In this document: positions 1 to 64,000 of the stretch, in pieces
Position numbering within the stretch: the first letter of the stretch is position 1
How the letters are laid out: each line of letters begins with the position of its first letter
DNA from: Acidobacteriota bacterium
GTDB taxonomy: Bacteria; Acidobacteriota; Blastocatellia; Chloracidobacteriales; JADJPF01
Assembly (NCBI GenBank): GCA_016213785.1
Contig: JACQZQ010000061.1
Coordinates: 1-64,000, forward strand
Reading direction: 5' to 3'
DNA length: 64,000 nucleotides
Made by a program: the position numbers and the translations under genes
The notes under the pieces: model-generated
The model's database searches: none
What the model saw: the letters and a program-made list of their open reading frames with translations, nothing else
What the model was told of the DNA's origin: nothing

Positions 1-25
1 TAGTCGTAACGTTTGGTGTTGCTAG
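1..25 (+). CDS. 3' end of a third WCC-type RiPP precursor gene (partial)
   Basis: Only the last seven codons lie in the window. From base 2 they read Ser-Arg-Asn-Val-Trp-Cys-Cys, with the stop at 23-25. This is the same ending as the two complete precursor genes downstream (Thr-Arg-Arg-Ala-Trp-Cys-Cys and Ser-Arg-Lys-Thr-Trp-Cys-Cys), so I read it as the tail of a tandem paralogue whose start lies before the window. The next precursor starts 44 bases later, so both are probably on one transcript. The match is only seven codons long, but Trp-Cys-Cys-stop at the right spacing from two paralogues is unlikely by chance. Confidence 0.7.
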
Positions 26-69
26 TTATTAGAAGCTGTAGGAAACAATGATATTAGAGAGGAAAATTC

Positions 70-324
70 ATGAAAAACAAAAATATTTTGTCAAATGTTA
101 CCAATGATGATCTAGATTTCAATATTGAAGAAATAGAACAGGTGATTGCTCCTCAAGTAGATAGCGGCACAGATGATGGTACTGATACCGGTGATAATGG
201 CTCTGGTGGCTCTGGCGTTGATGAGATAGAAGTTGACGATAGCGATAACGTTGGTGGTGGTAAAGGTGGAGCTACTACTGATGGACACTTTACTAGTAAT
301 ACCCGTAGAGCTTGGTGTTGTTAG
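70..324 (+). CDS. RiPP (lanthipeptide-type) precursor peptide, WCC family
   Basis: An 84-residue acidic peptide with a clear ribosome site (GAGAGGAAAA) just upstream. Residues about 14-34 form a leader block (DLDFNIEEIEQVIAPQVDS) that is nearly identical in the next gene. The rest is a Gly/Asp/Ser/Thr-rich stretch ending in Thr-Arg-Arg-Ala-Trp-Cys-Cys. The only two cysteines are the last two residues, and there is no Gly-Gly protease site between leader and core. A LanM synthetase 6.5 kb downstream on the same strand would dehydrate Ser/Thr and add Cys thiols, so I infer this is one of its substrates. The peptide matches no precursor family I know. It could be a substrate of another modifying enzyme, or a Cys-Cys metal ligand. 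Confidence 0.75.
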   Translation: MKNKNILSNVTNDDLDFNIEEIEQVIAPQVDSGTDDGTDTGDNGSGGSGVDEIEVDDSDNVGGGKGGATTDGHFTSNTRRAWCC

Positions 325-426
325 CCAATTTGGTTTTGCTAGTTTTCAATAGAGAAAATTTCTGCTAAACGTTTTATAACCTTACATTAAGTTTATAAAA
401 TATGTGTTTAGGTTGTTTCAAATTAT

Positions 427-475
427 GGAAAAGTGAAAGAGTTTTTCTAAGTTAAGAAAAGTTTTTCGCTTTTCC
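427..475 (+). terminator. Hairpin between two precursor genes (possible attenuator)
   Basis: A 12-base arm at 427-438 pairs with 464-475 with one mismatch, and a second 6-bp stem (TTTTCT / AGAAAA) is nested inside. No strong T-run follows, so it may be a leaky terminator or an RNA-stabilising structure that keeps precursor mRNA in excess over the downstream enzyme genes. The rest of the gap between the two precursor genes is AT-rich and non-coding. Confidence 0.4.
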
Positions 476-530
476 CTCATTTAGCTTGTTAAGACCCATG
501 ATTTTTTACATATTTAGGCGTTTTCCTATT

Positions 531-560
531 TTGCAAAACTATAAAAAACAAAGGTATATT
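531..560 (+). promoter_or_regulatory. Putative sigma-70 type promoter for the second precursor
   Basis: TTGCAA at 531-536 and TATATT at 555-560 are 18 bases apart, about 26 bases before the start codon of the second precursor. A ribosome site (AGGAGA at 573-578) follows with 8 bases to the ATG. In an AT-rich gap such matches occur by chance, so this is tentative. Confidence 0.35.
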
Positions 561-586
561 AAAAACATATTTAGGAGAAAATCTAG

Positions 587-814
587 ATGCAGAATTTAAG
601 AGTAAACCCACTAAACACAGAGTATTTTAATGATTTTGATTTTAACATCGAAGACATAAAAAAGATTCTTGCTCCACAAATAGACTCTGACACAAATAAT
701 GATGAAACTATTCCTATTGCCCCTAATGATAATAGTACAGAAAATAATCCTACAGAAAATGATACCAATGAACATGGCAATATAAGTTCTAGCCGTAAAA
801 CTTGGTGTTGTTAA
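587..814 (+). CDS. RiPP (lanthipeptide-type) precursor peptide, WCC family, second copy
   Basis: A 75-residue acidic peptide, paralogue of the gene at 70-324. The leader block at about residues 16-37 (DFDFNIEDIKKILAPQIDS) aligns without gaps to the first copy. The middle is Asn/Asp/Glu/Thr-rich and differs strongly, and the end is again Ser-Arg-Lys-Thr-Trp-Cys-Cys. Conserved leader, variable middle and conserved last residues are the pattern expected for an enzyme-recognised leader plus a modified core. The two terminal Cys are the only cysteines. The TonB receptor gene begins 49 bases downstream, so this copy is probably cotranscribed with the rest of the cluster. Confidence 0.78.
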   Translation: MQNLRVNPLNTEYFNDFDFNIEDIKKILAPQIDSDTNNDETIPIAPNDNSTENNPTENDTNEHGNISSSRKTWCC

Positions 815-863
815 ATATTAGAAAATATAAATAAAAATAACTCTTTAACTGAAGGAGAGGCGC

Positions 864-3797
864 ATGTTTGTAAAAAGATTTGGGACTCTAATAGCTATTG
901 CCTTTGCTTTTATATTAGCAGGCTATACACAGGCTCTTGCACAACTAGGAACAGCAGGTATTACAGGGGTAATATATGATGAAACACAAGCTGTTGTTGG
1001 GGGTGCAACTATATCATTAATAAGTAAGCTTACTGGGCAAACACGCCAAACTGTAAGTTCAGAAGAAGGTTTTTTTTCACTACAAAGTTTACAACCTGGA
1101 GATTTTATAATAGAAATCCAAGCAGATGGATTTAATAAGTTAAAACTAGAAAATATCTCTTTAAGTGTAGGAGAAACTATACTCTTAAAAGGAACCCTTA
1201 GGACTTCTACAAGAGAGGATGTAATAGAAGTTCGTTCAGGAGAAACATTTATAGTAAACACCTTCAATCCTCAAATAGCTGGAATTATTTCAGAGAGATC
1301 TGTAGAAAATTTACCACTCAATGGGCGCAATTTTTTAGAGCTAGGACTTTTATTACCAGGCAATACTGCTGCACCTATATTTAATCCTATTAAGGCTTTT
1401 TTATCTCAAGTCTCTTCGTCTGGTCAATCAGCACGAGGGAATGGTGTTTTTGTGGATGGGGCAGATAATAATGAAGATATTATAGGTGGTATACTACAAA
1501 ATTTTCCTATAGATAGTATACGCGAGTTCCAAATACAGCTTGCTCAATATAGTGCTGAGAGTGGTAGATCAAATTCTTCAATTATTAATATTGTTACTAA
1601 AAAAGGTTCTAATGAATTTCATGGTTCTGGAGCTTTTTTCTTTCGCAATGATAAATTATCAGGATTACCTCCAACCCTTGATAGAAGCGCTATTAAAACT
1701 TTAGGCAACCCACCATTTGATCGTCAGCAATATGCTTTTACTCTTGGCGGCCCTATAAAAAACAATCGCCTCCACTTCTTTAATGCTCTTGAGTATCGTA
1801 ATCAAGATGGAATTTTAATAGTCGGCCAAAGAGATACTATTAATAAAGTTGTAAATACTGTTTATACTCCAGCACCTTTAAGGGATTTTTTACTAACTTC
1901 AAGAGTTGATTTAGATCTTACAGAAAAAGATCATATGTTTTTTCGCTATGGTATACAGCGAGAAGATAATATAGGTATTGGTAGTTCTGTTAGACCTATT
2001 GCTACACCAGATTTTCGCTTAAAAGTCTTTAACCGTTCCCAGTCTTTTGTTTATAACTGGGTTCATACTTTTTCCCCTAAATTCTTAAATGACTTTACTG
2101 CAAATGAAACTTATTACACTGATGAAATACCTACTTTTTCTAAAACGCCTTTTGGTGTTAGATTTCCTTCAGTTGATGATGGTAGCGCATCTCAAGACGC
2201 GCCTATAAGTGACCGTCAAAATCGTTTTCAACTTAGAGATGTTTTTAGCTTGATAGCAGGCTCTCATACAATTAAATTTGGTGGCGAAGTGCATTTTGTT
2301 AATACAGAAGGTTTTGATGGTACATTTTCAGGGGGGCTAGTTTCACTTAGAGAAAATTTTGCATCACGTGATCGTAACGGAGATAATAAAATCGATGATA
2401 CCGATATTCCTGTAAACTTTACTGCAAGAGTTACTACTCCTGCTTCTGTTAGAACATTAAATGGTAATAATAACAAATATGTGGGCTTATTTTTTCAAGA
2501 TGATTGGAAGGTAAGGCCAAATTTTACTCTTAACCTTGGCCTACGATATGAACTAGACACTAATGTCACTGCCAGAAATAAATTTAATATAGTTACTCCT
2601 CTTGTAACAGAGCGTGCAAGAATAGATAACAATAACTTTGCTCCACGTATTGGGTTTAATTGGTCGCCTTTTAAGGATAATAAAACATCAATAAGAGGTG
2701 GTTATGGAGTTTTTTATAGCCGTATTTTACTTGCTCTTGCTGCTGGTTCAAGAATATCTACCTCTGGACTTACAGTAGAAGTAAGAAGAGGTTCAGCATT
2801 AGATAGTAATGGAAACTTTTTACCTGGAACACCTACCTTAAATGCAAATACTTTTTCTGGGCGTATAATAGATAATTCAGGCAATGATACAGTAGTTTTT
2901 GATCCTGAATTAGCTACACCTTATATTCAACAATTTAGTTTTGGGATTGAACGTGAATTACCTTATAACATAGTTGTTTCAGCAGATGCTCTACATGCTT
3001 ATGGGTTAAAATTTATCCAGTCCCAAGTTATTAGCCAAGATCCAATTATTTTTTCCAATGTATCTACCTTAAAAAACTGGTATGACAGTTTGCTTGTTAA
3101 AGTAGAGCGACGAAGAGCAAAGAATTTTGATTTTCTTGCTTCTTATACATTCTCAAAATCATTAACTATGTCTCAAGATTTCCAAGTTATTGGAACAGAT
3201 AACCCAAATGTAAATGTTGACAAAGGCGCTCCACCAAACGATATAAGACATCGTTTTTCTTTTTCTGGAATATATAATGCTCCTTTGGGAATAAACATAT
3301 CCTCAATACTTACTCTTGAATCAAATGTTCCTATTAATATTCGTCTTGCTGATGGGTCACGATTACCAATAGCACAAGTTAATGCAGGGGCAAGGCAATT
3401 TAAGACAGGAGCACAGCTTAATGCTTTTATTAGACAAATTAATATGGGTGGCGGTGTTGATGGAGATCCATTACCCTTTGTTTCAGACGACCTAAAATTA
3501 GGAGATGGTTTAACATCACTTGATTTAAGAATAAATAAAGGCTTTAAGATAAAAGATAGTTTCTTTGTCCAAGGCATAGTTGAGGTATTTAATGTCTTTA
3601 ACATTACCAATGTAAGAGGGAGTCGTAATAGTAATTTTTCTGGTATACAAAATATTTTGGTAAGAGATAGCTCTATTGTTACAGACCCTGGATTTCTACG
3701 AGCATCATCTTTTGGTAGACGTATAGAGAATGCTGGTGGAGTTTTTGGTACAGGCGGGCCTCGTGCATTTCAAATTGCTTTACGTCTAAGTTTTTAA
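864..3797 (+). CDS. Oar-like TonB-dependent outer-membrane receptor
   Basis: A 977-residue protein. A signal peptide (about 1-26, ending Ala-Leu-Ala) is followed by a carboxypeptidase-regulatory-like fold (about 30-115, GVIYDETQAVVGGATI) and a TonB plug region (about 120-260, with NGRNFLELG and VFVDGADNNEDI). The remainder is a long beta-barrel ending in the aromatic C-terminus ALRLSF typical of outer-membrane proteins. Such receptors import large ligands or bind secreted proteins and peptides. It lies between the precursor genes and the tailoring enzymes, 49 bases after a precursor and 8 bases before a flavin monooxygenase, so its ligand may be the mature peptide or its metal complex. That role is inferred. 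The ribosome site is GAAGGAGAGG. Confidence 0.88.
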   Translation: MFVKRFGTLIAIAFAFILAGYTQALAQLGTAGITGVIYDETQAVVGGATISLISKLTGQTRQTVSSEEGFFSLQSLQPGDFIIEIQADGFNKLKLENISLSVGETILLKGTLRTSTREDVIEVRSGETFIVNTFNPQIAGIISERSVENLPLNGRNFLELGLLLPGNTAAPIFNPIKAFLSQVSSSGQSARGNGVFVDGADNNEDIIGGILQNFPIDSIREFQIQLAQYSAESGRSNSSIINIVTKKGSNEFHGSGAFFFRNDKLSGLPPTLDRSAIKTLGNPPFDRQQYAFTLGGPIKNNRLHFFNALEYRNQDGILIVGQRDTINKVVNTVYTPAPLRDFLLTSRVDLDLTEKDHMFFRYGIQREDNIGIGSSVRPIATPDFRLKVFNRSQSFVYNWVHTFSPKFLNDFTANETYYTDEIPTFSKTPFGVRFPSVDDGSASQDAPISDRQNRFQLRDVFSLIAGSHTIKFGGEVHFVNTEGFDGTFSGGLVSLRENFASRDRNGDNKIDDTDIPVNFTARVTTPASVRTLNGNNNKYVGLFFQDDWKVRPNFTLNLGLRYELDTNVTARNKFNIVTPLVTERARIDNNNFAPRIGFNWSPFKDNKTSIRGGYGVFYSRILLALAAGSRISTSGLTVEVRRGSALDSNGNFLPGTPTLNANTFSGRIIDNSGNDTVVFDPELATPYIQQFSFGIERELPYNIVVSADALHAYGLKFIQSQVISQDPIIFSNVSTLKNWYDSLLVKVERRRAKNFDFLASYTFSKSLTMSQDFQVIGTDNPNVNVDKGAPPNDIRHRFSFSGIYNAPLGINISSILTLESNVPINIRLADGSRLPIAQVNAGARQFKTGAQLNAFIRQINMGGGVDGDPLPFVSDDLKLGDGLTSLDLRINKGFKIKDSFFVQGIVEVFNVFNITNVRGSRNSNFSGIQNILVRDSSIVTDPGFLRASSFGRRIENAGGVFGTGGPRAFQIALRLSF

Positions 3798-3805
3798 TTT
3801 ATTTT

Positions 3806-4738
3806 ATGGAGACTATAATTCAACCCCTAATAAAATTAGGGGTTTTGGATTTTTGTGAAATACAGCCTGATAGTAACGCTCGCAGCACTTTGATAGAGAC
3901 CCTAAAACTTGCTGCTAGCGTTGATAGTCTAGGTTATTCTCGTTATTGGTTAGGTGAACATCATAATACAAAATTTGCTCAAGTCAGTTTAGCAACTATG
4001 GCTATGGCTTTAGCAGGAAAAACCAAAAACCTTCATATAGGAACAGGTGCCTTACTACTTAACTATCATAACACTTTAAGAGTTGCTAATGATTTTAGGC
4101 TTCTAGAACTGCTTTTTCCTCAACGAATTGACCTAGGTATAGGGCGAGGCATGTTAGCTGATGGTTATGGAGAAGCTTTTCTTGGGGCAGACAAAAATAA
4201 AGTAAAAGACTTAAGTTATTTTGAAAATAAAGTAAAAGACTTATTACTTTATTTAAGAGGTAAAAATAAAGTGATTCCAATACCTAAAAATGTTAACAGC
4301 CCTGAAGTTTGGCTTTTAGGTAAAAACATAGGTAGTATGTCTCTTGCTGCTCATTATGGAACTAGGTTTAGTTTTTCTCTTTTTTTAGGTGCAACTCAGA
4401 TAGAAGCAAGTACTGTTTTGGCAGAATATAAAGCTACCTTTCAACCTAGCAAAGAACTAACTAAACCCCAGTGTAGTTTAGCAATAGCTGGACATTGTAC
4501 AGATAGTCAAACCCAAATTTTATACCTTAACAAAATATATAGCCAAGAAGATGCTAATATAGTTCCAACAATAATAGGAACTCCTAAACAATGCCTAGAA
4601 AAACTCCAAGAACTTAATCAACAATGCAAAGTAGATGAAATTGTTTTTCTAGACATTAGCACTAGTTTACAAGACAAACTACGATCATATCAGTTATTAG
4701 CAGAAATATGTGGTTTAACTAAAAAGTCAGAAGTCTAA
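3806..4738 (+). CDS. Luciferase-like (LLM class) flavin-dependent oxidoreductase, MsnO8-type
   Basis: A 310-residue bacterial-luciferase-fold monooxygenase. The family pattern is clear: an N-terminal strand (LGVLDFCEI), the GYSRYWLGEHH block near residue 50, the IGTGALLL segment, and FPQRIDLGIGRG around residue 110. These enzymes use reduced FMN and oxygen to oxidise small molecules, and several RiPP and polyketide clusters use them for tailoring. It starts 8 bases after the TonB receptor with no good ribosome site of its own, which suggests translational coupling. A role in oxidising the modified peptide, for example at the conserved Trp or Cys, is inference. No flavin reductase is seen nearby. 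Confidence 0.82.
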   Translation: METIIQPLIKLGVLDFCEIQPDSNARSTLIETLKLAASVDSLGYSRYWLGEHHNTKFAQVSLATMAMALAGKTKNLHIGTGALLLNYHNTLRVANDFRLLELLFPQRIDLGIGRGMLADGYGEAFLGADKNKVKDLSYFENKVKDLLLYLRGKNKVIPIPKNVNSPEVWLLGKNIGSMSLAAHYGTRFSFSLFLGATQIEASTVLAEYKATFQPSKELTKPQCSLAIAGHCTDSQTQILYLNKIYSQEDANIVPTIIGTPKQCLEKLQELNQQCKVDEIVFLDISTSLQDKLRSYQLLAEICGLTKKSEV

Positions 4739-4770
4739 AAAATTTAGTTTGTTCTTATGGAGAACGATAA

Positions 4771-6735
4771 ATGCAAGTATTATCAGCTTTACTAATAATT
4801 CTTCTTATTCCTATCATATCCGTTATGGCTCAACAATCATCTTTAACAACTACAATTATAACTGACCCAAATCAGGTTTTTAGCAGAGCTAAAGAAGATG
4901 CTCAAAGCTATTCTGCCGAACATTTTATGGTTACGCGTGCTATTGATGATAGTAGTTGGTCGCCTGATGGGAATACTATAGCCTTTATTAGCAATATGAG
5001 TGGGCGTAGAAATATTTGGCTAGTGTCTGCTAATGGAGGATGGCCTAAACAACTTACTATAAGCGACCAACAACAAGCATATTTAACTTGGTCAGGTGAT
5101 GGTAAGTGGATAGCTTATATGTCTGATTATGATGGTGATGAGCAATGGGATATTTTTTTAGTTTCTCCATTAAATGGTGAAGTAATAAATCTTACAAATA
5201 GTCTTGATGCTTCTGAGGAATTTCCTTCTTGGTCTCCTGATAGTAGCAAACTAGTTTATCAGATAAGGGAAAAAGATGCTTCCTCCTATGAAATTCATGT
5301 AATGGACATTTCTAGCCGCAAAGTCCAAAAATTAACAACAAAAACTCCAGGAGAGCTTTCTAATAATAATCCTGTTTGGTCAGCAGATGGCTTGCAAGTT
5401 GCCTATACACAGTTTAGTGCTGATGGAGGGACTTCAAATATTTTTATAGTTGAAACTGCAACAGGAAAGACCACTAATCTTACTTCAAAGATGGAAAGTA
5501 GACTTTATGCTATTAAATCTTGGTCAATAGATGGAAAAAAATTATTGATTAACTCTGATGCAGCAAATGGTTATGAAAATGTTGGATTATTTGATCTTGT
5601 TTCCAAAAAAATTGAATGGTTAACTCAAGATAAATCAAGGTCTGAGGCTGGCAATTTTTCTCCTGATGGTAAAACCATAACTTGGGTATCAAATGTTAAT
5701 GGCAACAAAGAGATTTTTTTCTATGATATAAATAAAAAAGAAAAGAGTATTTTACCTATAACTAAAGGAGTAAATACTTTAGCGGGTAGTGAGACTGCAT
5801 TTACTAAAGATGGCTCTAAATTACTTTTTTATCATAATGGCCCTGACTCACCTAAAGATATTTGGGTTTATTTAACAAAAGAACAAAAATTTCATCAAGT
5901 TACTCATTCATTTGTAGGTGCAGTAAAAGGAGAAGATTTAGTTCAACCTTTTTCTATTGAGTATCTTAGCAGTGATGGTAAATGGAAAATTTCAGCCTTT
6001 GTTTATGTTCCACATAACCTTAAACCTAATAAGCAAAACCCTGCTATTGTTTGGATACACGGTGGGCCATCAACCCAGTCTGTAAATTGGTTTAACCCTA
6101 TAATTCAATATGTTGTGAACCAAGGCTATCTAGTTATAATACCTAATTACCGAGGATCAACTGGTTATGGTACTGAGTTTATGAATGCAAATAAACTTGA
6201 TGCAGGTGGAGGGGATTTATCAGATATTATAGCGGCTGCTGAATGGATGAAAAAAACAGGTTATGTTGATCCTAAAAAACTAATAGCAATGGGTGGTAGT
6301 TATGGAGGTTATTTAACCTCTTTGGCTTTAGCAAAATCTCCAGAAAATTGGGCAGCCGGTGTAGCAATAATTCCTTTTGTTAATTGGTTTACAGAAGTAG
6401 AAAATGCAGATCCTTCAACTCGTGAATATTTATTAAGTATTATGGGAGATCCTGTTGCTAATAAAACTTTATGGCAAGATCGTTCCCCTATTTATTTTGC
6501 AGATAAAATAAAAGCTCCAATGTTAATTTTAGCTGGAGGCAAAGACCCAAGATGCCCTAAATCAGAGGCTGAACAGATAACTAATGAAATAAAAAAACAA
6601 AATGGTATAGCAGAATTAAAAATATATGAAAATGAAGGGCATGGCTTTTCTCGTATAGAAAATGAAATAGATGCACTAAAAAATATTGGTAGTTTTTTGA
6701 AAAAGCATGTTCCACCATCTCCTAAAAAACAATAA
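4771..6735 (+). CDS. Exported S9-family prolyl oligopeptidase-like serine peptidase
   Basis: A 654-residue protein with a signal peptide (hydrophobic 1-19, then MAQQ). It has a WD40/PD40-type beta-propeller of repeated WSPDG/WSADG strands (about 50-380) and a C-terminal alpha/beta-hydrolase. The catalytic triad is visible: Ser510 in GGSYGG, Asp592 in GGKDPR and His624 in NEGHGF. Family members (acylaminoacyl/dipeptidyl peptidases) cut short peptides that fit inside the propeller. A periplasmic S9 enzyme in this cluster is a natural candidate for trimming the leader or for degrading imported peptide. The precursors have no Gly-Gly site and no C39 peptidase is present, which supports a separate protease. 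A ribosome site (TGGAG) precedes the ATG. Confidence 0.88.
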   Translation: MQVLSALLIILLIPIISVMAQQSSLTTTIITDPNQVFSRAKEDAQSYSAEHFMVTRAIDDSSWSPDGNTIAFISNMSGRRNIWLVSANGGWPKQLTISDQQQAYLTWSGDGKWIAYMSDYDGDEQWDIFLVSPLNGEVINLTNSLDASEEFPSWSPDSSKLVYQIREKDASSYEIHVMDISSRKVQKLTTKTPGELSNNNPVWSADGLQVAYTQFSADGGTSNIFIVETATGKTTNLTSKMESRLYAIKSWSIDGKKLLINSDAANGYENVGLFDLVSKKIEWLTQDKSRSEAGNFSPDGKTITWVSNVNGNKEIFFYDINKKEKSILPITKGVNTLAGSETAFTKDGSKLLFYHNGPDSPKDIWVYLTKEQKFHQVTHSFVGAVKGEDLVQPFSIEYLSSDGKWKISAFVYVPHNLKPNKQNPAIVWIHGGPSTQSVNWFNPIIQYVVNQGYLVIIPNYRGSTGYGTEFMNANKLDAGGGDLSDIIAAAEWMKKTGYVDPKKLIAMGGSYGGYLTSLALAKSPENWAAGVAIIPFVNWFTEVENADPSTREYLLSIMGDPVANKTLWQDRSPIYFADKIKAPMLILAGGKDPRCPKSEAEQITNEIKKQNGIAELKIYENEGHGFSRIENEIDALKNIGSFLKKHVPPSPKKQ

Positions 6736-6776
6736 TTTTTGTAGCTACAAATCTTAAAAGTTTGGATTAATTTAAG

Positions 6777-9700
6777 ATGTTAAATTTTACTGAATCGGCA
6801 GATTGGTATCGTGCTATTAACTTAAAGGAACGTATTAGTTTATTAAGTAAATTATCAGGCTTAGAAACTTTAGAAAATATGCCTGATCTTGAACTTGCAC
6901 AAGATAGATTAAAGAAGTGGCGCAATTTCTCACCCCTTAAAAAAGATAAAATCTTTGCCCAATGGCTAAATCTAGAAGGTATTACAGAACAAGACTTACT
7001 CTATTTGTTAGGTCAATCAAATGACATTCTAAAACAATGTTATGAAAGCACCCCTGAATGGCTAAAAACTATTTTTAGAGCTTTTACCTATCAAAATGAA
7101 GGGAAAATAGGTCTTCCTGTAAAATTACCTAAACTAATCCAAGATGAAAGTATAATAGGCTTTTTAGACGTAATTAAACCTCTTATTGATGAATGTTGTG
7201 AAACATTAAATAAAGCAATTCAACAACTTAGCAATGAATATAAAGAACTTCCCTTTGACCCTAACACAATAAAAGATATTCTTTTGATCAATATTTTACC
7301 TGATTTATTAATGGAATTAATTCAAACAATGGTAAAAAAATGTGACGAGTTGCGTCAAAAAGGGTTGCTTAAAGGAGATACTTCTAAACAAAGATATGAG
7401 TATTTTTTAGACTATATGCGTCAAAAAGATCAAGCTCTTGCCTTATTACAAGAATATCCTGTTTTAGGGCGACGACTGATAATAATATTAAATAATTGGG
7501 TGAAATTTAGTATTGAAACCCTTGAGAGGTTATGTCGAGATTGGATAAATATAAAAAATGTATTCACTCCAGAAAAAGATCCTGGAATTATTATATTGGA
7601 TAAAGAAAGTAGTGTAGGAGATAGTCATAAAAGTGGACAAGTAATAACATTAACATTTAGTTCTGGGTTTAAGCTACTTTATAAACCTCGTTCTTTATCT
7701 ATGGATTTACATTTTCAGCAACTCTTGGAATGGCTTAATAACAAAGGGATAAAGCCAGAGTTTCGTACATTAAAAGTTCTTGATTGTTCTAGCTATGGTT
7801 GGATGGAATTTGTTACTTTTCAAAGCTGTAGCTCAGAAAATGAAATTACTAATTTTTATTATCGTCAGGGAGGAAACTTAGCACTTTTATATATACTTTA
7901 TGGAGTCGATTTCCATAGTGAAAATTTAATTGCCGCAGGTGAGCATCCTATACTAGTTGACCTAGAAACACTTTTTTCTCAACCAGATGAAAATAACTCT
8001 AATAATAAAGCAGCTAAATATTTACAAGAATCTGTACTAAGAACAGGGTTATTACCAATGCAAATTTTTGGTAATAATCAGCATAAAGGCATAGATTTTA
8101 GCGGATTAGCAGGGCTATCAGGTCAATTAACTCCTTATCCTTTACCCTATTTAGAATTATCTGGAACAGATGAAATACACATTGTACGTAAACAGCTTAG
8201 ATATGAGGAAGAAAATACTCATCGGCCTAAACTCAATGGTAAAGATGTTATTTTATGGGACTATATTGACACAATAGTTAAGGGTTTTACAGATGTCTAT
8301 CAAATATTGCAAAAAAATACAGCAGCCTTGATATCAAGCGATGGTTTAGATGGTTTAATAACTCGTTTTGCTAAAGATGAAGTAAGAATAATTCTACGTT
8401 CTACTAGAGATTATGGTGTATTGCTAACAGAAAGTTCTAATCCTAATATGTTACGTAATGCTATTGCTTGTGAATGGCTTTTTGATAATTTATGGAAGAA
8501 GACAGAAGACTATCCTTTTTTATTAAAAGTAATTGCTAGTGAGCGAGAATCGTTGTTAGAAGGCTTTATTCCTCGTTTTATAACGCATCCTGACTCAACT
8601 GATTTGTGGAGTGATGATAAAAAATGCGTTCCTAATTTTTTTACTAAACCAGTTATAGATTTTGTTAAGACTCGCTTGCAAAACCTTAGTGATGAAGATC
8701 TTAAAAAACAAATATGGCTTATTCGTGCTTCATTTATTACCTTAGTTGAAGATACAGAAAATGTTAAGCCAAAGTCTTATAAGTTTAATTTAAACAATAA
8801 CAAAACTATTGATAATAAATCTCTTATTAAAACGGCTACTGCAATTGGAGATTGCCTAGCAAACTTAGCTATAACTTACCAAAATAAAGCATCTTGGATA
8901 AGCTTACAAGTTGGAAACTTAAATAATTACTATATCTCTCCATCAAAGTTAGATTTATATGATGGTCTTCCTGGTACTACATTATTTTTAGCATATCTTG
9001 GTTATATTACTAATCAGCTTGTTTACACAGAGTTAGCAAAACAGGCAATGGAAAATATAAGACAACAAATAAAACAACCTAAAAACAAAGAGCTTCAAAA
9101 TGTTGGAGGTTATGGCGGATTAAGCGGTATTATTTATCTACTAACTCATTTAGCTAAATTATGGAATGATCCTTCGCTAATAACAGAAGCCGTAGAAATA
9201 GCTAAACAACTGCCTTTTTTAATAGAAAAAGACAACCGTTTTGATCTTATTTATGGTAGTGCAGGATGTATTACTAGCCTAATGAATTTATATAAGTTTG
9301 TTGTTAACCCTCAGGACTTAGAACAAATAAAGAGCATAATAATACAATCTGGAAAGCATCTTGTTTCTAAAATTGAGATAACCCCAGAAGGAAAAGGCTG
9401 GACAACAATTCCAGGGAAAAAGCCTCCACTCGGAATGTCTCATGGGGTAGCTGGGATTGCTTGGGCACTGTTAGAACTTTCTAGTTTTACAAAAGACAGT
9501 AATTTTGCTGATCTAGCACAAGAAGCCTTAAGTTATGAACGAAGTTTTTTTTCTCCTTTAATGGGTAATTGGCCTGATATAAATAGAGATGATACAGATG
9601 AAAAATTTAGAGTAACTTGGTGTCATGGCGCAACAGGAATAGGAATTGCCCGATTATTATCAGTAGAACATCTTTCTACTGATAAACTTATTGATCAAGA

Positions 9701-10022
9701 AATTAGCATTGCAGTAAAAACAGTAATTAATAATGGATTTGGTAACAATCATTCACTTTGTCATGGTGATTTAGGAAATTTGGATTTTCTACTACAAGTA
9801 ATAGAAAAACAACCTAATTACAAAATCCATAACCAAGTGCAAAATATAGCTTCGGTTATTTTTAACAATATAGATAAACAGGGTTGGTTATGCGGGACTC
9901 CGCTTAGTGCAGAGTCCCCAGGTTTAATGGTTGGAATTGCGGGAATTGGTTATCAGTTATTACGTTTGGCTTCATCTTCTGTAGTTCCTTCCATTCTTTG
10001 TTTAGCGCCTCCAAAAATTTAA
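6777..10022 (+). CDS. lanM: Class II lanthipeptide synthetase LanM
   Basis: A 1081-residue bifunctional enzyme. The N-terminal dehydratase (DUF4135) phosphorylates and eliminates Ser/Thr. Its kinase-like motifs are visible: Asp282-x-His284 in GDSHKSG, the KLLYKPRS strand, His380 and Asn383 in DFHSENL, and Asp395 in VDLETLF. The C-terminal LanC-like cyclase (about 710-1075) has the repeated GG/HG helices, His889 in SHGVAG, and the three zinc ligands Cys949 (WCHGATG), Cys995 and His996 (LCHGDLG). Both halves look intact, so I expect lanthionine or methyllanthionine formation on the cluster's precursors. The start is weakly marked, 41 bases after the peptidase gene. Length and motif order fit normal LanM proteins. 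Confidence 0.93.
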   Translation: MLNFTESADWYRAINLKERISLLSKLSGLETLENMPDLELAQDRLKKWRNFSPLKKDKIFAQWLNLEGITEQDLLYLLGQSNDILKQCYESTPEWLKTIFRAFTYQNEGKIGLPVKLPKLIQDESIIGFLDVIKPLIDECCETLNKAIQQLSNEYKELPFDPNTIKDILLINILPDLLMELIQTMVKKCDELRQKGLLKGDTSKQRYEYFLDYMRQKDQALALLQEYPVLGRRLIIILNNWVKFSIETLERLCRDWINIKNVFTPEKDPGIIILDKESSVGDSHKSGQVITLTFSSGFKLLYKPRSLSMDLHFQQLLEWLNNKGIKPEFRTLKVLDCSSYGWMEFVTFQSCSSENEITNFYYRQGGNLALLYILYGVDFHSENLIAAGEHPILVDLETLFSQPDENNSNNKAAKYLQESVLRTGLLPMQIFGNNQHKGIDFSGLAGLSGQLTPYPLPYLELSGTDEIHIVRKQLRYEEENTHRPKLNGKDVILWDYIDTIVKGFTDVYQILQKNTAALISSDGLDGLITRFAKDEVRIILRSTRDYGVLLTESSNPNMLRNAIACEWLFDNLWKKTEDYPFLLKVIASERESLLEGFIPRFITHPDSTDLWSDDKKCVPNFFTKPVIDFVKTRLQNLSDEDLKKQIWLIRASFITLVEDTENVKPKSYKFNLNNNKTIDNKSLIKTATAIGDCLANLAITYQNKASWISLQVGNLNNYYISPSKLDLYDGLPGTTLFLAYLGYITNQLVYTELAKQAMENIRQQIKQPKNKELQNVGGYGGLSGIIYLLTHLAKLWNDPSLITEAVEIAKQLPFLIEKDNRFDLIYGSAGCITSLMNLYKFVVNPQDLEQIKSIIIQSGKHLVSKIEITPEGKGWTTIPGKKPPLGMSHGVAGIAWALLELSSFTKDSNFADLAQEALSYERSFFSPLMGNWPDINRDDTDEKFRVTWCHGATGIGIARLLSVEHLSTDKLIDQEISIAVKTVINNGFGNNHSLCHGDLGNLDFLLQVIEKQPNYKIHNQVQNIASVIFNNIDKQGWLCGTPLSAESPGLMVGIAGIGYQLLRLASSSVVPSILCLAPPKI

Positions 10023-10041
10023 TTTAAGTGGTGAGTAAATA

Positions 10042-11385
10042 ATGTCAGAAAAGGTTTTAGCTGATAAAAATACCATTTCTCAACCTACAACAAATACTAC
10101 AGCCGAATCTTCTGGTTTTGAGAAAAAATCTTTGTATAAATCAATTAAACTACATAAAGGTTTTTATTGGAGCATTTTAATAGTTCTTTTGCTAGTAGCA
10201 GCTTTTTCTCGTTGGGAAGTAACTGTAACAAGTGATTGCATTCTATTACCTGAAAAAGACCAATCCCTTGTTGCTTCTGTCCAAGAAAGTGGAGTATTAA
10301 AAGAAATTAAAGTAAAAGAAGGTGACTGGGTTGCTAGGGATGCTGTTTTAGCTATTTGCCAAGATATAGATATGGAAAAACAGTTATTAAAACTTAGTGC
10401 AGACATAAAACAATCCCAAGGCCGCCTTACTACATTGGAAAATCAATATGCTGAACAGCAAGCTAATGTTGAACAAGCTAAAAGTTACTACCAACAACGC
10501 CAACACGAAGCAACAGAACTAGTAGCAGAAGAAGAAGCAATAAAAAAGTATAAAAGTACAGGAGAATTGCTTTCAGAATATCCACCAGAATTACTTGAAC
10601 TAAATGCCCAAATACAAACTAAACAAAGCGAAGAACAAATTCAATTATTAGAGAAAAACCGTTACACTTTTCTCTTTAGTCAAGGCTTAGTTTCACAATT
10701 ACAAGTTGATGAATCAACAAGTCGTTATCAAATTACAACGCTAAATCGGCGTGCTGCTGAAGATCGTATGCGTGCTGGGGAACTAACTCATAGACGTAAA
10801 GTAAAAACAGCTACAACAGAAGAAAAAGTTACTCATGAAAACTTACAAGCTGCACTATATAAACTAAAAGCTTTAGAAACAGAAATGCAATCAATTAATA
10901 GCGAAATTTCTTCTAGTAGCAATGAATTAACTTTGCTTGAAAAAAAGAAAGAAGCTTTAACTATTAAAGCTGCTCAAGATGGTTTGGTTTTAGGACAAGA
11001 TATTGAAAAAAAGCTAGGCCAATATTTAGAAAGAGGAAGCGAATTTTGTCGTATTGCTAATATTTCAGAACTTCGTGCTGTTGTTGCTGTTTCAGAAAAA
11101 GAGATTACACAAGTTCGTTTAGGTAGTAATGTACGTATTCGTATCCGTTCACTAGTGGATCAAGTTTTTAATGGAACTGTTAGTTACATTGGTACTGAAG
11201 CAACCATAAAACCAGAAAATAACTTACGTGTATACAATTGTGAGGTAAAAGTAAAAAATGTTAGAGAACTTTTACGTCCAGGTATGAGTGGAGTAACTCG
11301 AATATCATTATCCTATCAACCAGGCTATATTATTCTATTTAGATGGCTTAAAGGTCTAGTAAAACTAGAATACTGGGTCTGGTAA
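10042..11385 (+). CDS. HlyD-family periplasmic adaptor / membrane fusion protein
   Basis: A 447-residue protein with one N-terminal membrane segment (about 41-56). A first biotinyl-lipoyl half-motif (ESGVLKEIKVKEGDWV, about 83-98) is followed by long Gln/Glu-rich coiled coils (about 110-310), then the second lipoyl half and beta-barrel (SELRAVVAVSEKEITQV). Such adaptors link an inner-membrane ABC or peptidase-containing transporter to the outer membrane. It starts 19 bases after lanM with a GGTGAG site and is the last gene of the cluster. Export of the modified peptide is the likely job, but no transporter partner is encoded after it. The partner may lie before the window or elsewhere. The C-terminal tail is unusually hydrophobic and aromatic. 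Confidence 0.85.
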   Translation: MSEKVLADKNTISQPTTNTTAESSGFEKKSLYKSIKLHKGFYWSILIVLLLVAAFSRWEVTVTSDCILLPEKDQSLVASVQESGVLKEIKVKEGDWVARDAVLAICQDIDMEKQLLKLSADIKQSQGRLTTLENQYAEQQANVEQAKSYYQQRQHEATELVAEEEAIKKYKSTGELLSEYPPELLELNAQIQTKQSEEQIQLLEKNRYTFLFSQGLVSQLQVDESTSRYQITTLNRRAAEDRMRAGELTHRRKVKTATTEEKVTHENLQAALYKLKALETEMQSINSEISSSSNELTLLEKKKEALTIKAAQDGLVLGQDIEKKLGQYLERGSEFCRIANISELRAVVAVSEKEITQVRLGSNVRIRIRSLVDQVFNGTVSYIGTEATIKPENNLRVYNCEVKVKNVRELLRPGMSGVTRISLSYQPGYIILFRWLKGLVKLEYWVW

Positions 11386-11419
11386 GGTAAATAAAAGTAA
11401 ATAAGAGTAAATTTTGATG

Positions 11420-11447
11420 AAATATAAGCTTATATAAACTTATATTT
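11420..11447. terminator. Inverted repeat at the convergent end of the RiPP cluster
   Basis: AAATATAAG at 11420-11428 pairs perfectly with CTTATATTT at 11439-11447 across a 10-base loop. It sits between two converging genes and overlaps the stop of the AraC gene. It is A/T only, so the stem is weak, but the position fits a bidirectional terminator. Confidence 0.4.
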
Positions 11448-12330
11448 TGGTTCTGATATTATTAACGTCTTTTATGGGCGAAGTACCAAACATTCTTGAA
11501 TACTCGCGGCTAAATTGAGAAGGGCTTTCATACCCTACACGATAGGAAGTATTAGCTGCATCACTCATTTCCAATAACATAATGCGGCGAGCCTCTAAAA
11601 GCCTCAACCGTTTTTGATACTGTAATGGAGTCATTGATGTTATTTCTTTAAAATGATGATGGAAAGAAGATAGGCTCATACTTACCATATTTGCCATATC
11701 CTCTACACTGATAGGTTTTGAGAAATTATTTTTTAACATTTCAATAACCCGTGCAATCTTTTGCATATTACTACCAGCTATTGCTATTTGTGCAATTTTT
11801 TGCCCATGTTCAGTATTAAGAAAACGATAATAAAGCTCTTGCATAATCAATGGAGATAGAATAGCAATATCTTTTGGTGTATCTAAAAGTCTTATAAGCC
11901 TTAAAATACAATCACTAAGTAAACTATCTAGTTTACCTACAAATAATCCCCTATAAGAAGTTGTATTTGTAGATTGGTTTTTATCCATCTTTGCTACTAA
12001 CTCTGTTAATTGATGTGCAACAATATCAAACTGAATACAGAGATAAGGCTTTTCTTTACTTGCTTCTACAACCTGACCTACTACTGGAAGATTGACTGAT
12101 ACGGCTAGATAATCTGATACAGAGTATTCATAAAATTCTTGTCCTAACATTAGTTGTTTTCTACCTTGTACAATGACACAAAGAGATGGGTTATAAACTA
12201 TAGGAAGTTTGCTGCTTGGTTCTGAAGTTCTAAAAAAGCTCAAACCATTGATTGCTGTTGGTTCTGCATCTTCTGTATGGGAGTGTTTATTAAGCAAAGA
12301 AATCAGTTCATTTTGTTGTTTGTTATTCAT
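11440..12330 (-). CDS. AraC-family transcriptional regulator (AraC_N type)
   Basis: A 296-residue regulator. The N-terminal cupin-like AraC_N domain (about 15-180; the segment NPSLCVIVQGRKQLMLGQ is characteristic) precedes two helix-turn-helix motifs (about 190-290, SVEDMANMVSMSLSSFHHHFK and SRVGYESPSQFSREYSRMFG-like). It is divergent from an SDR and an aldo/keto reductase, with about 150 bases between. That layout resembles YqhC-type regulators that induce aldehyde reductases under reactive-carbonyl stress. Regulation of its two neighbours is therefore likely, and control of the RiPP cluster cannot be excluded. Confidence 0.88.
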   Translation of the reverse strand: MNNKQQNELISLLNKHSHTEDAEPTAINGLSFFRTSEPSSKLPIVYNPSLCVIVQGRKQLMLGQEFYEYSVSDYLAVSVNLPVVGQVVEASKEKPYLCIQFDIVAHQLTELVAKMDKNQSTNTTSYRGLFVGKLDSLLSDCILRLIRLLDTPKDIAILSPLIMQELYYRFLNTEHGQKIAQIAIAGSNMQKIARVIEMLKNNFSKPISVEDMANMVSMSLSSFHHHFKEITSMTPLQYQKRLRLLEARRIMLLEMSDAANTSYRVGYESPSQFSREYSRMFGTSPIKDVNNIRTKI

Positions 12331-12481
12331 AATTAAACCATAACTTAAAAATATTTGTTGTATAAGCTTTATTATTTTTTAATTTGGAGAAATAGGCAAT
12401 TATTTAACACGTTTATGTATTTAAAAAAACTTTTTCTGGCTTACTATAGACTTATCATAAATACAAAGAAAGGTTTTGATA

Positions 12482-13234
12482 ATGAGTATAGCAATTGTAA
12501 CAGGTGGAAGTCGTGGTTTGGGAAAAAGTATCTCTTTACATCTTGCCCAAAAACGCCATGACATTATTTTGACTTATAACAACAAAAAAAATGAAGCTGA
12601 AGAAGTTGTAAAGTTAATTGAAAATAGCGGTAACAAAGCTTTGGCATTGCAACTAGATGTGTCTGAGCATAAGTCTTTTACCCAATTTGCTGAAACTGTT
12701 AAAGAAGTTCTAAAGACAAACTGGGAGCGTGATAGCTTTGATTTTCTAATCAATAATGCAGGAGTTGGTATACATGCTTCTTTTATGGAAACCACAGAAC
12801 AGCAATTTGATCAGTTAATGAACACTCATTTTAAGGGTACGTTTTTCTTAACACAAAAATTACTTCCTTTTATAAAAAATGGAGGGCGTATAGTAAACAT
12901 CTCTTCGGGGCTAGCGCGTTTTAGCTTTCCTGGTTATTCTGCTTATGCAGCAATGAAAGGCGCTATTGAAGTACTAACACGTTATATGGCAAAAGAATTA
13001 GGCTCTCGCAATATTGCCGTAAATGTTATTGCTCCTGGAGCAATAGAGACTGATTTTGGTGATGGTAGTGTACGAGATAATAAAGAGTTAAATGCTTTTA
13101 TTTCTTCACTTACAGCACTAGGGCGCGTAGGTTTGCCTGATGATATAGGAGGTGCTGTGGCAGCCCTTCTATCTGAAGATAGTCGTTGGATAAATGGGCA
13201 ACGTATTGAAGTAGCTGGTGGAATCTTCCTATAA
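12482..13234 (+). CDS. Short-chain dehydrogenase/reductase (SDR)
   Basis: A 250-residue classical SDR. It has the nucleotide-binding TGGSRGLGKSI motif near residue 7, the NNAGVG motif, a catalytic Ser in INISSGLA-type sequence, and YAAMKGA giving Tyr-x-x-x-Lys. The C-terminus IEVAGGIFL is typical of 3-oxoacyl-ACP-reductase-like SDRs. I place the start at the ATG at 12482, with AAAGG 8 bases upstream; an in-frame TTG two codons earlier lacks support. Substrate unknown. It is probably induced together with the following aldo/keto reductase by the divergent AraC protein. Confidence 0.88.
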   Translation: MSIAIVTGGSRGLGKSISLHLAQKRHDIILTYNNKKNEAEEVVKLIENSGNKALALQLDVSEHKSFTQFAETVKEVLKTNWERDSFDFLINNAGVGIHASFMETTEQQFDQLMNTHFKGTFFLTQKLLPFIKNGGRIVNISSGLARFSFPGYSAYAAMKGAIEVLTRYMAKELGSRNIAVNVIAPGAIETDFGDGSVRDNKELNAFISSLTALGRVGLPDDIGGAVAALLSEDSRWINGQRIEVAGGIFL

Positions 13235-13326
13235 AAGCTATGAATTCCTAATGTGATGGTTTTAGCGTTTTAAGCTAAATAAATGTCAACCAAATTTAAT
13301 CAGTATTAAACTTATCAGGAGTAAAT

Positions 13327-14358
13327 ATGCGATATAGATTATTAGGAAAAAGTGGATTAAGAGTTTCAGAAATTTGTTTAGGAACAATGACTTTTGGAGA
13401 AGATTGGGGTTGGGGATCTTCTAAAGAAGAAAGCCAACAAGTTTTTAATACCTTTTTAGAATCAGGAGGTAACTTTATAGATACTGCAAATGTTTATACC
13501 AATGGTAATAGCGAAAGACTATTGGGAGAGTTTATTAAAGAACACAGAGATAAGGTTGTTTTAGCTACTAAATATACTAATAGTGCTCCCCTTAATGACC
13601 CTAATTCTGGAGGCAATCAGCGTAAAAATATGGTACAGGCTGTAGAGAAAAGCCTTAAACGCTTGCAAACAGATTACATTGACCTTTACTGGCTACATAT
13701 TTGGGATCAAATAACCCCAATAGAAGAAGTAATGAGAGCCTTTGATGATTTAGTTAGACAGGGTAAAGTGCTCTACATTGGCATTTCTGATGCACCAGCT
13801 TGGGTAGTTTCTAAGGCTAATACTTTAGCTGAGTTTAGAGGCTGGACATCTTTTACTGGATTACAAATTGAATATAGTTTAGTAGAAAGAACTCCTGAGA
13901 GAGAATTACTACCAATGGCACAAGCTCTTGGTTTAACAGTAACAGCCTGGTCGCCTTTAGCAGGTGGAGTATTATCGGGTAAATATCTTGATTCTACTAC
14001 TACTGAAGCGCGTTATAATAGCCCCCAAATGCAACAATTTCTTACAAATAAAGAACGTAGCACACTTATTGCTAAAGAAGTAAAAGCTATTGCTAATGAT
14101 ATTAGTCGTTCTCCATCACAAGTAGCGCTTGCTTGGTTGCGACAACGAAGTATTCCTATTATACCTATAATAGGTGCACGTACAACGACTCAATTAAAAG
14201 ACAATTTAGCCTGCTTAGATTTAACTCTTAGCCCAGAACAATTACTAAGACTAGAAGAAGTAAGTAAAATAGAGCTAGGTTTTCCTAATGAATTTTTTAC
14301 AAAAGATATGGTTAAAACCTTTGTTTATGGTGGCTTAAAAGATCAAATAGACATTTAA
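13327..14358 (+). CDS. Aldo/keto reductase
   Basis: A 343-residue AKR-fold NADPH oxidoreductase. Visible features are the N-terminal RLLGKSGLRVSEICLGTMTFG, the catalytic Asp and Tyr in DTANVYTNGNSE, the catalytic Lys in VVLATKYT and the His in YWLHIWD. The C-terminal cofactor segment IIPIIGART is also present. These enzymes reduce aldehydes and ketones. The gene is 92 bases after the SDR and has its own ribosome site (CAGGAG). The set with an AraC_N regulator points to carbonyl detoxification rather than a dedicated pathway; substrate is not predictable from sequence. Confidence 0.88.
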   Translation: MRYRLLGKSGLRVSEICLGTMTFGEDWGWGSSKEESQQVFNTFLESGGNFIDTANVYTNGNSERLLGEFIKEHRDKVVLATKYTNSAPLNDPNSGGNQRKNMVQAVEKSLKRLQTDYIDLYWLHIWDQITPIEEVMRAFDDLVRQGKVLYIGISDAPAWVVSKANTLAEFRGWTSFTGLQIEYSLVERTPERELLPMAQALGLTVTAWSPLAGGVLSGKYLDSTTTEARYNSPQMQQFLTNKERSTLIAKEVKAIANDISRSPSQVALAWLRQRSIPIIPIIGARTTTQLKDNLACLDLTLSPEQLLRLEEVSKIELGFPNEFFTKDMVKTFVYGGLKDQIDI

Positions 14359-14447
14359 AGTTAATAAAATGGCTAGACAACATATTTTCTATAAAAGCGG
14401 AAAGCGTAAATCCTTAGAGAAAAACATATATACTTTGGGAGAAAATA

Positions 14448-14480
14448 AAAAAGGCAATACTTTATAAGTATTGCCTTTTT
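14448..14480. terminator. Bidirectional rho-independent terminator
   Basis: A perfect 13-bp stem (14448-14460 with 14468-14480) around a 7-base loop has A-runs on the left and T-runs on the right. It can therefore terminate both the aldo/keto reductase transcript and the converging aceBA transcript. Confidence 0.85.
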
Positions 14481-14505
14481 ATAGAAAGATTTAAGGAGAA
14501 TTTCT

Positions 14506-15825
14506 TTAGTGTGTTGCTACCTCAGCAACTTCATTAGCATGAAATTGTTCTTCTTCTGTTGAACCTACTAAAGCTAAGGTAGATGCTTCTCCACCAGAGA
14601 TTACTTGTGCAAGCTCATCAAAATAACCTGTTCCGACAAACTCTTGGTGTTTGGTAGCAGTATATCCAAAAGCCTCACCTGCAAATTCATTGGCTTGGAA
14701 GTCTGCATAAGCTGTCATTCCTGTATCACGATAAGCGCGAGCAAGCTCAAACATTGAGTAATTTAATGCATGGAAACCAGCAAGTGTAATAAATTGGAAT
14801 TTATAACCCATTGCCGCAAGCTCTTTTTGGAATTTAGCTATAGTAGTATCATCTAATTTACGTTTCCAGTTAAATGATGGGGAGCAATTATAGGCCAAAA
14901 GTTTTCCTGGGAATTTAGCATGAATGCCTTCAGCAAAACGTTTTGCTTCTTCAACATTGGGTGAAGAGGTTTCGCACCAAATCATATCTGCATAAGGAGC
15001 ATAAGATAAACCTCTTGCAATAGCAGCATCTAAACCGCCACGCATACGATAGAAGCCTTCAGAAGTTCTTTCACCAGTTAAAAATGCTTGATCTCTTGGG
15101 TCAATATCGCTAGTGATTAGGTGTGCGCCATTAGCATCTGTACGTGCTACAACAACACTTGGAACTCCCATAACATCGCTTGCAAGTCTAGCAGCATTTA
15201 ATTTTTGGATAAATTCCATAGTTGGGACTAAAACTTTGCCACCCATATGACCACATTTTTTAGCCGAAGCTAATTGATCTTCCCAATGTACTCCAGATGC
15301 GCCTGCTTCAATCATTGCTTTCATTAATTCAAAAGCATTTAATGATCCACCAAAACCTGCTTCTGCATCAGCAACAATTGGAGCAAACCAGTAAACATCA
15401 GCTTTTCCTTTAGAATGTTGAATTTGATCTGCTCTAGTTAATGAATTATTAATTTTACGTACTACATTAGGGACGCTATCAGCAGGATAGAGGCTTTGAT
15501 CAGGATACATCTGACCAGCATTATTAGCATCAGCGGCTACTTGCCATCCGCTTAAATAAATAGCTTTAAGTCCTGCGCGAACTTGTTGGACAGCTTGATT
15601 TCCAGTCAATGCGCCTAGGGCTGCAACATGACCATCTTGGTGAAGAAGATCCCATAATCTTTTGGCACCTGTTTCTGCAAGGGTATAGCTTATTCTCATA
15701 GAACCACGCAAACGAGCAACATCTTGAGCCGTATAACTTCTAATTATGCCTTTCCATCGTGGATCGGTTTGCCAGCTTTGATTTATCAAATTAGCATCGT
15801 GATTAATCTTATCAAAATTACTCAT
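14506..15825 (-). CDS. aceA: Isocitrate lyase
   Basis: A 439-residue enzyme of the normal bacterial length that cleaves isocitrate to glyoxylate and succinate. The catalytic loop KKCGHMGG, the VARTDANGA metal-site segment, and WCETSSPN / [10 protein letters not shown] substrate-binding segments are all present. It lies 33 bases downstream of malate synthase on the same strand, so the glyoxylate shunt is encoded as an aceBA operon. The ribosome site is AAGGAT. The shunt lets cells grow on acetate or fatty acids. No regulator is adjacent, and no kinase/phosphatase gene for isocitrate dehydrogenase is in the window. Confidence 0.96.
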
Positions 15826-15858
15826 AATAATATCCTTAATATCCTTTCAATTAATTGA

Positions 15859-17502
15859 TTAATTTAAATATTGGTAAGCAGGTAAAGTGAGAAAATCTAC
15901 AAACTCGTCATTTGTAGATATTTTTTGGAAAAGTTCCCCTGCTAGGCTATATTTACCCGCAGAAAAATTTTCCCCCCCAACAGAAAGTTTAATTTTTTCT
16001 AATTCTTCGGCCAAAATCTTTTCAACTAACTCTTTAGTAATTCGTTCACCATTGTCTAACTGTGCATTATGCTTAATCCATTGCCATACTTGTGCTCTAG
16101 AGATTTCTGCTGTTGCTGCATCTTCCATTAAGTTATAGAGCGGAACACACCCAGTTCCTCTAAGCCATGCTTCTAGATATAGCATTCCAACATTAATATT
16201 TGTTCTTAATCCTGCTAGAGTGATGGTTCCACTAGGCACAGCCAGTAAATCTTCTGCTTTAACTACTACATCTTCGCGTAAACGGTGGATTTGATTAGGT
16301 GTAGGCATAGCTTGATCAAACTCTTGCATTGCTATAGGAACTAGCCCAGGATGAGCAACCCAAGTTCCATCATGTCCATTAGAGACTTCTCGTTTTTTAT
16401 CGGCAATTACTTTATCTATTGCAATTTGATTAGCTTGAGGGTCATTTTTTATAGGGATTTGTGCAGCCATTCCACCCATAGCATGCACTCCTCGCTTATG
16501 ACAGGTTTGAATTAAAAGTAGCGAATAGGAACTTAGAAAATGTGTAGCCATTGTAACTTGTGCGCGATCTGGCAAAATACAATTAGCATAATTACGAAAC
16601 TTCTTTATAAAGCTAAAAATATAATCCCAACGACCACAATTTAGCCCAGCAGAATGCTCTTTTAATTCATAAAGAATTTCATCCATCTCAAAGGCTGCTA
16701 GAATGGTTTCTATTAAAACAGTAGCTTTAATTGTTCCCTGTGAAATACCTAAAGTGTCTTGAGCTAAGACAAATGCACTATTCCAAAGTCTAGCTTCTAA
16801 ATGGCTTTCCATTTTTGGAAGATAAAAATAGGGACCTGTCCCTTTTTCTATAAGCGTTTTAGCATTATGGAAGAAAAATAGTCCAAAATCAAAAAGCCCA
16901 CCAGAAATAGTTTTACCATCAATTAAGACATTCTTTTCTATTAAGTGCCAACCCCTAGGACGTACCATTAGAACAGCAACTTTTTCATTTAACTTATACT
17001 GTTTTCCTTCAGGGCTGGAGTAGGTAATAGTTCTATTTATTGCATCTCTTAAATTAATTTGCCCTTGAATTGTGGCTTCCCAGGTTGGCGAGTGTGAGTC
17101 TTCAAAGTCTGCCATAAAGACTTTTGCACCAGAATTTAATGCGTTTATTACCATTTTTCTATCTACTGGGCCAGTAATTTCAACACGTCGATCTTGGAGA
17201 TCTTGGGGAAGGGGAGCGACTTTCCAGACACTTTCACGAATTTCTTTAGTCTCTTTTAAGAAATTTGGCATTTCACCAGCATCAATTCTAGATTGTCTCT
17301 CTGCTCGTTTACTTAAAAGTTCTTCACGACTACCAGAAAATTTTTTTACTAGTGTGGCAACAAAACGGAGTGCTTCAGGGGTTAGGATCTCTCTAAACTC
17401 TTCGCTTACGTAAGCTCTAATTTCTATATTGTCTGCTTGCAAAATCTGGTTTAATTCAGATTCTCTTACTGTTTTTGAGCCGGATTTTTGTTCTATTGGC
17501 AT
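15859..17502 (-). CDS. aceB: Malate synthase A
   Basis: A 547-residue malate synthase of the A type (about 530-550 residues). It condenses glyoxylate with acetyl-CoA. Characteristic segments are [12 protein letters not shown] (acid/metal site), [27 protein letters not shown], and [13 protein letters not shown]. The start has a GGAAAGG site in front. It is the first gene of the aceBA pair. The promoter must lie in the roughly 170 bases between this gene and the 3' end of the convergent-side unknown gene; no clear operator was seen there. Confidence 0.96.
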
Positions 17503-17672
17503 AGAGATACACCTTTCCTATCAATAAGTTGCAAGCTTTATTAAAATGTTTATGGAAATGTTTACCTAATATAAGCAAAACGAAGTTTCTCGTCAAGCGA
17601 ATTTTCGCTGGATTTGAAAAATTAGCTGGAAATATAAAATTAACTAGAAAGAGGTTTTATAAGGGGGTTATA

Positions 17673-19205
17673 TTACTTAAGCCAAACACTTTGCATTATG
17701 CTAGAATATTCATGCCAAAAAAGAGCAGTTTCTTCTAAAAGGTTTTCTCTATATTTAATTTTAAGTAAGTAGTGACTATTCTCATTATCTTCAATATATT
17801 TTGCTAGCAAAAATATATTTTGTTTTCCTTCTAACAAGGAAAATTTTTGCTCATTAAATATATTTATTGAAGATCTATCATGTTTATTAAGAACAACAGT
17901 TGCAAAAAGCAAGTCACCTTGTCTATCTATAGAATATATTTTTAAAATATTTTTACTAGTTAAAAAGTCATCTTTGATAGATATACTAGCATTTCTATCT
18001 TTTGAGAGGTCTAAATCTAGAATTTTTAAATCATTATTTGTAATAAAAATGTTTTTAATTCCAGAGTTAATTAATTGCTCACGTCTTAAATTTTCACTAT
18101 GTAGTCTATTAAGTATATTTCTTATTTCTGTTTTTTCTGTAATAGGATCTTGGTAGTTAAAGCTGCTCATAGGTAAACTCTTTTCTTTAGAAATCTTAGA
18201 AAGATTAAAAGTAGGCAAGGCTAATTGTTTTTCTGGACTAGCCAAGTTAAGTTCTTTGACTAGGCTATTAAAACAATTAGGACAAAATAATGTATGGATA
18301 CTAAGGATTTTCTTTTGATCTTCGCTAAAAATATCCTTAAACCAGCTAAAGAGACTATCTATAAAAGATCCTTTGGAGTGTTTTGGTAAACAATTTGTTC
18401 CCCAAGGGATAAAGCTATTAAAAGTTTGTTTAACTAAATTTGACCATTTATCATCAAAAATTTCTTGCCCCTGAAAATATTTCTCACGTTTATTTCCTAC
18501 CACTACTTTAAGTATATCTTGGTTAATTAAGCTTTGAAATCTTTCTTCTAAACGACGGATAAACTCGCCTTTACGTTTGCTAAAGTAATTATCTACAGGC
18601 CCATCTCCGTGTAAACGTGTATAAATTTCAGCTACATCAATAGTGCGATACTTATAAATTAGTTTTGTTGTTGCAAGTACTGCGTTAGCTGAATTATCTT
18701 CAGCCATTTGTATTAAGAATTTTATATAGCGGATAATTAAATTTTCTTCACTTAAAATAAAATTTTTAAGTAAATCTTCTAGTAACTGACTATTTATAGG
18801 TTGGTTAAAATCTCCTTCAGTATATTTTTCATATTTTTCAATTTCACGGTAAACAAAATTTTGAACTAGTTGATTTTTATGTAGCAAAGCTTTAGTAGGG
18901 CCATATTTTTTATAACGATTATTTTTTAACCAACTTTTTCTATAAGTATACTGCTTATTTCTGCATACTTGAGCCGCTAGCATTGCATCATAGGCTACTT
19001 GGATTGCAATTTCTTGAATAGGCAACATACTTAATGCTAAGTATTTTGCTTGAGTAAAGGTTTTAGCCGCAGACCAATAATCTAGTTCAGTTAAGCTATT
19101 AATAGGTGAGTAAATCAACTCCTGATGATTTTGGGCTTGAGCATTTTTTTCTTCTAAATAACTGCTATCTACTTGTGCATCAATAGGAAAAGACAACTTT
19201 AACAT
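17673..19205 (-). CDS. Hypothetical protein, 510 residues
   Basis: I do not recognise this protein. The start is set at the ATG at 19205 because a strong GGGGGG ribosome site lies 6 bases before it; the upstream in-frame TTG would abut that site. The N-terminal half is helical and basic (AKYLALSMLPIQEIAIQVAYDAMLAAQ, then Lys/Tyr/Arg-rich). A block near residues 185-240 (YRTIDVAEIYTRLHGDG... FIRRLEERF) looks like a DNA-binding helical bundle and loosely recalls sigma-factor region 4; that is only an impression. A CPNC pair sits at about residue 305. The C-terminal third is beta-rich. It stands alone between aceB and a divergent transporter gene. Confidence 0.7.
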   Translation of the reverse strand: MLKLSFPIDAQVDSSYLEEKNAQAQNHQELIYSPINSLTELDYWSAAKTFTQAKYLALSMLPIQEIAIQVAYDAMLAAQVCRNKQYTYRKSWLKNNRYKKYGPTKALLHKNQLVQNFVYREIEKYEKYTEGDFNQPINSQLLEDLLKNFILSEENLIIRYIKFLIQMAEDNSANAVLATTKLIYKYRTIDVAEIYTRLHGDGPVDNYFSKRKGEFIRRLEERFQSLINQDILKVVVGNKREKYFQGQEIFDDKWSNLVKQTFNSFIPWGTNCLPKHSKGSFIDSLFSWFKDIFSEDQKKILSIHTLFCPNCFNSLVKELNLASPEKQLALPTFNLSKISKEKSLPMSSFNYQDPITEKTEIRNILNRLHSENLRREQLINSGIKNIFITNNDLKILDLDLSKDRNASISIKDDFLTSKNILKIYSIDRQGDLLFATVVLNKHDRSSINIFNEQKFSLLEGKQNIFLLAKYIEDNENSHYLLKIKYRENLLEETALFWHEYSSIMQSVWLK

Positions 19206-19352
19206 TTTCAACCCCCCTAAAATTATGGCTTAAGGAAATTTTAACGTAGAGACTCTAATTTTGATCTTCCACTTTTTGATAAAAAGTTGGAATGCTACTG
19301 CTTTTTATACTTCTAGATAAGAGAATTTATCATTTTTTTCTAGGAGAATACT

Positions 19353-20780
19353 ATGAGCTATCCTGCGTCTACAGTTATAAGTCCTGAGGATGATTATAAC
19401 AATGAAAAATTTAATTATAGTAAAGCAGATAAAGAAGGGATTGGAGGGCATCCACGAGGCTTAACCCCGCTATTTTTTACAGAGATGTGGGAACGTTTTA
19501 GCTACTATGGAATGAGGGCTATTTTAGTACTCTATATGGTTAGCCCAATAGAAAAAGGCGGACTTGGGTTTTCTGTAGAAAAAGCTACTTTTATTTTTGG
19601 TCTTTATACAGCAGCAGTTTACTTTACAGCTCTACCAGGAGGATTAATTGCTGACAGATTAATAGGTGCAAGAAATGCTGTATTAATTGGAGGTATAACC
19701 ATTGCACTTGGTCATTATGCAATGGTACTTCCTTCTATAAGTTTTTTTTATTTAGGAATGGGGCTTATTACTTTAGGAACAGGGTTACTTAAGCCAAATA
19801 TAAGCGCAATGGTTGGAAGTCTTTATGGTGAAAATGACCCTAGAAGAGATGGAGGTTTTTCTCTTTTTTATATGGGGATTAACCTAGGTGCTATGGCTGC
19901 TCCAATAGTTTGTGGTTATTTAGCACAAGGCCAAAGCTTTCAACAAAAATTATTATCCTTAGGGCTTAACCCTGCTAATAGTTGGCATTGGGGCTTTGGT
20001 GCTGCTGGTGTTGGTATGACTTTAGGGCTAATTCAATATTTAGCTCAACAAAAACGCTTAGCTCATGTTGGCTTAAAACCTACTAAAAACATTACTAGTG
20101 TCTCTACTAATAATGAAAAATTAACTCTTGATGAGTGGAAAAGATTGGCAGCAATAAGCGTTTTATTTGTTTTTAATACAATATTTTTTGCTGCTTTTGA
20201 GCAAAGCGGCTCTAGTTTAACTTTATTTGCTGATCAATTAACTAGAGCAGAAGTTTTTGGATGGCAATTTCCTTCCTCCTGGTTTCAGTCTATAAACTCA
20301 ATATTTATTATGATTTTAGCTCCTCTTTTTTCTTTATTATGGTTACGTTTAGATAAACGTGCTCCTTCTAGTCCAGCTAAATTTGCTTTTGGGTTATTTT
20401 TCTTAAGTATAGGGTTTTTCTTATTAGTTCCAGCTGCCTATCTTACTTCAACAGGAAGAGTTAATCCAATATGGTTAGTTTTACTATATTTCTTTCATAC
20501 TGTTGGAGAATTATGTTTAAGCCCAGTAGGCTTAAGTACTGTAACTAGAATAGCCCCTATTAGATTAGTGGGACTGATGATGGGATGTTGGTTTTTAGCT
20601 ACCTCTGTAGGGAACTTTTTTAGTGGTTGGATAGCAAGCTTTTTTGTTGCAAGTTCTCCTATGATTTTAGTTAAAATGTTTGGTTCTCTCGCTCTAGGAG
20701 CTTTAGTAGCATCTATTATTTTAACTTTGCTTAAACCCAGTATTTGTAAGTTAATGCAGTCAACAAGTAATGTAAAATAA
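19353..20780 (+). CDS. Proton-dependent oligopeptide transporter (POT/PTR family, MFS)
   Basis: A 475-residue protein with about 12-14 hydrophobic helices. The POT signature EMWERFSYYGMRAIL lies near residue 44, giving the ExxERFxYY proton-coupling motif. The PTR2 pattern GTGLLKPNISAMVGSLY...GFSLFYMGINLGA follows at about 150-190. It imports di- and tripeptides with protons in the inner membrane. The start is supported by AGGAG. It is monocistronic, divergent from the unknown gene on the other strand. It could take up fragments released by peptidases such as the S9 enzyme in this window, but there is no direct link. Confidence 0.93.
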   Translation: MSYPASTVISPEDDYNNEKFNYSKADKEGIGGHPRGLTPLFFTEMWERFSYYGMRAILVLYMVSPIEKGGLGFSVEKATFIFGLYTAAVYFTALPGGLIADRLIGARNAVLIGGITIALGHYAMVLPSISFFYLGMGLITLGTGLLKPNISAMVGSLYGENDPRRDGGFSLFYMGINLGAMAAPIVCGYLAQGQSFQQKLLSLGLNPANSWHWGFGAAGVGMTLGLIQYLAQQKRLAHVGLKPTKNITSVSTNNEKLTLDEWKRLAAISVLFVFNTIFFAAFEQSGSSLTLFADQLTRAEVFGWQFPSSWFQSINSIFIMILAPLFSLLWLRLDKRAPSSPAKFAFGLFFLSIGFFLLVPAAYLTSTGRVNPIWLVLLYFFHTVGELCLSPVGLSTVTRIAPIRLVGLMMGCWFLATSVGNFFSGWIASFFVASSPMILVKMFGSLALGALVASIILTLLKPSICKLMQSTSNVK

Positions 20781-20798
20781 TCAAAATAAAACTAGAAA

Positions 20799-20847
20799 AA
20801 GCCCTTTATTTAATATAGTTAGCTTATATGTTAAATAATAGGCTTTA
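20799..20847 (+). terminator. Hairpin after the peptide transporter gene
   Basis: A 16-base arm starting AAAGCC at 20799 pairs with the arm ending GGCTTT at 20847, with two mismatches. The loop is about 17 bases and no long T-run follows, so termination may be weak or Rho-assisted. Confidence 0.45.
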
Positions 20848-21020
20848 CTCCTTATTAAATAATTTTATTAGCTTGTTAAAGTAATTATTTTCTAAGACTT
20901 ACCCTCTCTTTTTACCAACAGCAAGAAAATCCCCTTATTTGGCTTGAAAGGCTATCTTTAGGCTGTTACTCTGGACAAAGATCTTAAAAGCAAGTTCTCC
21001 TTAAGAGGTCAAAAAAAATC

Positions 21021-21518
21021 ATGAAAAAAATAGCTTTATTTATTGTAGTTTTATTTTTTATGGTAAGCATTTCTATTGCACAAATTAGCTTTGATAAACC
21101 TAAAGAAAAGGGACTATTACCTAATCCTTATACTTCTACTTCACCTAGAGATGTTGTTGTAGATGCAGCAATTGCAATGTTAAAAGATATGAATATAGAT
21201 TTAGATAATGATAAAAGCAAAAAAGAAGAGGGCATCTTAGTGGCTAAGCCTGTCATCTTTACTAAAGGAACACTTACAGTTAGCCAACTAGAACATTTTT
21301 CCCATTGTCCAGCAATAGAATCTCGTAATTGGTCACGCGGTCGCTATACTTTGCAAATGGTGATTGAACCTCTTGATCCTTCTCGTTCAAAAATTAATGT
21401 TAGCGCAAAAATTGAAGGCGAAAGACAAAATATGACTGGTAGTAGTTGGGTTCAGTGTGAATCAAAGGGTATTTGGGAAAATATGATTTTAGACACTTTA
21501 CTAAAGCGTATTAATTAG
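21021..21518 (+). CDS. Exported protein of unknown function
   Basis: A 165-residue protein with a signal peptide (MKKIALFIVVLFFMVSISIAQ). After it come a mixed alpha/beta stretch and two Cys (in FSHCPAIES and WVQCESKG) that could form a disulfide in the periplasm. The layout (a helix-rich first half with a paired strand, QMVIEPLDPSRSKINVSAKIEGE) recalls small lipoprotein-like BON/DUF domains, but I cannot name a family. The next gene, 60 bases downstream, is also envelope-associated. Confidence 0.75.
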   Translation: MKKIALFIVVLFFMVSISIAQISFDKPKEKGLLPNPYTSTSPRDVVVDAAIAMLKDMNIDLDNDKSKKEEGILVAKPVIFTKGTLTVSQLEHFSHCPAIESRNWSRGRYTLQMVIEPLDPSRSKINVSAKIEGERQNMTGSSWVQCESKGIWENMILDTLLKRIN

Positions 21519-21578
21519 ATATTAATATGTTACTTTATAGATAGTTTTAATTAACTTAACTTCATAGGATTAAAAGCC

Positions 21579-22940
21579 ATGAGCGAAGAACCAAGCAATA
21601 CTAAACCCATAAAACGTGTGACTGATAAATTAGAACAACTACCATCATCAAAAAAACGTGCGCTTAATACAGATTTATTAGCTACTCCTCTAACTCATAG
21701 GTTAGATAATGCTGCACCAAAAAATGATGATTCAGCTTTAGCCCCTAGCACTAACCCTCTTAAATCAGTAGGGAAAGCAGAAAAAGTAAATAATAATGGC
21801 CTAACAATGGCTTTAGATAGCTCTTCTACTGGTGAAGTTGCTAAGGTTGCAGGAACAGTTCAACTAACTAGCCCTTCAACTGCAAATAAACCATTGTCTA
21901 ATAAAGAGACTCAAGGAAAAAATATTAAAGAAAGTCCTAAAGAAGTAGTTCAAGAAATCCTTAAAGAAGTTGCTAAAGAAGTAGAAAAGGAAAATGCAGT
22001 AAAATTTACCGATCTTTCAAAAAAATCTCCAGTACAAACAACTGAAAAGATAGTAGAGCCAAAACCACCTACTATTCCACCTATTCCTTTAACAAAACAT
22101 GAACCTGTTGTTGAAGACGCTAAAATAGAAAAAAACTCATGGGCAGAACAACCCTTAGAGTCAGTTAAAGCTGTTGTTACCAAATCTGAAAAATCTAAAG
22201 AAAAAATAGAAGAGAAAATAGAAAAAATCTCAGCAATTCCGCAAGAATCTGATAGTGAAAGTGATTCTGATAAAGAAATGTTAAAGGATAAGCCAATAGA
22301 GATGCCTCTTTTTAATAGTATTAACCAATTTTCTGACCCAGTGCCAGAAGTTAAAACTACTAAAGCAAAAGTTAAGTCTCTGGTATTTTGGTCAATTCCT
22401 CTTTTTGTTTTGCTTGGCGCTTTAATAAGTATAATTTATGTTGTTCCTGCGCTTCGTGAAAAAGTAGCACAAAAGCTTCCCTATAATGTTGCATCTGCTT
22501 TAAGACTTGCAACTAAGCAAGTTGCTAAGGTTTCTATACAAGAGTATCCTTACTCATTAGACGAAAAAGAAAATACAGCTACAATTCGGGGTGTTGTGAA
22601 AAACCTTTCAAATGCCCAAATTGGCCCACTTGAGCTAGAGTTTGAGCTAACTAGAAGAGGTGATGAGAGTCTAAAGGAAATAAAAAAAGTTGCTCTTGAT
22701 CCTGTTGAGTTAGCACCTGAGCAAGAGGGTAAATATGAGTTTGTTTTTTCTGCTAAAGATTATCAGGTATCAAAATTTTCTAAAATGGTTAGTGGTAACA
22801 AAATAGAATTAGATGTAAAAAAACTAGGTCTTATAAACTTGCCTCCTATTGACCCTAGTCAAGCTCCTACATTAACACCTTTACCTAATAATAAACCTAA
22901 GCAGCCAGACGATAAGATTTATGATGGTACTGTAAACTAA
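21579..22940 (+). CDS. Single-pass membrane protein with disordered N-terminal tail and FxLYD-like domain
   Basis: A 453-residue protein. Residues 1 to about 265 are low-complexity Lys/Glu/Pro/Ser-rich and probably disordered and cytoplasmic. One membrane helix follows (about 268-290, LVFWSIPLFVLLGALISIIY). The outside part (about 315-425) is a beta-sandwich: TIRGVVKNLSNAQIGPLELEFEL followed by hydrophobic strands, as in FxLYD/CARDB-type domains. No catalytic motif is visible. A tail-TM-sandwich layout suggests a scaffold linking cytoplasm and periplasm. Terminated by the hairpin just downstream. Confidence 0.78.
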   Translation: MSEEPSNTKPIKRVTDKLEQLPSSKKRALNTDLLATPLTHRLDNAAPKNDDSALAPSTNPLKSVGKAEKVNNNGLTMALDSSSTGEVAKVAGTVQLTSPSTANKPLSNKETQGKNIKESPKEVVQEILKEVAKEVEKENAVKFTDLSKKSPVQTTEKIVEPKPPTIPPIPLTKHEPVVEDAKIEKNSWAEQPLESVKAVVTKSEKSKEKIEEKIEKISAIPQESDSESDSDKEMLKDKPIEMPLFNSINQFSDPVPEVKTTKAKVKSLVFWSIPLFVLLGALISIIYVVPALREKVAQKLPYNVASALRLATKQVAKVSIQEYPYSLDEKENTATIRGVVKNLSNAQIGPLELEFELTRRGDESLKEIKKVALDPVELAPEQEGKYEFVFSAKDYQVSKFSKMVSGNKIELDVKKLGLINLPPIDPSQAPTLTPLPNNKPKQPDDKIYDGTVN

Positions 22941-22979
22941 TACCTAATAGATTTGTAGGATAAATTTATTTTCCTAACT

Positions 22980-23022
22980 AGATCAGAAAGCTAAAGTAAT
23001 ACTTTCTGATCTGTGTTGTTTT
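22980..23022 (+). terminator. Rho-independent terminator
   Basis: A perfect 11-bp stem, AGATCAGAAAG at 22980-22990 with CTTTCTGATCT at 23002-23012, encloses an 11-base loop and is followed by GTGTTGTTTT. The remainder of the gap up to the next gene is non-coding, with no further structure seen. Confidence 0.8.
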
Positions 23023-23223
23023 AGTGTTAAATTAAAAGGCTTGAGCTATATCTAGAATACTTTCTTAGACCTACAATTTTTAGTAAAGGAAGTGTTGATA
23101 TTGATAAAGTGTTTTGCTATAGTTCGCTTGGCAATTTAGAAACTCTTTTTTATCATCATTAAGTCAAAAACAATCGTCAAAAACAAAATAATAAAATATC
23201 TGAGGGGTCCAGCTAAACACGCC

Positions 23224-24735
23224 ATGAAGTGCAATAAATGTGGAAAAGAGCAAAGCGAGAAAGCTATTGTCTGCCCATATTGTGGGTTTAGATTTATAAA
23301 AGAAATGCCTAAAGAAACTCTGGTAGAACGCTCTACTTTAATAGAGTTTCCGTCTAATTCTACTCATAATAAACCACTACGTAATAACTCAAGCAGCACA
23401 GTTAGTAGTAATAATGACTGGCGTGCTGAGTTAAGCGCAAAAGTGCGGCAAGTAAAAGAGCGGCGGAATATGCAGGAAGCTCGGGGAAGGCTCCAAGCTG
23501 AATTGGAAGCGGCTGCACACCGCTATCAGCAAGCTAATTCTCAAACTGCACTAGCTGCTACAACTCTTGCACCATCGCTAACAACAATGACAGATATAAG
23601 TTCAGGTCTTGATTTAGAAGCAGATAGGCCAACTAACCCTGTAATTGAAGCGGCATTAAAACGCGCTCAACGTGCTTCTGAAATAGCAGTAAAAAAACAA
23701 GCACCTTCTAATATTGCTAGTGTAGTTTCTAAGGTAAACTCTCAATCAATAGCTCAATCTTCATTATCACAACCTGTAGGAAAATCAAACTCTTCTACAA
23801 CAGCTTTAGCAACGGCTTTAGTTGAACCACTAGGTGAATTTTCTAGTACAAATACTTCAACAGATATTTCTCTAGAAAAGGATTTAGAGACAGATGTTTT
23901 ATCTAGCCTAGAAAAATTTTCTAATCTAGAAAGCTCTTCTATTGGAATTTCTAAATTAGAAAGAGAAACTGTTTCTATGGTGTCTCTATCTCCTAGGATA
24001 ATTTCAACTCTGCCTAAAACTCTTTCTACACCAACACTTGGTGCTACAGCAGTTGCTCCTTTAGTGATTGAAGAAGAAGAAATACTTGAAATCCCACAAG
24101 TTGTTGCTGAAAATGTTCCTATTACTGAGGAAATAAGTACTCAAAATAATCAAAACCTTGATTTTTTACCAGAAGAAGCTGATTCAGAAGCTTATCCAGA
24201 AGTCGATTTAGAAACAGAAGTAAAAGAGCCAAAACGTGCAGTACGGATAATTAAAGAATCTGAAGCAGGCCCAAATTATCTAGATGAACTTATTGCTGTT
24301 TGTGAGCAAAACCGCTCGCTCTCTAGTGAAGCTGCTAATGCTTCACAACGTTTGATTGCAGCCTCTATAGACCTTTTAATAATTGCTATTGCTGGTTCTA
24401 TTTTTTGGGGTAGTAGTTATGTCCTAGGGGTAAATTTTTCTGATGAACGTATACTAATAATGTTGGGTTCGGCAAGTCTTTTAGTAGGCTTAATTTACTT
24501 AACTATGATGGTTTTTGTCTCTGCTCGTACTTTTGGAATGATGTTTGTAGGGACAAGAGTAATAAATAATAATACTAAAGAATCTCCATCTATTCTCCAA
24601 GCTTTTTTGCGAGCCATAGGTTACTTTATTTCTGTTGGACTATTAGGCTTAGGTTTTGCTTGGATGTTTTTAGATCATGAAAGACGTACTCTTCATGATG
24701 TAGTTTCAGGTACTTTTGTAGTACGTGATTATTAG
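23224..24735 (+). CDS. Zinc-ribbon and RDD-domain membrane protein
   Basis: A 503-residue protein. The N-terminus is a zinc ribbon with two Cys-x2-Cys pairs (CNKCG and CPYCG, residues 3-20). It is followed by a long Ser/Thr/Glu-rich linker with a basic coiled-coil patch (about 75-105). An RDD domain of two to three membrane helices fills the last 140 residues (ASQRLIAASIDLLIIAI, then RTFGMMFVGTRVI and RRTLHDVVSGTFVV). RDD proteins are membrane proteins often linked to transport; here the ribbon and linker suggest a regulatory or scaffold use. The start lies after a GAGGGG-like site. It has its own terminator downstream. Confidence 0.85.
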   Translation: MKCNKCGKEQSEKAIVCPYCGFRFIKEMPKETLVERSTLIEFPSNSTHNKPLRNNSSSTVSSNNDWRAELSAKVRQVKERRNMQEARGRLQAELEAAAHRYQQANSQTALAATTLAPSLTTMTDISSGLDLEADRPTNPVIEAALKRAQRASEIAVKKQAPSNIASVVSKVNSQSIAQSSLSQPVGKSNSSTTALATALVEPLGEFSSTNTSTDISLEKDLETDVLSSLEKFSNLESSSIGISKLERETVSMVSLSPRIISTLPKTLSTPTLGATAVAPLVIEEEEILEIPQVVAENVPITEEISTQNNQNLDFLPEEADSEAYPEVDLETEVKEPKRAVRIIKESEAGPNYLDELIAVCEQNRSLSSEAANASQRLIAASIDLLIIAIAGSIFWGSSYVLGVNFSDERILIMLGSASLLVGLIYLTMMVFVSARTFGMMFVGTRVINNNTKESPSILQAFLRAIGYFISVGLLGLGFAWMFLDHERRTLHDVVSGTFVVRDY

Positions 24736-24761
24736 TAAATTTTTCCAAAATTCTATTAAGT

Positions 24762-24795
24762 AAAGCCCAAGCAGATTACTGCTAGGGCTTTTTGC
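24762..24795 (+). terminator. Rho-independent terminator
   Basis: AAAGCCCAAGCAG at 24762-24774 pairs with CTGCTAGGGCTTT at 24779-24791, with one A-A mismatch, a 4-base loop and a following T-run. The next gene starts only 13 bases later and shows no Shine-Dalgarno site, so its promoter must overlap this hairpin or lie in the RDD gene. Confidence 0.8.
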
Positions 24796-24807
24796 TTTTT
24801 TCTATAA

Positions 24808-26517
24808 ATGGCATTAGAAAACTATCTTTTAGAAAAATTAACCGATGAGGCAATCCCTCTAATTACCAATCAAATAGTAGGGAAAATTCAACAACCAGGG
24901 GCACTTGATTTTATAATAGGGCTTCGTCGGTCTGATAATTTAAGTATATATTTTTCTCTTTTACCCTCAAGGCCAACATTTTTTCTTACCAATAAGTTTG
25001 CAAAAAATAACTCTAATGAAGAATCACCTAACCACTTAACAAATTTTATGCGTAAGTACCTTACAGGAGCAACCTTAATAGAGTTAGTAAAAGAGCCTTA
25101 TGAAAGAAGACTTATCATTAATTTTTCTAGTTTTGATGTGATCGGCAAAGCCATAAAATTAAACTTACTTCTTGATTTAATGGGGCGTAGCGCTAATGCT
25201 CATATATTTGTTGATAGAGTTTTGCTAGCTAGTTTACGCGAACTACCAGAAGATTCTCCTAGTGTTTCTCTTTCTCCTTTACCTCAACAAAAGTTATTAC
25301 AAAATATTACTAAAGATAGTTTGAATAAACTACTTGAAGAGAATAAGTTAGTAGACATAGCAAAACAACTTCCTGGTTTTTCCCCTACTTTAGTACGTGA
25401 ATTACTAGCTAAGACAGAAAAAATGCCACCCTATCAAGCATTACAGGCTTTAGAAAGTCAGTTAAAGCTTGAAAATCATCCTCAAATTTATGCACCAGAA
25501 AAGCTAAATAAACTAAAAGTGGGAACTCTTGACCTTAAAAATAATTTAATTTTAACCTACATAAATTTAGAGATAGGTAAAGATTTAATAGCTACAGAGT
25601 TTTCTAGCCTAAATAAAGCTACTGAGACTTATTTTAGTTTATTACAGTCTCTAGAAAGTTTTCAAACCCGGCGTAATAGTTTTAGGGCTAAGATTAAAGC
25701 AGAGATAACAAAGCTAGAATCTTTAGTCGCCAAATTAAAAATAGAGCAGAAAGAATTTTTAGAGGCCGATAAATACCGTAGTTTTGGAGAATTAATTCTA
25801 GCTAATCTAGGAGTTTTACATATAGAAGCTAATGAAATATTCTTAATAGATTATTTTAGCCCTGAGCAAAGGGAAATTTCTCTAAAAATTGCTGATAATC
25901 AAACACCAAAACAATTAGCAGAGGATTATTTTAAGCGTTATCAACGGGCAAAACGTGGTCAACAAGCTATTGAAAAACGTCTTATTAGCATAGAAAAAGA
26001 ACTTGCTGCTAAATATATATTACTAAGTAATATACTTAGTGTTTTAACAGAGGAAGAATTAGATTTACTAGAAAAACCTTTTATTGCCCCTAAAGTCAAA
26101 GTAGCTAAAAAAACGAATTCATCAAGCAAGGAAGACTCACTATTAAGTGGAATGAGGCGATATGTCTCTTCTGATGGGTATGAAATTTTAGTAGGCCGTT
26201 CAGATAAAGGTAATGAACAATTAACTTTTCAGCTTGCTAAAGCTCAAGATATTTGGTTACATACCGCAGATTATCCAGGTTCGCATGTAGTAATTCGTAA
26301 CCCTCAGAAATTACCTATACCACAACGTACTATATATGAAGCTGCACAGCTAGCAGCCTATTTTTCTAAAGCTCGTGAAGAAACTAATGCAGCAGTTCGT
26401 TACACAGAAAGAAAAAATGTTTCTCGCCCTAAAAAAGCTAAAATAGGAATGGCTCTCTTAACAGACTTTAAGACCATAATGGTAAACCCTCAAGAATCAG
26501 GTTCGCGTTTAGTTTAA
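24808..26517 (+). CDS. rqcH: NFACT-family RNA-binding protein (RqcH/Rqc2-like)
   Basis: A 569-residue protein with the full NFACT order. It has an N-terminal NFACT-N domain (about 1-180; the ANAHIFVD strand is typical), a helix-hairpin-helix (LPGFSPTLVRELLAK), a long coiled coil (about 270-410) and a C-terminal NFACT-R domain (about 450-560, GYEILVGRSDKGNEQLTF... DIWLHTADYPGSHVVIR). RqcH binds stalled 60S/50S subunits with peptidyl-tRNA and adds C-terminal alanine tails. The family is known for that ribosome rescue role. The start has no ribosome site, and the preceding terminator is very close, so the start could be leaderless. Confidence 0.9.
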   Translation: MALENYLLEKLTDEAIPLITNQIVGKIQQPGALDFIIGLRRSDNLSIYFSLLPSRPTFFLTNKFAKNNSNEESPNHLTNFMRKYLTGATLIELVKEPYERRLIINFSSFDVIGKAIKLNLLLDLMGRSANAHIFVDRVLLASLRELPEDSPSVSLSPLPQQKLLQNITKDSLNKLLEENKLVDIAKQLPGFSPTLVRELLAKTEKMPPYQALQALESQLKLENHPQIYAPEKLNKLKVGTLDLKNNLILTYINLEIGKDLIATEFSSLNKATETYFSLLQSLESFQTRRNSFRAKIKAEITKLESLVAKLKIEQKEFLEADKYRSFGELILANLGVLHIEANEIFLIDYFSPEQREISLKIADNQTPKQLAEDYFKRYQRAKRGQQAIEKRLISIEKELAAKYILLSNILSVLTEEELDLLEKPFIAPKVKVAKKTNSSSKEDSLLSGMRRYVSSDGYEILVGRSDKGNEQLTFQLAKAQDIWLHTADYPGSHVVIRNPQKLPIPQRTIYEAAQLAAYFSKAREETNAAVRYTERKNVSRPKKAKIGMALLTDFKTIMVNPQESGSRLV

Positions 26518-26700
26518 TATTTATTTATTTATTAAAGTCAGAGGGTGAAGAGCTTGCTATAGACACAGGAACCTTTGTAAAAAGTAAAATTAAACTTACA
26601 GAAGAAATAGGTTATAAATTAAACTAGAAATATAATAAATTTATAGTAACTTCCATTTCATAAAAATATCCAGTCAAAAAACTTTTAGGAGGCTAAGTCA

Positions 26701-28908
26701 TTGGTAGAACTTTATCCTGTTGCATTTGCTCGTTTGCTTAAAAGAATGTTTCTAGAGTATGAGCGTGAAGGAAAAATCTTTGATTTACCAAAAAGTAAGT
26801 TTTATCAAAATGATTCAGGTGTTGATTTAAGCGTTAAACTCCATGACTTAAATGCTGCTACACCAGTTGGCCCAGCAGCTGGGCCACAAAGCCAATTAGC
26901 TCAAAATATTGTACTTTCCTGGCTTACAGGCTCACGAATAATTGAGCTTAAGACAGTTCAAATTAATGATGAGCTAAAAATTCCTCGCCCTTGTATTGAT
27001 GCTACTAATGTTGGCTATAACGTTGAATGGTCACAAGAATTAAAACTTAATAAATCATTAGAAGAATATGTAGCGGGTTCAATGCTAATAGAAATACTTA
27101 GGCATGCTGATATTCCAGCAGGCGCTAAAACTTCTAGTGGAGACACTATTTATGATATGAGCGTTGGTTATGATTTAGCTGGTATTTGCTCACCTCAAGT
27201 TCGTAGCTGGATAGAGAAAATGCATAATTCCAGTGATATTATTGAAAAGCTTCGTGCTCAAATCCCAAAAGAGTATTCAGAGTTTCGGGATATAGATTTT
27301 AACCCTCGAATTAGTAATTCCATTACACTTTCTACTTTTCATGGTTGCCCTGCAAATGAAATAGAAAAAATCGTAGAGTTTTTACTTGAAGAGTTAAACA
27401 CGCATACAATTATAAAAATGAATCCTACCTTGCTTGGTCAAGAAATGGTCGAACATCTTCTTTATGACAAGCTTGGCTATTATGAGGTTAAAGTTACTAA
27501 AGAGGCATTTGATAAAGACTTGCAGTTTGATCAAGCCTTAGATATTTGTTATAGATTAGGAAAACTAGCAGCACAAAAAGGTAAAAAACTTGGGGTAAAA
27601 TTCTCTAATACATTAGTTGTTCGTAACCATAAAACTTTCTTTAATGATAAGGAAATGTATTTATCTGGTGCTCCGTTGCATGTAATTACACTTAATCTAG
27701 TTAAGAAGTTTCGAGAGGCAATAGGAGAGAGTATCCCAATTTCTTTTTCTGCTGGGGTTGAACAAGCTAATTTTCCAGATTGTGTAGCTCAAGGTTTTGT
27801 TCCTGTAACTACTTGTACTGACTTGCTACGTCCTGGCGGCTATGGCCGTTTACCCGGTTATTTAAGCCGTTTAGCTCAAAAAATGAAAGCTTTAGGAGTA
27901 AGTAACATAAATGACTTTGTAATAAAAGCAGAAGGTAATGGAGTAAAAGCTATTAATGATGAGATTAGAAACTTACCAAATAAACTTGGTAAGTCTTGGC
28001 AACAATTTACCGATGAACAAAGGGCATTAGTTAATAAATGGACAGAAAACCTATCCAAAAATATTGAGACTAAATTACAAGAAAATGTTTCTATAAAAGA
28101 TTTATTTTTAGAGCACTCAAAAGAACTAGAAATAACTTTACAAGAAAAGCATCCAGCTATTTTAACAAGCCTATCAAATTGGCTTACATCGCTTTATCCA
28201 TCAGTAGTTGAACGCTCAGCTTGGTTAAATACACAAATCATTGTACCTCGCACAACAGTTGATCCTAAATATAGTAAACTAAAAAATTCTACTGTTCCTA
28301 AAAAAATAGGCTCAAAGCTCTGGCTATATGATTGTATTAATTGTGATAAGTGTATTCCTGTATGCCCAAATGACGCTAATTTCTTTTATCAACTTAAGCC
28401 TATGGAAGTAGAGTGTGTCATTTATAAAGTTGAAGATAAAGGGGTTAGTAGCTTGCCTAGTAGAACTCTAAAGATAAGCAAAGCTCATCAAATTGGAAAT
28501 TTTGCAGATTTTTGCAATGAGTGTGGAAATTGTGATGTCTTTTGCCCTGAAGATGGAGGCCCTTATATTGAAAAACCAAGGTTTTTTGGTACGTTAGAAA
28601 CAATGAAACTACACTCTAAGCACGATGGATGCTATTTTGAACGTTCAGACAGAGAAGACCTTGTTTATGGTCGTTTTCAAGGTGAAGAATATTTGTTAAA
28701 AGTCCAAAGAGAAAGTAAACAGGCTTATTTTACTAATGGAAAATTGTCCTTAAAATATAGCATTGAAACAAATACTTTTCAGGAAGTAGAAAAGCTTGAA
28801 AGTGCTAAATTAGGTGATAGTCTTGATAATTACTACTACTATGTTTTATTTAATTTGCTTGATGCTATTATGAATGACGAGAAAATAAACTATATGAATA
28901 TTGATTGA
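26701..28908 (+). CDS. YgfK-like Fe-S oxidoreductase subunit (putative selenate reductase / DPD-like)
   Basis: A 735-residue protein that begins at a TTG, supported by a perfect AGGAGG site 8 bases upstream. Residues about 30-470 resemble the TIM-barrel part of YgfK and dihydropyrimidine dehydrogenase (GPAAGPQSQLAQNI, ISFSAGVEQANFPDC). Two [4Fe-4S] ferredoxin motifs follow: Cys545/548/551/555 and Cys605/608/611/615. E. coli YgfK is about 1030 residues and carries an FAD/NAD(P)H domain that I cannot find here, so electron input must come from a partner. The threonine synthase gene follows 31 bases downstream. Substrate unknown. Confidence 0.82.
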   Translation: MVELYPVAFARLLKRMFLEYEREGKIFDLPKSKFYQNDSGVDLSVKLHDLNAATPVGPAAGPQSQLAQNIVLSWLTGSRIIELKTVQINDELKIPRPCIDATNVGYNVEWSQELKLNKSLEEYVAGSMLIEILRHADIPAGAKTSSGDTIYDMSVGYDLAGICSPQVRSWIEKMHNSSDIIEKLRAQIPKEYSEFRDIDFNPRISNSITLSTFHGCPANEIEKIVEFLLEELNTHTIIKMNPTLLGQEMVEHLLYDKLGYYEVKVTKEAFDKDLQFDQALDICYRLGKLAAQKGKKLGVKFSNTLVVRNHKTFFNDKEMYLSGAPLHVITLNLVKKFREAIGESIPISFSAGVEQANFPDCVAQGFVPVTTCTDLLRPGGYGRLPGYLSRLAQKMKALGVSNINDFVIKAEGNGVKAINDEIRNLPNKLGKSWQQFTDEQRALVNKWTENLSKNIETKLQENVSIKDLFLEHSKELEITLQEKHPAILTSLSNWLTSLYPSVVERSAWLNTQIIVPRTTVDPKYSKLKNSTVPKKIGSKLWLYDCINCDKCIPVCPNDANFFYQLKPMEVECVIYKVEDKGVSSLPSRTLKISKAHQIGNFADFCNECGNCDVFCPEDGGPYIEKPRFFGTLETMKLHSKHDGCYFERSDREDLVYGRFQGEEYLLKVQRESKQAYFTNGKLSLKYSIETNTFQEVEKLESAKLGDSLDNYYYYVLFNLLDAIMNDEKINYMNID

Positions 28909-28939
28909 AAAATATCTAATTAAAGTAGGGAAAAATATA

Positions 28940-30184
28940 ATGACTATAAAACATATCACTCGGCTACGCTGTGTAAAATGTTATAAAAATTATACTTTAG
29001 AGCAACAATATACTTGTTTAGTTTGTGGGCTAGAGGGGATTTTAGATATTGAATATGACTATGAGTTAGTAAGAAAAACACTAAATAAAACTAGTTTAGC
29101 TGAACGCGAGCTAAATCATTGGCGTTATAGAGAGTTATTACCAATTTCTGAAAGCGTAGTTTTACCTTATCTGCAAGTAGGTTGGACACCTGTTTATCAG
29201 TCATCTAAAGTTGCACAAATTATAGATATAAAAGATATTTATATAAAAGACGATGGACGTAACCCTACAGCATCATTTAAGGATCGAGCAAGTTCTGTTG
29301 GAGTAGTAAAAGCCATTGAGCAAGGAGCTAAAATAATTGCTTGTGCTTCAACAGGCAATGCTGCTAGTTCGCTAGCTGGTTTTTCTGCTGCTGTTGGGCT
29401 TAAAAGTATTATTTTTGTTCCAGAACGTGCTCCTGAGCCAAAAATCACACAACTTTTAATTTTTGGTGCCACTGTAATTCGTGTCCAAGGTAGCTATGAA
29501 GATGCTTGGTGGTTTTGTCAAAAGGCTTGTGAACGTTGGGGGTGGTATAATCGCAATGCAGCAGTTAATCCTTATCTAGTAGAAGGCAAAAAAAGTGCAG
29601 GTCTTGAAATAGCTGAACAAATGGCAGATAAAATGCCTGATTGGGTAGTTTTTTCTGTAGGCGATGGTTGCACCATTGCAGGCGCTTGGAAGGGTATTTT
29701 AGAAATGTATAAGATAGGTATAATTTCTAGGCTTCCGCGTATTTTAGGGGTTCAAGCTATAGGTGCAAGCCCAATAGTTAAGGCATTTCGCAGCCAAACA
29801 GACTTAGTAATTTCAGATGCACAAACTATTGCTGATAGTATTTGCGTAGGTGAACCACGAAATTGGCGCAAAGCAGTTAAAGCAATTCAAGATTCTAATG
29901 GTGAAATGATTGAAGTAACAGATGAGGAAATATTAGAAGCAATGCGCCTTGCAGCAAGATCAGCGGCAGTATTTGGCGAACCTGCTGGAGTGGCAGCTTT
30001 AGCAGGGCTAAAACGAGCTAGAGAAGCAGGTATTGTTAGGGCTAAAGAAAGTGCTTTGGTTGCAATTACTGGTAATGGCCTTAAAGATGTGCAAACAGCA
30101 CGCCAAGCGGCTGGTAGCCCTATTTCTCTTGAACCAAATATGGATAAATTAGAAAAAATACTAGATGAACAGCATTTGCTCTAG
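28940..30184 (+). CDS. thrC: Threonine synthase
   Basis: A 414-residue PLP enzyme that converts O-phosphohomoserine to threonine. An N-terminal zinc-ribbon-like segment (CVKCYKNY...CLVCG) precedes the synthase fold. The PLP lysine lies in the ASFKDRASSVGV motif, followed by ASTGNAASSLAGFSA and a phosphate-binding glycine loop (FSVGDGCTIAGAWKG). I chose the ATG at 28940, preceded by TAGGG; an upstream in-frame TTG overlaps the previous gene. The upstream steps, thrB and asd, are 17 kb away in this window, so the threonine genes are dispersed. Confidence 0.92.
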   Translation: MTIKHITRLRCVKCYKNYTLEQQYTCLVCGLEGILDIEYDYELVRKTLNKTSLAERELNHWRYRELLPISESVVLPYLQVGWTPVYQSSKVAQIIDIKDIYIKDDGRNPTASFKDRASSVGVVKAIEQGAKIIACASTGNAASSLAGFSAAVGLKSIIFVPERAPEPKITQLLIFGATVIRVQGSYEDAWWFCQKACERWGWYNRNAAVNPYLVEGKKSAGLEIAEQMADKMPDWVVFSVGDGCTIAGAWKGILEMYKIGIISRLPRILGVQAIGASPIVKAFRSQTDLVISDAQTIADSICVGEPRNWRKAVKAIQDSNGEMIEVTDEEILEAMRLAARSAAVFGEPAGVAALAGLKRAREAGIVRAKESALVAITGNGLKDVQTARQAAGSPISLEPNMDKLEKILDEQHLL

Positions 30185-30200
30185 ATTTAAGTAATATACT

Positions 30201-30854
30201 TTAAGTAGAGAGATTAGTACGATTAAGACCTGTGGTAATTAAATTTACAAGCTGATCCACAAAAATTTCTGTTAAAGGTGCATGTTTTATAAGTAAACGA
30301 AAATAAAGAGGAGCATATAAAGTATCAAGTAAAACATCAGCATCAATATTACTAGGAATTTCATTTCGCTCTATTCCTTTTTTAAGAATAGCCTTTGACT
30401 CTGTACGTCGTACAGCCAAAAAACGTGTGCGAAAAGCTTCGGCAAGCTCTTTGTCAGTTTGGCTTGCTCCAATAAGTGTTGCTACTGTCTTTCCATTAGG
30501 GCTATTTAGAACTTTAATTACTAATTTCATTTGCTCACGAATATCTCTTATAACTGATCCTGTGTCAGGATAAGGGAATTGTGGCGCGGTTTCTGCTAAA
30601 AATGCATCCATAACAAGACTAGCTTTATTAGGCCAATGACGATAAATGGTTGTTTTACCTACCCCAGCATGTGCAGCTACTCCTTCTATAGTCAAATTAC
30701 TAAATCCTATTTCATTAAGTAGTTTGCTAGTTGCTTGTAAAATATTTTGATGTGCAACAGGACATCTTTTACGCCCAGGAGTTTTAGTATCTACAGGGCC
30801 ACTTTTATCTTCTTTGATAATTATTTCTTGGTTAAAGGAACTTTTTCTTGACAC
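30201..30854 (-). CDS. TetR/AcrR-family transcriptional regulator
   Basis: A protein of about 217 residues. The N-terminal TetR helix-turn-helix is clear (ILQATSKLLNEIGFSNLTIEGVAAHAG... GKTTIYRHWPNKASL), and the rest is a helical ligand domain of TetR_C type (about 105-215). I place the start at a GTG with GGGGAA about 6 bases before it; an in-frame TTG 27 bases upstream is the longer alternative. A 15-base inverted repeat lies just upstream, in front of a divergent DUF2798 membrane gene, which fits autorepression and control of that gene. The ligand is unknown. Confidence 0.85.
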   Translation of the reverse strand: MSRKSSFNQEIIIKEDKSGPVDTKTPGRKRCPVAHQNILQATSKLLNEIGFSNLTIEGVAAHAGVGKTTIYRHWPNKASLVMDAFLAETAPQFPYPDTGSVIRDIREQMKLVIKVLNSPNGKTVATLIGASQTDKELAEAFRTRFLAVRRTESKAILKKGIERNEIPSNIDADVLLDTLYAPLYFRLLIKHAPLTEIFVDQLVNLITTGLNRTNLST

Positions 30855-30884
30855 TAACGTTCCCCATAATGTATTTTTCAAATC

Positions 30885-30899
30885 GATACGTAGCGTATC
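30885..30899. promoter_or_regulatory. Probable TetR operator
   Basis: A perfect inverted repeat, GATACG-TAG-CGTATC, sits in the divergent gap between the TetR gene and the DUF2798 gene, the usual place for a TetR-family autorepressor site. The 6+3+6 layout is typical of TetR operators. Confidence 0.6.
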
Positions 30900-30958
30900 A
30901 TAATAAATTAAAAAATACTATAAATAAAAAATAGTTAAACAGGCTAGGAGTAAATAAG

Positions 30959-31222
30959 ATGGATAAAAAATATTCACAAATTGTTTTGACGCTTATTTCA
31001 TCGGGGGTTATGGCGCTGCTTATGTCTGGAGTTATGACAATAGTTAATCGGGGTTTAGTAGATGGTTTTATAAGTCTATGGTTTAGAGCATTTGTAATTA
31101 GTTGGTTAATTTCATTTCCTGCTTCTTTAATAATTATTCCTCAGATAAAAAATTTAGTTGAAAAAATGATGGTGGAAAGATCTGATGAAATAGCTTCAGA
31201 GATAACTTCAGTTGCTGCATAA
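30959..31222 (+). CDS. DUF2798 small membrane protein
   Basis: An 87-residue protein with two membrane helices (about 8-30 and 42-63). The pattern SSGVMALLMSGVMTIVNRG... FRAFVISWLISFPASLIIIP is that of DUF2798 proteins, which are commonly found under TetR control. Function of the family is not known. A good AGGAG site precedes the ATG. Divergent from the TetR gene across the operator-like repeat, so it is probably its target. Confidence 0.83.
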   Translation: MDKKYSQIVLTLISSGVMALLMSGVMTIVNRGLVDGFISLWFRAFVISWLISFPASLIIIPQIKNLVEKMMVERSDEIASEITSVAA

Positions 31223-31287
31223 ATGGATAGCTTGCCTACGAAACTCCAACAAATACTAAGCATTAAGCCTTGCTAAAAATTTTAAGC

Positions 31288-31848
31288 TCACTTATTAGAC
31301 GAAAGATTTACACGTAAGCTAAAAAAGACTCTTGAACCATTACGAAAGAGTACTGCGTTAGAGTCACCTTGTCCAAAATCTGGAGTTAGTTTGCCTGTAA
31401 GAAAAGTGCCAGCAGGAGCAAAGTTTTTACGATAAACTCCAAAATCCATTCTTCCATTCATAAATTTATAAAGAATAATACCTTTGGTATAAGAATAATT
31501 ATCACGCCTATAGTAAAGACGATTACTTTCCATTTCTATTGCTTGACCAGTTTCTTCAAAGCGTTTACGCTGGAAAATAGCTTCTTTATAAAGGTCTGCG
31601 GCTTTTTCAAGAGTAGTTTTAGGGGTTTTAGAAAGAATTGGGTTCTTAAAAAATGAGCCACCTCTAAGACCAAGGACTTCAATAGAAACAAGTGTAGAGT
31701 CAGTATCAAGATCTACTTCTGGAGTTTTTTGAGTTGTAGTATTGGTTTTTGTTTGGGTTTGTGAAGAAATGGCTTGAGAGAGGTTTTGTCCAAAAGTTAA
31801 TGTAGAGCAGTAAAAAACTATAAAAAATAAAATTGTTGTACGTGCCAT
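31288..31848 (-). CDS. Exported hypothetical protein
   Basis: A 186-residue protein with a signal peptide (ARTTILFFIVFYCSTLTFG, cut after about residue 20). Next is a Gln/Thr-rich disordered stretch (about 25-45). The C-terminal domain is rich in Arg and aromatic residues and ends in a run of strands (SRVFFSLRVNLSS), suggesting a beta-rich envelope protein. I recognise no family. Upstream lies a second small membrane gene on the same strand, 127 bases away, with no shared operon evidence. Confidence 0.68.
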   Translation of the reverse strand: MARTTILFFIVFYCSTLTFGQNLSQAISSQTQTKTNTTTQKTPEVDLDTDSTLVSIEVLGLRGGSFFKNPILSKTPKTTLEKAADLYKEAIFQRKRFEETGQAIEMESNRLYYRRDNYSYTKGIILYKFMNGRMDFGVYRKNFAPAGTFLTGKLTPDFGQGDSNAVLFRNGSRVFFSLRVNLSSNK

Positions 31849-31975
31849 TACTTTTCAGAAAAAGTTTTTATAAAAACTTTTTCTGCCTCCAAAAATAGAA
31901 ATATTAGGGATTTGCTTAATTTTAATTCAATAGAGTAAACCTTTAAACTAAGTAATAAAAAAATGGTTCAAATTT

Positions 31976-32275
31976 TTAATTAATAAATTCTTCTTCCTCA
32001 TTATTTTCTTCTGTTTCTAAGTAGAGGTCTCTCCAAACATCAGCAGAACGCTGATAAGTCTCAGCAGTTTTTTGCCAGGTTTTAGCTACTTCTTTCCAAA
32101 CTTTTGTAGATTCTTCCCAAACAGCTGTTTTTTTCTGCCAATCTGTTGATATCTTTTGTAGTTCTACTAATAGAGTTTGTGCTACTAGATATTTTTTCCT
32201 TTCCTGAAAATAACGTAACCAGCCAATTACACATAAAATTAAGCTGATTAATGAAAATAGCACTAAAAAAGTCAT
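31976..32275 (-). CDS. Small membrane-anchored coiled-coil protein
   Basis: A 99-residue protein: one N-terminal membrane helix (about 1-20, TFLVLFSLISLILCVIGW), then a charged helix with a strong repeat of Trp and Lys/Thr (ESTKVWKEVAKTWQKTAETYQRSADVWRD), and an acidic tail. The Trp spacing, roughly every 7 residues, suggests an amphipathic coiled coil. A GGGGG ribosome site supports the start. No family recognised. Confidence 0.65.
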   Translation of the reverse strand: MTFLVLFSLISLILCVIGWLRYFQERKKYLVAQTLLVELQKISTDWQKKTAVWEESTKVWKEVAKTWQKTAETYQRSADVWRDLYLETEENNEEEEFIN

Positions 32276-32523
32276 AAAACCCCCTAATTATTAAATAATA
32301 TCTAGATAACTTGTGAAAGGAAAGCAATTAAAATTATCTCTACGACTTAAAAAGTTAATAAGATTAGAGTATTTTTTATAGAAGCAAATTTTATCTAGTG
32401 GGTTTCTGTACGGAGAAATGTAATAAATCAAATTACTTATAGCCAAATGCCCCTACATTAATGTTACAATAGACTCTTTAAAACAACATTTTCGGACATC
32501 TTTAATTAATACCTGAGGACAAC

Positions 32524-32913
32524 ATGGATTTTTGGATTTCTATTGTGCTAGCAATAGTAGTAATTGTGCTACTTGTAGTTTGTTATATTTATTTCTCGAA
32601 ATTGCGTAAACGTTATGAACAGGAATGTTTTGATGCTATGTTAAGAATGCTACTACAACCTACAGCAAATAATATTTCTGCCCTTGAAAGTATACTAAAA
32701 ACAAACTGGATAAGAGGAAAAACAAAACAAGATTTACTCTATCAAGCCGAACTAGAAGCAGATTGTTTATCAATTATGCCTACAGGGGAAGTTCGTTCTA
32801 GCCAACCATTTTTGCAACAACGTTACAATCAGATTTTTACAGCTGCACAAACTTCACAAGCTGCTGTTGCAGAATTAGTAAAAGCTCGTTTAACTAGTTT
32901 TAAGAAATCTTAA
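32524..32913 (+). CDS. Small membrane-anchored hypothetical protein
   Basis: A 129-residue protein with an N-terminal membrane helix (about 3-24, FWISIVLAIVVIVLLVVCYIY) and a mainly helical soluble part. A GAGG site precedes the ATG. No family recognised. The gap of about 240 bases after it is AT-rich and shows no clear element. Confidence 0.65.
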   Translation: MDFWISIVLAIVVIVLLVVCYIYFSKLRKRYEQECFDAMLRMLLQPTANNISALESILKTNWIRGKTKQDLLYQAELEADCLSIMPTGEVRSSQPFLQQRYNQIFTAAQTSQAAVAELVKARLTSFKKS

Positions 32914-33154
32914 ATTTAAATTAAAACTTTAAGACCCTAGAATTATAAAATTACAAAACTCTAAAATTCTAAAGCTTTGATAAATTTTTTAGATAAAAAA
33001 TAAGTATCTTAAATGTTTTTCTTTCCTTATAAATACATATCTTAGGTTGAAGCTAATGCCTGTTTGTGATATTACATAAACTCACTTATTTGGATAGTCT
33101 TTCAAATCAATGAGCTATATGAGCTATACTATTATTTTCTAGAAAGAATACTAT

Positions 33155-34162
33155 ATGCAACCACTTAATGGTAATTTAGAACACATAGAACAATACTTAC
33201 AGCGAGCCATAGCTACACAGCCTAAATTAACAAATGATGATATTGATGCAGGAGAAATTACTGTTCAATTAAGTGAACAAATACGCTTGCAACAATTTCG
33301 CTGGGCAGATAGTAAGTATTTACCCCATGTATTAACTGTACATGTTTTAGAAGATAAACCAGAGAAAATAGAAGCTTTAGAAATCATTTTTTGTGCTCCA
33401 GAGTTTACTAAAATCTTAATGAAAACAGCTAAAGATGCTAATTTAGAATGTTTAATGCCTATTAGAGCAGAAGTGGAATTAGTAAAACGTAATCATTCAG
33501 CTTTAATTTCTGGTAGCAACCGTTGTGCAGTTACTCTAACTTGGCCGAAATTAGAAGATACTTTATCTCTAGCTGATGTACTTGTTGACCAAGATCAAAG
33601 GCGTATTATTGCTATCCATGTTCGTCGTGCAAAAATGCCAATTCTTGCTAGGCTTACAGCATTAAATTCAGAAGTCTATCGTAATAACTATTTATTAATT
33701 AGAGAGATTACTCATATTGGAAGATTACGCGTAGTAATAGATGATAAAACAGGTAGGTTTTTACGGCGCAATGATTTTGTTTTTGCCCAAAACGATGACT
33801 CAGAAGCTATCTGTAATAGCGTTTCTCGCCAACATGCACGAATAACTTATCAAATGGATGGTAGTTTTTATCTTGAAGACACAGGTGGCACTAATTTAAC
33901 GCGTGTTGAACGTGTAGAAGAAGGAACTAAAAAACTTATTGACCTTAGACCAGGGAGAAGCATTATAAGACTTCAACACCGTGACATTATTCACTTAGGT
34001 TTAGCTCAAATTAGATTCCAAATTGTAGACCATATTGACCCAACTGTGCTTGCTGAAATAAGCTCTGAACAAGAACGAACTATTATTAGTCAGAGTAATA
34101 ATAACCAGGAAAGAGTTCCTAGTGTTACTATGCGTTTACCTGTATATAGAACAGATGAATAA
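33155..34162 (+). CDS. FHA-domain protein
   Basis: A 335-residue cytoplasmic protein. The N-terminal part (about 1-100) is unassigned alpha/beta and the middle is helical (LADVLVDQDQRRIIAIHVRR). The C-terminal forkhead-associated domain (about 185-295) shows the phosphothreonine-binding signature ICNSVSRQHARI and DTGGTNLTRV. FHA domains bind phosphothreonine made by Ser/Thr kinases, and one such kinase is in this window (61.7-64 kb), though not adjacent. The N-terminal part resembles the FhaA/DUF3662 arrangement seen with such kinases; that match is an impression. Confidence 0.83.
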   Translation: MQPLNGNLEHIEQYLQRAIATQPKLTNDDIDAGEITVQLSEQIRLQQFRWADSKYLPHVLTVHVLEDKPEKIEALEIIFCAPEFTKILMKTAKDANLECLMPIRAEVELVKRNHSALISGSNRCAVTLTWPKLEDTLSLADVLVDQDQRRIIAIHVRRAKMPILARLTALNSEVYRNNYLLIREITHIGRLRVVIDDKTGRFLRRNDFVFAQNDDSEAICNSVSRQHARITYQMDGSFYLEDTGGTNLTRVERVEEGTKKLIDLRPGRSIIRLQHRDIIHLGLAQIRFQIVDHIDPTVLAEISSEQERTIISQSNNNQERVPSVTMRLPVYRTDE

Positions 34163-34188
34163 TTATTTTAAGTAAAAAGGATAGCCTA

Positions 34189-35055
34189 ATGTTTACTCAT
34201 CAACAAAAATTTGATCATTTTCAAATACATACATTAAAAGATGATAAAGGAAATCTTTTAGAAATTGTACCTGAGCGAGGAGCAATTATTTCTCGTTTTG
34301 AAATAGCTGGTCAGGAAATTTTTTACTTAGATAGAGAAACTCTTAATGATTCAAGTAAAAATGTTCGCGGAGGTAATCCTGTTCTTTTTCCTATATGTGG
34401 GCCACTTAAGGGAGGGAATTGTGAAATAAATGGCAATACTTACTCTATGAAACAACATGGCTTTGCTCGTAATTTAGCTTGGGAAGTTGTAGCAGCTCAA
34501 GTAGAAGAACATCAGGCTAGCATTTCACTAGAATTAAAGACTAGCGATATTACCTTGGCGCAATATCCTTTTGAATTTTTAGTTAGATTAACTTATAAGA
34601 TTACGTCTAATGCTCTAATAATAGAACAAAGATATCAAAATCTTTCAAAAGAAAAAATGCCGTTTTATGCAGGCTTTCATCCTTATTTTACTGCGTCTGA
34701 AAAAAGTGCTGTTCAACTCTATGTTCAAGCAGATGAATATGATAATTTCTTAACAGGTAAAAATGAATCTGTTAAAAAAGTGATTAATTTTGATGAAGCA
34801 CCCGAGGTTAATGGAGCTTTTCATAATGTAAAAGAAAGCCGAGTTAAGTTTAGTAATTTTGGCTTAGGCAAAGCTATAGAAATAACTTTTGAGCCTCCTT
34901 ATAGACATGTTGTTATTTGGGGCTTAAAAGACAAGCCCTTTATTTGTGTTGAACCTTGGATGGGCTTAAATAATAGTCTAAATACAGGAGAAAGTGTTGT
35001 TTATTTAGATGCAGGCTCATCTTTAGAAACTTTAGTTGCATTTAATATAGTGTAA
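34189..35055 (+). CDS. Aldose 1-epimerase family protein
   Basis: A 288-residue galactose-mutarotase-fold protein. The characteristic N-terminal part (LLEIVPERGAIISRFEIAG) and FPICGPLKGGN block are present. The catalytic histidines are in KQHGFARN and FHPYFTAS, and the C-terminal Glu is in ICVEPWMGLNN. It interconverts alpha and beta anomers or acts on related sugar phosphates (glucose-6-phosphate 1-epimerase-like). A ribosome site (AAAAGG) precedes the ATG. It follows the FHA gene by 26 bases but appears functionally unrelated. Confidence 0.88.
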   Translation: MFTHQQKFDHFQIHTLKDDKGNLLEIVPERGAIISRFEIAGQEIFYLDRETLNDSSKNVRGGNPVLFPICGPLKGGNCEINGNTYSMKQHGFARNLAWEVVAAQVEEHQASISLELKTSDITLAQYPFEFLVRLTYKITSNALIIEQRYQNLSKEKMPFYAGFHPYFTASEKSAVQLYVQADEYDNFLTGKNESVKKVINFDEAPEVNGAFHNVKESRVKFSNFGLGKAIEITFEPPYRHVVIWGLKDKPFICVEPWMGLNNSLNTGESVVYLDAGSSLETLVAFNIV

Positions 35056-35163
35056 AGTAAAATGCATAGTTTATTTATTTAGCTTTAGATAAATCTTCTA
35101 TCATTAGCTTAAGAATATTTCCTGAAAGCTAAAGCGCTAAAAAATAAATTAAAAGCACTTAAG

Positions 35164-35190
35164 TAATTAGTAATTAGTAATTAGTAATTT
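35164..35190. repeat. Short tandem repeat TAATTAG, about 4 copies
   Basis: A 7-base unit TAATTAG repeats three times perfectly, with a partial fourth (TAATTT), just before the Tex ribosome site. It could be a phase-variable tract or simply AT-rich repetition. Confidence 0.8.
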
Positions 35191-35201
35191 AGAGGTATTT
35201 A

Positions 35202-37673
35202 ATGACAGACGAACTTTCCCAACTTACAAATTCTACAGAACAAGAAAAAAAACAGTTTCACTTGCTTGCTTTAACACATTTAATAGAAGAGCAAAAAGCT
35301 AATCATAGCCTTAGGCAAATTCATGGGCTAATAGGACTTTTAGAAGAAGGCGCTACTGTACCTTTTATTGCTCGCTATCGTAAAGAAATAACAGGCGGGA
35401 TGGATGAAGTTATAGTTTCTAACTTAAAAGACCGTTTTGAAGAATTATGTGAGTTAGAAGTACGTAAAAAAAGTATTTTAGAAACCATTGAAAAACAAGG
35501 AAAATTAACTCCTGAATTAGAACAACAAATAAATGCTTGCCATGATAAGTATTTACTAGAAGATCTATATCTTCCTTATAAACCAAAGCGAAAAACAAAA
35601 GCTTCCGTTGCACGTGAAAAAGGCTTAGAGCCTTTGGCTATGGAAATTTTTGCTACTCATGGAAAAGCTTTAGAAAAAGACTTAAAGACCTTAGCTAGCA
35701 GTTATATTAATAGCGAATTAGGTGTAAATACTAGCGAAGAGGCTTTAGAAGGTGCAAGCCATATTATTGCAGAATGGATTAGTGAGACAGTAGATATACG
35801 TACAGGGCTGCGAAATCATTTATCTAGTAGTGGTGATGTAGTAGTTACTAGAGCTTCTAAAGAGAAAACCGCAGAACCTACTAAATATGAAATGTATTAT
35901 GATTTTCGTGAAAAGGCTTCCAAGATCCCCTCTCATAGGTATTTAGCTGTTCGTCGTGGTGAAGAGGAAGGTGTACTAAAATACACTATAGAAGGTGATC
36001 GTATTCAAATGGTTTCAATGTTAGATGAGCATTTTCTTACTCATCGAAGTGGAGAAACCGCAGAATTCCTTAGGGCTTGTTTAATAGACGCTTTAGATAG
36101 ATTGCTTCAACCTTCACTTATTACTGAGGTACGCCTTGATCTTAAACGTCGTGCAGAAACAGAAGCTATTGCTGTTTTTGCCCAAAATTTGCGCCAAGTC
36201 CTTCTTTCACCCCCTGCTGGAGAAAGGCGTGTGCTTGGTTTAGATCCGGGATATCGTACAGGTTGTAAAATTGCAGTTATTGACGAAACAGGTAAATTGC
36301 TTGCCCATTCAACTATTTACCCTCATCAGCCACAAAATCGGGTTGAAGAATCAAAACAAACACTAATTAATTTATGTAAGGAATATCATATTAGCGCTAT
36401 AGCTGTAGGAAATGGTACTGCTAGTCGCGAGACTATGCAAATTGCACAGGAAATAGGCGCTACGCTAGGTATTAGCACAATTCTTGTTAATGAATCAGGT
36501 GCAAGTATTTATTCTGCTTCAGAAATTGCTAGAGCAGAATTTCCTGATCTAGATTTAACTTTACGTAGCGCTGCTAGTATTGCTCGTCGTTTTCAAGATC
36601 CATTAGCAGAATTAGTTAAAATTGATCCTAAATCAATTGGTGTAGGTCAATATCAGCATGATGTTGACCAAGGGGCATTAAAAAAGTCTCTAGATAGTGT
36701 TGTTGAATCCTGTGTAAATTACGTAGGAATTGATCTTAATACTGCTTCTGAAACTTTACTAAAATATGTTTCTGGAATAGGCCCAGCAGTTGCAAAAGAA
36801 ATAGTCCTTTATCGTAATGAAAAAGGTAGATTTAGTAGTAGAAAACAACTCTTAGATGTTGCCAAAATTGGGCCTAAAACCTTTGAACAATCAGCAGGCT
36901 TTTTACGCATCCGTGATGGGATTAACTCTTTAGATAATACTGGTGTACACCCTGAAAGCTATTTGGTTGTAGAAAAAATGGCAGTACAATTAAATGTCAC
37001 TGTTAATGAGTTAATTGGTAATGAAAACTTATTAAAAAAAGTAGACTTAAATGCTTTTATTACTGAACAGGTTGGACTACTTACCTTAAATGATATTATG
37101 GGAGAGCTTTCTAAACCAGGCCGTGATCCTCGTAGCGAATTTGCTGCTATTACTTTTACTGAAGGGATAACCTCTTTGGACGATTTAGAAGTGGATATGA
37201 TTTTAGATGGTGTTGTTACTAATGTAACTAACTTTGGAGCTTTTGTTGATATTGGCGTACATCAAGATGGCTTAGTGCATGTTTCACATTTAAGCCATCG
37301 TTATATAAAAAGCCCTACAGATGTAGTTAAAGTTGGTGATAAGGTAAAAGTAAAGGTTTTAGAAGTAGATATGGCTCGTCGTCGCATCAGCTTAAGTATT
37401 AAAGATACTCAACCTGCTCCTGTAAAAACTTTTGAGAGATCTTCAAAACCAGCCCAAAAAGGGCAACAGGAAAAAACAAATAGAGAAGAACTCCAAGAAA
37501 AACAGGAAATAAAAGTAAGGACTACTGAAATAAAATCAGTAGAAAAACCTGCTCAGGATGTTCAGCAAAATAAATCTAAAAAAATAGTAGAAAGACCTAA
37601 AGAAAAACCTGCTGATACAACAAGTTTAGCTGATAAATTAGCAGCGGCTTGGGCTAAAAATAGGCTTAAATAA
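35202..37673 (+). CDS. tex: Tex family transcription accessory protein
   Basis: An 823-residue protein with the Tex layout. It has helical N-terminal domains (about 20-330, EEGATVPFIARYRKEITGGMDEV), a YqgF-like RNase H fold (about 340-460, LGLDPGYRTGCKIAVID), helix-hairpin-helix motifs (about 500-560, VSGIGPAVAKEIVLYRN) and an S1 RNA-binding domain (about 665-735, DGVVTNVTNFGAFVDIGVHQDGLVHVSH). It binds nucleic acid and is thought to act on transcription or RNA. The Lys/Gln/Glu-rich tail (about 735-823) is longer than the usual Tex end. The start has an AGAGG site. Confidence 0.94.
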   Translation: MTDELSQLTNSTEQEKKQFHLLALTHLIEEQKANHSLRQIHGLIGLLEEGATVPFIARYRKEITGGMDEVIVSNLKDRFEELCELEVRKKSILETIEKQGKLTPELEQQINACHDKYLLEDLYLPYKPKRKTKASVAREKGLEPLAMEIFATHGKALEKDLKTLASSYINSELGVNTSEEALEGASHIIAEWISETVDIRTGLRNHLSSSGDVVVTRASKEKTAEPTKYEMYYDFREKASKIPSHRYLAVRRGEEEGVLKYTIEGDRIQMVSMLDEHFLTHRSGETAEFLRACLIDALDRLLQPSLITEVRLDLKRRAETEAIAVFAQNLRQVLLSPPAGERRVLGLDPGYRTGCKIAVIDETGKLLAHSTIYPHQPQNRVEESKQTLINLCKEYHISAIAVGNGTASRETMQIAQEIGATLGISTILVNESGASIYSASEIARAEFPDLDLTLRSAASIARRFQDPLAELVKIDPKSIGVGQYQHDVDQGALKKSLDSVVESCVNYVGIDLNTASETLLKYVSGIGPAVAKEIVLYRNEKGRFSSRKQLLDVAKIGPKTFEQSAGFLRIRDGINSLDNTGVHPESYLVVEKMAVQLNVTVNELIGNENLLKKVDLNAFITEQVGLLTLNDIMGELSKPGRDPRSEFAAITFTEGITSLDDLEVDMILDGVVTNVTNFGAFVDIGVHQDGLVHVSHLSHRYIKSPTDVVKVGDKVKVKVLEVDMARRRISLSIKDTQPAPVKTFERSSKPAQKGQQEKTNREELQEKQEIKVRTTEIKSVEKPAQDVQQNKSKKIVERPKEKPADTTSLADKLAAAWAKNRLK

Positions 37674-37821
37674 TTAATAAGTAAATAGCTTATAGTGATT
37701 TTCTTATTCTTAAATAGTGTCTATTATTTTGCATTTGAATTATTATTTATAATTGGTTATAGTTCGCCTTAAAAATAATAAAACTCAAATTACATAACGA
37801 TAAATCAACTAAGTATAGTTT

Positions 37822-38688
37822 ATGAGAACAAGCACCCAAGACTCTACTCCTATAAATAATTTTTGGCTAATTTCTGCTGCTACTGAAAATGTAACTGCTT
37901 ATTATCCATCTGTTTTAGTAGAATGTAAGTTAACTTTTCGTAGTCTGCGAGCAGGATATCATCATACAGAGGAACGTATTTATACTGCATGGTATCCTGA
38001 AAATGACCTTCCTATAGATTGGGACAAAAAAGTTATTGATTTGGCTACTGGGACAAAATTTTCTCCTGTTGCTCCTACTAATTTGCCTCAACAAAAAGGG
38101 AATTGTGTTTTTAATTCTTCACGATTTAGTGAATTAGAAGATGAGCTTATTAGCAGTCTAGTACGTAAGGAAAAACTCTGTTTACTCTATAACCCAGTCT
38201 TTAAGCTTTACTCAACACCAGGACAAACAAAAGATGATTTTTTAGATAAAGTTTCAGAAGTTGCTTTAGAAGAAATGGAACCAGAGCTAAAAGATTTAAT
38301 GAGAAAGTTTGAATTAAAAATAGAGCAGGTTAGAGAATCAGAAGAGCGTAAGGGTCGCAAAGATCCGCTACCTGAGCCTGATTTACTTAAATCTTTAGAA
38401 AAAAGATCAGAAATATTTACTAGCAAAACCCGGCTAACTTCAATGTTTTTAAGCACAGCTAAACAAACCTTAAAAGCAAAACCACGTAGTTCATCTGTAT
38501 CTATGGACTTTATAAACAATGAGTTACAAGAAACTCTTTATCGTATTGAACAAGAAGCTTGTGATGCAGCAAATGAACTCTATGACACTTTTTTATCAAA
38601 AAGTCAGCAATGTGACACTTTTGAAATAGGTCTACAACACCAAAATATCCAAGTTTTACGTAGAGGTGTACTTTGGTTAGCTTATTAG
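37822..38688 (+). CDS. Hypothetical protein
   Basis: A 288-residue cytoplasmic protein I do not recognise. It begins with a beta-rich part (about 10-90) and continues into a charged helical part (about 110-288) with coiled-coil character (ELKDLMRKFELKIEQVRES) and a Lys-rich segment (LKAKPRSSSVSMDF). There is no signal peptide or membrane helix. The ribosome site is weak. It follows Tex by 148 bases and is convergent with a histidine kinase gene, with no clear operon. Confidence 0.65.
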   Translation: MRTSTQDSTPINNFWLISAATENVTAYYPSVLVECKLTFRSLRAGYHHTEERIYTAWYPENDLPIDWDKKVIDLATGTKFSPVAPTNLPQQKGNCVFNSSRFSELEDELISSLVRKEKLCLLYNPVFKLYSTPGQTKDDFLDKVSEVALEEMEPELKDLMRKFELKIEQVRESEERKGRKDPLPEPDLLKSLEKRSEIFTSKTRLTSMFLSTAKQTLKAKPRSSSVSMDFINNELQETLYRIEQEACDAANELYDTFLSKSQQCDTFEIGLQHQNIQVLRRGVLWLAY

Positions 38689-38725
38689 AAAATTACTAAC
38701 TTAAGTAATTATGCTTATAGTTGAC

Positions 38726-40240
38726 TTAAATTGCTGGAGATGATTCTAATTTATCATTTCCATAAGCATTAGCACCTTCTAGAACTTCAGTAGGTTGAAG
38801 TGGCAACCAAACCCGAAAAGTCGTTCCTTTATTAACTACACTCTCTACTTGCAATCTGCCTCCATGACCCTCGACAATGCGTTTTACCAGTGCTAAACCT
38901 AGTCCTGTGCCTGTTTCTTTAGTAGAAAAATAAGGTTCAAAGATTTTTTCTAAGTTTTCTGGCTCAATTCCTGTTCCTGTATCTGTAACAAAGACTTCAA
39001 CTCCTTTATTATAAGGCTGAAAGTTAATTGAGAGTTCACCTCCATTAGGCATTGCTTGCTGAGCATTAAGTATCAAATTAGAAAAACAACTCTTTAAGCG
39101 CTCAAGATCTGCTTCAATTACTGGTAGATCCGTAGTTTTATCTAAAGCCATTTTTATTGATTGTTGTTCGGCCTGTTCTGTAGTTAATGTTAGAATTCCT
39201 TCTATAAGTTCCCGTAAATTAATAGGCTTAGGGTTAAGATGTAGCGGCCTTCCATAACTAAGAAAATTACGAGTTAAATGATCTAGTCTTTTAATTTCGT
39301 CTTTAATCCCATCCATTTTATCAACAAATTTTTCTCTAGCACTTTCTTCTGTAGGAGCAAATTTACTACGTAGATAATCTATGGTTAAAGAAATATAATT
39401 AAGAGGATTTTTAATTTCATGAGCAATTCCAGATGCTAAACGACCAACAATTGCTGATTGTTCTGCTCTATGTAACCTTAATTCTAGTTCACGTCGTTCG
39501 CGCAAACCTTTAACCATTTCATTAAAAACCTTAATTAATTGTCCTAGCTCATCTTGTCGGCGAACAGGGAGATTGATTTCAAAATCTCCTTCTGCTACAC
39601 GGCGAGCGGCTTTTACCAACTCAGCCAATGGTTTAATAAATCCAAAAATTAAAAACAGAGATGCTATTAACGAAACTACAAGAACTCCTCCTGTACCAAG
39701 TAACCGACCAAAAGAAGTATGTTTTAATTGTTCAGTAAGATCATCAGAAAAAATAATAATTATATAAGTATATTGTTTTGCAGGTGGGTTTGTTGTATTA
39801 CTCCTAGCTTGTGTTTCAATTGGAAAGGTATAGACCTTATAAGGGAGGTTTTTCTGTGACATTACATTAAGTAAATCTATAGCCTGTTCAAAACTGCCAA
39901 ACCCTAAGCTATTAAAAGGTTTATCTATATCATCTTGGTTAGAGCTATCTAAAATAGTGCCATCATCCCCAGCAACTAAAACACGTTTTATATAAGATGC
40001 ATTATCATCTTGTATTTTTTCTTCCTTTAGAAACTCCCTGACGTATTCTTTACTAGTTAATGAGCGTTGTGCAACATTTATGGCTTTAGCAAATTCTGCA
40101 CGTTGGTCTTCTACTTTATCTACAATGGTTTTTTCTGCCCATTGATTTAATAGAAATAAGACCCCAGTAGCAGCAACTAGAGTAAGTATAAGGACTAGCG
40201 CAATTCTTGCCCGAAAAGAATAAAGATCTATAAATGCCAT
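38726..40240 (-). CDS. Membrane sensor histidine kinase (HAMP, HisKA, HATPase)
   Basis: A 504-residue kinase. It has two membrane helices (about 12-33 and 180-202) around a periplasmic sensor region of about 145 residues, then HAMP (about 203-255, VAEGDFEINLPVRRQDELG). The HisKA H-box carries His274 in GIAHEIKNPLNY, and the ATPase has the N-box NLILNAQQAMPNGG plus G-box DTGTGIEP and GTGLGLALVK. It is the NtrB/AtoS-like single-partner type; no response regulator gene is adjacent. The ATG at 40240 is chosen because GGAG lies 6 bases before it; a TTG four codons earlier has no site. Confidence 0.9.
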   Translation of the reverse strand: MAFIDLYSFRARIALVLILTLVAATGVLFLLNQWAEKTIVDKVEDQRAEFAKAINVAQRSLTSKEYVREFLKEEKIQDDNASYIKRVLVAGDDGTILDSSNQDDIDKPFNSLGFGSFEQAIDLLNVMSQKNLPYKVYTFPIETQARSNTTNPPAKQYTYIIIIFSDDLTEQLKHTSFGRLLGTGGVLVVSLIASLFLIFGFIKPLAELVKAARRVAEGDFEINLPVRRQDELGQLIKVFNEMVKGLRERRELELRLHRAEQSAIVGRLASGIAHEIKNPLNYISLTIDYLRSKFAPTEESAREKFVDKMDGIKDEIKRLDHLTRNFLSYGRPLHLNPKPINLRELIEGILTLTTEQAEQQSIKMALDKTTDLPVIEADLERLKSCFSNLILNAQQAMPNGGELSINFQPYNKGVEVFVTDTGTGIEPENLEKIFEPYFSTKETGTGLGLALVKRIVEGHGGRLQVESVVNKGTTFRVWLPLQPTEVLEGANAYGNDKLESSPAI

Positions 40241-40330
40241 AAATTGCTCCAAGGTTAAAAATTATTTTATGATAGCTTAGAGTATTAGATTTGGGCTAGT
40301 AAGTAGAACTTTAGTTGCATTTAAAATAAA

Positions 40331-40355
40331 AAAAGCAGCCTTTTAGCTGCTTTTT
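40331..40355. terminator. Terminator after tRNA-Val
   Basis: AAAAGCAGC at 40331-40339 and GCTGCTTTT at 40346-40354 form a 9-bp stem around a 6-base loop. The T-run and A-run on either side suit both strands. It follows the tRNA on the minus strand and separates it from the histidine kinase gene. Confidence 0.8.
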
Positions 40356-40365
40356 ATAAATTTAA

Positions 40366-40437
40366 TGGGCGATACTGGATTCGAACCAGTGACCCTCGGT
40401 GTGTAAGACCGATGCTCTACCGCTGAGCCAACCGCCC
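40366..40437 (-). tRNA. tRNA-Val (anticodon TAC)
   Basis: The minus strand folds as a standard cloverleaf. The acceptor stem GGGCGGT pairs with ATCGCCC (one G-T pair). The D-arm is GCTCAGCGGTAGAGC, the anticodon loop is CTTACAC with anticodon TAC at the centre, and the T-loop is GGTTCGAATCC with the conserved TTCGA. The discriminator is A and CCA is not encoded. The anticodon reads GTA/GTG Val codons. Confidence 0.95.
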
Positions 40438-40608
40438 TTTTCAAAATTCCCTTAAGAAACCGGGAGTGTACTCTTCTAGGCTATCAAATGTCAAGCTAGT
40501 ATTGCTTATTTTCTTGAAATTGCCTATTTTTTTCTAAATGGTTTGCTCCTTTTAATAAGCTCGATTATTATAAGCGATTCTTGTTATTTTAACGGGATAT
40601 TTATAAAA

Positions 40609-43257
40609 ATGATAAAACCTTCTAAACAACCTTCAAATAACACAAAAGACGTAACTTTAGAGCGTCCACTACCTCACAATCTAGAAGCTGAGAGAGCAGT
40701 TCTTGGAGCTATTTTGCTTGATAGTAGTTTGTGTAATCAGGCCATAGAGATGCTTAAAGTGGATGATTTTTTCTTTGATTCGCACCGTCGTATCTATGAA
40801 AAAATGTTAATACTTTCTGAAACTGCCCAAGCCATAGACCAAATTACTTTACAAGAAGAACTTTCTCGAACCTCAGAACTTGAACAAATTGGTGGAGTTG
40901 CCTATTTAGCAAGCCTTTATGATGGGGCAATTCGTATGGGCAACATTGAGAGTTATGCAAAAATTATAAAAGGCAAAAGCATTCTTCGCCGTCTTATTAC
41001 TGCTTCAAATCAAATTATTCATACTTGTATGGATCAAGAAAGTGATCCTTATGAAATTTTAGACGAAGCAGAAAAAATGGTTTTTGAAATTGCTGATGAA
41101 CGTATCCGCACAGGTTTTGTTAGCATTTCTGAAGTTGCAAGACAACAGCTTGAACTGGTTGAAAAAGCCTCTCATCGCCCTGAGCTAATGACAGGTGTGC
41201 CTACAGGATTTACTCATTTAGACCGTCTTACTAACGGGCTTCAACGTTCTGACTTAATTATTATTGCCGCTCGTCCTTCGGTCGGAAAAACCGCATTTGG
41301 CTTAAGTATTGCTCAAAATGCTTCAGTAGCAGCAGATAAAATTATAGGTGTTTTTTCGCTAGAAATGACTAAAGAGGCTTTGGTTTCGCGTTTGCTTTGC
41401 TCTGAGGCTCAAGTAGATGCCCATAAACTAAGAGGAGGGTTTTTAAGCCGTGAAGAATGGGCAAGACTTGGGGCAGGGCTTCAAACCATTTCACAAGCTA
41501 AAATTTTTATTGATGATACAGCAGGGATTTCTATTCTAGAAATGCGTGCTAAAGCTCGTAGACTAAAAGCTGAACATGGACTTGATCTACTTATTGTAGA
41601 CTACTTACAACTTATAAGAGGCCGAGGAAAAATAGAGAATCGCCAACAAGAAGTTTCTCAAATTTCTCGTGATCTAAAAGCTCTTGCTAAGGAATTAGAT
41701 GTCCCTTTAATAGCGCTTAGCCAACTTTCACGTGCTCCAGAATCAAGATCTGATCATCGCCCTCAATTAGCAGACTTAAGAGAATCAGGATGTCTTAGCG
41801 GAGAAACCTTAGTTTATTTACCAGAACAAGGGCAATATTGTCTTATTAAAGATTTAGTTGGAAAAACTGGTTTCAAAGTCTTAGCCTTAAATACCAATAC
41901 ATGGCAATTAGAACCTAGTATTGTAACAAACGCTTTTACTACAGGTTATAAGCCAGTTTATACACTTACAACTAAACTAGGGAGAAATATTCGTGCCACT
42001 GCAAATCATAAATTTTTGACTATTAATGGTTGGAAACGTCTTGATAGGCTTATACTCAGCGACCGTATAGCTTTACCCCAACAACTTCCTGAGACTGATA
42101 AATCAACTCTGACTAATGCAGAATTAGCGCTATTAGGGCACTTAATAGGGGATGGTTGCACACTTCCACGCCATTCGATTCAATACACAACAAAAGATCT
42201 TAGATTGGCTGAATTAGTAGCCAATTTGGCTAAGGAAGTTTTTAGAGATAAAATAACGCCTCGTATAAAGCAAGAGCGTTCATGGTATCAAGTTTACTTA
42301 CCTGCTAGTGAAAAACTTACTCATAAAAAGAGGAATCCTATTACTGAGTGGTTAGATAAATTAGAAGTATTTGGTCTTAGGTCATATGAAAAGCGTATAC
42401 CTAAGGAAGTCTTTACCCAATCGACGCAGAGTATCTCTTGTTTCTTGCGCCATTTGTGGGTAACAGATGGTTGTATTAAACACTATCCAGAAAACACACA
42501 TTACCCTTCTATATATTACGCTTCTAGTAGTATAGAACTAGTCTTTGGTGTTCAGTCTTTATTATTGCGCCTAGGAATAAATGCTAGGATATCTTCTCAT
42601 GGTCAAAAAAATAAAGGCAGAATACAATACCATATAACAATCAGTGGTAAACCTGACATTGAAAAATTCTTAAATGAAATTGGTTCAGTAAGTAGTGATA
42701 TAGTATTACATCTGAATGCTATATCAGAACAGTTAGCATATAAGTTTAGTAATACAAACCGAGACATAATACCTGCTGAAGTATGGCGAGGATTAGCTTT
42801 ACCAGCGGCAGCAAACAAAGGGTGGTCTCATAGAGATTTTCAAAAATTTTTAGGAATGTCTTATTGTGGAACTAGTCTTTATAAACAAAATTTGAGCCGT
42901 GAAAGAGCAACTAGTATAGCTAAACTAGTTAAATCTGATGAACTATTGGCTTTAGGAGAAAGCCATGTTTATTGGGATGAAATAGTTTCAATAGAGCCAG
43001 ATGGTATTTCAGATGTTTATGATTTAACTGTAGATAAATTACATAATTTTGTTGCAAATGGTATAGTTGCCCATAATAGCATTGAGCAAGATGCAGATGT
43101 TGTTATGTTTATCTATCGTGAAGAAATTTATAACCAAACAGAGGAAAACCAAGGTCAAGCAGATATTATAATTGGTAAACAAAGAAATGGGCCTATTGAT
43201 ACAGTAAAACTTGCCTTTATTAAACAATTTACTCGTTTTGAAAACCTTTATACCTAA
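40609..43257 (+). CDS. dnaB: Replicative DNA helicase DnaB, interrupted by an in-frame intein
   Basis: A precursor of 882 residues from the ATG at 40609; an in-frame TTG 66 bases upstream is unlikely. The exteins together are 453 residues, close to other DnaB proteins. The N-domain has LPHNLEAERAVLGAILL, the Walker A is RPSVGKTAF and the Walker B region is LLIVDYLQLIRG. The intein begins at Cys395 after ESG and ends at His-Asn before Ser of SIEQDADVV. Splicing would restore DLRESGSIEQDAD, the conserved DnaB motif used by other DnaB inteins. DnaB unwinds the replication fork, so splicing is essential here. Confidence 0.94.
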   Translation: MIKPSKQPSNNTKDVTLERPLPHNLEAERAVLGAILLDSSLCNQAIEMLKVDDFFFDSHRRIYEKMLILSETAQAIDQITLQEELSRTSELEQIGGVAYLASLYDGAIRMGNIESYAKIIKGKSILRRLITASNQIIHTCMDQESDPYEILDEAEKMVFEIADERIRTGFVSISEVARQQLELVEKASHRPELMTGVPTGFTHLDRLTNGLQRSDLIIIAARPSVGKTAFGLSIAQNASVAADKIIGVFSLEMTKEALVSRLLCSEAQVDAHKLRGGFLSREEWARLGAGLQTISQAKIFIDDTAGISILEMRAKARRLKAEHGLDLLIVDYLQLIRGRGKIENRQQEVSQISRDLKALAKELDVPLIALSQLSRAPESRSDHRPQLADLRESGCLSGETLVYLPEQGQYCLIKDLVGKTGFKVLALNTNTWQLEPSIVTNAFTTGYKPVYTLTTKLGRNIRATANHKFLTINGWKRLDRLILSDRIALPQQLPETDKSTLTNAELALLGHLIGDGCTLPRHSIQYTTKDLRLAELVANLAKEVFRDKITPRIKQERSWYQVYLPASEKLTHKKRNPITEWLDKLEVFGLRSYEKRIPKEVFTQSTQSISCFLRHLWVTDGCIKHYPENTHYPSIYYASSSIELVFGVQSLLLRLGINARISSHGQKNKGRIQYHITISGKPDIEKFLNEIGSVSSDIVLHLNAISEQLAYKFSNTNRDIIPAEVWRGLALPAAANKGWSHRDFQKFLGMSYCGTSLYKQNLSRERATSIAKLVKSDELLALGESHVYWDEIVSIEPDGISDVYDLTVDKLHNFVANGIVAHNSIEQDADVVMFIYREEIYNQTEENQGQADIIIGKQRNGPIDTVKLAFIKQFTRFENLYT
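41791..43077 (+). mobile_element. Intein with LAGLIDADG-type homing endonuclease in DnaB
   Basis: A 429-residue intein. Block A is CLSGETLVYLPE with the nucleophile Cys1, block B is RATANHKFL (Thr-x-x-His), and blocks F/G are VYDLTVDKLHNFVANGIVAHN, where the last Asn is the cyclising residue. The following extein residue is Ser. The endonuclease signatures LLGHLIGDGC and LRHLWVTDGCI are the two LAGLIDADG-like helices, with Asp kept in both. It appears intact and possibly active. Such inteins spread by cutting inteinless alleles. Confidence 0.92.
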
Positions 43258-43304
43258 GACTTATTATGTGTCAGTATAAGCCTAGTGATAGTGAACTAGG
43301 AGGT

Positions 43305-44228
43305 TTACTTGACTTCTATACAAATATTAGTAGCAGGGAATTTACGTCCTTCATGGTTAAGAGTAACTACTAAAGTGTAAACTCCTGCCTTTCCTCCTTT
43401 AGAGTTAATTTGACAGGAAAACTTTCCTGTTTTTTGATCCACATCTATTTCACCTGTAGAATCGTCAGAATAAACTCGCCCATCTGTTAATTTAGGACGT
43501 AACACTAAACGGTCTTGAGGAAAACTATAACCTCCAGTTCGATTAAGAAAAGCTACTTCTAAAGGTTCTGGAAAAGGTTCATAAGTAATAGTAATAGTAT
43601 GAATGTCTGTTCCTTCAAAAAGTAGTTCACCTTTTAAGAGAATATCTTTTCCAAGCTTTACTTTTCTTTCAATAGGTTCAACTTCAATATAACGAGCTAG
43701 AAATTCCTCAGCTATTTGTACTCTGTAATTATTAAACATAAAAGCCAGTCCAACATGTGTATATTCAGGGCTTAAAATAGTACGGCGATGGCTATCATTT
43801 GGCGGCGTTTCATTAAACATTGCTAAATGTAACTGTTCAATTATGCTAGGAATTCTACTGTTATCAAACCCGCTATTACTCCATTTGCCTGCTACATTTT
43901 CACCTACTGCATCTGTTCCACCAGCTAAGGAATAACGCATATAAGGCTTAAGCCCTGCTTGATTCCAATGACTAGTAAATTCATATTCAAGCATCTCTTT
44001 TGCATGACGCTCGGCTATTTTGCTAGCAAAATCATCTAGCTCAATAGGACGCAACCCTTGGCTTCTACGTTCCTGGTTAATTAGTTGAAAAATATGTTGT
44101 TTAAGCTGTTCTGTATTTATAGTGCTAGAGTTAGTAGCAGTTTTAGGTGTAGAAAACCCCTTAAATGAAAAATTTAATAATATGATAAATGATAAACATA
44201 AGAAAAAACTGATTTTATATTTTTTCAT
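43305..44228 (-). CDS. CAP (SCP/PR-1-like) domain secreted protein
   Basis: A 307-residue protein with a signal peptide (about 1-27, ISFFLCLSFIILLNF). The CAP domain (about 40-180) shows LINQERRSQGLRPIELDD, AERHAKEMLEYEFTSHWN (with the metal-binding His) and ENVAGKWSNSG, then SHRRTILSPEYTHVGLAF. A C-terminal beta-sandwich-like stretch (about 195-307) follows, not typical of small CAP proteins. CAP proteins are extracellular and may bind or hydrolyse; no specific target is known here. Confidence 0.86.
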   Translation of the reverse strand: MKKYKISFFLCLSFIILLNFSFKGFSTPKTATNSSTINTEQLKQHIFQLINQERRSQGLRPIELDDFASKIAERHAKEMLEYEFTSHWNQAGLKPYMRYSLAGGTDAVGENVAGKWSNSGFDNSRIPSIIEQLHLAMFNETPPNDSHRRTILSPEYTHVGLAFMFNNYRVQIAEEFLARYIEVEPIERKVKLGKDILLKGELLFEGTDIHTITITYEPFPEPLEVAFLNRTGGYSFPQDRLVLRPKLTDGRVYSDDSTGEIDVDQKTGKFSCQINSKGGKAGVYTLVVTLNHEGRKFPATNICIEVK

Positions 44229-44385
44229 AATCTCGATACTTGATTTTAATATTTTTTAGATGCTTACTTTTTATCAAATACTATGGAAAATTTCTACTTG
44301 TAAGGAAAATTTTTGAGAAAAAATCCTCTAAAACCAAAAGTAAACTAAGAGCTAAAGCTAGCTAAACTTAATTAATCTTTTCCAA

Positions 44386-44423
44386 AAAAATAAGGCTGGG
44401 AATTTTTTCCCAACCTTATTTTA
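44386..44423 (-). terminator. Rho-independent terminator
   Basis: AAAATAAGGxTGGGAA and TTCCCAxCCTTATTTT arms pair with one mismatch over a 4-base loop. On the minus strand a T-run follows, so it ends the Tic20-like gene transcript just downstream of its stop. Confidence 0.85.
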
Positions 44424-44442
44424 ACTAATTTCTAAGCTGATA

Positions 44443-44871
44443 CTACATTTTATCAGCATAATTGCCAATTATTGGTAATTTATAAAACTGATATTGATAG
44501 GTTTTGACTATAGTAATAACGACTAATATTAATGATCCAAAACATATAATTAACCAAAACGGGATCATTAATAGGGCAAAAATAAAACCAATAACTGGAA
44601 TTTTTCCTATAATCATTCCAACTATTGAAACTACAGTGCTTAATGCTATTAATCCGCCAGCAAATAATAGAGATTGTATTGCATGAAAACGAACAAACTT
44701 ACTTTCTTTAGACTCTGTAAGTAGAAATACAATAGCTGCAATAAAACCAAAAGGTACATAACAAAGCAAACCAGCAATGTTATAGTCTAGGTTTAAGACC
44801 TGTGTTTTTCCAGTTGGCGACATAGGAAGATTTGGAGTACCTAAATATTGAGGGTCTATAGGTGATGACAT
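44443..44871 (-). CDS. DUF4870 / Tic20-like membrane protein
   Basis: A 142-residue protein with three or four membrane helices (about 29-50, 60-85, 88-125). The pattern LDYNIAGLLCYVPFGFIAAIVFLLTESKESKFVRFHAIQSLLF is characteristic of DUF4870 (YtxA/Tic20-like) proteins. Function is unknown. A strong GGAGGTTTTT site precedes the ATG. It follows the PrsW gene by 81 bases on the same strand and shares the downstream terminator. Confidence 0.85.
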   Translation of the reverse strand: MSSPIDPQYLGTPNLPMSPTGKTQVLNLDYNIAGLLCYVPFGFIAAIVFLLTESKESKFVRFHAIQSLLFAGGLIALSTVVSIVGMIIGKIPVIGFIFALLMIPFWLIICFGSLILVVITIVKTYQYQFYKLPIIGNYADKM

Positions 44872-44952
44872 AAAAACCTCCTAAGCGTTTAAGTAGCTTG
44901 TTAACAAGTAGAGACGCAAGAGTTATGCCAACTTAAGAAAAATAAGGTAAAA

Positions 44953-46179
44953 CTAAATTTGCATTATATTTAAAGCTCGATAAATTAACCTAACTTGACC
45001 AAAGCGCACTTCATAGCCATTTTGCAAATAACCTTCATTTACTCGTTTGCCATTAATGAACACTCCATTAATACTATTAAGATCTTGTACTATATGATAG
45101 CCTCTTTCATCCCAAAAAACTAAAGCATGACGATTTTCTACAGTTTCATCATCTAGTACAAACTCATTATCTAGGGTTTTTCCGATAGCTATTGATGGTT
45201 TATCAAGTACATGAAGAATTTCTTCTGTTCCAAGTTCAGTAATTTTAATAAAGTGGGGGTAAACTGAAGTAGGTGCAGATTGTACTATAGCTAAAAGACT
45301 CTGATGACAATAGTTACAACTAACTGATCCAGGTTCATTTATTGCACTGCATTTAGCACAAGATCGCATTTCTCCTAAATCAATTTGAGGGAGTTTTTTA
45401 CGACATTTACGGCATATTAAACCGGCTCTACCTACTTGGCCGCAATTTGGACATCTTAAAACAGCTTTAAGTTTTGCGCTCTCATTACGTTTAGGAGATT
45501 TTTTTATAAACTCTAAAACATTAGACTCTACATACCAAAACATTCCACCCATTAATAAGAGTATTGTGATAAAAGAAAGTATAAGTGATTTATCTCCAAT
45601 CATTACTAAAATAAAATCAAATAGGCCATGTGTAATAGCTGCTAGAAGTAAACCGTAAATAATAATATTAGTGCGTTTTCCTCTAACATTTGATGCTGCT
45701 TTTGCTTGACTTAGTGCCAAACCCCAAAAAGCAGAAAATAACGCATGTCCTGCATTAGAAATTGGGCCACGTATTTTAAGGATCTCTAAGTTTTGAAATT
45801 GGCTAACATAAAGTACATTTTCGGCAGCAGCAAATCCTAATGCAGCAGCAGCAGCATAAATTACCCCATCAATAGGCTCATCAAATTCAGGTTGTTTATA
45901 AGCAAAAACTAGCACAGCCAATAACTTAGCACTTTCTTCTACTGGCCCAACAATACCAAAGAATTGAACAAAATTAGATAGAAAGCTATTTTGCCCTAAG
46001 AAAAATGCTACAAATACAATACCTACAGTATTAAAAATTAGTGCTGGTATTGTTGCGAATATACCTAAGAGAAAAGTTACAAAAACTAATGAAATAGGCT
46101 CACGGTCGTGCCAATCCTGAACATAAAAAAAGGCTAACCAAAATAGACAAGGCAACAGAGAGAGTAAAATTATTAGCAT
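44953..46179 (-). CDS. PrsW-family intramembrane protease fused to zinc ribbons and FHA domain
   Basis: A 408-residue fusion. The membrane part (about 1-230) has the PrsW motifs in order: PVEESAKL (Glu-Glu-x-x-Lys), FAAAENVLY, GHALFSAFWG and HGLFDF, giving the putative Glu/His metal site. It is followed by two zinc ribbons (CPNCGQ...CRKC and CAKCS...CNYC) and a C-terminal FHA domain (about 325-400, ENRHALVFWDERG, LNSINGVFING). PrsW cleaves anti-sigma factors in other bacteria. The FHA end suggests it is recruited or controlled through phosphothreonine made by Ser/Thr kinases. It lies divergent from thrB. Confidence 0.88.
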   Translation of the reverse strand: MLIILLSLLPCLFWLAFFYVQDWHDREPISLVFVTFLLGIFATIPALIFNTVGIVFVAFFLGQNSFLSNFVQFFGIVGPVEESAKLLAVLVFAYKQPEFDEPIDGVIYAAAAALGFAAAENVLYVSQFQNLEILKIRGPISNAGHALFSAFWGLALSQAKAASNVRGKRTNIIIYGLLLAAITHGLFDFILVMIGDKSLILSFITILLLMGGMFWYVESNVLEFIKKSPKRNESAKLKAVLRCPNCGQVGRAGLICRKCRKKLPQIDLGEMRSCAKCSAINEPGSVSCNYCHQSLLAIVQSAPTSVYPHFIKITELGTEEILHVLDKPSIAIGKTLDNEFVLDDETVENRHALVFWDERGYHIVQDLNSINGVFINGKRVNEGYLQNGYEVRFGQVRLIYRALNIMQI

Positions 46180-46313
46180 AATGATGTTTATTGGGCTTAT
46201 TTACTGACGAATTTAGCAAATTAATGATATCATCTGAATAGATTAGTAACAATCTTTAATTTTAAGAAATTTTACTAGCTTTTGTTTTTCATTTTTTAAG
46301 GTATAGTTAAACT

Positions 46314-47216
46314 ATGTTTCAAATAAAAGTTCCCGCCACATCAGCTAATTTAGGCGCAGGTTTTGACTGTTTTGGGCTAGCATTAAAGCTTTATTTAACT
46401 GTTAGAGTTAAAACTAATCTAGATCAAATTCATCATAAAATAGAATTATCCGGTCAAGGTGTAGAAAGTTTACCTACAGATGAGAATAACTTAATTCTAA
46501 AAGTAGCAAATTTTGTTGCTCAAAAAGAGAATATCATTTTGCCCAAGCTCTATTTAGAAGTAGAAAATCATTTGCCTTTAGCTAGGGGGCTTGGTAGTAG
46601 TGCAGGAGCAATTACAGCGGGAATTGCAATTGTAGAGGCTTTAGAAAAAGAGTTTTCAAGTGAAAAGTTTTTTTCTTATGCAAGACATTTTGAAAATCAT
46701 CTTGATAATATTGCTGCTGCACGTTATGGTGCTTTTACAATTGCTGTTTCAGACAAAGAAGGTTTAGCTATAAAACAAAAATGGCCGGAAAAAATAAAAG
46801 CTTTGGTTCTAATTCCTGATTTTCAGCTAGATACACAAAAAGCTAGAGGGGTTTTGCCTACTAGCTATTCTAGAAGTGATGCAATATTTAATCTCCAACA
46901 TGCGTTATTATTTCAGGCATCAATAATGCAAGAAAATTATAGTTTAATTGGACAGGCTCTAGAGGATCGATGGCATCAAAATTTTCGTGCTCCTCTTGTT
47001 CCAGGACTTCAAGAGGCTTTGACTATAAAGATGCCAGGGCTTTTAGGAGTCGCCTTAAGTGGTTCTGGGCCAGCGATTCTTGCCTTAGCACTAGAAAATT
47101 TTTCTGCTATTGCTGAAAAGCTAAAGCAAATATTTGCCAAACAAAACATTAAGGCGGAAACAAAACTTTTAGAAATAGATCAACAAGGAAGGGCAATAGA
47201 GTTTTTTTATGAGTAA
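46314..47216 (+). CDS. thrB: Homoserine kinase
   Basis: A 300-residue GHMP kinase that phosphorylates homoserine. The N-terminal VPATSANLGAGFDCFGLAL, the ATP loop LPLARGLGSSAGAITAGIA (about residue 80) and the C-terminal LSGSGPAILAL are all present. Its product is the substrate of threonine synthase, encoded 17 kb upstream in this window. Its last codons overlap the start of asd by 8 bases, so the two are translated together. A weak AAGG site precedes the start. Confidence 0.93.
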   Translation: MFQIKVPATSANLGAGFDCFGLALKLYLTVRVKTNLDQIHHKIELSGQGVESLPTDENNLILKVANFVAQKENIILPKLYLEVENHLPLARGLGSSAGAITAGIAIVEALEKEFSSEKFFSYARHFENHLDNIAAARYGAFTIAVSDKEGLAIKQKWPEKIKALVLIPDFQLDTQKARGVLPTSYSRSDAIFNLQHALLFQASIMQENYSLIGQALEDRWHQNFRAPLVPGLQEALTIKMPGLLGVALSGSGPAILALALENFSAIAEKLKQIFAKQNIKAETKLLEIDQQGRAIEFFYE

Positions 47217-48261
47217 GAAAATTAGAGTAGGTATTTTAGGGGCTACAGGAATGGTGGGTCAACGTTTTATTCAGTTGCTTGATAATCATCCTGAATTTGA
47301 AGTAACAGCCTTAGCCGCTTCTGAGCGCTCAGAAGCACGAAGCTTTGCAGAAGCTTGTAGTTGGAAACTCCCAACACCAATGCCAAACTGGGTTAGAGGC
47401 ATGTCACTTCAAACCTGCCAAACTCCTATGGATTGTGATATAGTTTTTTCAAGCCTACCTTCCTCAATGGCAGGGGCAGTTGAAGAATCTTTTGCTCAAG
47501 CAGGTTATCCTGTAATTAGCAATTCCTCAAATCATAGAATGTCTGTAGATGTTCCTCTTTTAGTACCAGAAATTAATGCTGAACATATTGAATTAATTAA
47601 AATTCAACAAAAACGCCGTGAATGGAAAAAAGGTTATATAGTAACTAATCCTAATTGTACTACAGTAGCTCTAGCTTTAGCGCTTGCACCAATAAATCAA
47701 GCTTTTGGTATTGAAGCTGTTATGGTTTCAACTATGCAAGCCCTCTCAGGCGCAGGTTATCCAGGGGTTGCTTCTTTGGATATTATTGACAATGTTGTTC
47801 CTTTTATAGATGGCGAAGAGAAAAAAGTAGAAAGTGAGCCACAAAAAATCTTAGGACAATTTGAAAATGGTATGATAAAGGCTGCTGATTTTCGTGTTAG
47901 CGCTCAATGTCATAGAGTTAATGTGTCTGATGGTCATACAGAAGCAGTAACAATTAAACTTAAGAAAAAAACTAGTGTCGCAGAATTAATTGAAGTAATG
48001 GAAAACTTTCAAGGTGAGCCACAAAGACTTAAACTTGCTAGTGCTCCATCACATCCAGTTGTTGTATTAAAGGAAAATAACCGACCTCAGCCTAGATTAG
48101 ATCGTGACCTAGAAAAGGGTATGGCAACAATTGTCGGTCGTGTTCGCGAGGATATTATTTTAGATTTTCGGTTTACTCTCTTAGGACATAATACTATACG
48201 AGGTGCTGCTGGTGCTGCAATTCTTAATGCAGAATTACTTGCTGCTAAAGGCTATATTTAA
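47209..48261 (+). CDS. asd: Aspartate-semialdehyde dehydrogenase
   Basis: A 350-residue enzyme that reduces aspartyl phosphate to the semialdehyde, the branch point for threonine, methionine and lysine. N-terminal NADP loop GILGATGMVGQRF, the catalytic Cys in VTNPNCTTVALALAL, and a catalytic His in SAQCHRVNVSDGH are visible. Its first codons overlap the end of thrB, so the two genes form a small operon supplying threonine synthesis. Length is normal. Confidence 0.94.
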   Translation: MSKKIRVGILGATGMVGQRFIQLLDNHPEFEVTALAASERSEARSFAEACSWKLPTPMPNWVRGMSLQTCQTPMDCDIVFSSLPSSMAGAVEESFAQAGYPVISNSSNHRMSVDVPLLVPEINAEHIELIKIQQKRREWKKGYIVTNPNCTTVALALALAPINQAFGIEAVMVSTMQALSGAGYPGVASLDIIDNVVPFIDGEEKKVESEPQKILGQFENGMIKAADFRVSAQCHRVNVSDGHTEAVTIKLKKKTSVAELIEVMENFQGEPQRLKLASAPSHPVVVLKENNRPQPRLDRDLEKGMATIVGRVREDIILDFRFTLLGHNTIRGAAGAAILNAELLAAKGYI

Positions 48262-48468
48262 GTATTTGATAAGGCTAAAAATGTAATGCTGCAAAATAAA
48301 GAAAAGCTAATGTGATTTCTTGATTTATTGAACTGTTGCTGTACATTTTTTATTCTCAACATTACATTTTGCATATTTTGCATACTTGAGAAAACTTATA
48401 TACAAATTAAAGCCAAACTATATCTTAAAGGACTAGTTAATGATGCTATTAAGTAAGAACCTACTATT

Positions 48469-49182
48469 TTATGAGTTTTTAGAAATATTTGTGTTATCTA
48501 TATTTTTCTTCCAACCAATGATTATTGAGAGAAAATTACCCCATCCATGTAAAATAACCATAATGATATGACCAGTTATAAAGAATAAAAAACCGCACAT
48601 TGTTAAAAAATGCCATAGCCGAACTAACTTAAAACCTCCTAGTAGATAAACGATAAAACTAAATTGAATAGGCTTATAAAGTAAAATTCCTGTTATAACA
48701 GAAAATACTCCTAGGATGATTACTATAGTATAGGCAAATTTTTGCAAAGCATTATAAGTTTCTATTTGTGGTGGTTTTGGTTTAAAAAAGAAATAGTGTT
48801 TTATCATAGGCAGTAAACCTTTTATATCTTTAGGTAAAAAGAAGATAGTTTTCCAATACCCTGTAAAAAAGCAAAGAAAAAGGTAAAAAATACCTGTGAT
48901 AATAAATACCCACATAAAAGTAAAATGCCATTGAATAGCGCCCCCTAGCCATCCTCCTAGTCTAAGTACACTAGGAATATTAATTAAATCTACTTGAGGT
49001 ATTTTTTCTGCAAAGCTAGGAAAAGCAGAAAATATTTCTAACCCACTCATTATCAATATTGCGAGCGATAGTGCATTTAACCAATGTGTTAGTCTTACAA
49101 ATAATGGATGCTCATAGATATAGAGAATTGTTTTTTCTTTATCAACTATTTTAACTTTTTGCCCAAAGAATAGATTTTTCAT
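48469..49182 (-). CDS. Membrane cytochrome b (thiosulfate reductase / b561 type)
   Basis: A 237-residue protein with five hydrophobic helices. The start pattern YEHPLFVRLTHWLNALSLAILIMSGLEIF is that of cytochrome b561-like subunits of molybdenum enzymes, with His residues on helices 1, 2 and 4-5 (VRLTHWLN, WHFTFMW, LWHFLTMCG, ITGHIIMVILHGWG) as heme ligands. It lies 41 bases downstream of a sulfite-oxidase-like gene and would pass electrons to or from it. Start has no good ribosome site, suggesting coupling. Confidence 0.86.
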   Translation of the reverse strand: MKNLFFGQKVKIVDKEKTILYIYEHPLFVRLTHWLNALSLAILIMSGLEIFSAFPSFAEKIPQVDLINIPSVLRLGGWLGGAIQWHFTFMWVFIITGIFYLFLCFFTGYWKTIFFLPKDIKGLLPMIKHYFFFKPKPPQIETYNALQKFAYTIVIILGVFSVITGILLYKPIQFSFIVYLLGGFKLVRLWHFLTMCGFLFFITGHIIMVILHGWGNFLSIIIGWKKNIDNTNISKNS

Positions 49183-49223
49183 TTTTTATCATTATTTATT
49201 TGATTTAATTTAATATATGAAAC

Positions 49224-49976
49224 TTAAATGCCAGCAAACCAAGAATAACCTTGATCTTCCCAAAAACCCTTATCTTTACTTAAAATATTACTAACACGTA
49301 AAGAAATAAGATATTTACAGGATTTATAACCTAGTTTGGTTGGCATATGAATTCTTAGTGGAGCGCCATGACCTCTATCTAGAGGTTTTCCATACATTTC
49401 ATAACAAAGTAGGGTTTGTGGGTGTAAGCAGCTAGCCATATCATAAGATGAGTAATAATAATCTGCACAAATAACCTCGACAAATCTTGCTTTTGAATCA
49501 GCCCCAATCATCTTAAGAAAATCAGCTAATTTTGCTCCTGCAAAATTTCCTATTACATCCCAGCCTTCAATACAAATATGGCGAACATTTTGTGTATATT
49601 TTGGCAAAGCTTGTATTTGTTCTAGTTTGTAATCACCTGCTTTTTCTACTAATCCTTCAACTGATAGTCTCCAGTTTTCTAAATCTACCTCTGGGTCATC
49701 TTTATCATATGTGTTATAAGGAAATTTCTTGAATTCTGTAACTTGGCTATCAGTAAATACTTCTGCCAATTGATTAGGGTTATAGAGTGTTTCTGAAACC
49801 CAATCGCTAAAACTAAGCCCTTGTTTTATTAAACTTTCATTAAATAGAGGTAGCGAAATACTAGCAGCACCAATAGGAAGTAATTTTAATAATTCACGCC
49901 TTTTTATTTTACTCATTGCTAGTTTTTGAATTTCCTTAACATGTTCTTGAGGTTGTAGCTTTTCCATAATCATCAT
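49224..49976 (-). CDS. Molybdopterin-dependent oxidoreductase (sulfite oxidase / MsrP-like)
   Basis: A 250-residue protein of the sulfite-oxidase fold. The likely molybdenum ligand is Cys135 in RHICIEGWDVIGNF. Other conserved segments are GYKSCKYLISLRVS and HGAPLRIHMPTKLGYK. The N-terminus has KIKRRELLKLLPIGAASI, a possible twin-arginine export signal. With the cytochrome b gene after it, it forms a YedY/YedZ-like pair (MsrP repairs oxidised methionine in the periplasm), though the substrate is not determined. Three Met codons (MMIM) at the start make the exact start uncertain. Confidence 0.88.
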   Translation of the reverse strand: MMIMEKLQPQEHVKEIQKLAMSKIKRRELLKLLPIGAASISLPLFNESLIKQGLSFSDWVSETLYNPNQLAEVFTDSQVTEFKKFPYNTYDKDDPEVDLENWRLSVEGLVEKAGDYKLEQIQALPKYTQNVRHICIEGWDVIGNFAGAKLADFLKMIGADSKARFVEVICADYYYSSYDMASCLHPQTLLCYEMYGKPLDRGHGAPLRIHMPTKLGYKSCKYLISLRVSNILSKDKGFWEDQGYSWFAGI

Positions 49977-50120
49977 ACCTGTTGATGGTTAAAAAGAGAG
50001 TCAAGTAGATTTACTCTACTTGACCAATTACCAAGTTATTAAATGAAAAAACAAAACATTCAAAGCGTTAGATCGTCCTAGAAGTCCTAGAAGTTCTAGA
50101 AACTTTAGAAAGTAGGGTGG

Positions 50121-50672
50121 TTAGGGTAAAAGCACTTTATCTATAACATGAATAACTCCATTAGATTGAGTAACATTAGTAATACTAATATTAGCTTCGC
50201 CTCCTTTAGCATCTCTAACAATAATATTGTCACCATTTCTAACCAAAGTTAATTCACCTCCTTGAACAGTCTTAAGCTTACTCTTACCAGCTTTGATCAT
50301 GGCTTCTAGAGCTTTAGCATTAAAATTACCAGCTACAACATGGTAAGTAAGAATACTAGTTAACTTATCTTTGTTTTCTGGTTTAAGTAAAGTGTCTACT
50401 GTACCTGCTGGTAAAGCACTAAAGGCTGCATTAACTGGAGCAAAAACTGTAAAGGGGCCTTTTCCTTTAAGTGTATCAACTAAACCAGCTGCTTTAACAG
50501 CTGCAACTAAAGTAGTGTGGTCTGCTGAATTTACTGCATTATCTACAATGGTTTTATTAGCATACATTGGCTGACCACCTACTTTTACTGGCTCTTCTGC
50601 CATTACTAATCCTACAAACATAGTACTTATAACTAAAAAGGTCGCAACTAACATTTTTTTTGTTCTTAACAT
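50121..50672 (-). CDS. Secreted fasciclin (FAS1) domain protein
   Basis: A 183-residue protein with a signal peptide (about 1-26, ending VMA). One FAS1 domain follows (about 40-183): TLVAAVKAAGLVDTLKGKGPFTVFAPVNAAF and the H-box-like TYHVVAGNF, ending in GVIHVIDKVLLP. Such proteins act in adhesion or envelope assembly. AGGAG lies upstream. Its promoter region includes the TTTCAT triple repeat, a possible Fur site. Confidence 0.93.
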   Translation of the reverse strand: MLRTKKMLVATFLVISTMFVGLVMAEEPVKVGGQPMYANKTIVDNAVNSADHTTLVAAVKAAGLVDTLKGKGPFTVFAPVNAAFSALPAGTVDTLLKPENKDKLTSILTYHVVAGNFNAKALEAMIKAGKSKLKTVQGGELTLVRNGDNIIVRDAKGGEANISITNVTQSNGVIHVIDKVLLP

Positions 50673-50877
50673 AGATTTATAATTCTCCTGAAAATTTACA
50701 ATATAAGTTTTTTGGCTCTCTTAGATTCTTTTGATAAAGCCTTAAGTGTGACTTAAAGCATCGTTCCAATACTATCTATAGGTTGCAAGTTAATTAGTTC
50801 ACCAAAAGAAAATAGGAGAGCCAATTTTATTTCTTACCTTCAAACTACGAACTAAAAAATAAAATGGATTTAAATTC

Positions 50878-50898
50878 GATTTTCATTTTCATTTTCAT
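50878..50898. promoter_or_regulatory. Triple TTTCAT hexamer, Fur-like
   Basis: GAT followed by three consecutive TTTCAT units. Fur sites are described as arrays of NATWAT-like hexamers; on the other strand these read ATGAAA three times. It lies upstream of the fasciclin gene and of the microprotein unit, so it could serve either direction. Confidence 0.45.
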
Positions 50899-50971
50899 AA
50901 AATATAAATCAGTAAAATTTTGCTTTTTCCTTCTTGACATTTTTTGAAAATTTAGGCATTTTGATAAAAAT

Positions 50972-50990
50972 GAAAATGACATTGATTTTC
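50972..50990 (+). promoter_or_regulatory. Fur-box-like inverted repeat
   Basis: GAAAATGACATTGATTTTC has 14 of 19 matches to the classic Fur box GATAATGATAATCATTATC and is itself an inverted repeat of GAAAAT...ATTTTC. It sits about 170 bases before the microprotein and is the best candidate for iron control of the unit through DUF3386. Confidence 0.55.
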
Positions 50991-51161
50991 AAAATTTATA
51001 TTTACTATATTATTCCTCTAGATTAGCATCAACATAAATGGGTGATTGCTCAAGTCTCATCATAGTTTTTCCTGCCAAAACTATGGTGATGCTTTAATCA
51101 GGTTTATAAAAACTATGAGTCGGATTGCTTTATTAGCTATTATTTTTAGAAAGGATAAGTT

Positions 51162-51239
51162 ATGCACTATAAGAAGAAATGCTGTAAGAAATATAAAAAA
51201 GCTGGCAAATACTGTAAAGGGTGTCCATTACTCAAATAA
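51162..51239 (+). CDS. 25-residue Lys/Cys-rich microprotein
   Basis: A tiny reading frame with a good ribosome site (AGAAAGGA) 8 bases before the ATG. It encodes Met-His-Tyr-Lys-Lys-Lys-Cys-Cys-Lys-Lys-Tyr, then a Lys-Tyr-Lys-Gly-rich end with Cys-Lys-Gly-Cys-Pro. Four cysteines and about ten lysines in 25 residues suggest metal or nucleic-acid binding. Small proteins of the form CC-x-KY-x-KKGK-x-C-x-x-CP occur in many bacteria in my recollection, which I cannot confirm. The next gene starts 20 bases later, so the two are cotranscribed. A longer frame over the same bases (from about 51046) is rejected. Confidence 0.65.
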   Translation: MHYKKKCCKKYKKAGKYCKGCPLLK

Positions 51240-51259
51240 TAATTAAACGAGGATAATTT

Positions 51260-51466
51260 ATGGAAAATAAAGAGCTTTTACATTGTAATTGGTATCGTTG
51301 TAAACACTCAGATTGTTTGCATTTGGTACTGGGAAATACAACTTTTACTTTTTTACCAGAACAGTTGCTAGTTTTAGCTGATGTCATTGATAAAATGCGT
51401 GATGAAGTACTAATGGGAGAACAAACTCTTGGCAATAATTTTTCTGATACAAGTTTAGTTATGTAA
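51260..51466 (+). CDS. Small Cys-rich hypothetical protein
   Basis: A 68-residue protein with a clear ribosome site (CGAGGATAATTT before ATG). Cys9, Cys14 and Cys19 are evenly spaced (C-x4-C-x4-C), followed by LHLVLGNTTFTFLPEQLLVLADVIDKM. The Cys spacing and LHL-x-LGN block loosely recall small iron-linked DUF proteins, but I make no firm family call. It is in one run with the microprotein upstream and a DUF3386 gene 30 bases downstream, all behind a Fur-like site. Confidence 0.75.
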   Translation: MENKELLHCNWYRCKHSDCLHLVLGNTTFTFLPEQLLVLADVIDKMRDEVLMGEQTLGNNFSDTSLVM

Positions 51467-51496
51467 AAAAGATCTAAAATTAAGGAGAAAAAGTTA

Positions 51497-52285
51497 ATGA
51501 AAAGTATTAATCAAAAAACAAAACTTATCTTATTCTTTTCGCTATTGCTACTTTGTCCTGCAATTTCTTTAGCACAAAGCCAAGTAACAGAACTTAGCAA
51601 CAATGTAGCCAAAACAGAAAACTCAACAGAAGCTAAACCTCTAATAAAAGCAGATTCTCAAGCCTATGCGCTCTTAAAAGAGGCTCATGATGCTCGTCAA
51701 GTCTGGCCTGAAGACTTTGCTGGTTTTAGTGCAGAAGTAGTCTTTAATGATAATGGACAGATTGTTATAGGAAAACTTTCTTATGAACAAAAAGCAGGTG
51801 TAAACTTAACAATTGAAGGATTGAGCCAAGAATCAAAAACCTGGCTTCTAAACCAATTAAATAGTACTTTAAGTCATCGACGAGGAGGTGATTTTGCTAA
51901 AAGGGATGGAGCAAACCCTATTACATTTGGTGAAGATGATAAAAACCCAACAGGCCGTTTAGTAATACTTAATGATTCACTAAAATCTAGTTATAGAATA
52001 CGTGATGGTAAAGTAGTAGATGTTACTCGTACCATTGCTGGAGAACGCTTTACTATTAGCGTTTTAGAAACTACCTCTGTAGAAAATAACAAATATTTAC
52101 CTCGTCATTTTACCGTTACTTATTTTGATGCTAAAACAGGCTCAATCAAGCGTACAGAATCTTTTAGTGATACTCACACTAAACTTAATAATATTTGGTT
52201 TCCTACTCAGCGTAGGGTTATCCGTGCAGATAATGCTGTAATTATTTCTAGAGTTATAGAATTACGTAATTTACTAGTAAGGTAA
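51497..52285 (+). CDS. Exported DUF3386 protein
   Basis: A 262-residue protein with a signal peptide (about 1-26, FFSLLLLCPAISLAQ). The main domain matches DUF3386, known from cyanobacteria: ALLKEAHDARQVWPEDFAGFSAEVVFND, the THRRGG-like TLSHRRGGDF block, FGEDDKNPTGRLVILNDSLKSSYRIRDGKVV, and TFTISVLET-like strands with a final YFDAKTGSIKRTESFSDTH. The role is unknown. It is the last gene of the probable iron-regulated run and has an AAGGAG site. Confidence 0.85.
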   Translation: MKSINQKTKLILFFSLLLLCPAISLAQSQVTELSNNVAKTENSTEAKPLIKADSQAYALLKEAHDARQVWPEDFAGFSAEVVFNDNGQIVIGKLSYEQKAGVNLTIEGLSQESKTWLLNQLNSTLSHRRGGDFAKRDGANPITFGEDDKNPTGRLVILNDSLKSSYRIRDGKVVDVTRTIAGERFTISVLETTSVENNKYLPRHFTVTYFDAKTGSIKRTESFSDTHTKLNNIWFPTQRRVIRADNAVIISRVIELRNLLVR

Positions 52286-52311
52286 TCACTAGACATAACC
52301 CAATAATAACT

Positions 52312-52366
52312 AGCAGAAACTACATTGAGCTTAGGCAGGACTTAACCTTAAGTGTTAGTTTCTGCT
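52312..52366 (+). terminator. Long-loop hairpin after the DUF3386 gene
   Basis: AGCAGAAACTA at 52312-52322 pairs perfectly with TAGTTTCTGCT at 52356-52366 across a 33-base loop, followed by TATTTTATT. Probably a terminator or a structured RNA end for the iron-linked run. Confidence 0.6.
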
Positions 52367-52410
52367 TATTTTATTAGAAATGGCTTATTTTTAATACATT
52401 GCTATATAAA

Positions 52411-52476
52411 ACTTTAATGAAGTTTTAATGAAATTTTAATGAAATATTAATAAAGTCTTAATAAAATCTTAATGAA
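52411..52476. repeat. Six tandem 11-bp direct repeats, response-regulator-box-like
   Basis: Six units of exactly 11 bases follow one another with no gaps, consensus RTNTTAATGAA (two units have TTAATAAA). An 11-base period with a conserved half is what PhoB/OmpR-family response regulators bind, as it places dimers on one face of the helix. Six units suggest three dimers. No gene covers it. The nearest downstream gene on the same strand is the second TonB receptor about 1 kb on. Confidence 0.8.
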
Positions 52477-53493
52477 AGACGACTTTTTTTCAGAGTTCTT
52501 GCATTAGTTTTGGGTTGGTATTTTCTAAAAATTATGCATCCATAATAACAGTTTTTTTCTCTAGACAAAGAAGATAAATTTAGATTATTATTACCGCCAT
52601 AGTTCATTAATTATCACTTAATTGCTTCAGCAAAATTTCTATTTCACAAACAAAATTCGGTAGATATGTTAGCGTAAAAAAGTAGCTTGATCAGAAGTTA
52701 AAAGACTCTGCTGAGCAAATGGCTAGGTATGCTAATAAAGGTGTTACCTCACATCAAAACACACCAACAAAATAAAAATTAAGATGCTAAAAAAGCATAC
52801 TTGTCATAATTGTGTTGATTGGTGTCACGTTATTGTTTCGTTAATAAAAAATAAGTGCAACAAAAAAATGCTATAAAGTAAAAGTTATTCTTGAAATAAA
52901 AAGGAAACAACTATTCAATAATCTATTTCTTTTGAGGTGTTGTTTTACTAAATACCGGCAAGAATTATAATAAAACTTATTGCTTTATAAAAAATTTAAG
53001 AGGATAAAAATATCCTCTTACGATTAGTTATTCACAATTACAACCAATATATTAATACAAATCTAGTAGTACAGCTAGCTAAATTGTATTTAGATAGTAT
53101 ATGTGTGCCTATTGCTACACAATAAACCACAGGGCTGTTGACCATTAAGTTAATTGTTATCAATAGTTACAGTATTACTCTTGTTATAACATTTTTGATA
53201 GTTTTAAAAGGGGGAGGTGTAGCGTCTTTATAAGTAATGGTCTTCAGTTGATGGAGATCTCCAAAAATTTATAAAAAATATTTTTGATTGGCAAAAGCAC
53301 TTTTGCTTATCAAGGTCTTCTCTCTTCCAGGCCATATGGTTTTAATAGCTATATGTTCATCAATTTGTTTTATTTTGTTTTATCGATTCGAGTAAAAATT
53401 AATTCCTGATGTAAATACTAAATGAGTTATTACAGAATTTAGTACTGGATATCGGTTAACTACTTAGTACTTGAGAAGTTATAAGGGAGGATT
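52477..53493. other. About 1 kb non-coding stretch with hairpins
   Basis: No convincing gene. One short frame (about 52688-52774) reads LDQKLKDSAEQMARYANKG, perhaps debris of a lost gene. Structures seen: a perfect 10-bp stem with 4-base loop at 52997-53020, a 10-base palindrome GGAGATCTCC at 53253-53262, and a two-part hairpin at 53284-53313. The TonB receptor's promoter is likely in the last 300 bases. Confidence 0.6.
52997..53020 (-). terminator. Hairpin, terminator-like on the minus strand
   Basis: TAAGAGGATA and TATCCTCTTA pair perfectly over a 4-base loop. On the minus strand it is followed by AAATTTTTTA, the shape of a rho-independent terminator, so an unannotated minus-strand transcript might end here. 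No minus-strand gene was seen above it. Confidence 0.5.
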
Positions 53494-56400
53494 ATGAAAG
53501 TATCTATTATTATTTCAGGGGTTGCTAAAAGCTTTTATTTAATGACCTGTTTACTACTCTCTACATCGGTGTATGGGCAGTCAGGTGGTTCAGCCTCTTC
53601 ATCTTTAATAGGCTCAGTTCAAGATACTGAAGACGCTGTTATTAGTGGTGCAACAGTCAAACTATATAACAAAAAGACTAATTTAATTCGTGAAACAATC
53701 ACATCTGACAATGGTTCATATACCATTAGTCAACTTCCTCCAGGAGAATATGAAGTTGCAGTTTCTATAGATGGCTTTAGTAATAAATTAGGGCAAGCTA
53801 CATTAACAGTAGGCAATATAACTATCTTAAATTTTATTTTAACCGTTGGAACAATTAAGGATGATGTTATTGTAGAAGCAGGAGGACTAAATATTGAAGG
53901 GCGTACAGAACGAGCTACAAACATTGATAATGAAAGCATTAACAATCTACCAATAAATCGCCGTGACTTCCTTAGCTTTACTTTGATAACTGCGGGAGTC
54001 GCACCAGATCGTGTATCAGCAACAGGAGCTTCGCGAAGTTCAGGGTTATCTTTTAATGGACAGAGTGCGCGAAATAACAATGTTACTATAGATGGAGTAG
54101 ACAATAATAATACAGGCAACGGCAGTGTTAGAAGCACTTTTAGCCAAGATGCAGTTCAAGAATTCCAAGTTATTGTTGCTGATTCATCTGCTGAATTTGG
54201 TCGTGCACTTGGTGGAGTAGTAAATATTGTTACTAAAGGAGGGAGTAATGAACTTCATGGAACGGTATTTAATTTTATTAGAAACGATGATATCAGTGCA
54301 CGTGATGCTTTTTCATCTTTTAAACCAGAGTTTAAACAATACCAATTTGGCGCAACTTTAGGAGGGCCAATCAAAAAAGATAAGGCTTTTTTCTTTCTTT
54401 CATTTGAAAGGCTTTCGCTTAAACAAAACAATGTAGTAACAATTAAAGATAGTATTGTTTCTGCTGCTCAACGTTTAGGTTTGCCAGCTAGTAATGGGCC
54501 AGTACCTTTTGGTGAAGCTTTTTCTGGGTTTTTACAACGCCTTGATTTCCAACTTTCTTCAAATGATCGCTTAAACATACGTTATAGCTATGGAGGTAAT
54601 ACTAACGGGCAATTACAGATGTTTGGAGGTCTTAAAGATGGTGCTGCTGCTGGAGCACTAAATCTAAATGATAATACCATTGCAACTAGCAATACTTATG
54701 TAAATACTAGATTTAATCTGACCAATGAAACTCGGTTTCTTTTTTCTAGACTAGAATCAATTGTTAGCCCAGCCGATCCTAAAGGGCCGCAAGTAAATAT
54801 TTTTTCTAGTGATGGACAGATAATACTAGGACGTGATCCGCTTCTTCCTCAAACTGCAGAAACCAAATTCTATGAACTAGTAAACAACCTTTCCTTAAAT
54901 AAAGGACAACACCAAATCAAGGTTGGGTTTGATTTTCTTTTTACTCGAATAGGTAATAAGAAGGTTTCTATACCTGTAGCCTTTGGTGGTATAGCAACAT
55001 TTGGCCCATTGAATTTTTCTCAACTTACTGGAATTCCTGGTCTTCCAGCACTTTCAAGCGAACAAGCTTTTGATCCTAATCTACGTACAGTAGCGCAAAG
55101 AGCTTTCTTAACAATACTATCCAATAGCTTACCCCAAGCAATTCCAGGGTTTCCTCAAGGATTGCCTCTAGCAGATTTGTCTCTTCCTACTTCTTTTTTA
55201 CAAGGGTTTGGTGATCCTAGAGGTTCTGTTGGTTATAACTATTACTCAGCTTATGCTCAAGATGATTTTCGTCTACGCCCTAATTTATTGATCAAAGTTG
55301 GGCTACGCTATGATCAAGAACGAATTAGATTTACCCCTACAAACAAAGGACGTTTTAATCCTAGATTTGCTTTTTTCTATACACCAAGTAAGCTAGAGCG
55401 TTTAAGCATATTTGGCTCCTATGGAATCTACCAAGGTACTACTCAATATGCTGCCCCCTTATCTGCCCAATTTCTTGATGGTAAGACAGTAGTAATCCCT
55501 ACTTTAGTATTTCCTTTTTCCATTATTCCTTTTAGTTTACCAGGTCATAGATTTCCTGATAGCCCTACTATACCTACTCAAGTGCCTTTTATTCCTCAGT
55601 TAACACGCACGATAACAATATCACCAACACTTAAAACAGGTTATGCACATGAAGTTAATACTGGGATAAACTACTTAATTAGTGATAAAGCAGGATTAAC
55701 CTTAAGTTACCAATATGTACGAGGATTAAATGTCTTTTTAACTCGTGATATTAATCCTGTTGTTCGCCCAATACCAGGAGATCCCTTAAATAGTTTAATA
55801 AGAGGACGTATAGATCCTACTAAAGGTCAAGTACAAGCTTTTGAGAGTTCAGGGGATAGTTACTATAGTGCGGGCACTATATCATTTTTTGTTAAATTCC
55901 CTAAACGATTTTCTTTACTTGCACATTATACAGTCTCTAAGACCATTGATAATTATATTGATGCTCTACGTACAGATATTTTAGAGTTACAGAACCCTCT
56001 TAATTTACGTGCTGAGAGAGGTCTTTCATTACAAGATTTGCGAGGGCGGTTTGTTTTTTCCAGCACTTTTAATACAGGAAATAGCGGTAATTGGCTTTTA
56101 AGAAATTTTGATCTTTCTAGCATTATCACACTAAACTCTGGTCAGCCCTTTAACTTACTTGTTGGTGCAGATTTAGATGGTAATGGTGATGTTGCTCTAC
56201 CAGCTGATCGTCCTAATGGTATAGCTCGTAATTCAGGCCGCTTGCCTGGTTTTGCATCAGTAGATTTCCGTATTTCTCGCTCTATCTTTATAAATGACCA
56301 AATTAAAATTACTGCTTATGCAGAAGTCTTTAATCTTGCTAACCGTACTAATATCAGTGATGTTAGTCGAATCTTTCCAATTAACTCTAATGGAACTTTT

Positions 56401-56505
56401 AATCTACCTAGACAAGAAGCTGGACGTTTTATTGCAACCCCAGATCGCTTTACCGCAGCTTTTCGACCTAGGCAGTTTCAATTAGGCTTTCGGCTTGCTT
56501 TTTAG
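53494..56505 (+). CDS. Oar-like TonB-dependent outer-membrane receptor, second copy
   Basis: A 1003-residue protein, the same layout as the first receptor. A signal peptide (about 1-28) precedes a carboxypeptidase-regulatory fold (about 38-120, LIGSVQDTEDAVISGATVKLY), a plug region (about 130-260, INRRDFLSFTLI, NGQSARNNNVTIDGVDNNN) and a barrel ending in QLGFRLAF. A strong GGGAGG site precedes the ATG. Its upstream neighbours are a Fur-linked run and the six-repeat array, so its ligand may be an iron or phosphate-related compound; that is inference. Confidence 0.92.
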   Translation: MKVSIIISGVAKSFYLMTCLLLSTSVYGQSGGSASSSLIGSVQDTEDAVISGATVKLYNKKTNLIRETITSDNGSYTISQLPPGEYEVAVSIDGFSNKLGQATLTVGNITILNFILTVGTIKDDVIVEAGGLNIEGRTERATNIDNESINNLPINRRDFLSFTLITAGVAPDRVSATGASRSSGLSFNGQSARNNNVTIDGVDNNNTGNGSVRSTFSQDAVQEFQVIVADSSAEFGRALGGVVNIVTKGGSNELHGTVFNFIRNDDISARDAFSSFKPEFKQYQFGATLGGPIKKDKAFFFLSFERLSLKQNNVVTIKDSIVSAAQRLGLPASNGPVPFGEAFSGFLQRLDFQLSSNDRLNIRYSYGGNTNGQLQMFGGLKDGAAAGALNLNDNTIATSNTYVNTRFNLTNETRFLFSRLESIVSPADPKGPQVNIFSSDGQIILGRDPLLPQTAETKFYELVNNLSLNKGQHQIKVGFDFLFTRIGNKKVSIPVAFGGIATFGPLNFSQLTGIPGLPALSSEQAFDPNLRTVAQRAFLTILSNSLPQAIPGFPQGLPLADLSLPTSFLQGFGDPRGSVGYNYYSAYAQDDFRLRPNLLIKVGLRYDQERIRFTPTNKGRFNPRFAFFYTPSKLERLSIFGSYGIYQGTTQYAAPLSAQFLDGKTVVIPTLVFPFSIIPFSLPGHRFPDSPTIPTQVPFIPQLTRTITISPTLKTGYAHEVNTGINYLISDKAGLTLSYQYVRGLNVFLTRDINPVVRPIPGDPLNSLIRGRIDPTKGQVQAFESSGDSYYSAGTISFFVKFPKRFSLLAHYTVSKTIDNYIDALRTDILELQNPLNLRAERGLSLQDLRGRFVFSSTFNTGNSGNWLLRNFDLSSIITLNSGQPFNLLVGADLDGNGDVALPADRPNGIARNSGRLPGFASVDFRISRSIFINDQIKITAYAEVFNLANRTNISDVSRIFPINSNGTFNLPRQEAGRFIATPDRFTAAFRPRQFQLGFRLAF

Positions 56506-56526
56506 CCTATTTATTTAAGTAAACAG

Positions 56527-56600
56527 TTATAAGGCGATTGTGTAGAAAGTTAATGATATATCTTAGTTATGCGCTAAATAAGCTAGCAGTCGCCTTATAA
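56527..56600 (+). terminator. Hairpin after the second TonB receptor
   Basis: TTATAAGGCGA at 56527-56537 pairs perfectly with TCGCCTTATAA at 56590-56600 across a 52-base loop. The long loop makes it a weak classical terminator, but it probably protects or ends the receptor mRNA. Confidence 0.5.
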
Positions 56601-56701
56601 AATCGATACCAATAAAATTAATAAAATCAGTAGAAACTTAAGAAATACTCTTCCAATAAGTAGAAAATTTGAAATTAGCCATATCTGAAAAGGAGGCTAC
56701 T

Positions 56702-57250
56702 ATGTTACGTCCTATATTCTTCTTGTTCTTTTTATCAGTAAATATATTGTCTTTTAATCATCTATATTTCATTTCAGCTAATACAAACTGTCCTTTAGAA
56801 GTTTCAAACCTTCAAGTCTTAATGGTTAATAAAGGTAATATTAGTATCGTTACAAACAATAATATAGGTCAGGTTGGCAATGCCTCCCGCATTGATAATA
56901 ATGTTTCCGAAGGGCCATTATCACAAAAAAATGAGCATAAATTAGTTTTTACTTTCAAAGCTAAAAATATTAGTGACCAGACTATAGCCTGTTTTTATTG
57001 GGAGTCTCGCTATTTAAGCGCTGAAAATAAACTTATGGTAAAACAGATTAAAAGCAAAAAAGTCATTAAACCTAATAAAGAAATTGACATTAAAGAAACC
57101 TTGCCAATTACTAATATTATGCAATTACCTCAAGGAGCCAAACTTGGTTATCGTGTTACTAAAATAGAGTATGAAGATAAATCTGTCTGGGAAGATTCTA
57201 GTAACACAGATAAAGGGTTTGTCTATATTAATATAAAGTTTGAGAAATAA
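56702..57250 (+). CDS. Exported hypothetical protein
   Basis: A 182-residue protein. I start at the ATG at 56702, since AAAAGGAGG precedes it; an upstream in-frame TTG is ignored. A signal peptide (FFLFFLSVNILSF) is followed by a beta-rich domain that has a Cys in CPLEVSNLQVL and one in TIACFYWESRY, possibly a disulfide pair. The strand pattern (FTFKAKNISDQTIACFYW) fits an immunoglobulin-like or FxLYD-like fold. No family call. The glycosyltransferase start follows 25 bases after its stop. Confidence 0.72.
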   Translation: MLRPIFFLFFLSVNILSFNHLYFISANTNCPLEVSNLQVLMVNKGNISIVTNNNIGQVGNASRIDNNVSEGPLSQKNEHKLVFTFKAKNISDQTIACFYWESRYLSAENKLMVKQIKSKKVIKPNKEIDIKETLPITNIMQLPQGAKLGYRVTKIEYEDKSVWEDSSNTDKGFVYINIKFEK

Positions 57251-57275
57251 GTCAGTTTACCAGAGCGAGAGAAAA

Positions 57276-58523
57276 ATGAATATTTTATTAGCAGCTTTAG
57301 GAAGCACAGGAGATGTTCATCCAATAATTGGTTTAGCCATAGCCTTAAAAAAGCGTGGTCATAAGGTATCAATGATTGCTAGCCCTTATTTCCAATCACT
57401 TATTGAAAGCGTAGGTGTAGAATTTATTGCGTTAGGAAGTATTGAGCAATATCTAGCAGCATTAGAAAACCCAGAAATGTGGAACCCTAAACATGGGTTT
57501 AAGTTTGTAGTTAAAGATTGTGTATTGCCAATGATGCGACCCTTATATGACATAATCACTAGTTATGACCCAAATAAAACCATTGTTGCTGCCACTTCGC
57601 TCTGTTTGGGTGCAAGACTAGCACAAGAAAAACATAAATTCCCATTAGCAACTATTCATCTACAACCTTCTGTAATAAGAAGTGCCTATAGAACACCTAT
57701 GTTACCTGGAGTAAAGCTACCAAAGCACCTACCACCAATTGTTATCAAACTATTATATAGTGCTATAGATTTTTTTTTGATAGATAAACTATTTGGCCCA
57801 GTTCTAAATAAGTTTCGTAAAGAACTAGGGCTATCAAATGTTAGTTCTATTATAGGGCATTGGATAAATTCTCCAGAAAAAGTAATAGGTCTTTTTCCAG
57901 AATGGTTTGCTTCCCCAGAAAAAGATTGGCCCCAAAATACTGAACTAACAGGGTTTATTAATTTTGATGCTGTTAAAGAAAATGAAAAATTAGCAGATGA
58001 AATAGCTGATTTTCTTGGTGAAAAAGACCAAAGCTTAATTTTTACCGCAGGGACAGCTATGAAATATGCAAAAGATTTTTTTCAAACCTCAATTCAAGCT
58101 ACACTTAAACTTGGTAAACGTGCCTTATTATTAACTAAGTATGCCTCACAGTTACCAGATAAACTACCTTCTACAATTAAACATGTAGAATATATTCCTT
58201 TTAGTCTTGTACTAGGAAAAATAGGAACTTTTGTCCATCATGGCGGAATAGGGACTTGTGGGCAGGCTTTATCAGCAGGAGTCCCCCAGTTAATAATGCC
58301 AATAGGTTATGACCAGCCTGATAATGCGGCAAGATTAGAAAATTTAGGAGTTGCTAGTGTTATATATCCTGAAAATTATAATACTGAAACAGCAAGTCAA
58401 AAACTTTCTTTTCTACTTAATTCGGCTAAAATCTCAGAACAGTGCCAAAAAATACAGAAAAGAATTGATTTTACAAAAGCTCTAAATGCTAGTTGTGAAG
58501 CAATAGAAAGCTTAGCTAGGTAA
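57276..58523 (+). CDS. GT1-family glycosyltransferase (MGT/UGT-type)
   Basis: A 415-residue glycosyltransferase of the B-type fold. Start at the ATG at 57276, behind GCGAGAG; an upstream TTG frame overlaps the preceding gene. N-terminus ILLAALGSTGDVHPIIGLAIALKKRGHKV is typical. C-terminal donor site: VHHGGIGTCGQALSAGVPQLIMPIGYDQPDNAARLENLGV, with the HHGGxGT motif. It uses an NDP-sugar to glycosylate a small or lipid acceptor. The target is unknown; the unrelated exported protein upstream gives no clue. Confidence 0.9.
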   Translation: MNILLAALGSTGDVHPIIGLAIALKKRGHKVSMIASPYFQSLIESVGVEFIALGSIEQYLAALENPEMWNPKHGFKFVVKDCVLPMMRPLYDIITSYDPNKTIVAATSLCLGARLAQEKHKFPLATIHLQPSVIRSAYRTPMLPGVKLPKHLPPIVIKLLYSAIDFFLIDKLFGPVLNKFRKELGLSNVSSIIGHWINSPEKVIGLFPEWFASPEKDWPQNTELTGFINFDAVKENEKLADEIADFLGEKDQSLIFTAGTAMKYAKDFFQTSIQATLKLGKRALLLTKYASQLPDKLPSTIKHVEYIPFSLVLGKIGTFVHHGGIGTCGQALSAGVPQLIMPIGYDQPDNAARLENLGVASVIYPENYNTETASQKLSFLLNSAKISEQCQKIQKRIDFTKALNASCEAIESLAR

Positions 58524-58863
58524 ATAGTTTAAATTCTGCGGGTTTTCCGAAAAAAATGAAATAAACACACAACAAAATTTTAATTTAACCGATAAGCTAA
58601 TTGAGACTAGGTAGAACATACTACCGCGCTCTCTTTACCAAACAATACTTTTATTAAACAATATTTTTTCTTTTAAAGTTTACCATTTATATAAACATAA
58701 TATTATTAAAATGTTTATATATCAGTTTTTCGCAAAATATATTTATTAAGTTACTTTTAATCAATTAGTTACCTTAAACAAGTAATTAACTTTATAATTT
58801 TTTCTTTAAAGTTTCTGACAACATATTTAACTAAATATCTAAAAACATATAGGAGATAATTTT
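58524..58863. other. AT-rich gap
   Basis: About 340 bases, with no gene seen. It ends in AAACATATAGGAGATAATTTT before the next start, similar to the leader of the second RiPP precursor. Confidence 0.6.
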
Positions 58864-60585
58864 ATGGCAATCAATAATATTAGCAACAATAATTCTATTA
58901 TTAGTACCTCTATTCAATCACAAAATAATAATGTCGAAAACAATATAGATACCACTTCAAATACACCAGCTAGTACAGAAACAATAAGACGAGAAGATAC
59001 TAGTTCACTCGGTTCTTCACTTATAAGATTACAATTACAACAATCATTACCTTCAAATAATTTATCAAGTGCTACATCAGGTATTTCAAATAATTCTACT
59101 ATTCCAAATACTTTAAGTGCATCAACTAGCTCTACTACTTCAACAAATAGTGCTAGTTCAACAAGTTCTACTACTGCTACAAGTTCAACTAATCCTACTA
59201 CTTCAACACCAGCACTTAATCCTTTAGGTACATTTCAACAACCACTAAATAATTTTTTAGCAAATATTTTTAGAGTTCCAAATGCTGCTATTAATAATAC
59301 TCAAACAAATATTCAAGTAAACTCTGCTAATCAGTTTCAAACAGGAGAGCTTTCTTTGAACGGTGGTGGCACAATACGACTATTTAATAACCTTCCACCT
59401 TCAAATGTTTTTCCACCACAAACCACTGCTCAAATACCAAGAGTTTATTTAGATAGCCAAGGAGTTATTTCTGTCGCTAGATCAATGCAGCCCTTAGCAC
59501 AAGATCAACGTAACCAAATTGCTAATTTATACTCTGTTGATCAAGCATCACGTCGTAACTATGGGGTAAATGTTCAAAATATAGCTAGTGCTCTTACTCA
59601 AATTAAAAATAGCAGTTCCTTAGATCCACAAACAACCCAATTAGTAAATGCTGCAATAGCTTCTTTAGGCAACTCTTATAATCAAATTGCCAATTTTGCT
59701 GGCCGAACCCCTGACCCCGACACAGTTTATAAACAAGTAACAAACGTTCTTCAACTTTTAAACGGTAAAGCTGGTGTTAATCAAAGTAGTGTAAATAACG
59801 CACTTAATATTGTTGGTATTGGCTATTCTAACTATTTATTTAATCGTCTTCCTATTAATGGAACTAACAATCCTACTGCAACAACAGCAGCAGCATTACC
59901 TGCTTTTAATGCTAATAAACCATTATCACAAGCACAAGCAAACCCAAGCGCAACTTTTGGCAGTAATGTATTGTCCTACTTAAATTCAATAGGTATAACC
60001 GGAGTTGATCCTGGTCAAATTCAATATCAAGTAAATTCAGCAGATAAACTACAAACTGCTTCAGTACGAATCCCTGGTAGCAATCAACCTGTAACTTTAT
60101 TCTTTAATGGTAATTTCCCTGTAACTAATGCAACTCCTCCTCAAATCGAGTTTGGTGGTATTAGAGGGGCACGCGATTTTACTAGAGTTGAAAATGGCAA
60201 CCCTGCAACTCAACAACGGTTAGTAAACTTTTACACAAATAATGCTCAACCAAGGGCTAATTATGTAGCAAACTTAAATAATATAATAGCTGGACTACAA
60301 ACATTCTTAGGTGGTTGTGATCCTACAACACAAAGAATTGTGTCAGACAACATTACTCTACTACAAAATGCAGTAACAGGTCTTAATGCTACTCCAACCA
60401 AAGTTCCTGATGTTCTTCGTTTATACAAACAAGTTGGTCAAACACTGGATTTTCTAGGACAAATAAACCCAAATACGTTTAGTAGTGCTCAACGACAAGC
60501 ATTAAACACACTTAATTCTTCAACTCTTCCTATTGGTATTACTAACTATTATGCTAGACCAGTAACCCAAACACAATCTGCTTAA
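58864..60585 (+). CDS. Asn/Ser/Thr-rich protein with an internal tandem duplication
   Basis: A 573-residue protein I do not recognise. Residues 1-130 are Ser/Thr/Asn low-complexity with no signal peptide. Two related blocks of about 170 residues follow (about 150-325 and 385-560), each starting QVNSA-x-x-x-QT and sharing QxxxNFY/NIA-x-LYS..., a DPxTQxxV helix and a Y-K-Q-V-x-x-x-L-x-x-L-x-x-x helix. The duplication suggests a modular structural or adhesion-type protein. A GGAGATAATTTT site precedes the ATG. It ends at a strong bidirectional terminator. Confidence 0.75.
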   Translation: MAINNISNNNSIISTSIQSQNNNVENNIDTTSNTPASTETIRREDTSSLGSSLIRLQLQQSLPSNNLSSATSGISNNSTIPNTLSASTSSTTSTNSASSTSSTTATSSTNPTTSTPALNPLGTFQQPLNNFLANIFRVPNAAINNTQTNIQVNSANQFQTGELSLNGGGTIRLFNNLPPSNVFPPQTTAQIPRVYLDSQGVISVARSMQPLAQDQRNQIANLYSVDQASRRNYGVNVQNIASALTQIKNSSSLDPQTTQLVNAAIASLGNSYNQIANFAGRTPDPDTVYKQVTNVLQLLNGKAGVNQSSVNNALNIVGIGYSNYLFNRLPINGTNNPTATTAAALPAFNANKPLSQAQANPSATFGSNVLSYLNSIGITGVDPGQIQYQVNSADKLQTASVRIPGSNQPVTLFFNGNFPVTNATPPQIEFGGIRGARDFTRVENGNPATQQRLVNFYTNNAQPRANYVANLNNIIAGLQTFLGGCDPTTQRIVSDNITLLQNAVTGLNATPTKVPDVLRLYKQVGQTLDFLGQINPNTFSSAQRQALNTLNSSTLPIGITNYYARPVTQTQSA

Positions 60586-60646
60586 CTTTCTTAACTTCAG
60601 CTTAAGATTAAGCCTAAGATCGACTATGTGAGTAAATAAGGTGGAG

Positions 60647-60705
60647 AATGAAGAGAAAACGAACCCCTTTTAATTAATTATTAGGGCGGAGTTTTTCTCT
60701 TCATT
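60647..60705. terminator. Bidirectional terminator
   Basis: A perfect 13-bp stem, AATGAAGAGAAAA with TTTTCTCTTCATT, spans a 33-base loop that contains a short C-rich arm able to pair further. It separates the converging genes at 60585 and 60803. Confidence 0.8.
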
Positions 60706-60802
60706 TTCTTCTTTTATTTACTAAAAATTTGATCAAAGTTCTAAAAAGTTCTAAAAAAACTTTCATTTTTTAATCAATAACCTTAATGGATAACTTCATC
60801 TC

Positions 60803-61708
60803 TTAAAAACTTTTTGTGTTACCAAAAAGTACTCCTCCACACATTGCTTCTAGTAATTGATCAGGGTGAGGTGCTGCATTTCCAGTTGATGGATCATTTC
60901 TTACTAGTTCTTTCTTAGCTAAATTTGGAGATTGTATACTGCTTGGGCTTTGTAGTGAGTATAGCGAACTTATATTAACAGGCACGGCAGGAGTTCTATT
61001 GTCAGCTATCAATTTATAAAATGCTACAAAATCAGTATCTCTAACATTTCCTGATGCTCCTCCATCTGTACAATCATTCTTAATATTTATTTTTATATCA
61101 TTCTTAATGTTTAATGGCACAGATATAAAGTCAACTTGGTTTCCAATTTGTAATTCAGCACTCTCTACACCTATAAGAGGAATAGTAATTTGAAGTGATT
61201 CTGCAATAGGGCGCGGTCGCCAAGTAGAGAGGGGCATTCGAGAATCTTGACGTACAAAATCGACCACAGAATCTTTAAAAGCTTTTTTATCAGCTTTAAA
61301 TTCACCTGCGTTCAAATAAAAGCGTCCTTTAAAAAATTCTTGCCTAAGCGGTAATGTTTCTTTATCTCCACAGCCTTCAAGCTTTTCTATGTCTACAAAA
61401 TAATCAAAAGCATCACCATTTTCAACTGTTCCTCCACGAGATATAGAAAGTGGTTTTTGGCTCTGAAGATAGAGTTTTACTTGCCATCTTTTTTGGTTTT
61501 CTGTAAAGTTTTTATCATTAATTTTAAGAGGTTGGTCATTTATTAAAAATTGTGTTTCGTGTTTTCTTTCATCTAACATTCCTATCATTGCGCGGTTATG
61601 TTCTTGATCAAAAAAAATTGCAAATAAGCCAGAAAAATAAATATTGATAAATCTATTTCTAGCAATAGGATGTTTAATAATATTTGGTTTATCAGTTGAT
61701 TTAGACAT
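60803..61708 (-). CDS. Hypothetical protein coupled to the Ser/Thr kinase gene
   Basis: A 301-residue protein, no family recognised. It has no signal peptide or membrane helix. The first 200 residues are beta-rich with many charged residues (AMIGMLDERKHETQFLIND), and the end is Ser/Pro-rich. Its ATG follows the kinase stop by two bases and the ribosome site (AGGAG) lies inside the kinase end, so translation is coupled. A role as a kinase substrate or regulator is a guess from that coupling. Confidence 0.75.
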   Translation of the reverse strand: MSKSTDKPNIIKHPIARNRFINIYFSGLFAIFFDQEHNRAMIGMLDERKHETQFLINDQPLKINDKNFTENQKRWQVKLYLQSQKPLSISRGGTVENGDAFDYFVDIEKLEGCGDKETLPLRQEFFKGRFYLNAGEFKADKKAFKDSVVDFVRQDSRMPLSTWRPRPIAESLQITIPLIGVESAELQIGNQVDFISVPLNIKNDIKINIKNDCTDGGASGNVRDTDFVAFYKLIADNRTPAVPVNISSLYSLQSPSSIQSPNLAKKELVRNDPSTGNAAPHPDQLLEAMCGGVLFGNTKSF

Positions 61709-61710
61709 AG

Positions 61711-64000
61711 TTAGTCTCCTTTTTTTAATTCTTCAAAATGGTTTTTAATAGCTGTTATATTTATTTGGTAATTTTGGGTGTCTAGAAATGGTAGAAACTT
61801 GAAAATTTCTTCAATGTATTTTTGTGATTCATCTATATCGCCTGAATGATAAAGCGCACAGGCATAAACAGATAAAATAAAAGGGTTTTGATAGTTTGTC
61901 ATAGCTACTGCACGCTTACTAAACTTTAGTGCTTGTGCTGTGTTTTGCAGTTCTTTTATTGGACTGTTTAATAATAACCATGCTGTTTCTGAGAGCATTT
62001 CAGCGGTAAAAAGTTGTTTCTTATTTTTATCGATAATTTTGTATAAAAATTCTTTAGCTTCTTCTTTACGATCTAATGTAATAAGTATTTTAGCTTTTTT
62101 AAGATATAGAGTTGTTAATTTTGATTGGAAGAGAAAGTGGTGTGAGTCATAGGAAAGCAACTGGTTATATATATCTACTGATTTTTGATAGTTAAAAATA
62201 GCTTTAGCAAATTGTTTTTGTTCTTCTAAGCTTTCTCCTAATTGTGTAAAACATTGGGCTAAAGCCCATTTTTGAAGTAGTGATGGAGTCTTATTTGCGA
62301 AAGAGTTTTTATAATCTCCTATGGCTTTTTCATACTGTTCTATAGCAAGAGCACTATTTTTCTTACTCATTGCTCTTGCTATTTGGTAATTTGTTATCCA
62401 AATACTATAGCGGAGTTGTTCATTAAAGCTATCTATATCAGCGTGTTTTTTATAAATTTCTTGCTTGCGTTCATATAGTTTCAGTGCTTCTTCTATTTCT
62501 CCAGCATAAAGCAATGAAGTTCCAAGTAGTCCTAAACAGTCGGCAAGTTGAAATTGAAGGTTTGCATCATAAGGTTTTTCTTTACTCAAATGCTCAATAA
62601 TCTCTGTTGATTTTTTTTGGTACTCAACCGATTTTAAGAATAAGTCTTTTGTAGCTGCTGTTTTGTTTCCAACTTTTTCAATAAGAGAGTTTGAAATAGT
62701 GTGCAGTATAAAAGCTGTTTTATAAAAGCTTGTTGCTTGAATAAACTGTGTATCACTATCTTGGTATTTCTCTAATAGCTTGGATGAAAATAGGCTCATT
62801 TCTTGAGTTATTTTGCTTGCTTCAACTAAATTACTAGTTTGCAAAATATTAAGCATACTACTGTAAATAGTGAAGATAAGTCGCTGATGCAAGAAAGTAT
62901 TTTCATTATTTTTATTGAGTATTTCAGCAAATAATAGTGCCTGTTTATGAAAAACCATTGCATCATCAACTTTTCCTAAACTGTTTAATACATCGCCCAT
63001 TCGCTGATAGGCAATACTCAAATTATAGATATTTTCTTTATCTTGAGTTTTTTGGTTAAAGACTTGTTGAAAATATTTTAATGATTTCTCATAGTTTTTT
63101 AGTGCTCCATCTGTATCGCCAATGTTAGGCAAAAATGGTCGCCCTTGAATATCCGCAACTTTTTGATAGGAAAATGCAAGGTCTTTTTGTAATCCTAGAT
63201 CATTCTCGGCATTCTGCTCTTGAGCCACTAACAGCTTTAATGCCTGATTTACAATTAGTTTTCGTGCTGCTGTTGAGCCAGGAAGATTTTTTATTGCATC
63301 ATGAGTTTCAAAGACAAAAGAATTAGCAATTTCACGTATTTCTTTACTCTTTTGTTCTGCAATCTGTCGCTGCTCTCTAGCAATATGCATTTGCCAAACG
63401 GTCATAGAGATGCCTGTAATTAATATAAATATTACAAATATTGTTAGTATCATTGCTTTTTTGTTGCGACGAATAAATTTTTCTGTACGGTAGAAAAAAG
63501 TATCTTCACAAGCCATAACGGGAAGACCTGTAAGATACCTTTCAATATCAGTTAAGAGTTCATTAACTGATAAATAGCGCCTTGTTGGTTCCTTTCGCAT
63601 CGCCATCAAAATGATGTTATCTAGATCTCCTAAAAGCTGTTTTTGAAGACGTGTAATATTTGTTTTTCGACAAATGCTTAATTTTTCTGGTGAGATATAT
63701 TCAATTGCAAAGATTTTTAACTCTGATTCTAATAGCTTTACTGCATTACTTGGGCGTATAGGCTCATTATTACAAATAACTCTAAGTAGCTCTTCTGTTG
63801 TGCCTTCTTTTAAATGAAATGGATATCTTCCAGTAAGTAGCAAATATAGTAATAAACCTAATGAGTATACGTCTGATAAAGTAGTTACATTTTTTCCTTC
63901 TATCTGTTCTGGACTTGCATAGGCAGGAGTAAAGAGCCGTACCCCTGTTTGTGTTTTGGAAACAGTCAATGCAACACTATCAACTAAAGAGGGTTTGATA
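61711..64000 (-). CDS. Ser/Thr protein kinase with TPR tail (partial, start outside window)
   Basis: The gene runs off the right edge: the frame stays open to the last codon, so the nominal start at about 63969 is not the real one. Visible from the edge: the end of the activation loop TPAYASPEQI (APE motif), then DVYSLGLLLYLLLTGRYPF and the rest of a Pkn-type kinase lobe (about 240 visible residues). A membrane helix follows (MILTIFVIFILITGISMTV), then about 450 residues of TPR-like helical repeats (LSIAYQRMGDVLNSLGKVDDAM, LFQKSVDIYN-type). The kinase lobe is on the other side of the membrane from the TPR tail. It probably controls FHA proteins such as those here, and is coupled to the next gene. 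Confidence 0.92.
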   Translation of the reverse strand, partial: IKPSLVDSVALTVSKTQTGVRLFTPAYASPEQIEGKNVTTLSDVYSLGLLLYLLLTGRYPFHLKEGTTEELLRVICNNEPIRPSNAVKLLESELKIFAIEYISPEKLSICRKTNITRLQKQLLGDLDNIILMAMRKEPTRRYLSVNELLTDIERYLTGLPVMACEDTFFYRTEKFIRRNKKAMILTIFVIFILITGISMTVWQMHIAREQRQIAEQKSKEIREIANSFVFETHDAIKNLPGSTAARKLIVNQALKLLVAQEQNAENDLGLQKDLAFSYQKVADIQGRPFLPNIGDTDGALKNYEKSLKYFQQVFNQKTQDKENIYNLSIAYQRMGDVLNSLGKVDDAMVFHKQALLFAEILNKNNENTFLHQRLIFTIYSSMLNILQTSNLVEASKITQEMSLFSSKLLEKYQDSDTQFIQATSFYKTAFILHTISNSLIEKVGNKTAATKDLFLKSVEYQKKSTEIIEHLSKEKPYDANLQFQLADCLGLLGTSLLYAGEIEEALKLYERKQEIYKKHADIDSFNEQLRYSIWITNYQIARAMSKKNSALAIEQYEKAIGDYKNSFANKTPSLLQKWALAQCFTQLGESLEEQKQFAKAIFNYQKSVDIYNQLLSYDSHHFLFQSKLTTLYLKKAKILITLDRKEEAKEFLYKIIDKNKKQLFTAEMLSETAWLLLNSPIKELQNTAQALKFSKRAVAMTNYQNPFILSVYACALYHSGDIDESQKYIEEIFKFLPFLDTQNYQINITAIKNHFEELKKGD

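Follow-up and report, generated by a model that had tools for sequence, protein, structure and literature searches.

We think it likely that the small genes at the start of the 64,000-nucleotide stretch of DNA analyzed here (the window) belong to an array of class II lanthipeptide precursors, from which the LanM of the same operon would make a probably two-ring C-terminal product, with the leader removed by an M50-HlyD fusion protease, an S9 peptidase or both, rather than by a C39 peptidase. The action of this LanM on the precursors, the number of rings, the assignment of the proteases and the role of the product are what we infer from sequence; our working idea is a small two-ring peptide exported via an HlyD/TonB route. 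Relative to the first-pass annotation of this DNA, the finding is larger in extent (five copies, and a second species), narrower in its claim, with the leader and the processing route as its main unusual features.

Precursor copies and the extent of the array

The window starts at base 1 of contig C42 in an assembly of 6.4 Mb and 132 contigs. The first-pass annotation had described three consecutive ends sharing [S/T]-R-x-x-W-C-C-stop, two of them on complete reading frames with a common leader, and had proposed that the array starts outside the window. We re-read the open reading frames at 70-324 and 587-814 and the remnant at 2-25 and found the ends and leader as described; extension to the left led to contig C87, which begins with three further copies on its minus strand. 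The window genome thus has five copies (A to E), of which A, B and a truncated C lie on C87 and the remnant of C, D and E lie in the window:

C87 540-388, minus strand: copy A, complete precursor
C87 349-194, minus strand: copy B, complete precursor
C87 149-1, minus strand: 5' part of copy C, the first 49 codons, then the contig edge
Window 2..25, plus strand: 3' end of copy C, SRNVWCC-stop; probable start at C87:149, minus strand (L027)
Window 70..324, plus strand: copy D, 84 aa; leader MKNKNILSNVTNDDLDFNIEEIEQVIAPQ, Asp/Gly-rich linker of 46 aa, core SNTRRAWCC (end ...TSNTRRAWCC)
Window 587..814, plus strand: copy E, 75 aa; leader ...DFDFNIEDIKKILAPQ, linker of 35 aa, core SSSRKTWCC (end ...ISSSRKTWCC)

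On the simplest reading, A to E form one array and the assembly broke inside near-identical repeats. At the C87 edge, copy C is in the frame in which the window opens, provided that the two contigs abut, and we infer the join from this frame and from the repeat structure. Joined directly, copy C would end in DPSSRNVWCC, with Pro at -9 instead of Ser/Thr, and would be the only such copy; thus, a small gap between the contigs is possible. A genome-wide search (6.4 Mb) with YTGGTGYTGYTAR, the codons for W-C-C-stop, gave 24 matches, five of which read [S/T]RxxWCC (all three ends in the window, plus two on C87) and carry the leader wherever they are complete. We rejected the remaining matches as extra copies elsewhere in the genome, since they are chance short frames.

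Every precursor copy has a ribosome-binding site, which is of the AGGA type before both complete window reading frames, D and E. No terminator-like sites were found within the array, the number of promoter-like sites there was near the shuffled expectation, and no Rfam elements were found in window 1-12500. The spacer between D and E is 262 bases long (window 325-586) and contains, by eye, an imperfect inverted repeat at about 425-475, with no terminator-like match.

The conserved tail is longer than the first-pass annotation had it, in that a second Ser/Thr lies two residues before the first in 8/8 complete copies from the two genomes of the genus. All eight follow the rule [S/T]9-x-[S/T]7-R6-x-x-W3-C2-C1, so that the core has two Ser/Thr and two Cys, in equal number, throughout; copies B, X1 and X3 carry an additional, third Cys at -8. 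Among these copies, pN/pS was 0.22 for the leader and 0.33 for the last nine codons, and the six key positions of the core had a pS of 0.68 and a pN of 0.04. Thus, leader and tail are under purifying selection, while the middle diverges between copies, as had been noted: the linker (11-46 residues) is unconserved and Asp/Gly/Asn-rich, with D/E/G/N/S/T/P/Q making up 60-83%. The leader is acidic-amphipathic, with the consensus D-x-D-F-N-I-E-E-[IV]-E-Q-[VI]-[VI]-A-P-Q. In copy X3 of the sister genome (L089:4844-5005), the residues at -9 and -7 are the sole Ser/Thr after the leader; thus, they would be the ring donors, if LanM acts on X3.

The operon and the Ala-Pro leader

Downstream of the array, five genes, from that for the TonB receptor to that for the HlyD protein, follow in tight succession:

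864..3797, plus strand: TonB-dependent outer-membrane receptor with a carboxypeptidase-regulatory domain (Oar-like); Pfam OMP_b-brl_4 279 bits, CarboxypepD_reg 50 bits
3806..4738, plus strand: luciferase-like (LLM) flavin oxidoreductase, MsnO8 family; TIGR03558 207 bits, cut-off 167
4771..6735, plus strand: S9 peptidase, acylaminoacyl/prolyl oligopeptidase-like; Peptidase_S9 164 bits
6777..10022, plus strand: LanM class II lanthipeptide synthetase; TIGR03897 933 bits, cut-off 304
10042..11385, plus strand: HlyD-type membrane fusion protein; HlyD_D23 59 bits, HlyD_3 53 bits

The next gene (11440-12330; AraC-type by eye) has the opposite orientation, on the minus strand, and no ABC transporter gene adjoins the HlyD gene. 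The LanM is bifunctional, with a DUF4135 dehydratase, a LanC-like cyclase, intact catalytic residues and a CHG-type zinc site; in its match to LicM2 (6st5; 449 bits), the motifs KPRSL, VDFHxEN, DLETLF, R..R.T, WCHG and LCHG are aligned. The LLM enzyme is a possible tailoring enzyme and may reduce or oxidize core residues. The S9 peptidase, which has an apparent signal peptide (by eye) and 5l8s as its nearest solved relative, is a candidate leader or linker peptidase. Upstream of the array and divergent from it, C87 encodes a 1024-aa protein in which an M50 membrane protease (HEIGH motif) is fused to an HlyD adaptor.

The same organization recurs in a sister genome of the same genus, the Blastocatellia (Acidobacteriota) MAG nzgw73 (G402), which has four precursor copies. 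The order precursors-TonB-LLM-S9-LanM-HlyD is kept across two contigs: C379 has two copies followed by the genes for the TonB receptor (L088:1782-4715), the LLM enzyme (L088:811-1731) and the start of the S9 peptidase, and L026 has the rest of S9, a LanM orthologue 70% identical to that of the window, and, after it, the HlyD gene. The other two copies, on contig C217, adjoin a divergent M50-HlyD gene and are flanked by unrelated genes. Since C217 runs into these and not into the TonB-LanM operon, linkage to the LanM operon in this genome holds for two copies only; the divergent M50-HlyD gene adjoins precursors in both genomes. The first-pass annotation had staked the family on W-C-C homologues near lanM in other genomes, and such copies do recur, with LanM, in this second species.

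Read together, these genes suggest a pathway in which the operon LanM would most likely dehydrate the two core Ser/Thr and then join both terminal Cys to the dehydrated residues, so that the nine-residue core becomes a compact C-terminal peptide with two rings. The divergently encoded M50-HlyD protein, the S9 peptidase or both would remove the leader, cutting after Ala-Pro or in the linker, and passage through the envelope would involve the HlyD protein and the TonB receptor. An ordinary Gly-Gly LanM system would, in this proposal, have switched to the M50-HlyD route, possibly with S9.

The leader ends in Ala-Pro, not Gly-Gly. C39 peptidases cut Gly-Gly leaders, and among class II lanthipeptides a Gly-Gly leader end with a C39 LanT is common, not universal. 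A search for C39 (PF03412) found none in the window genome (G000) and G402 and was positive in eight control genomes; a third genome with the leader, G403, gave one weak match. Counted from Ala-Pro as the leader end, the window copies have E/D at -8, but I/V at -7, compared to the (E/D -8)(L/M -7) motif frequent in class II leaders (PMC7268733). Aligned by their ends, D-F-N-I-E-E-V-E-Q-V-I-A-P is in register with the cyanobacterial E-L-S-D-E-D-M-S-S-V-A-G-G, with Ala-Pro over Gly-Gly. The shuffle fractions for this likeness were 0.007-0.63 per peptide, with the best match elsewhere in 3/12, and a relationship between the Ala-Pro and Gly-Gly leaders is suggested, weakly, by the alignment.

We found peptides with the Ala-Pro (AP) motif beside 7/9 near-full-length M50-HlyD loci in genomes of the class, mostly at loci with no LanM nearby; the motif was written after four of the nine loci had been seen, and 3/5 of the others then matched. 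No such peptides occurred in 335 kb of control DNA. Thus, the AP leader is tied to M50-HlyD, whose N-terminal domain is likely, if weakly, PqqD-like (leader-binding), with a match below the family cut-off. M50 proteases and S9 prolyl oligopeptidases are both known RiPP maturation enzymes (PMC10885120). The first-pass annotation had seen in the array the pattern of RiPP precursors recognized by a single enzyme. The precursors are indeed of RiPP type, with a common recognition block and an intact LanM adjacent, recurring in a second species; since the leader motif also occurs on M50-HlyD-linked peptides without LanM, reading by one enzyme alone is not evident.

The AP-motif peptides of the M50-HlyD loci appear to be an undescribed peptide family. 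Some are repeat peptides that combine a leader-like AP motif with an HNE/HNET unit, for example DEVELQIEEIEEIIAPGITLNHNE seven times or VEVELTVEEAEAVIAPGIxLQHNET four times, at L097:9066-9704 (G402), L094:9556-9897 minus (G275), L095:1368-1706 (G505) and L146:4978-5235 minus (G507); they are mostly beside M50-HlyD genes, and some also by TPR genes. Others are tiny (31-37 aa), with a few residues (RVAAIA, FLLSE, RLLAA, AVIVGH or LTLAE) after ...EEVVAPG or ...EEVVAP, at L148:944-1057 and 1192-1299, L149:4266-4361 minus, L096:10228-10332 minus and L109:1480-1581 minus. These tiny peptides, mostly beside M50-HlyD genes without LanM nearby, are a possible undescribed family of secreted or signaling peptides.

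Distribution of leader, core and LanM type

Strong matches to the leader profile occurred in only three of 162 genomes of the class, all of which have LanM, and in none outside family f1 among 396 sampled genomes of the phylum, 22 of which have a LanM-like match. Other Acidobacteriota LanM loci were considered as leader carriers and rejected, since those read have Gly-Gly or Nif11-like leaders. A plasmid collection yielded no precursor matches and 200 LanM matches, all below 60% identity.

The third genome, G403, belongs to another genus of the same family and has the leader on five genes, two by LanM (one cut by a contig edge) and three elsewhere. Of its four readable cores, one reads RRHCDTCSC and another TRRWCDTWCWCVSF, a third is longer and has four Cys, and the fourth, by LanM, has a single Cys; three of them are multi-Cys and lanthipeptide-like. 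W-C-C cores were seen in the two genomes of one genus only. Since the same leader has other cores outside that genus, W-C-C is a genus-level core type and the leader defines the family; W-C-C as the family signature, as first proposed, does not hold. M50-HlyD was not found in G403 (83% complete), though its precursors keep the AP leader. The leader peptide encoded at L093:2726-2905 of this genome, whose core is SPTRRWCDTWCWCVSF, closely follows an S9 gene (3128-5206 minus), the product of which is 26% identical to the window S9.

In a LanM tree, the three LanMs of the AP-leader genomes form one clade (100/100), beside cyanobacterial LanMs with Gly-Gly leaders and a C39 transporter. The zinc site is WCHG/LCHG in the window and sister enzymes and LCCG in the G403 LanM (L091:850-4071) of the same clade. 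The CCG motif has been linked to the promiscuity of ProcM (PMC10783134). The other sampled CCG LanMs lie in a separate clade; thus, the G403 change, seen on one MAG contig, is apparently independent, and it coincides with scattered precursors with divergent cores. We tentatively propose, at somewhat less than even confidence, that Gly-Gly and C39 were swapped for the AP leader of an M50-HlyD peptide system that elsewhere has no LanM, and that within one family a CHG branch with fixed W-C-C arrays stands against a branch that gained CCG independently, along with divergent cores on scattered precursors; ProcM-like promiscuity would then have arisen in nature a second time. The family pair, CHG with fixed cores and CCG with divergent ones, is a natural setting in which to ask if LanM promiscuity is caused by the third Cys zinc ligand.

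Alternative readings and known systems

We considered that the precursors might instead be scaffold peptides, as in pearlin pathways, with the LLM oxidoreductase converting the W-C-C residues into a small molecule that the M50 protease would cut free, the leader and linker serving as a handle and LanM having a minor or different part. Consistent with this idea, the leaders weakly match the ammosamide/lymphostin model NF033737 (E 0.004-0.016; 15-17 bits, cut-off 30), scaffold peptides are known whose C-terminal amino acids, once modified, are released by the M50 proteases TglG and TmoG (PMC10885120), and a long unconserved linker before an extremely conserved C-terminus fits a scaffold. However, all three genomes with the AP leader have LanM, conservation is as strong at the two Ser/Thr (-9 and -7) as at the Cys pair, and a product made of W-C-C only would have no use for these Ser/Thr, and three G403 cores are multi-Cys and lanthipeptide-like; Lant_dehydr_N (PF04738), sought as a sign of a PEARL (small LanB-like) ligase, has no match in the three genomes, a result that counts for little since the control was also silent. 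We consider the scaffold reading unlikely.

We hold it similarly improbable that LanM acts only in part, forming one lanthionine ring and leaving the vicinal Cys as a disulfide or metal ligand in a metal-binding product recognized by the TonB receptor. In its favor, the receptor gene comes directly after the array in two genomes, a third Cys stands at -8 in some copies (B, X1, X3), and certain class II lantibiotics, the bovicin HJ50-like ones, depend on a disulfide (PMC4018250). Against it, Ser/Thr and Cys are conserved in matching numbers, two of each, in 8/8 complete copies, and the receptor falls in a large carboxypeptidase-regulatory/Oar-like group and gives no sign of metal specificity. 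Chance or decayed repeats, whose short frames are not functional precursors of the window LanM, might explain the unconserved linker and the contig edges inside the array; given the purifying selection at both ends, the ribosome-binding site on every copy, the order kept in a second species and the lack of other such ends in the genome, we regard this as very improbable. If the preferred two-ring lanthipeptide reading is true, a poorly explored phylum has a lanthipeptide core only nine residues long, in which the 2 Ser/Thr : 2 Cys pattern is defined. Its leader may escape genome-mining tools that rely on Gly-Gly and known motifs, and the system would suggest that leader, export and protease modules are exchangeable between RiPP systems.

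Among known systems, the LanM is 41-42% identical over its full length, with the same catalytic motifs, to those of mersacidin/lichenicidin-type class II clusters (LicM2; LanM plasmid clusters of Trichormus variabilis and Dolichospermum), which likewise have an HlyD gene nearby and an acidic leader; in the window copies the E/D falls at -8 if Ala-Pro is taken as the leader end. In contrast to their Gly-Gly leaders and C39-peptidase ABC transporter, the window system has Ala-Pro, M50-HlyD and S9, with short cores arrayed at the extreme C-terminus. The first-pass annotation knew of no described lanthipeptide family with a W-C-C ending; W-C-C itself is known in one genus only, but a C-terminal Cys-Cys has a precedent in the labyrinthopeptins, class III lanthipeptides that end in Cys-Cys. 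Labyrinthopeptins are made by LanKC, whereas the window LanM scores 63 bits with the LanKC model (cut-off 575) and 933 with the LanM model.

As in the prochlorosins, in which one LanM (ProcM) serves many scattered precursors (PMC10783134), one LanM here accompanies several precursors with a common leader, and G403 is prochlorosin-like in its scattered leaders, divergent readable cores and CCG LanM. The window system differs in its CHG (LCHG) LanM, clustered array and nearly invariant core, and the CCG enzyme of G403 lies on another LanM branch than the other CCG enzymes sampled; no Nif11 match to the window precursors was found in Pfam or NCBIfam. An S9 peptidase in a lanthipeptide operon and a conserved leader Pro are shared with flavipeptin FlaP and the class III.3 LanPB prolyl oligopeptidases (PMC10885120, PMC7268733), which belong to a different lanthipeptide class; a cut by the window S9 after Ala-Pro is a proposal only. 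Finally, membrane HExxH M50 proteases also lie beside the RiPP precursors of epipeptides (EpeP/YydH/LiaK), pearlins (TglG/TmoG) and daptides (HExxH). The M50-HlyD protein scores below the cut-off with both the daptide model (193 bits, cut-off 300) and the LiaK model (52 bits, cut-off 225), and, unlike these known proteases, it is fused to HlyD and a weakly PqqD-like N-terminal domain and has a LanM as its partner.
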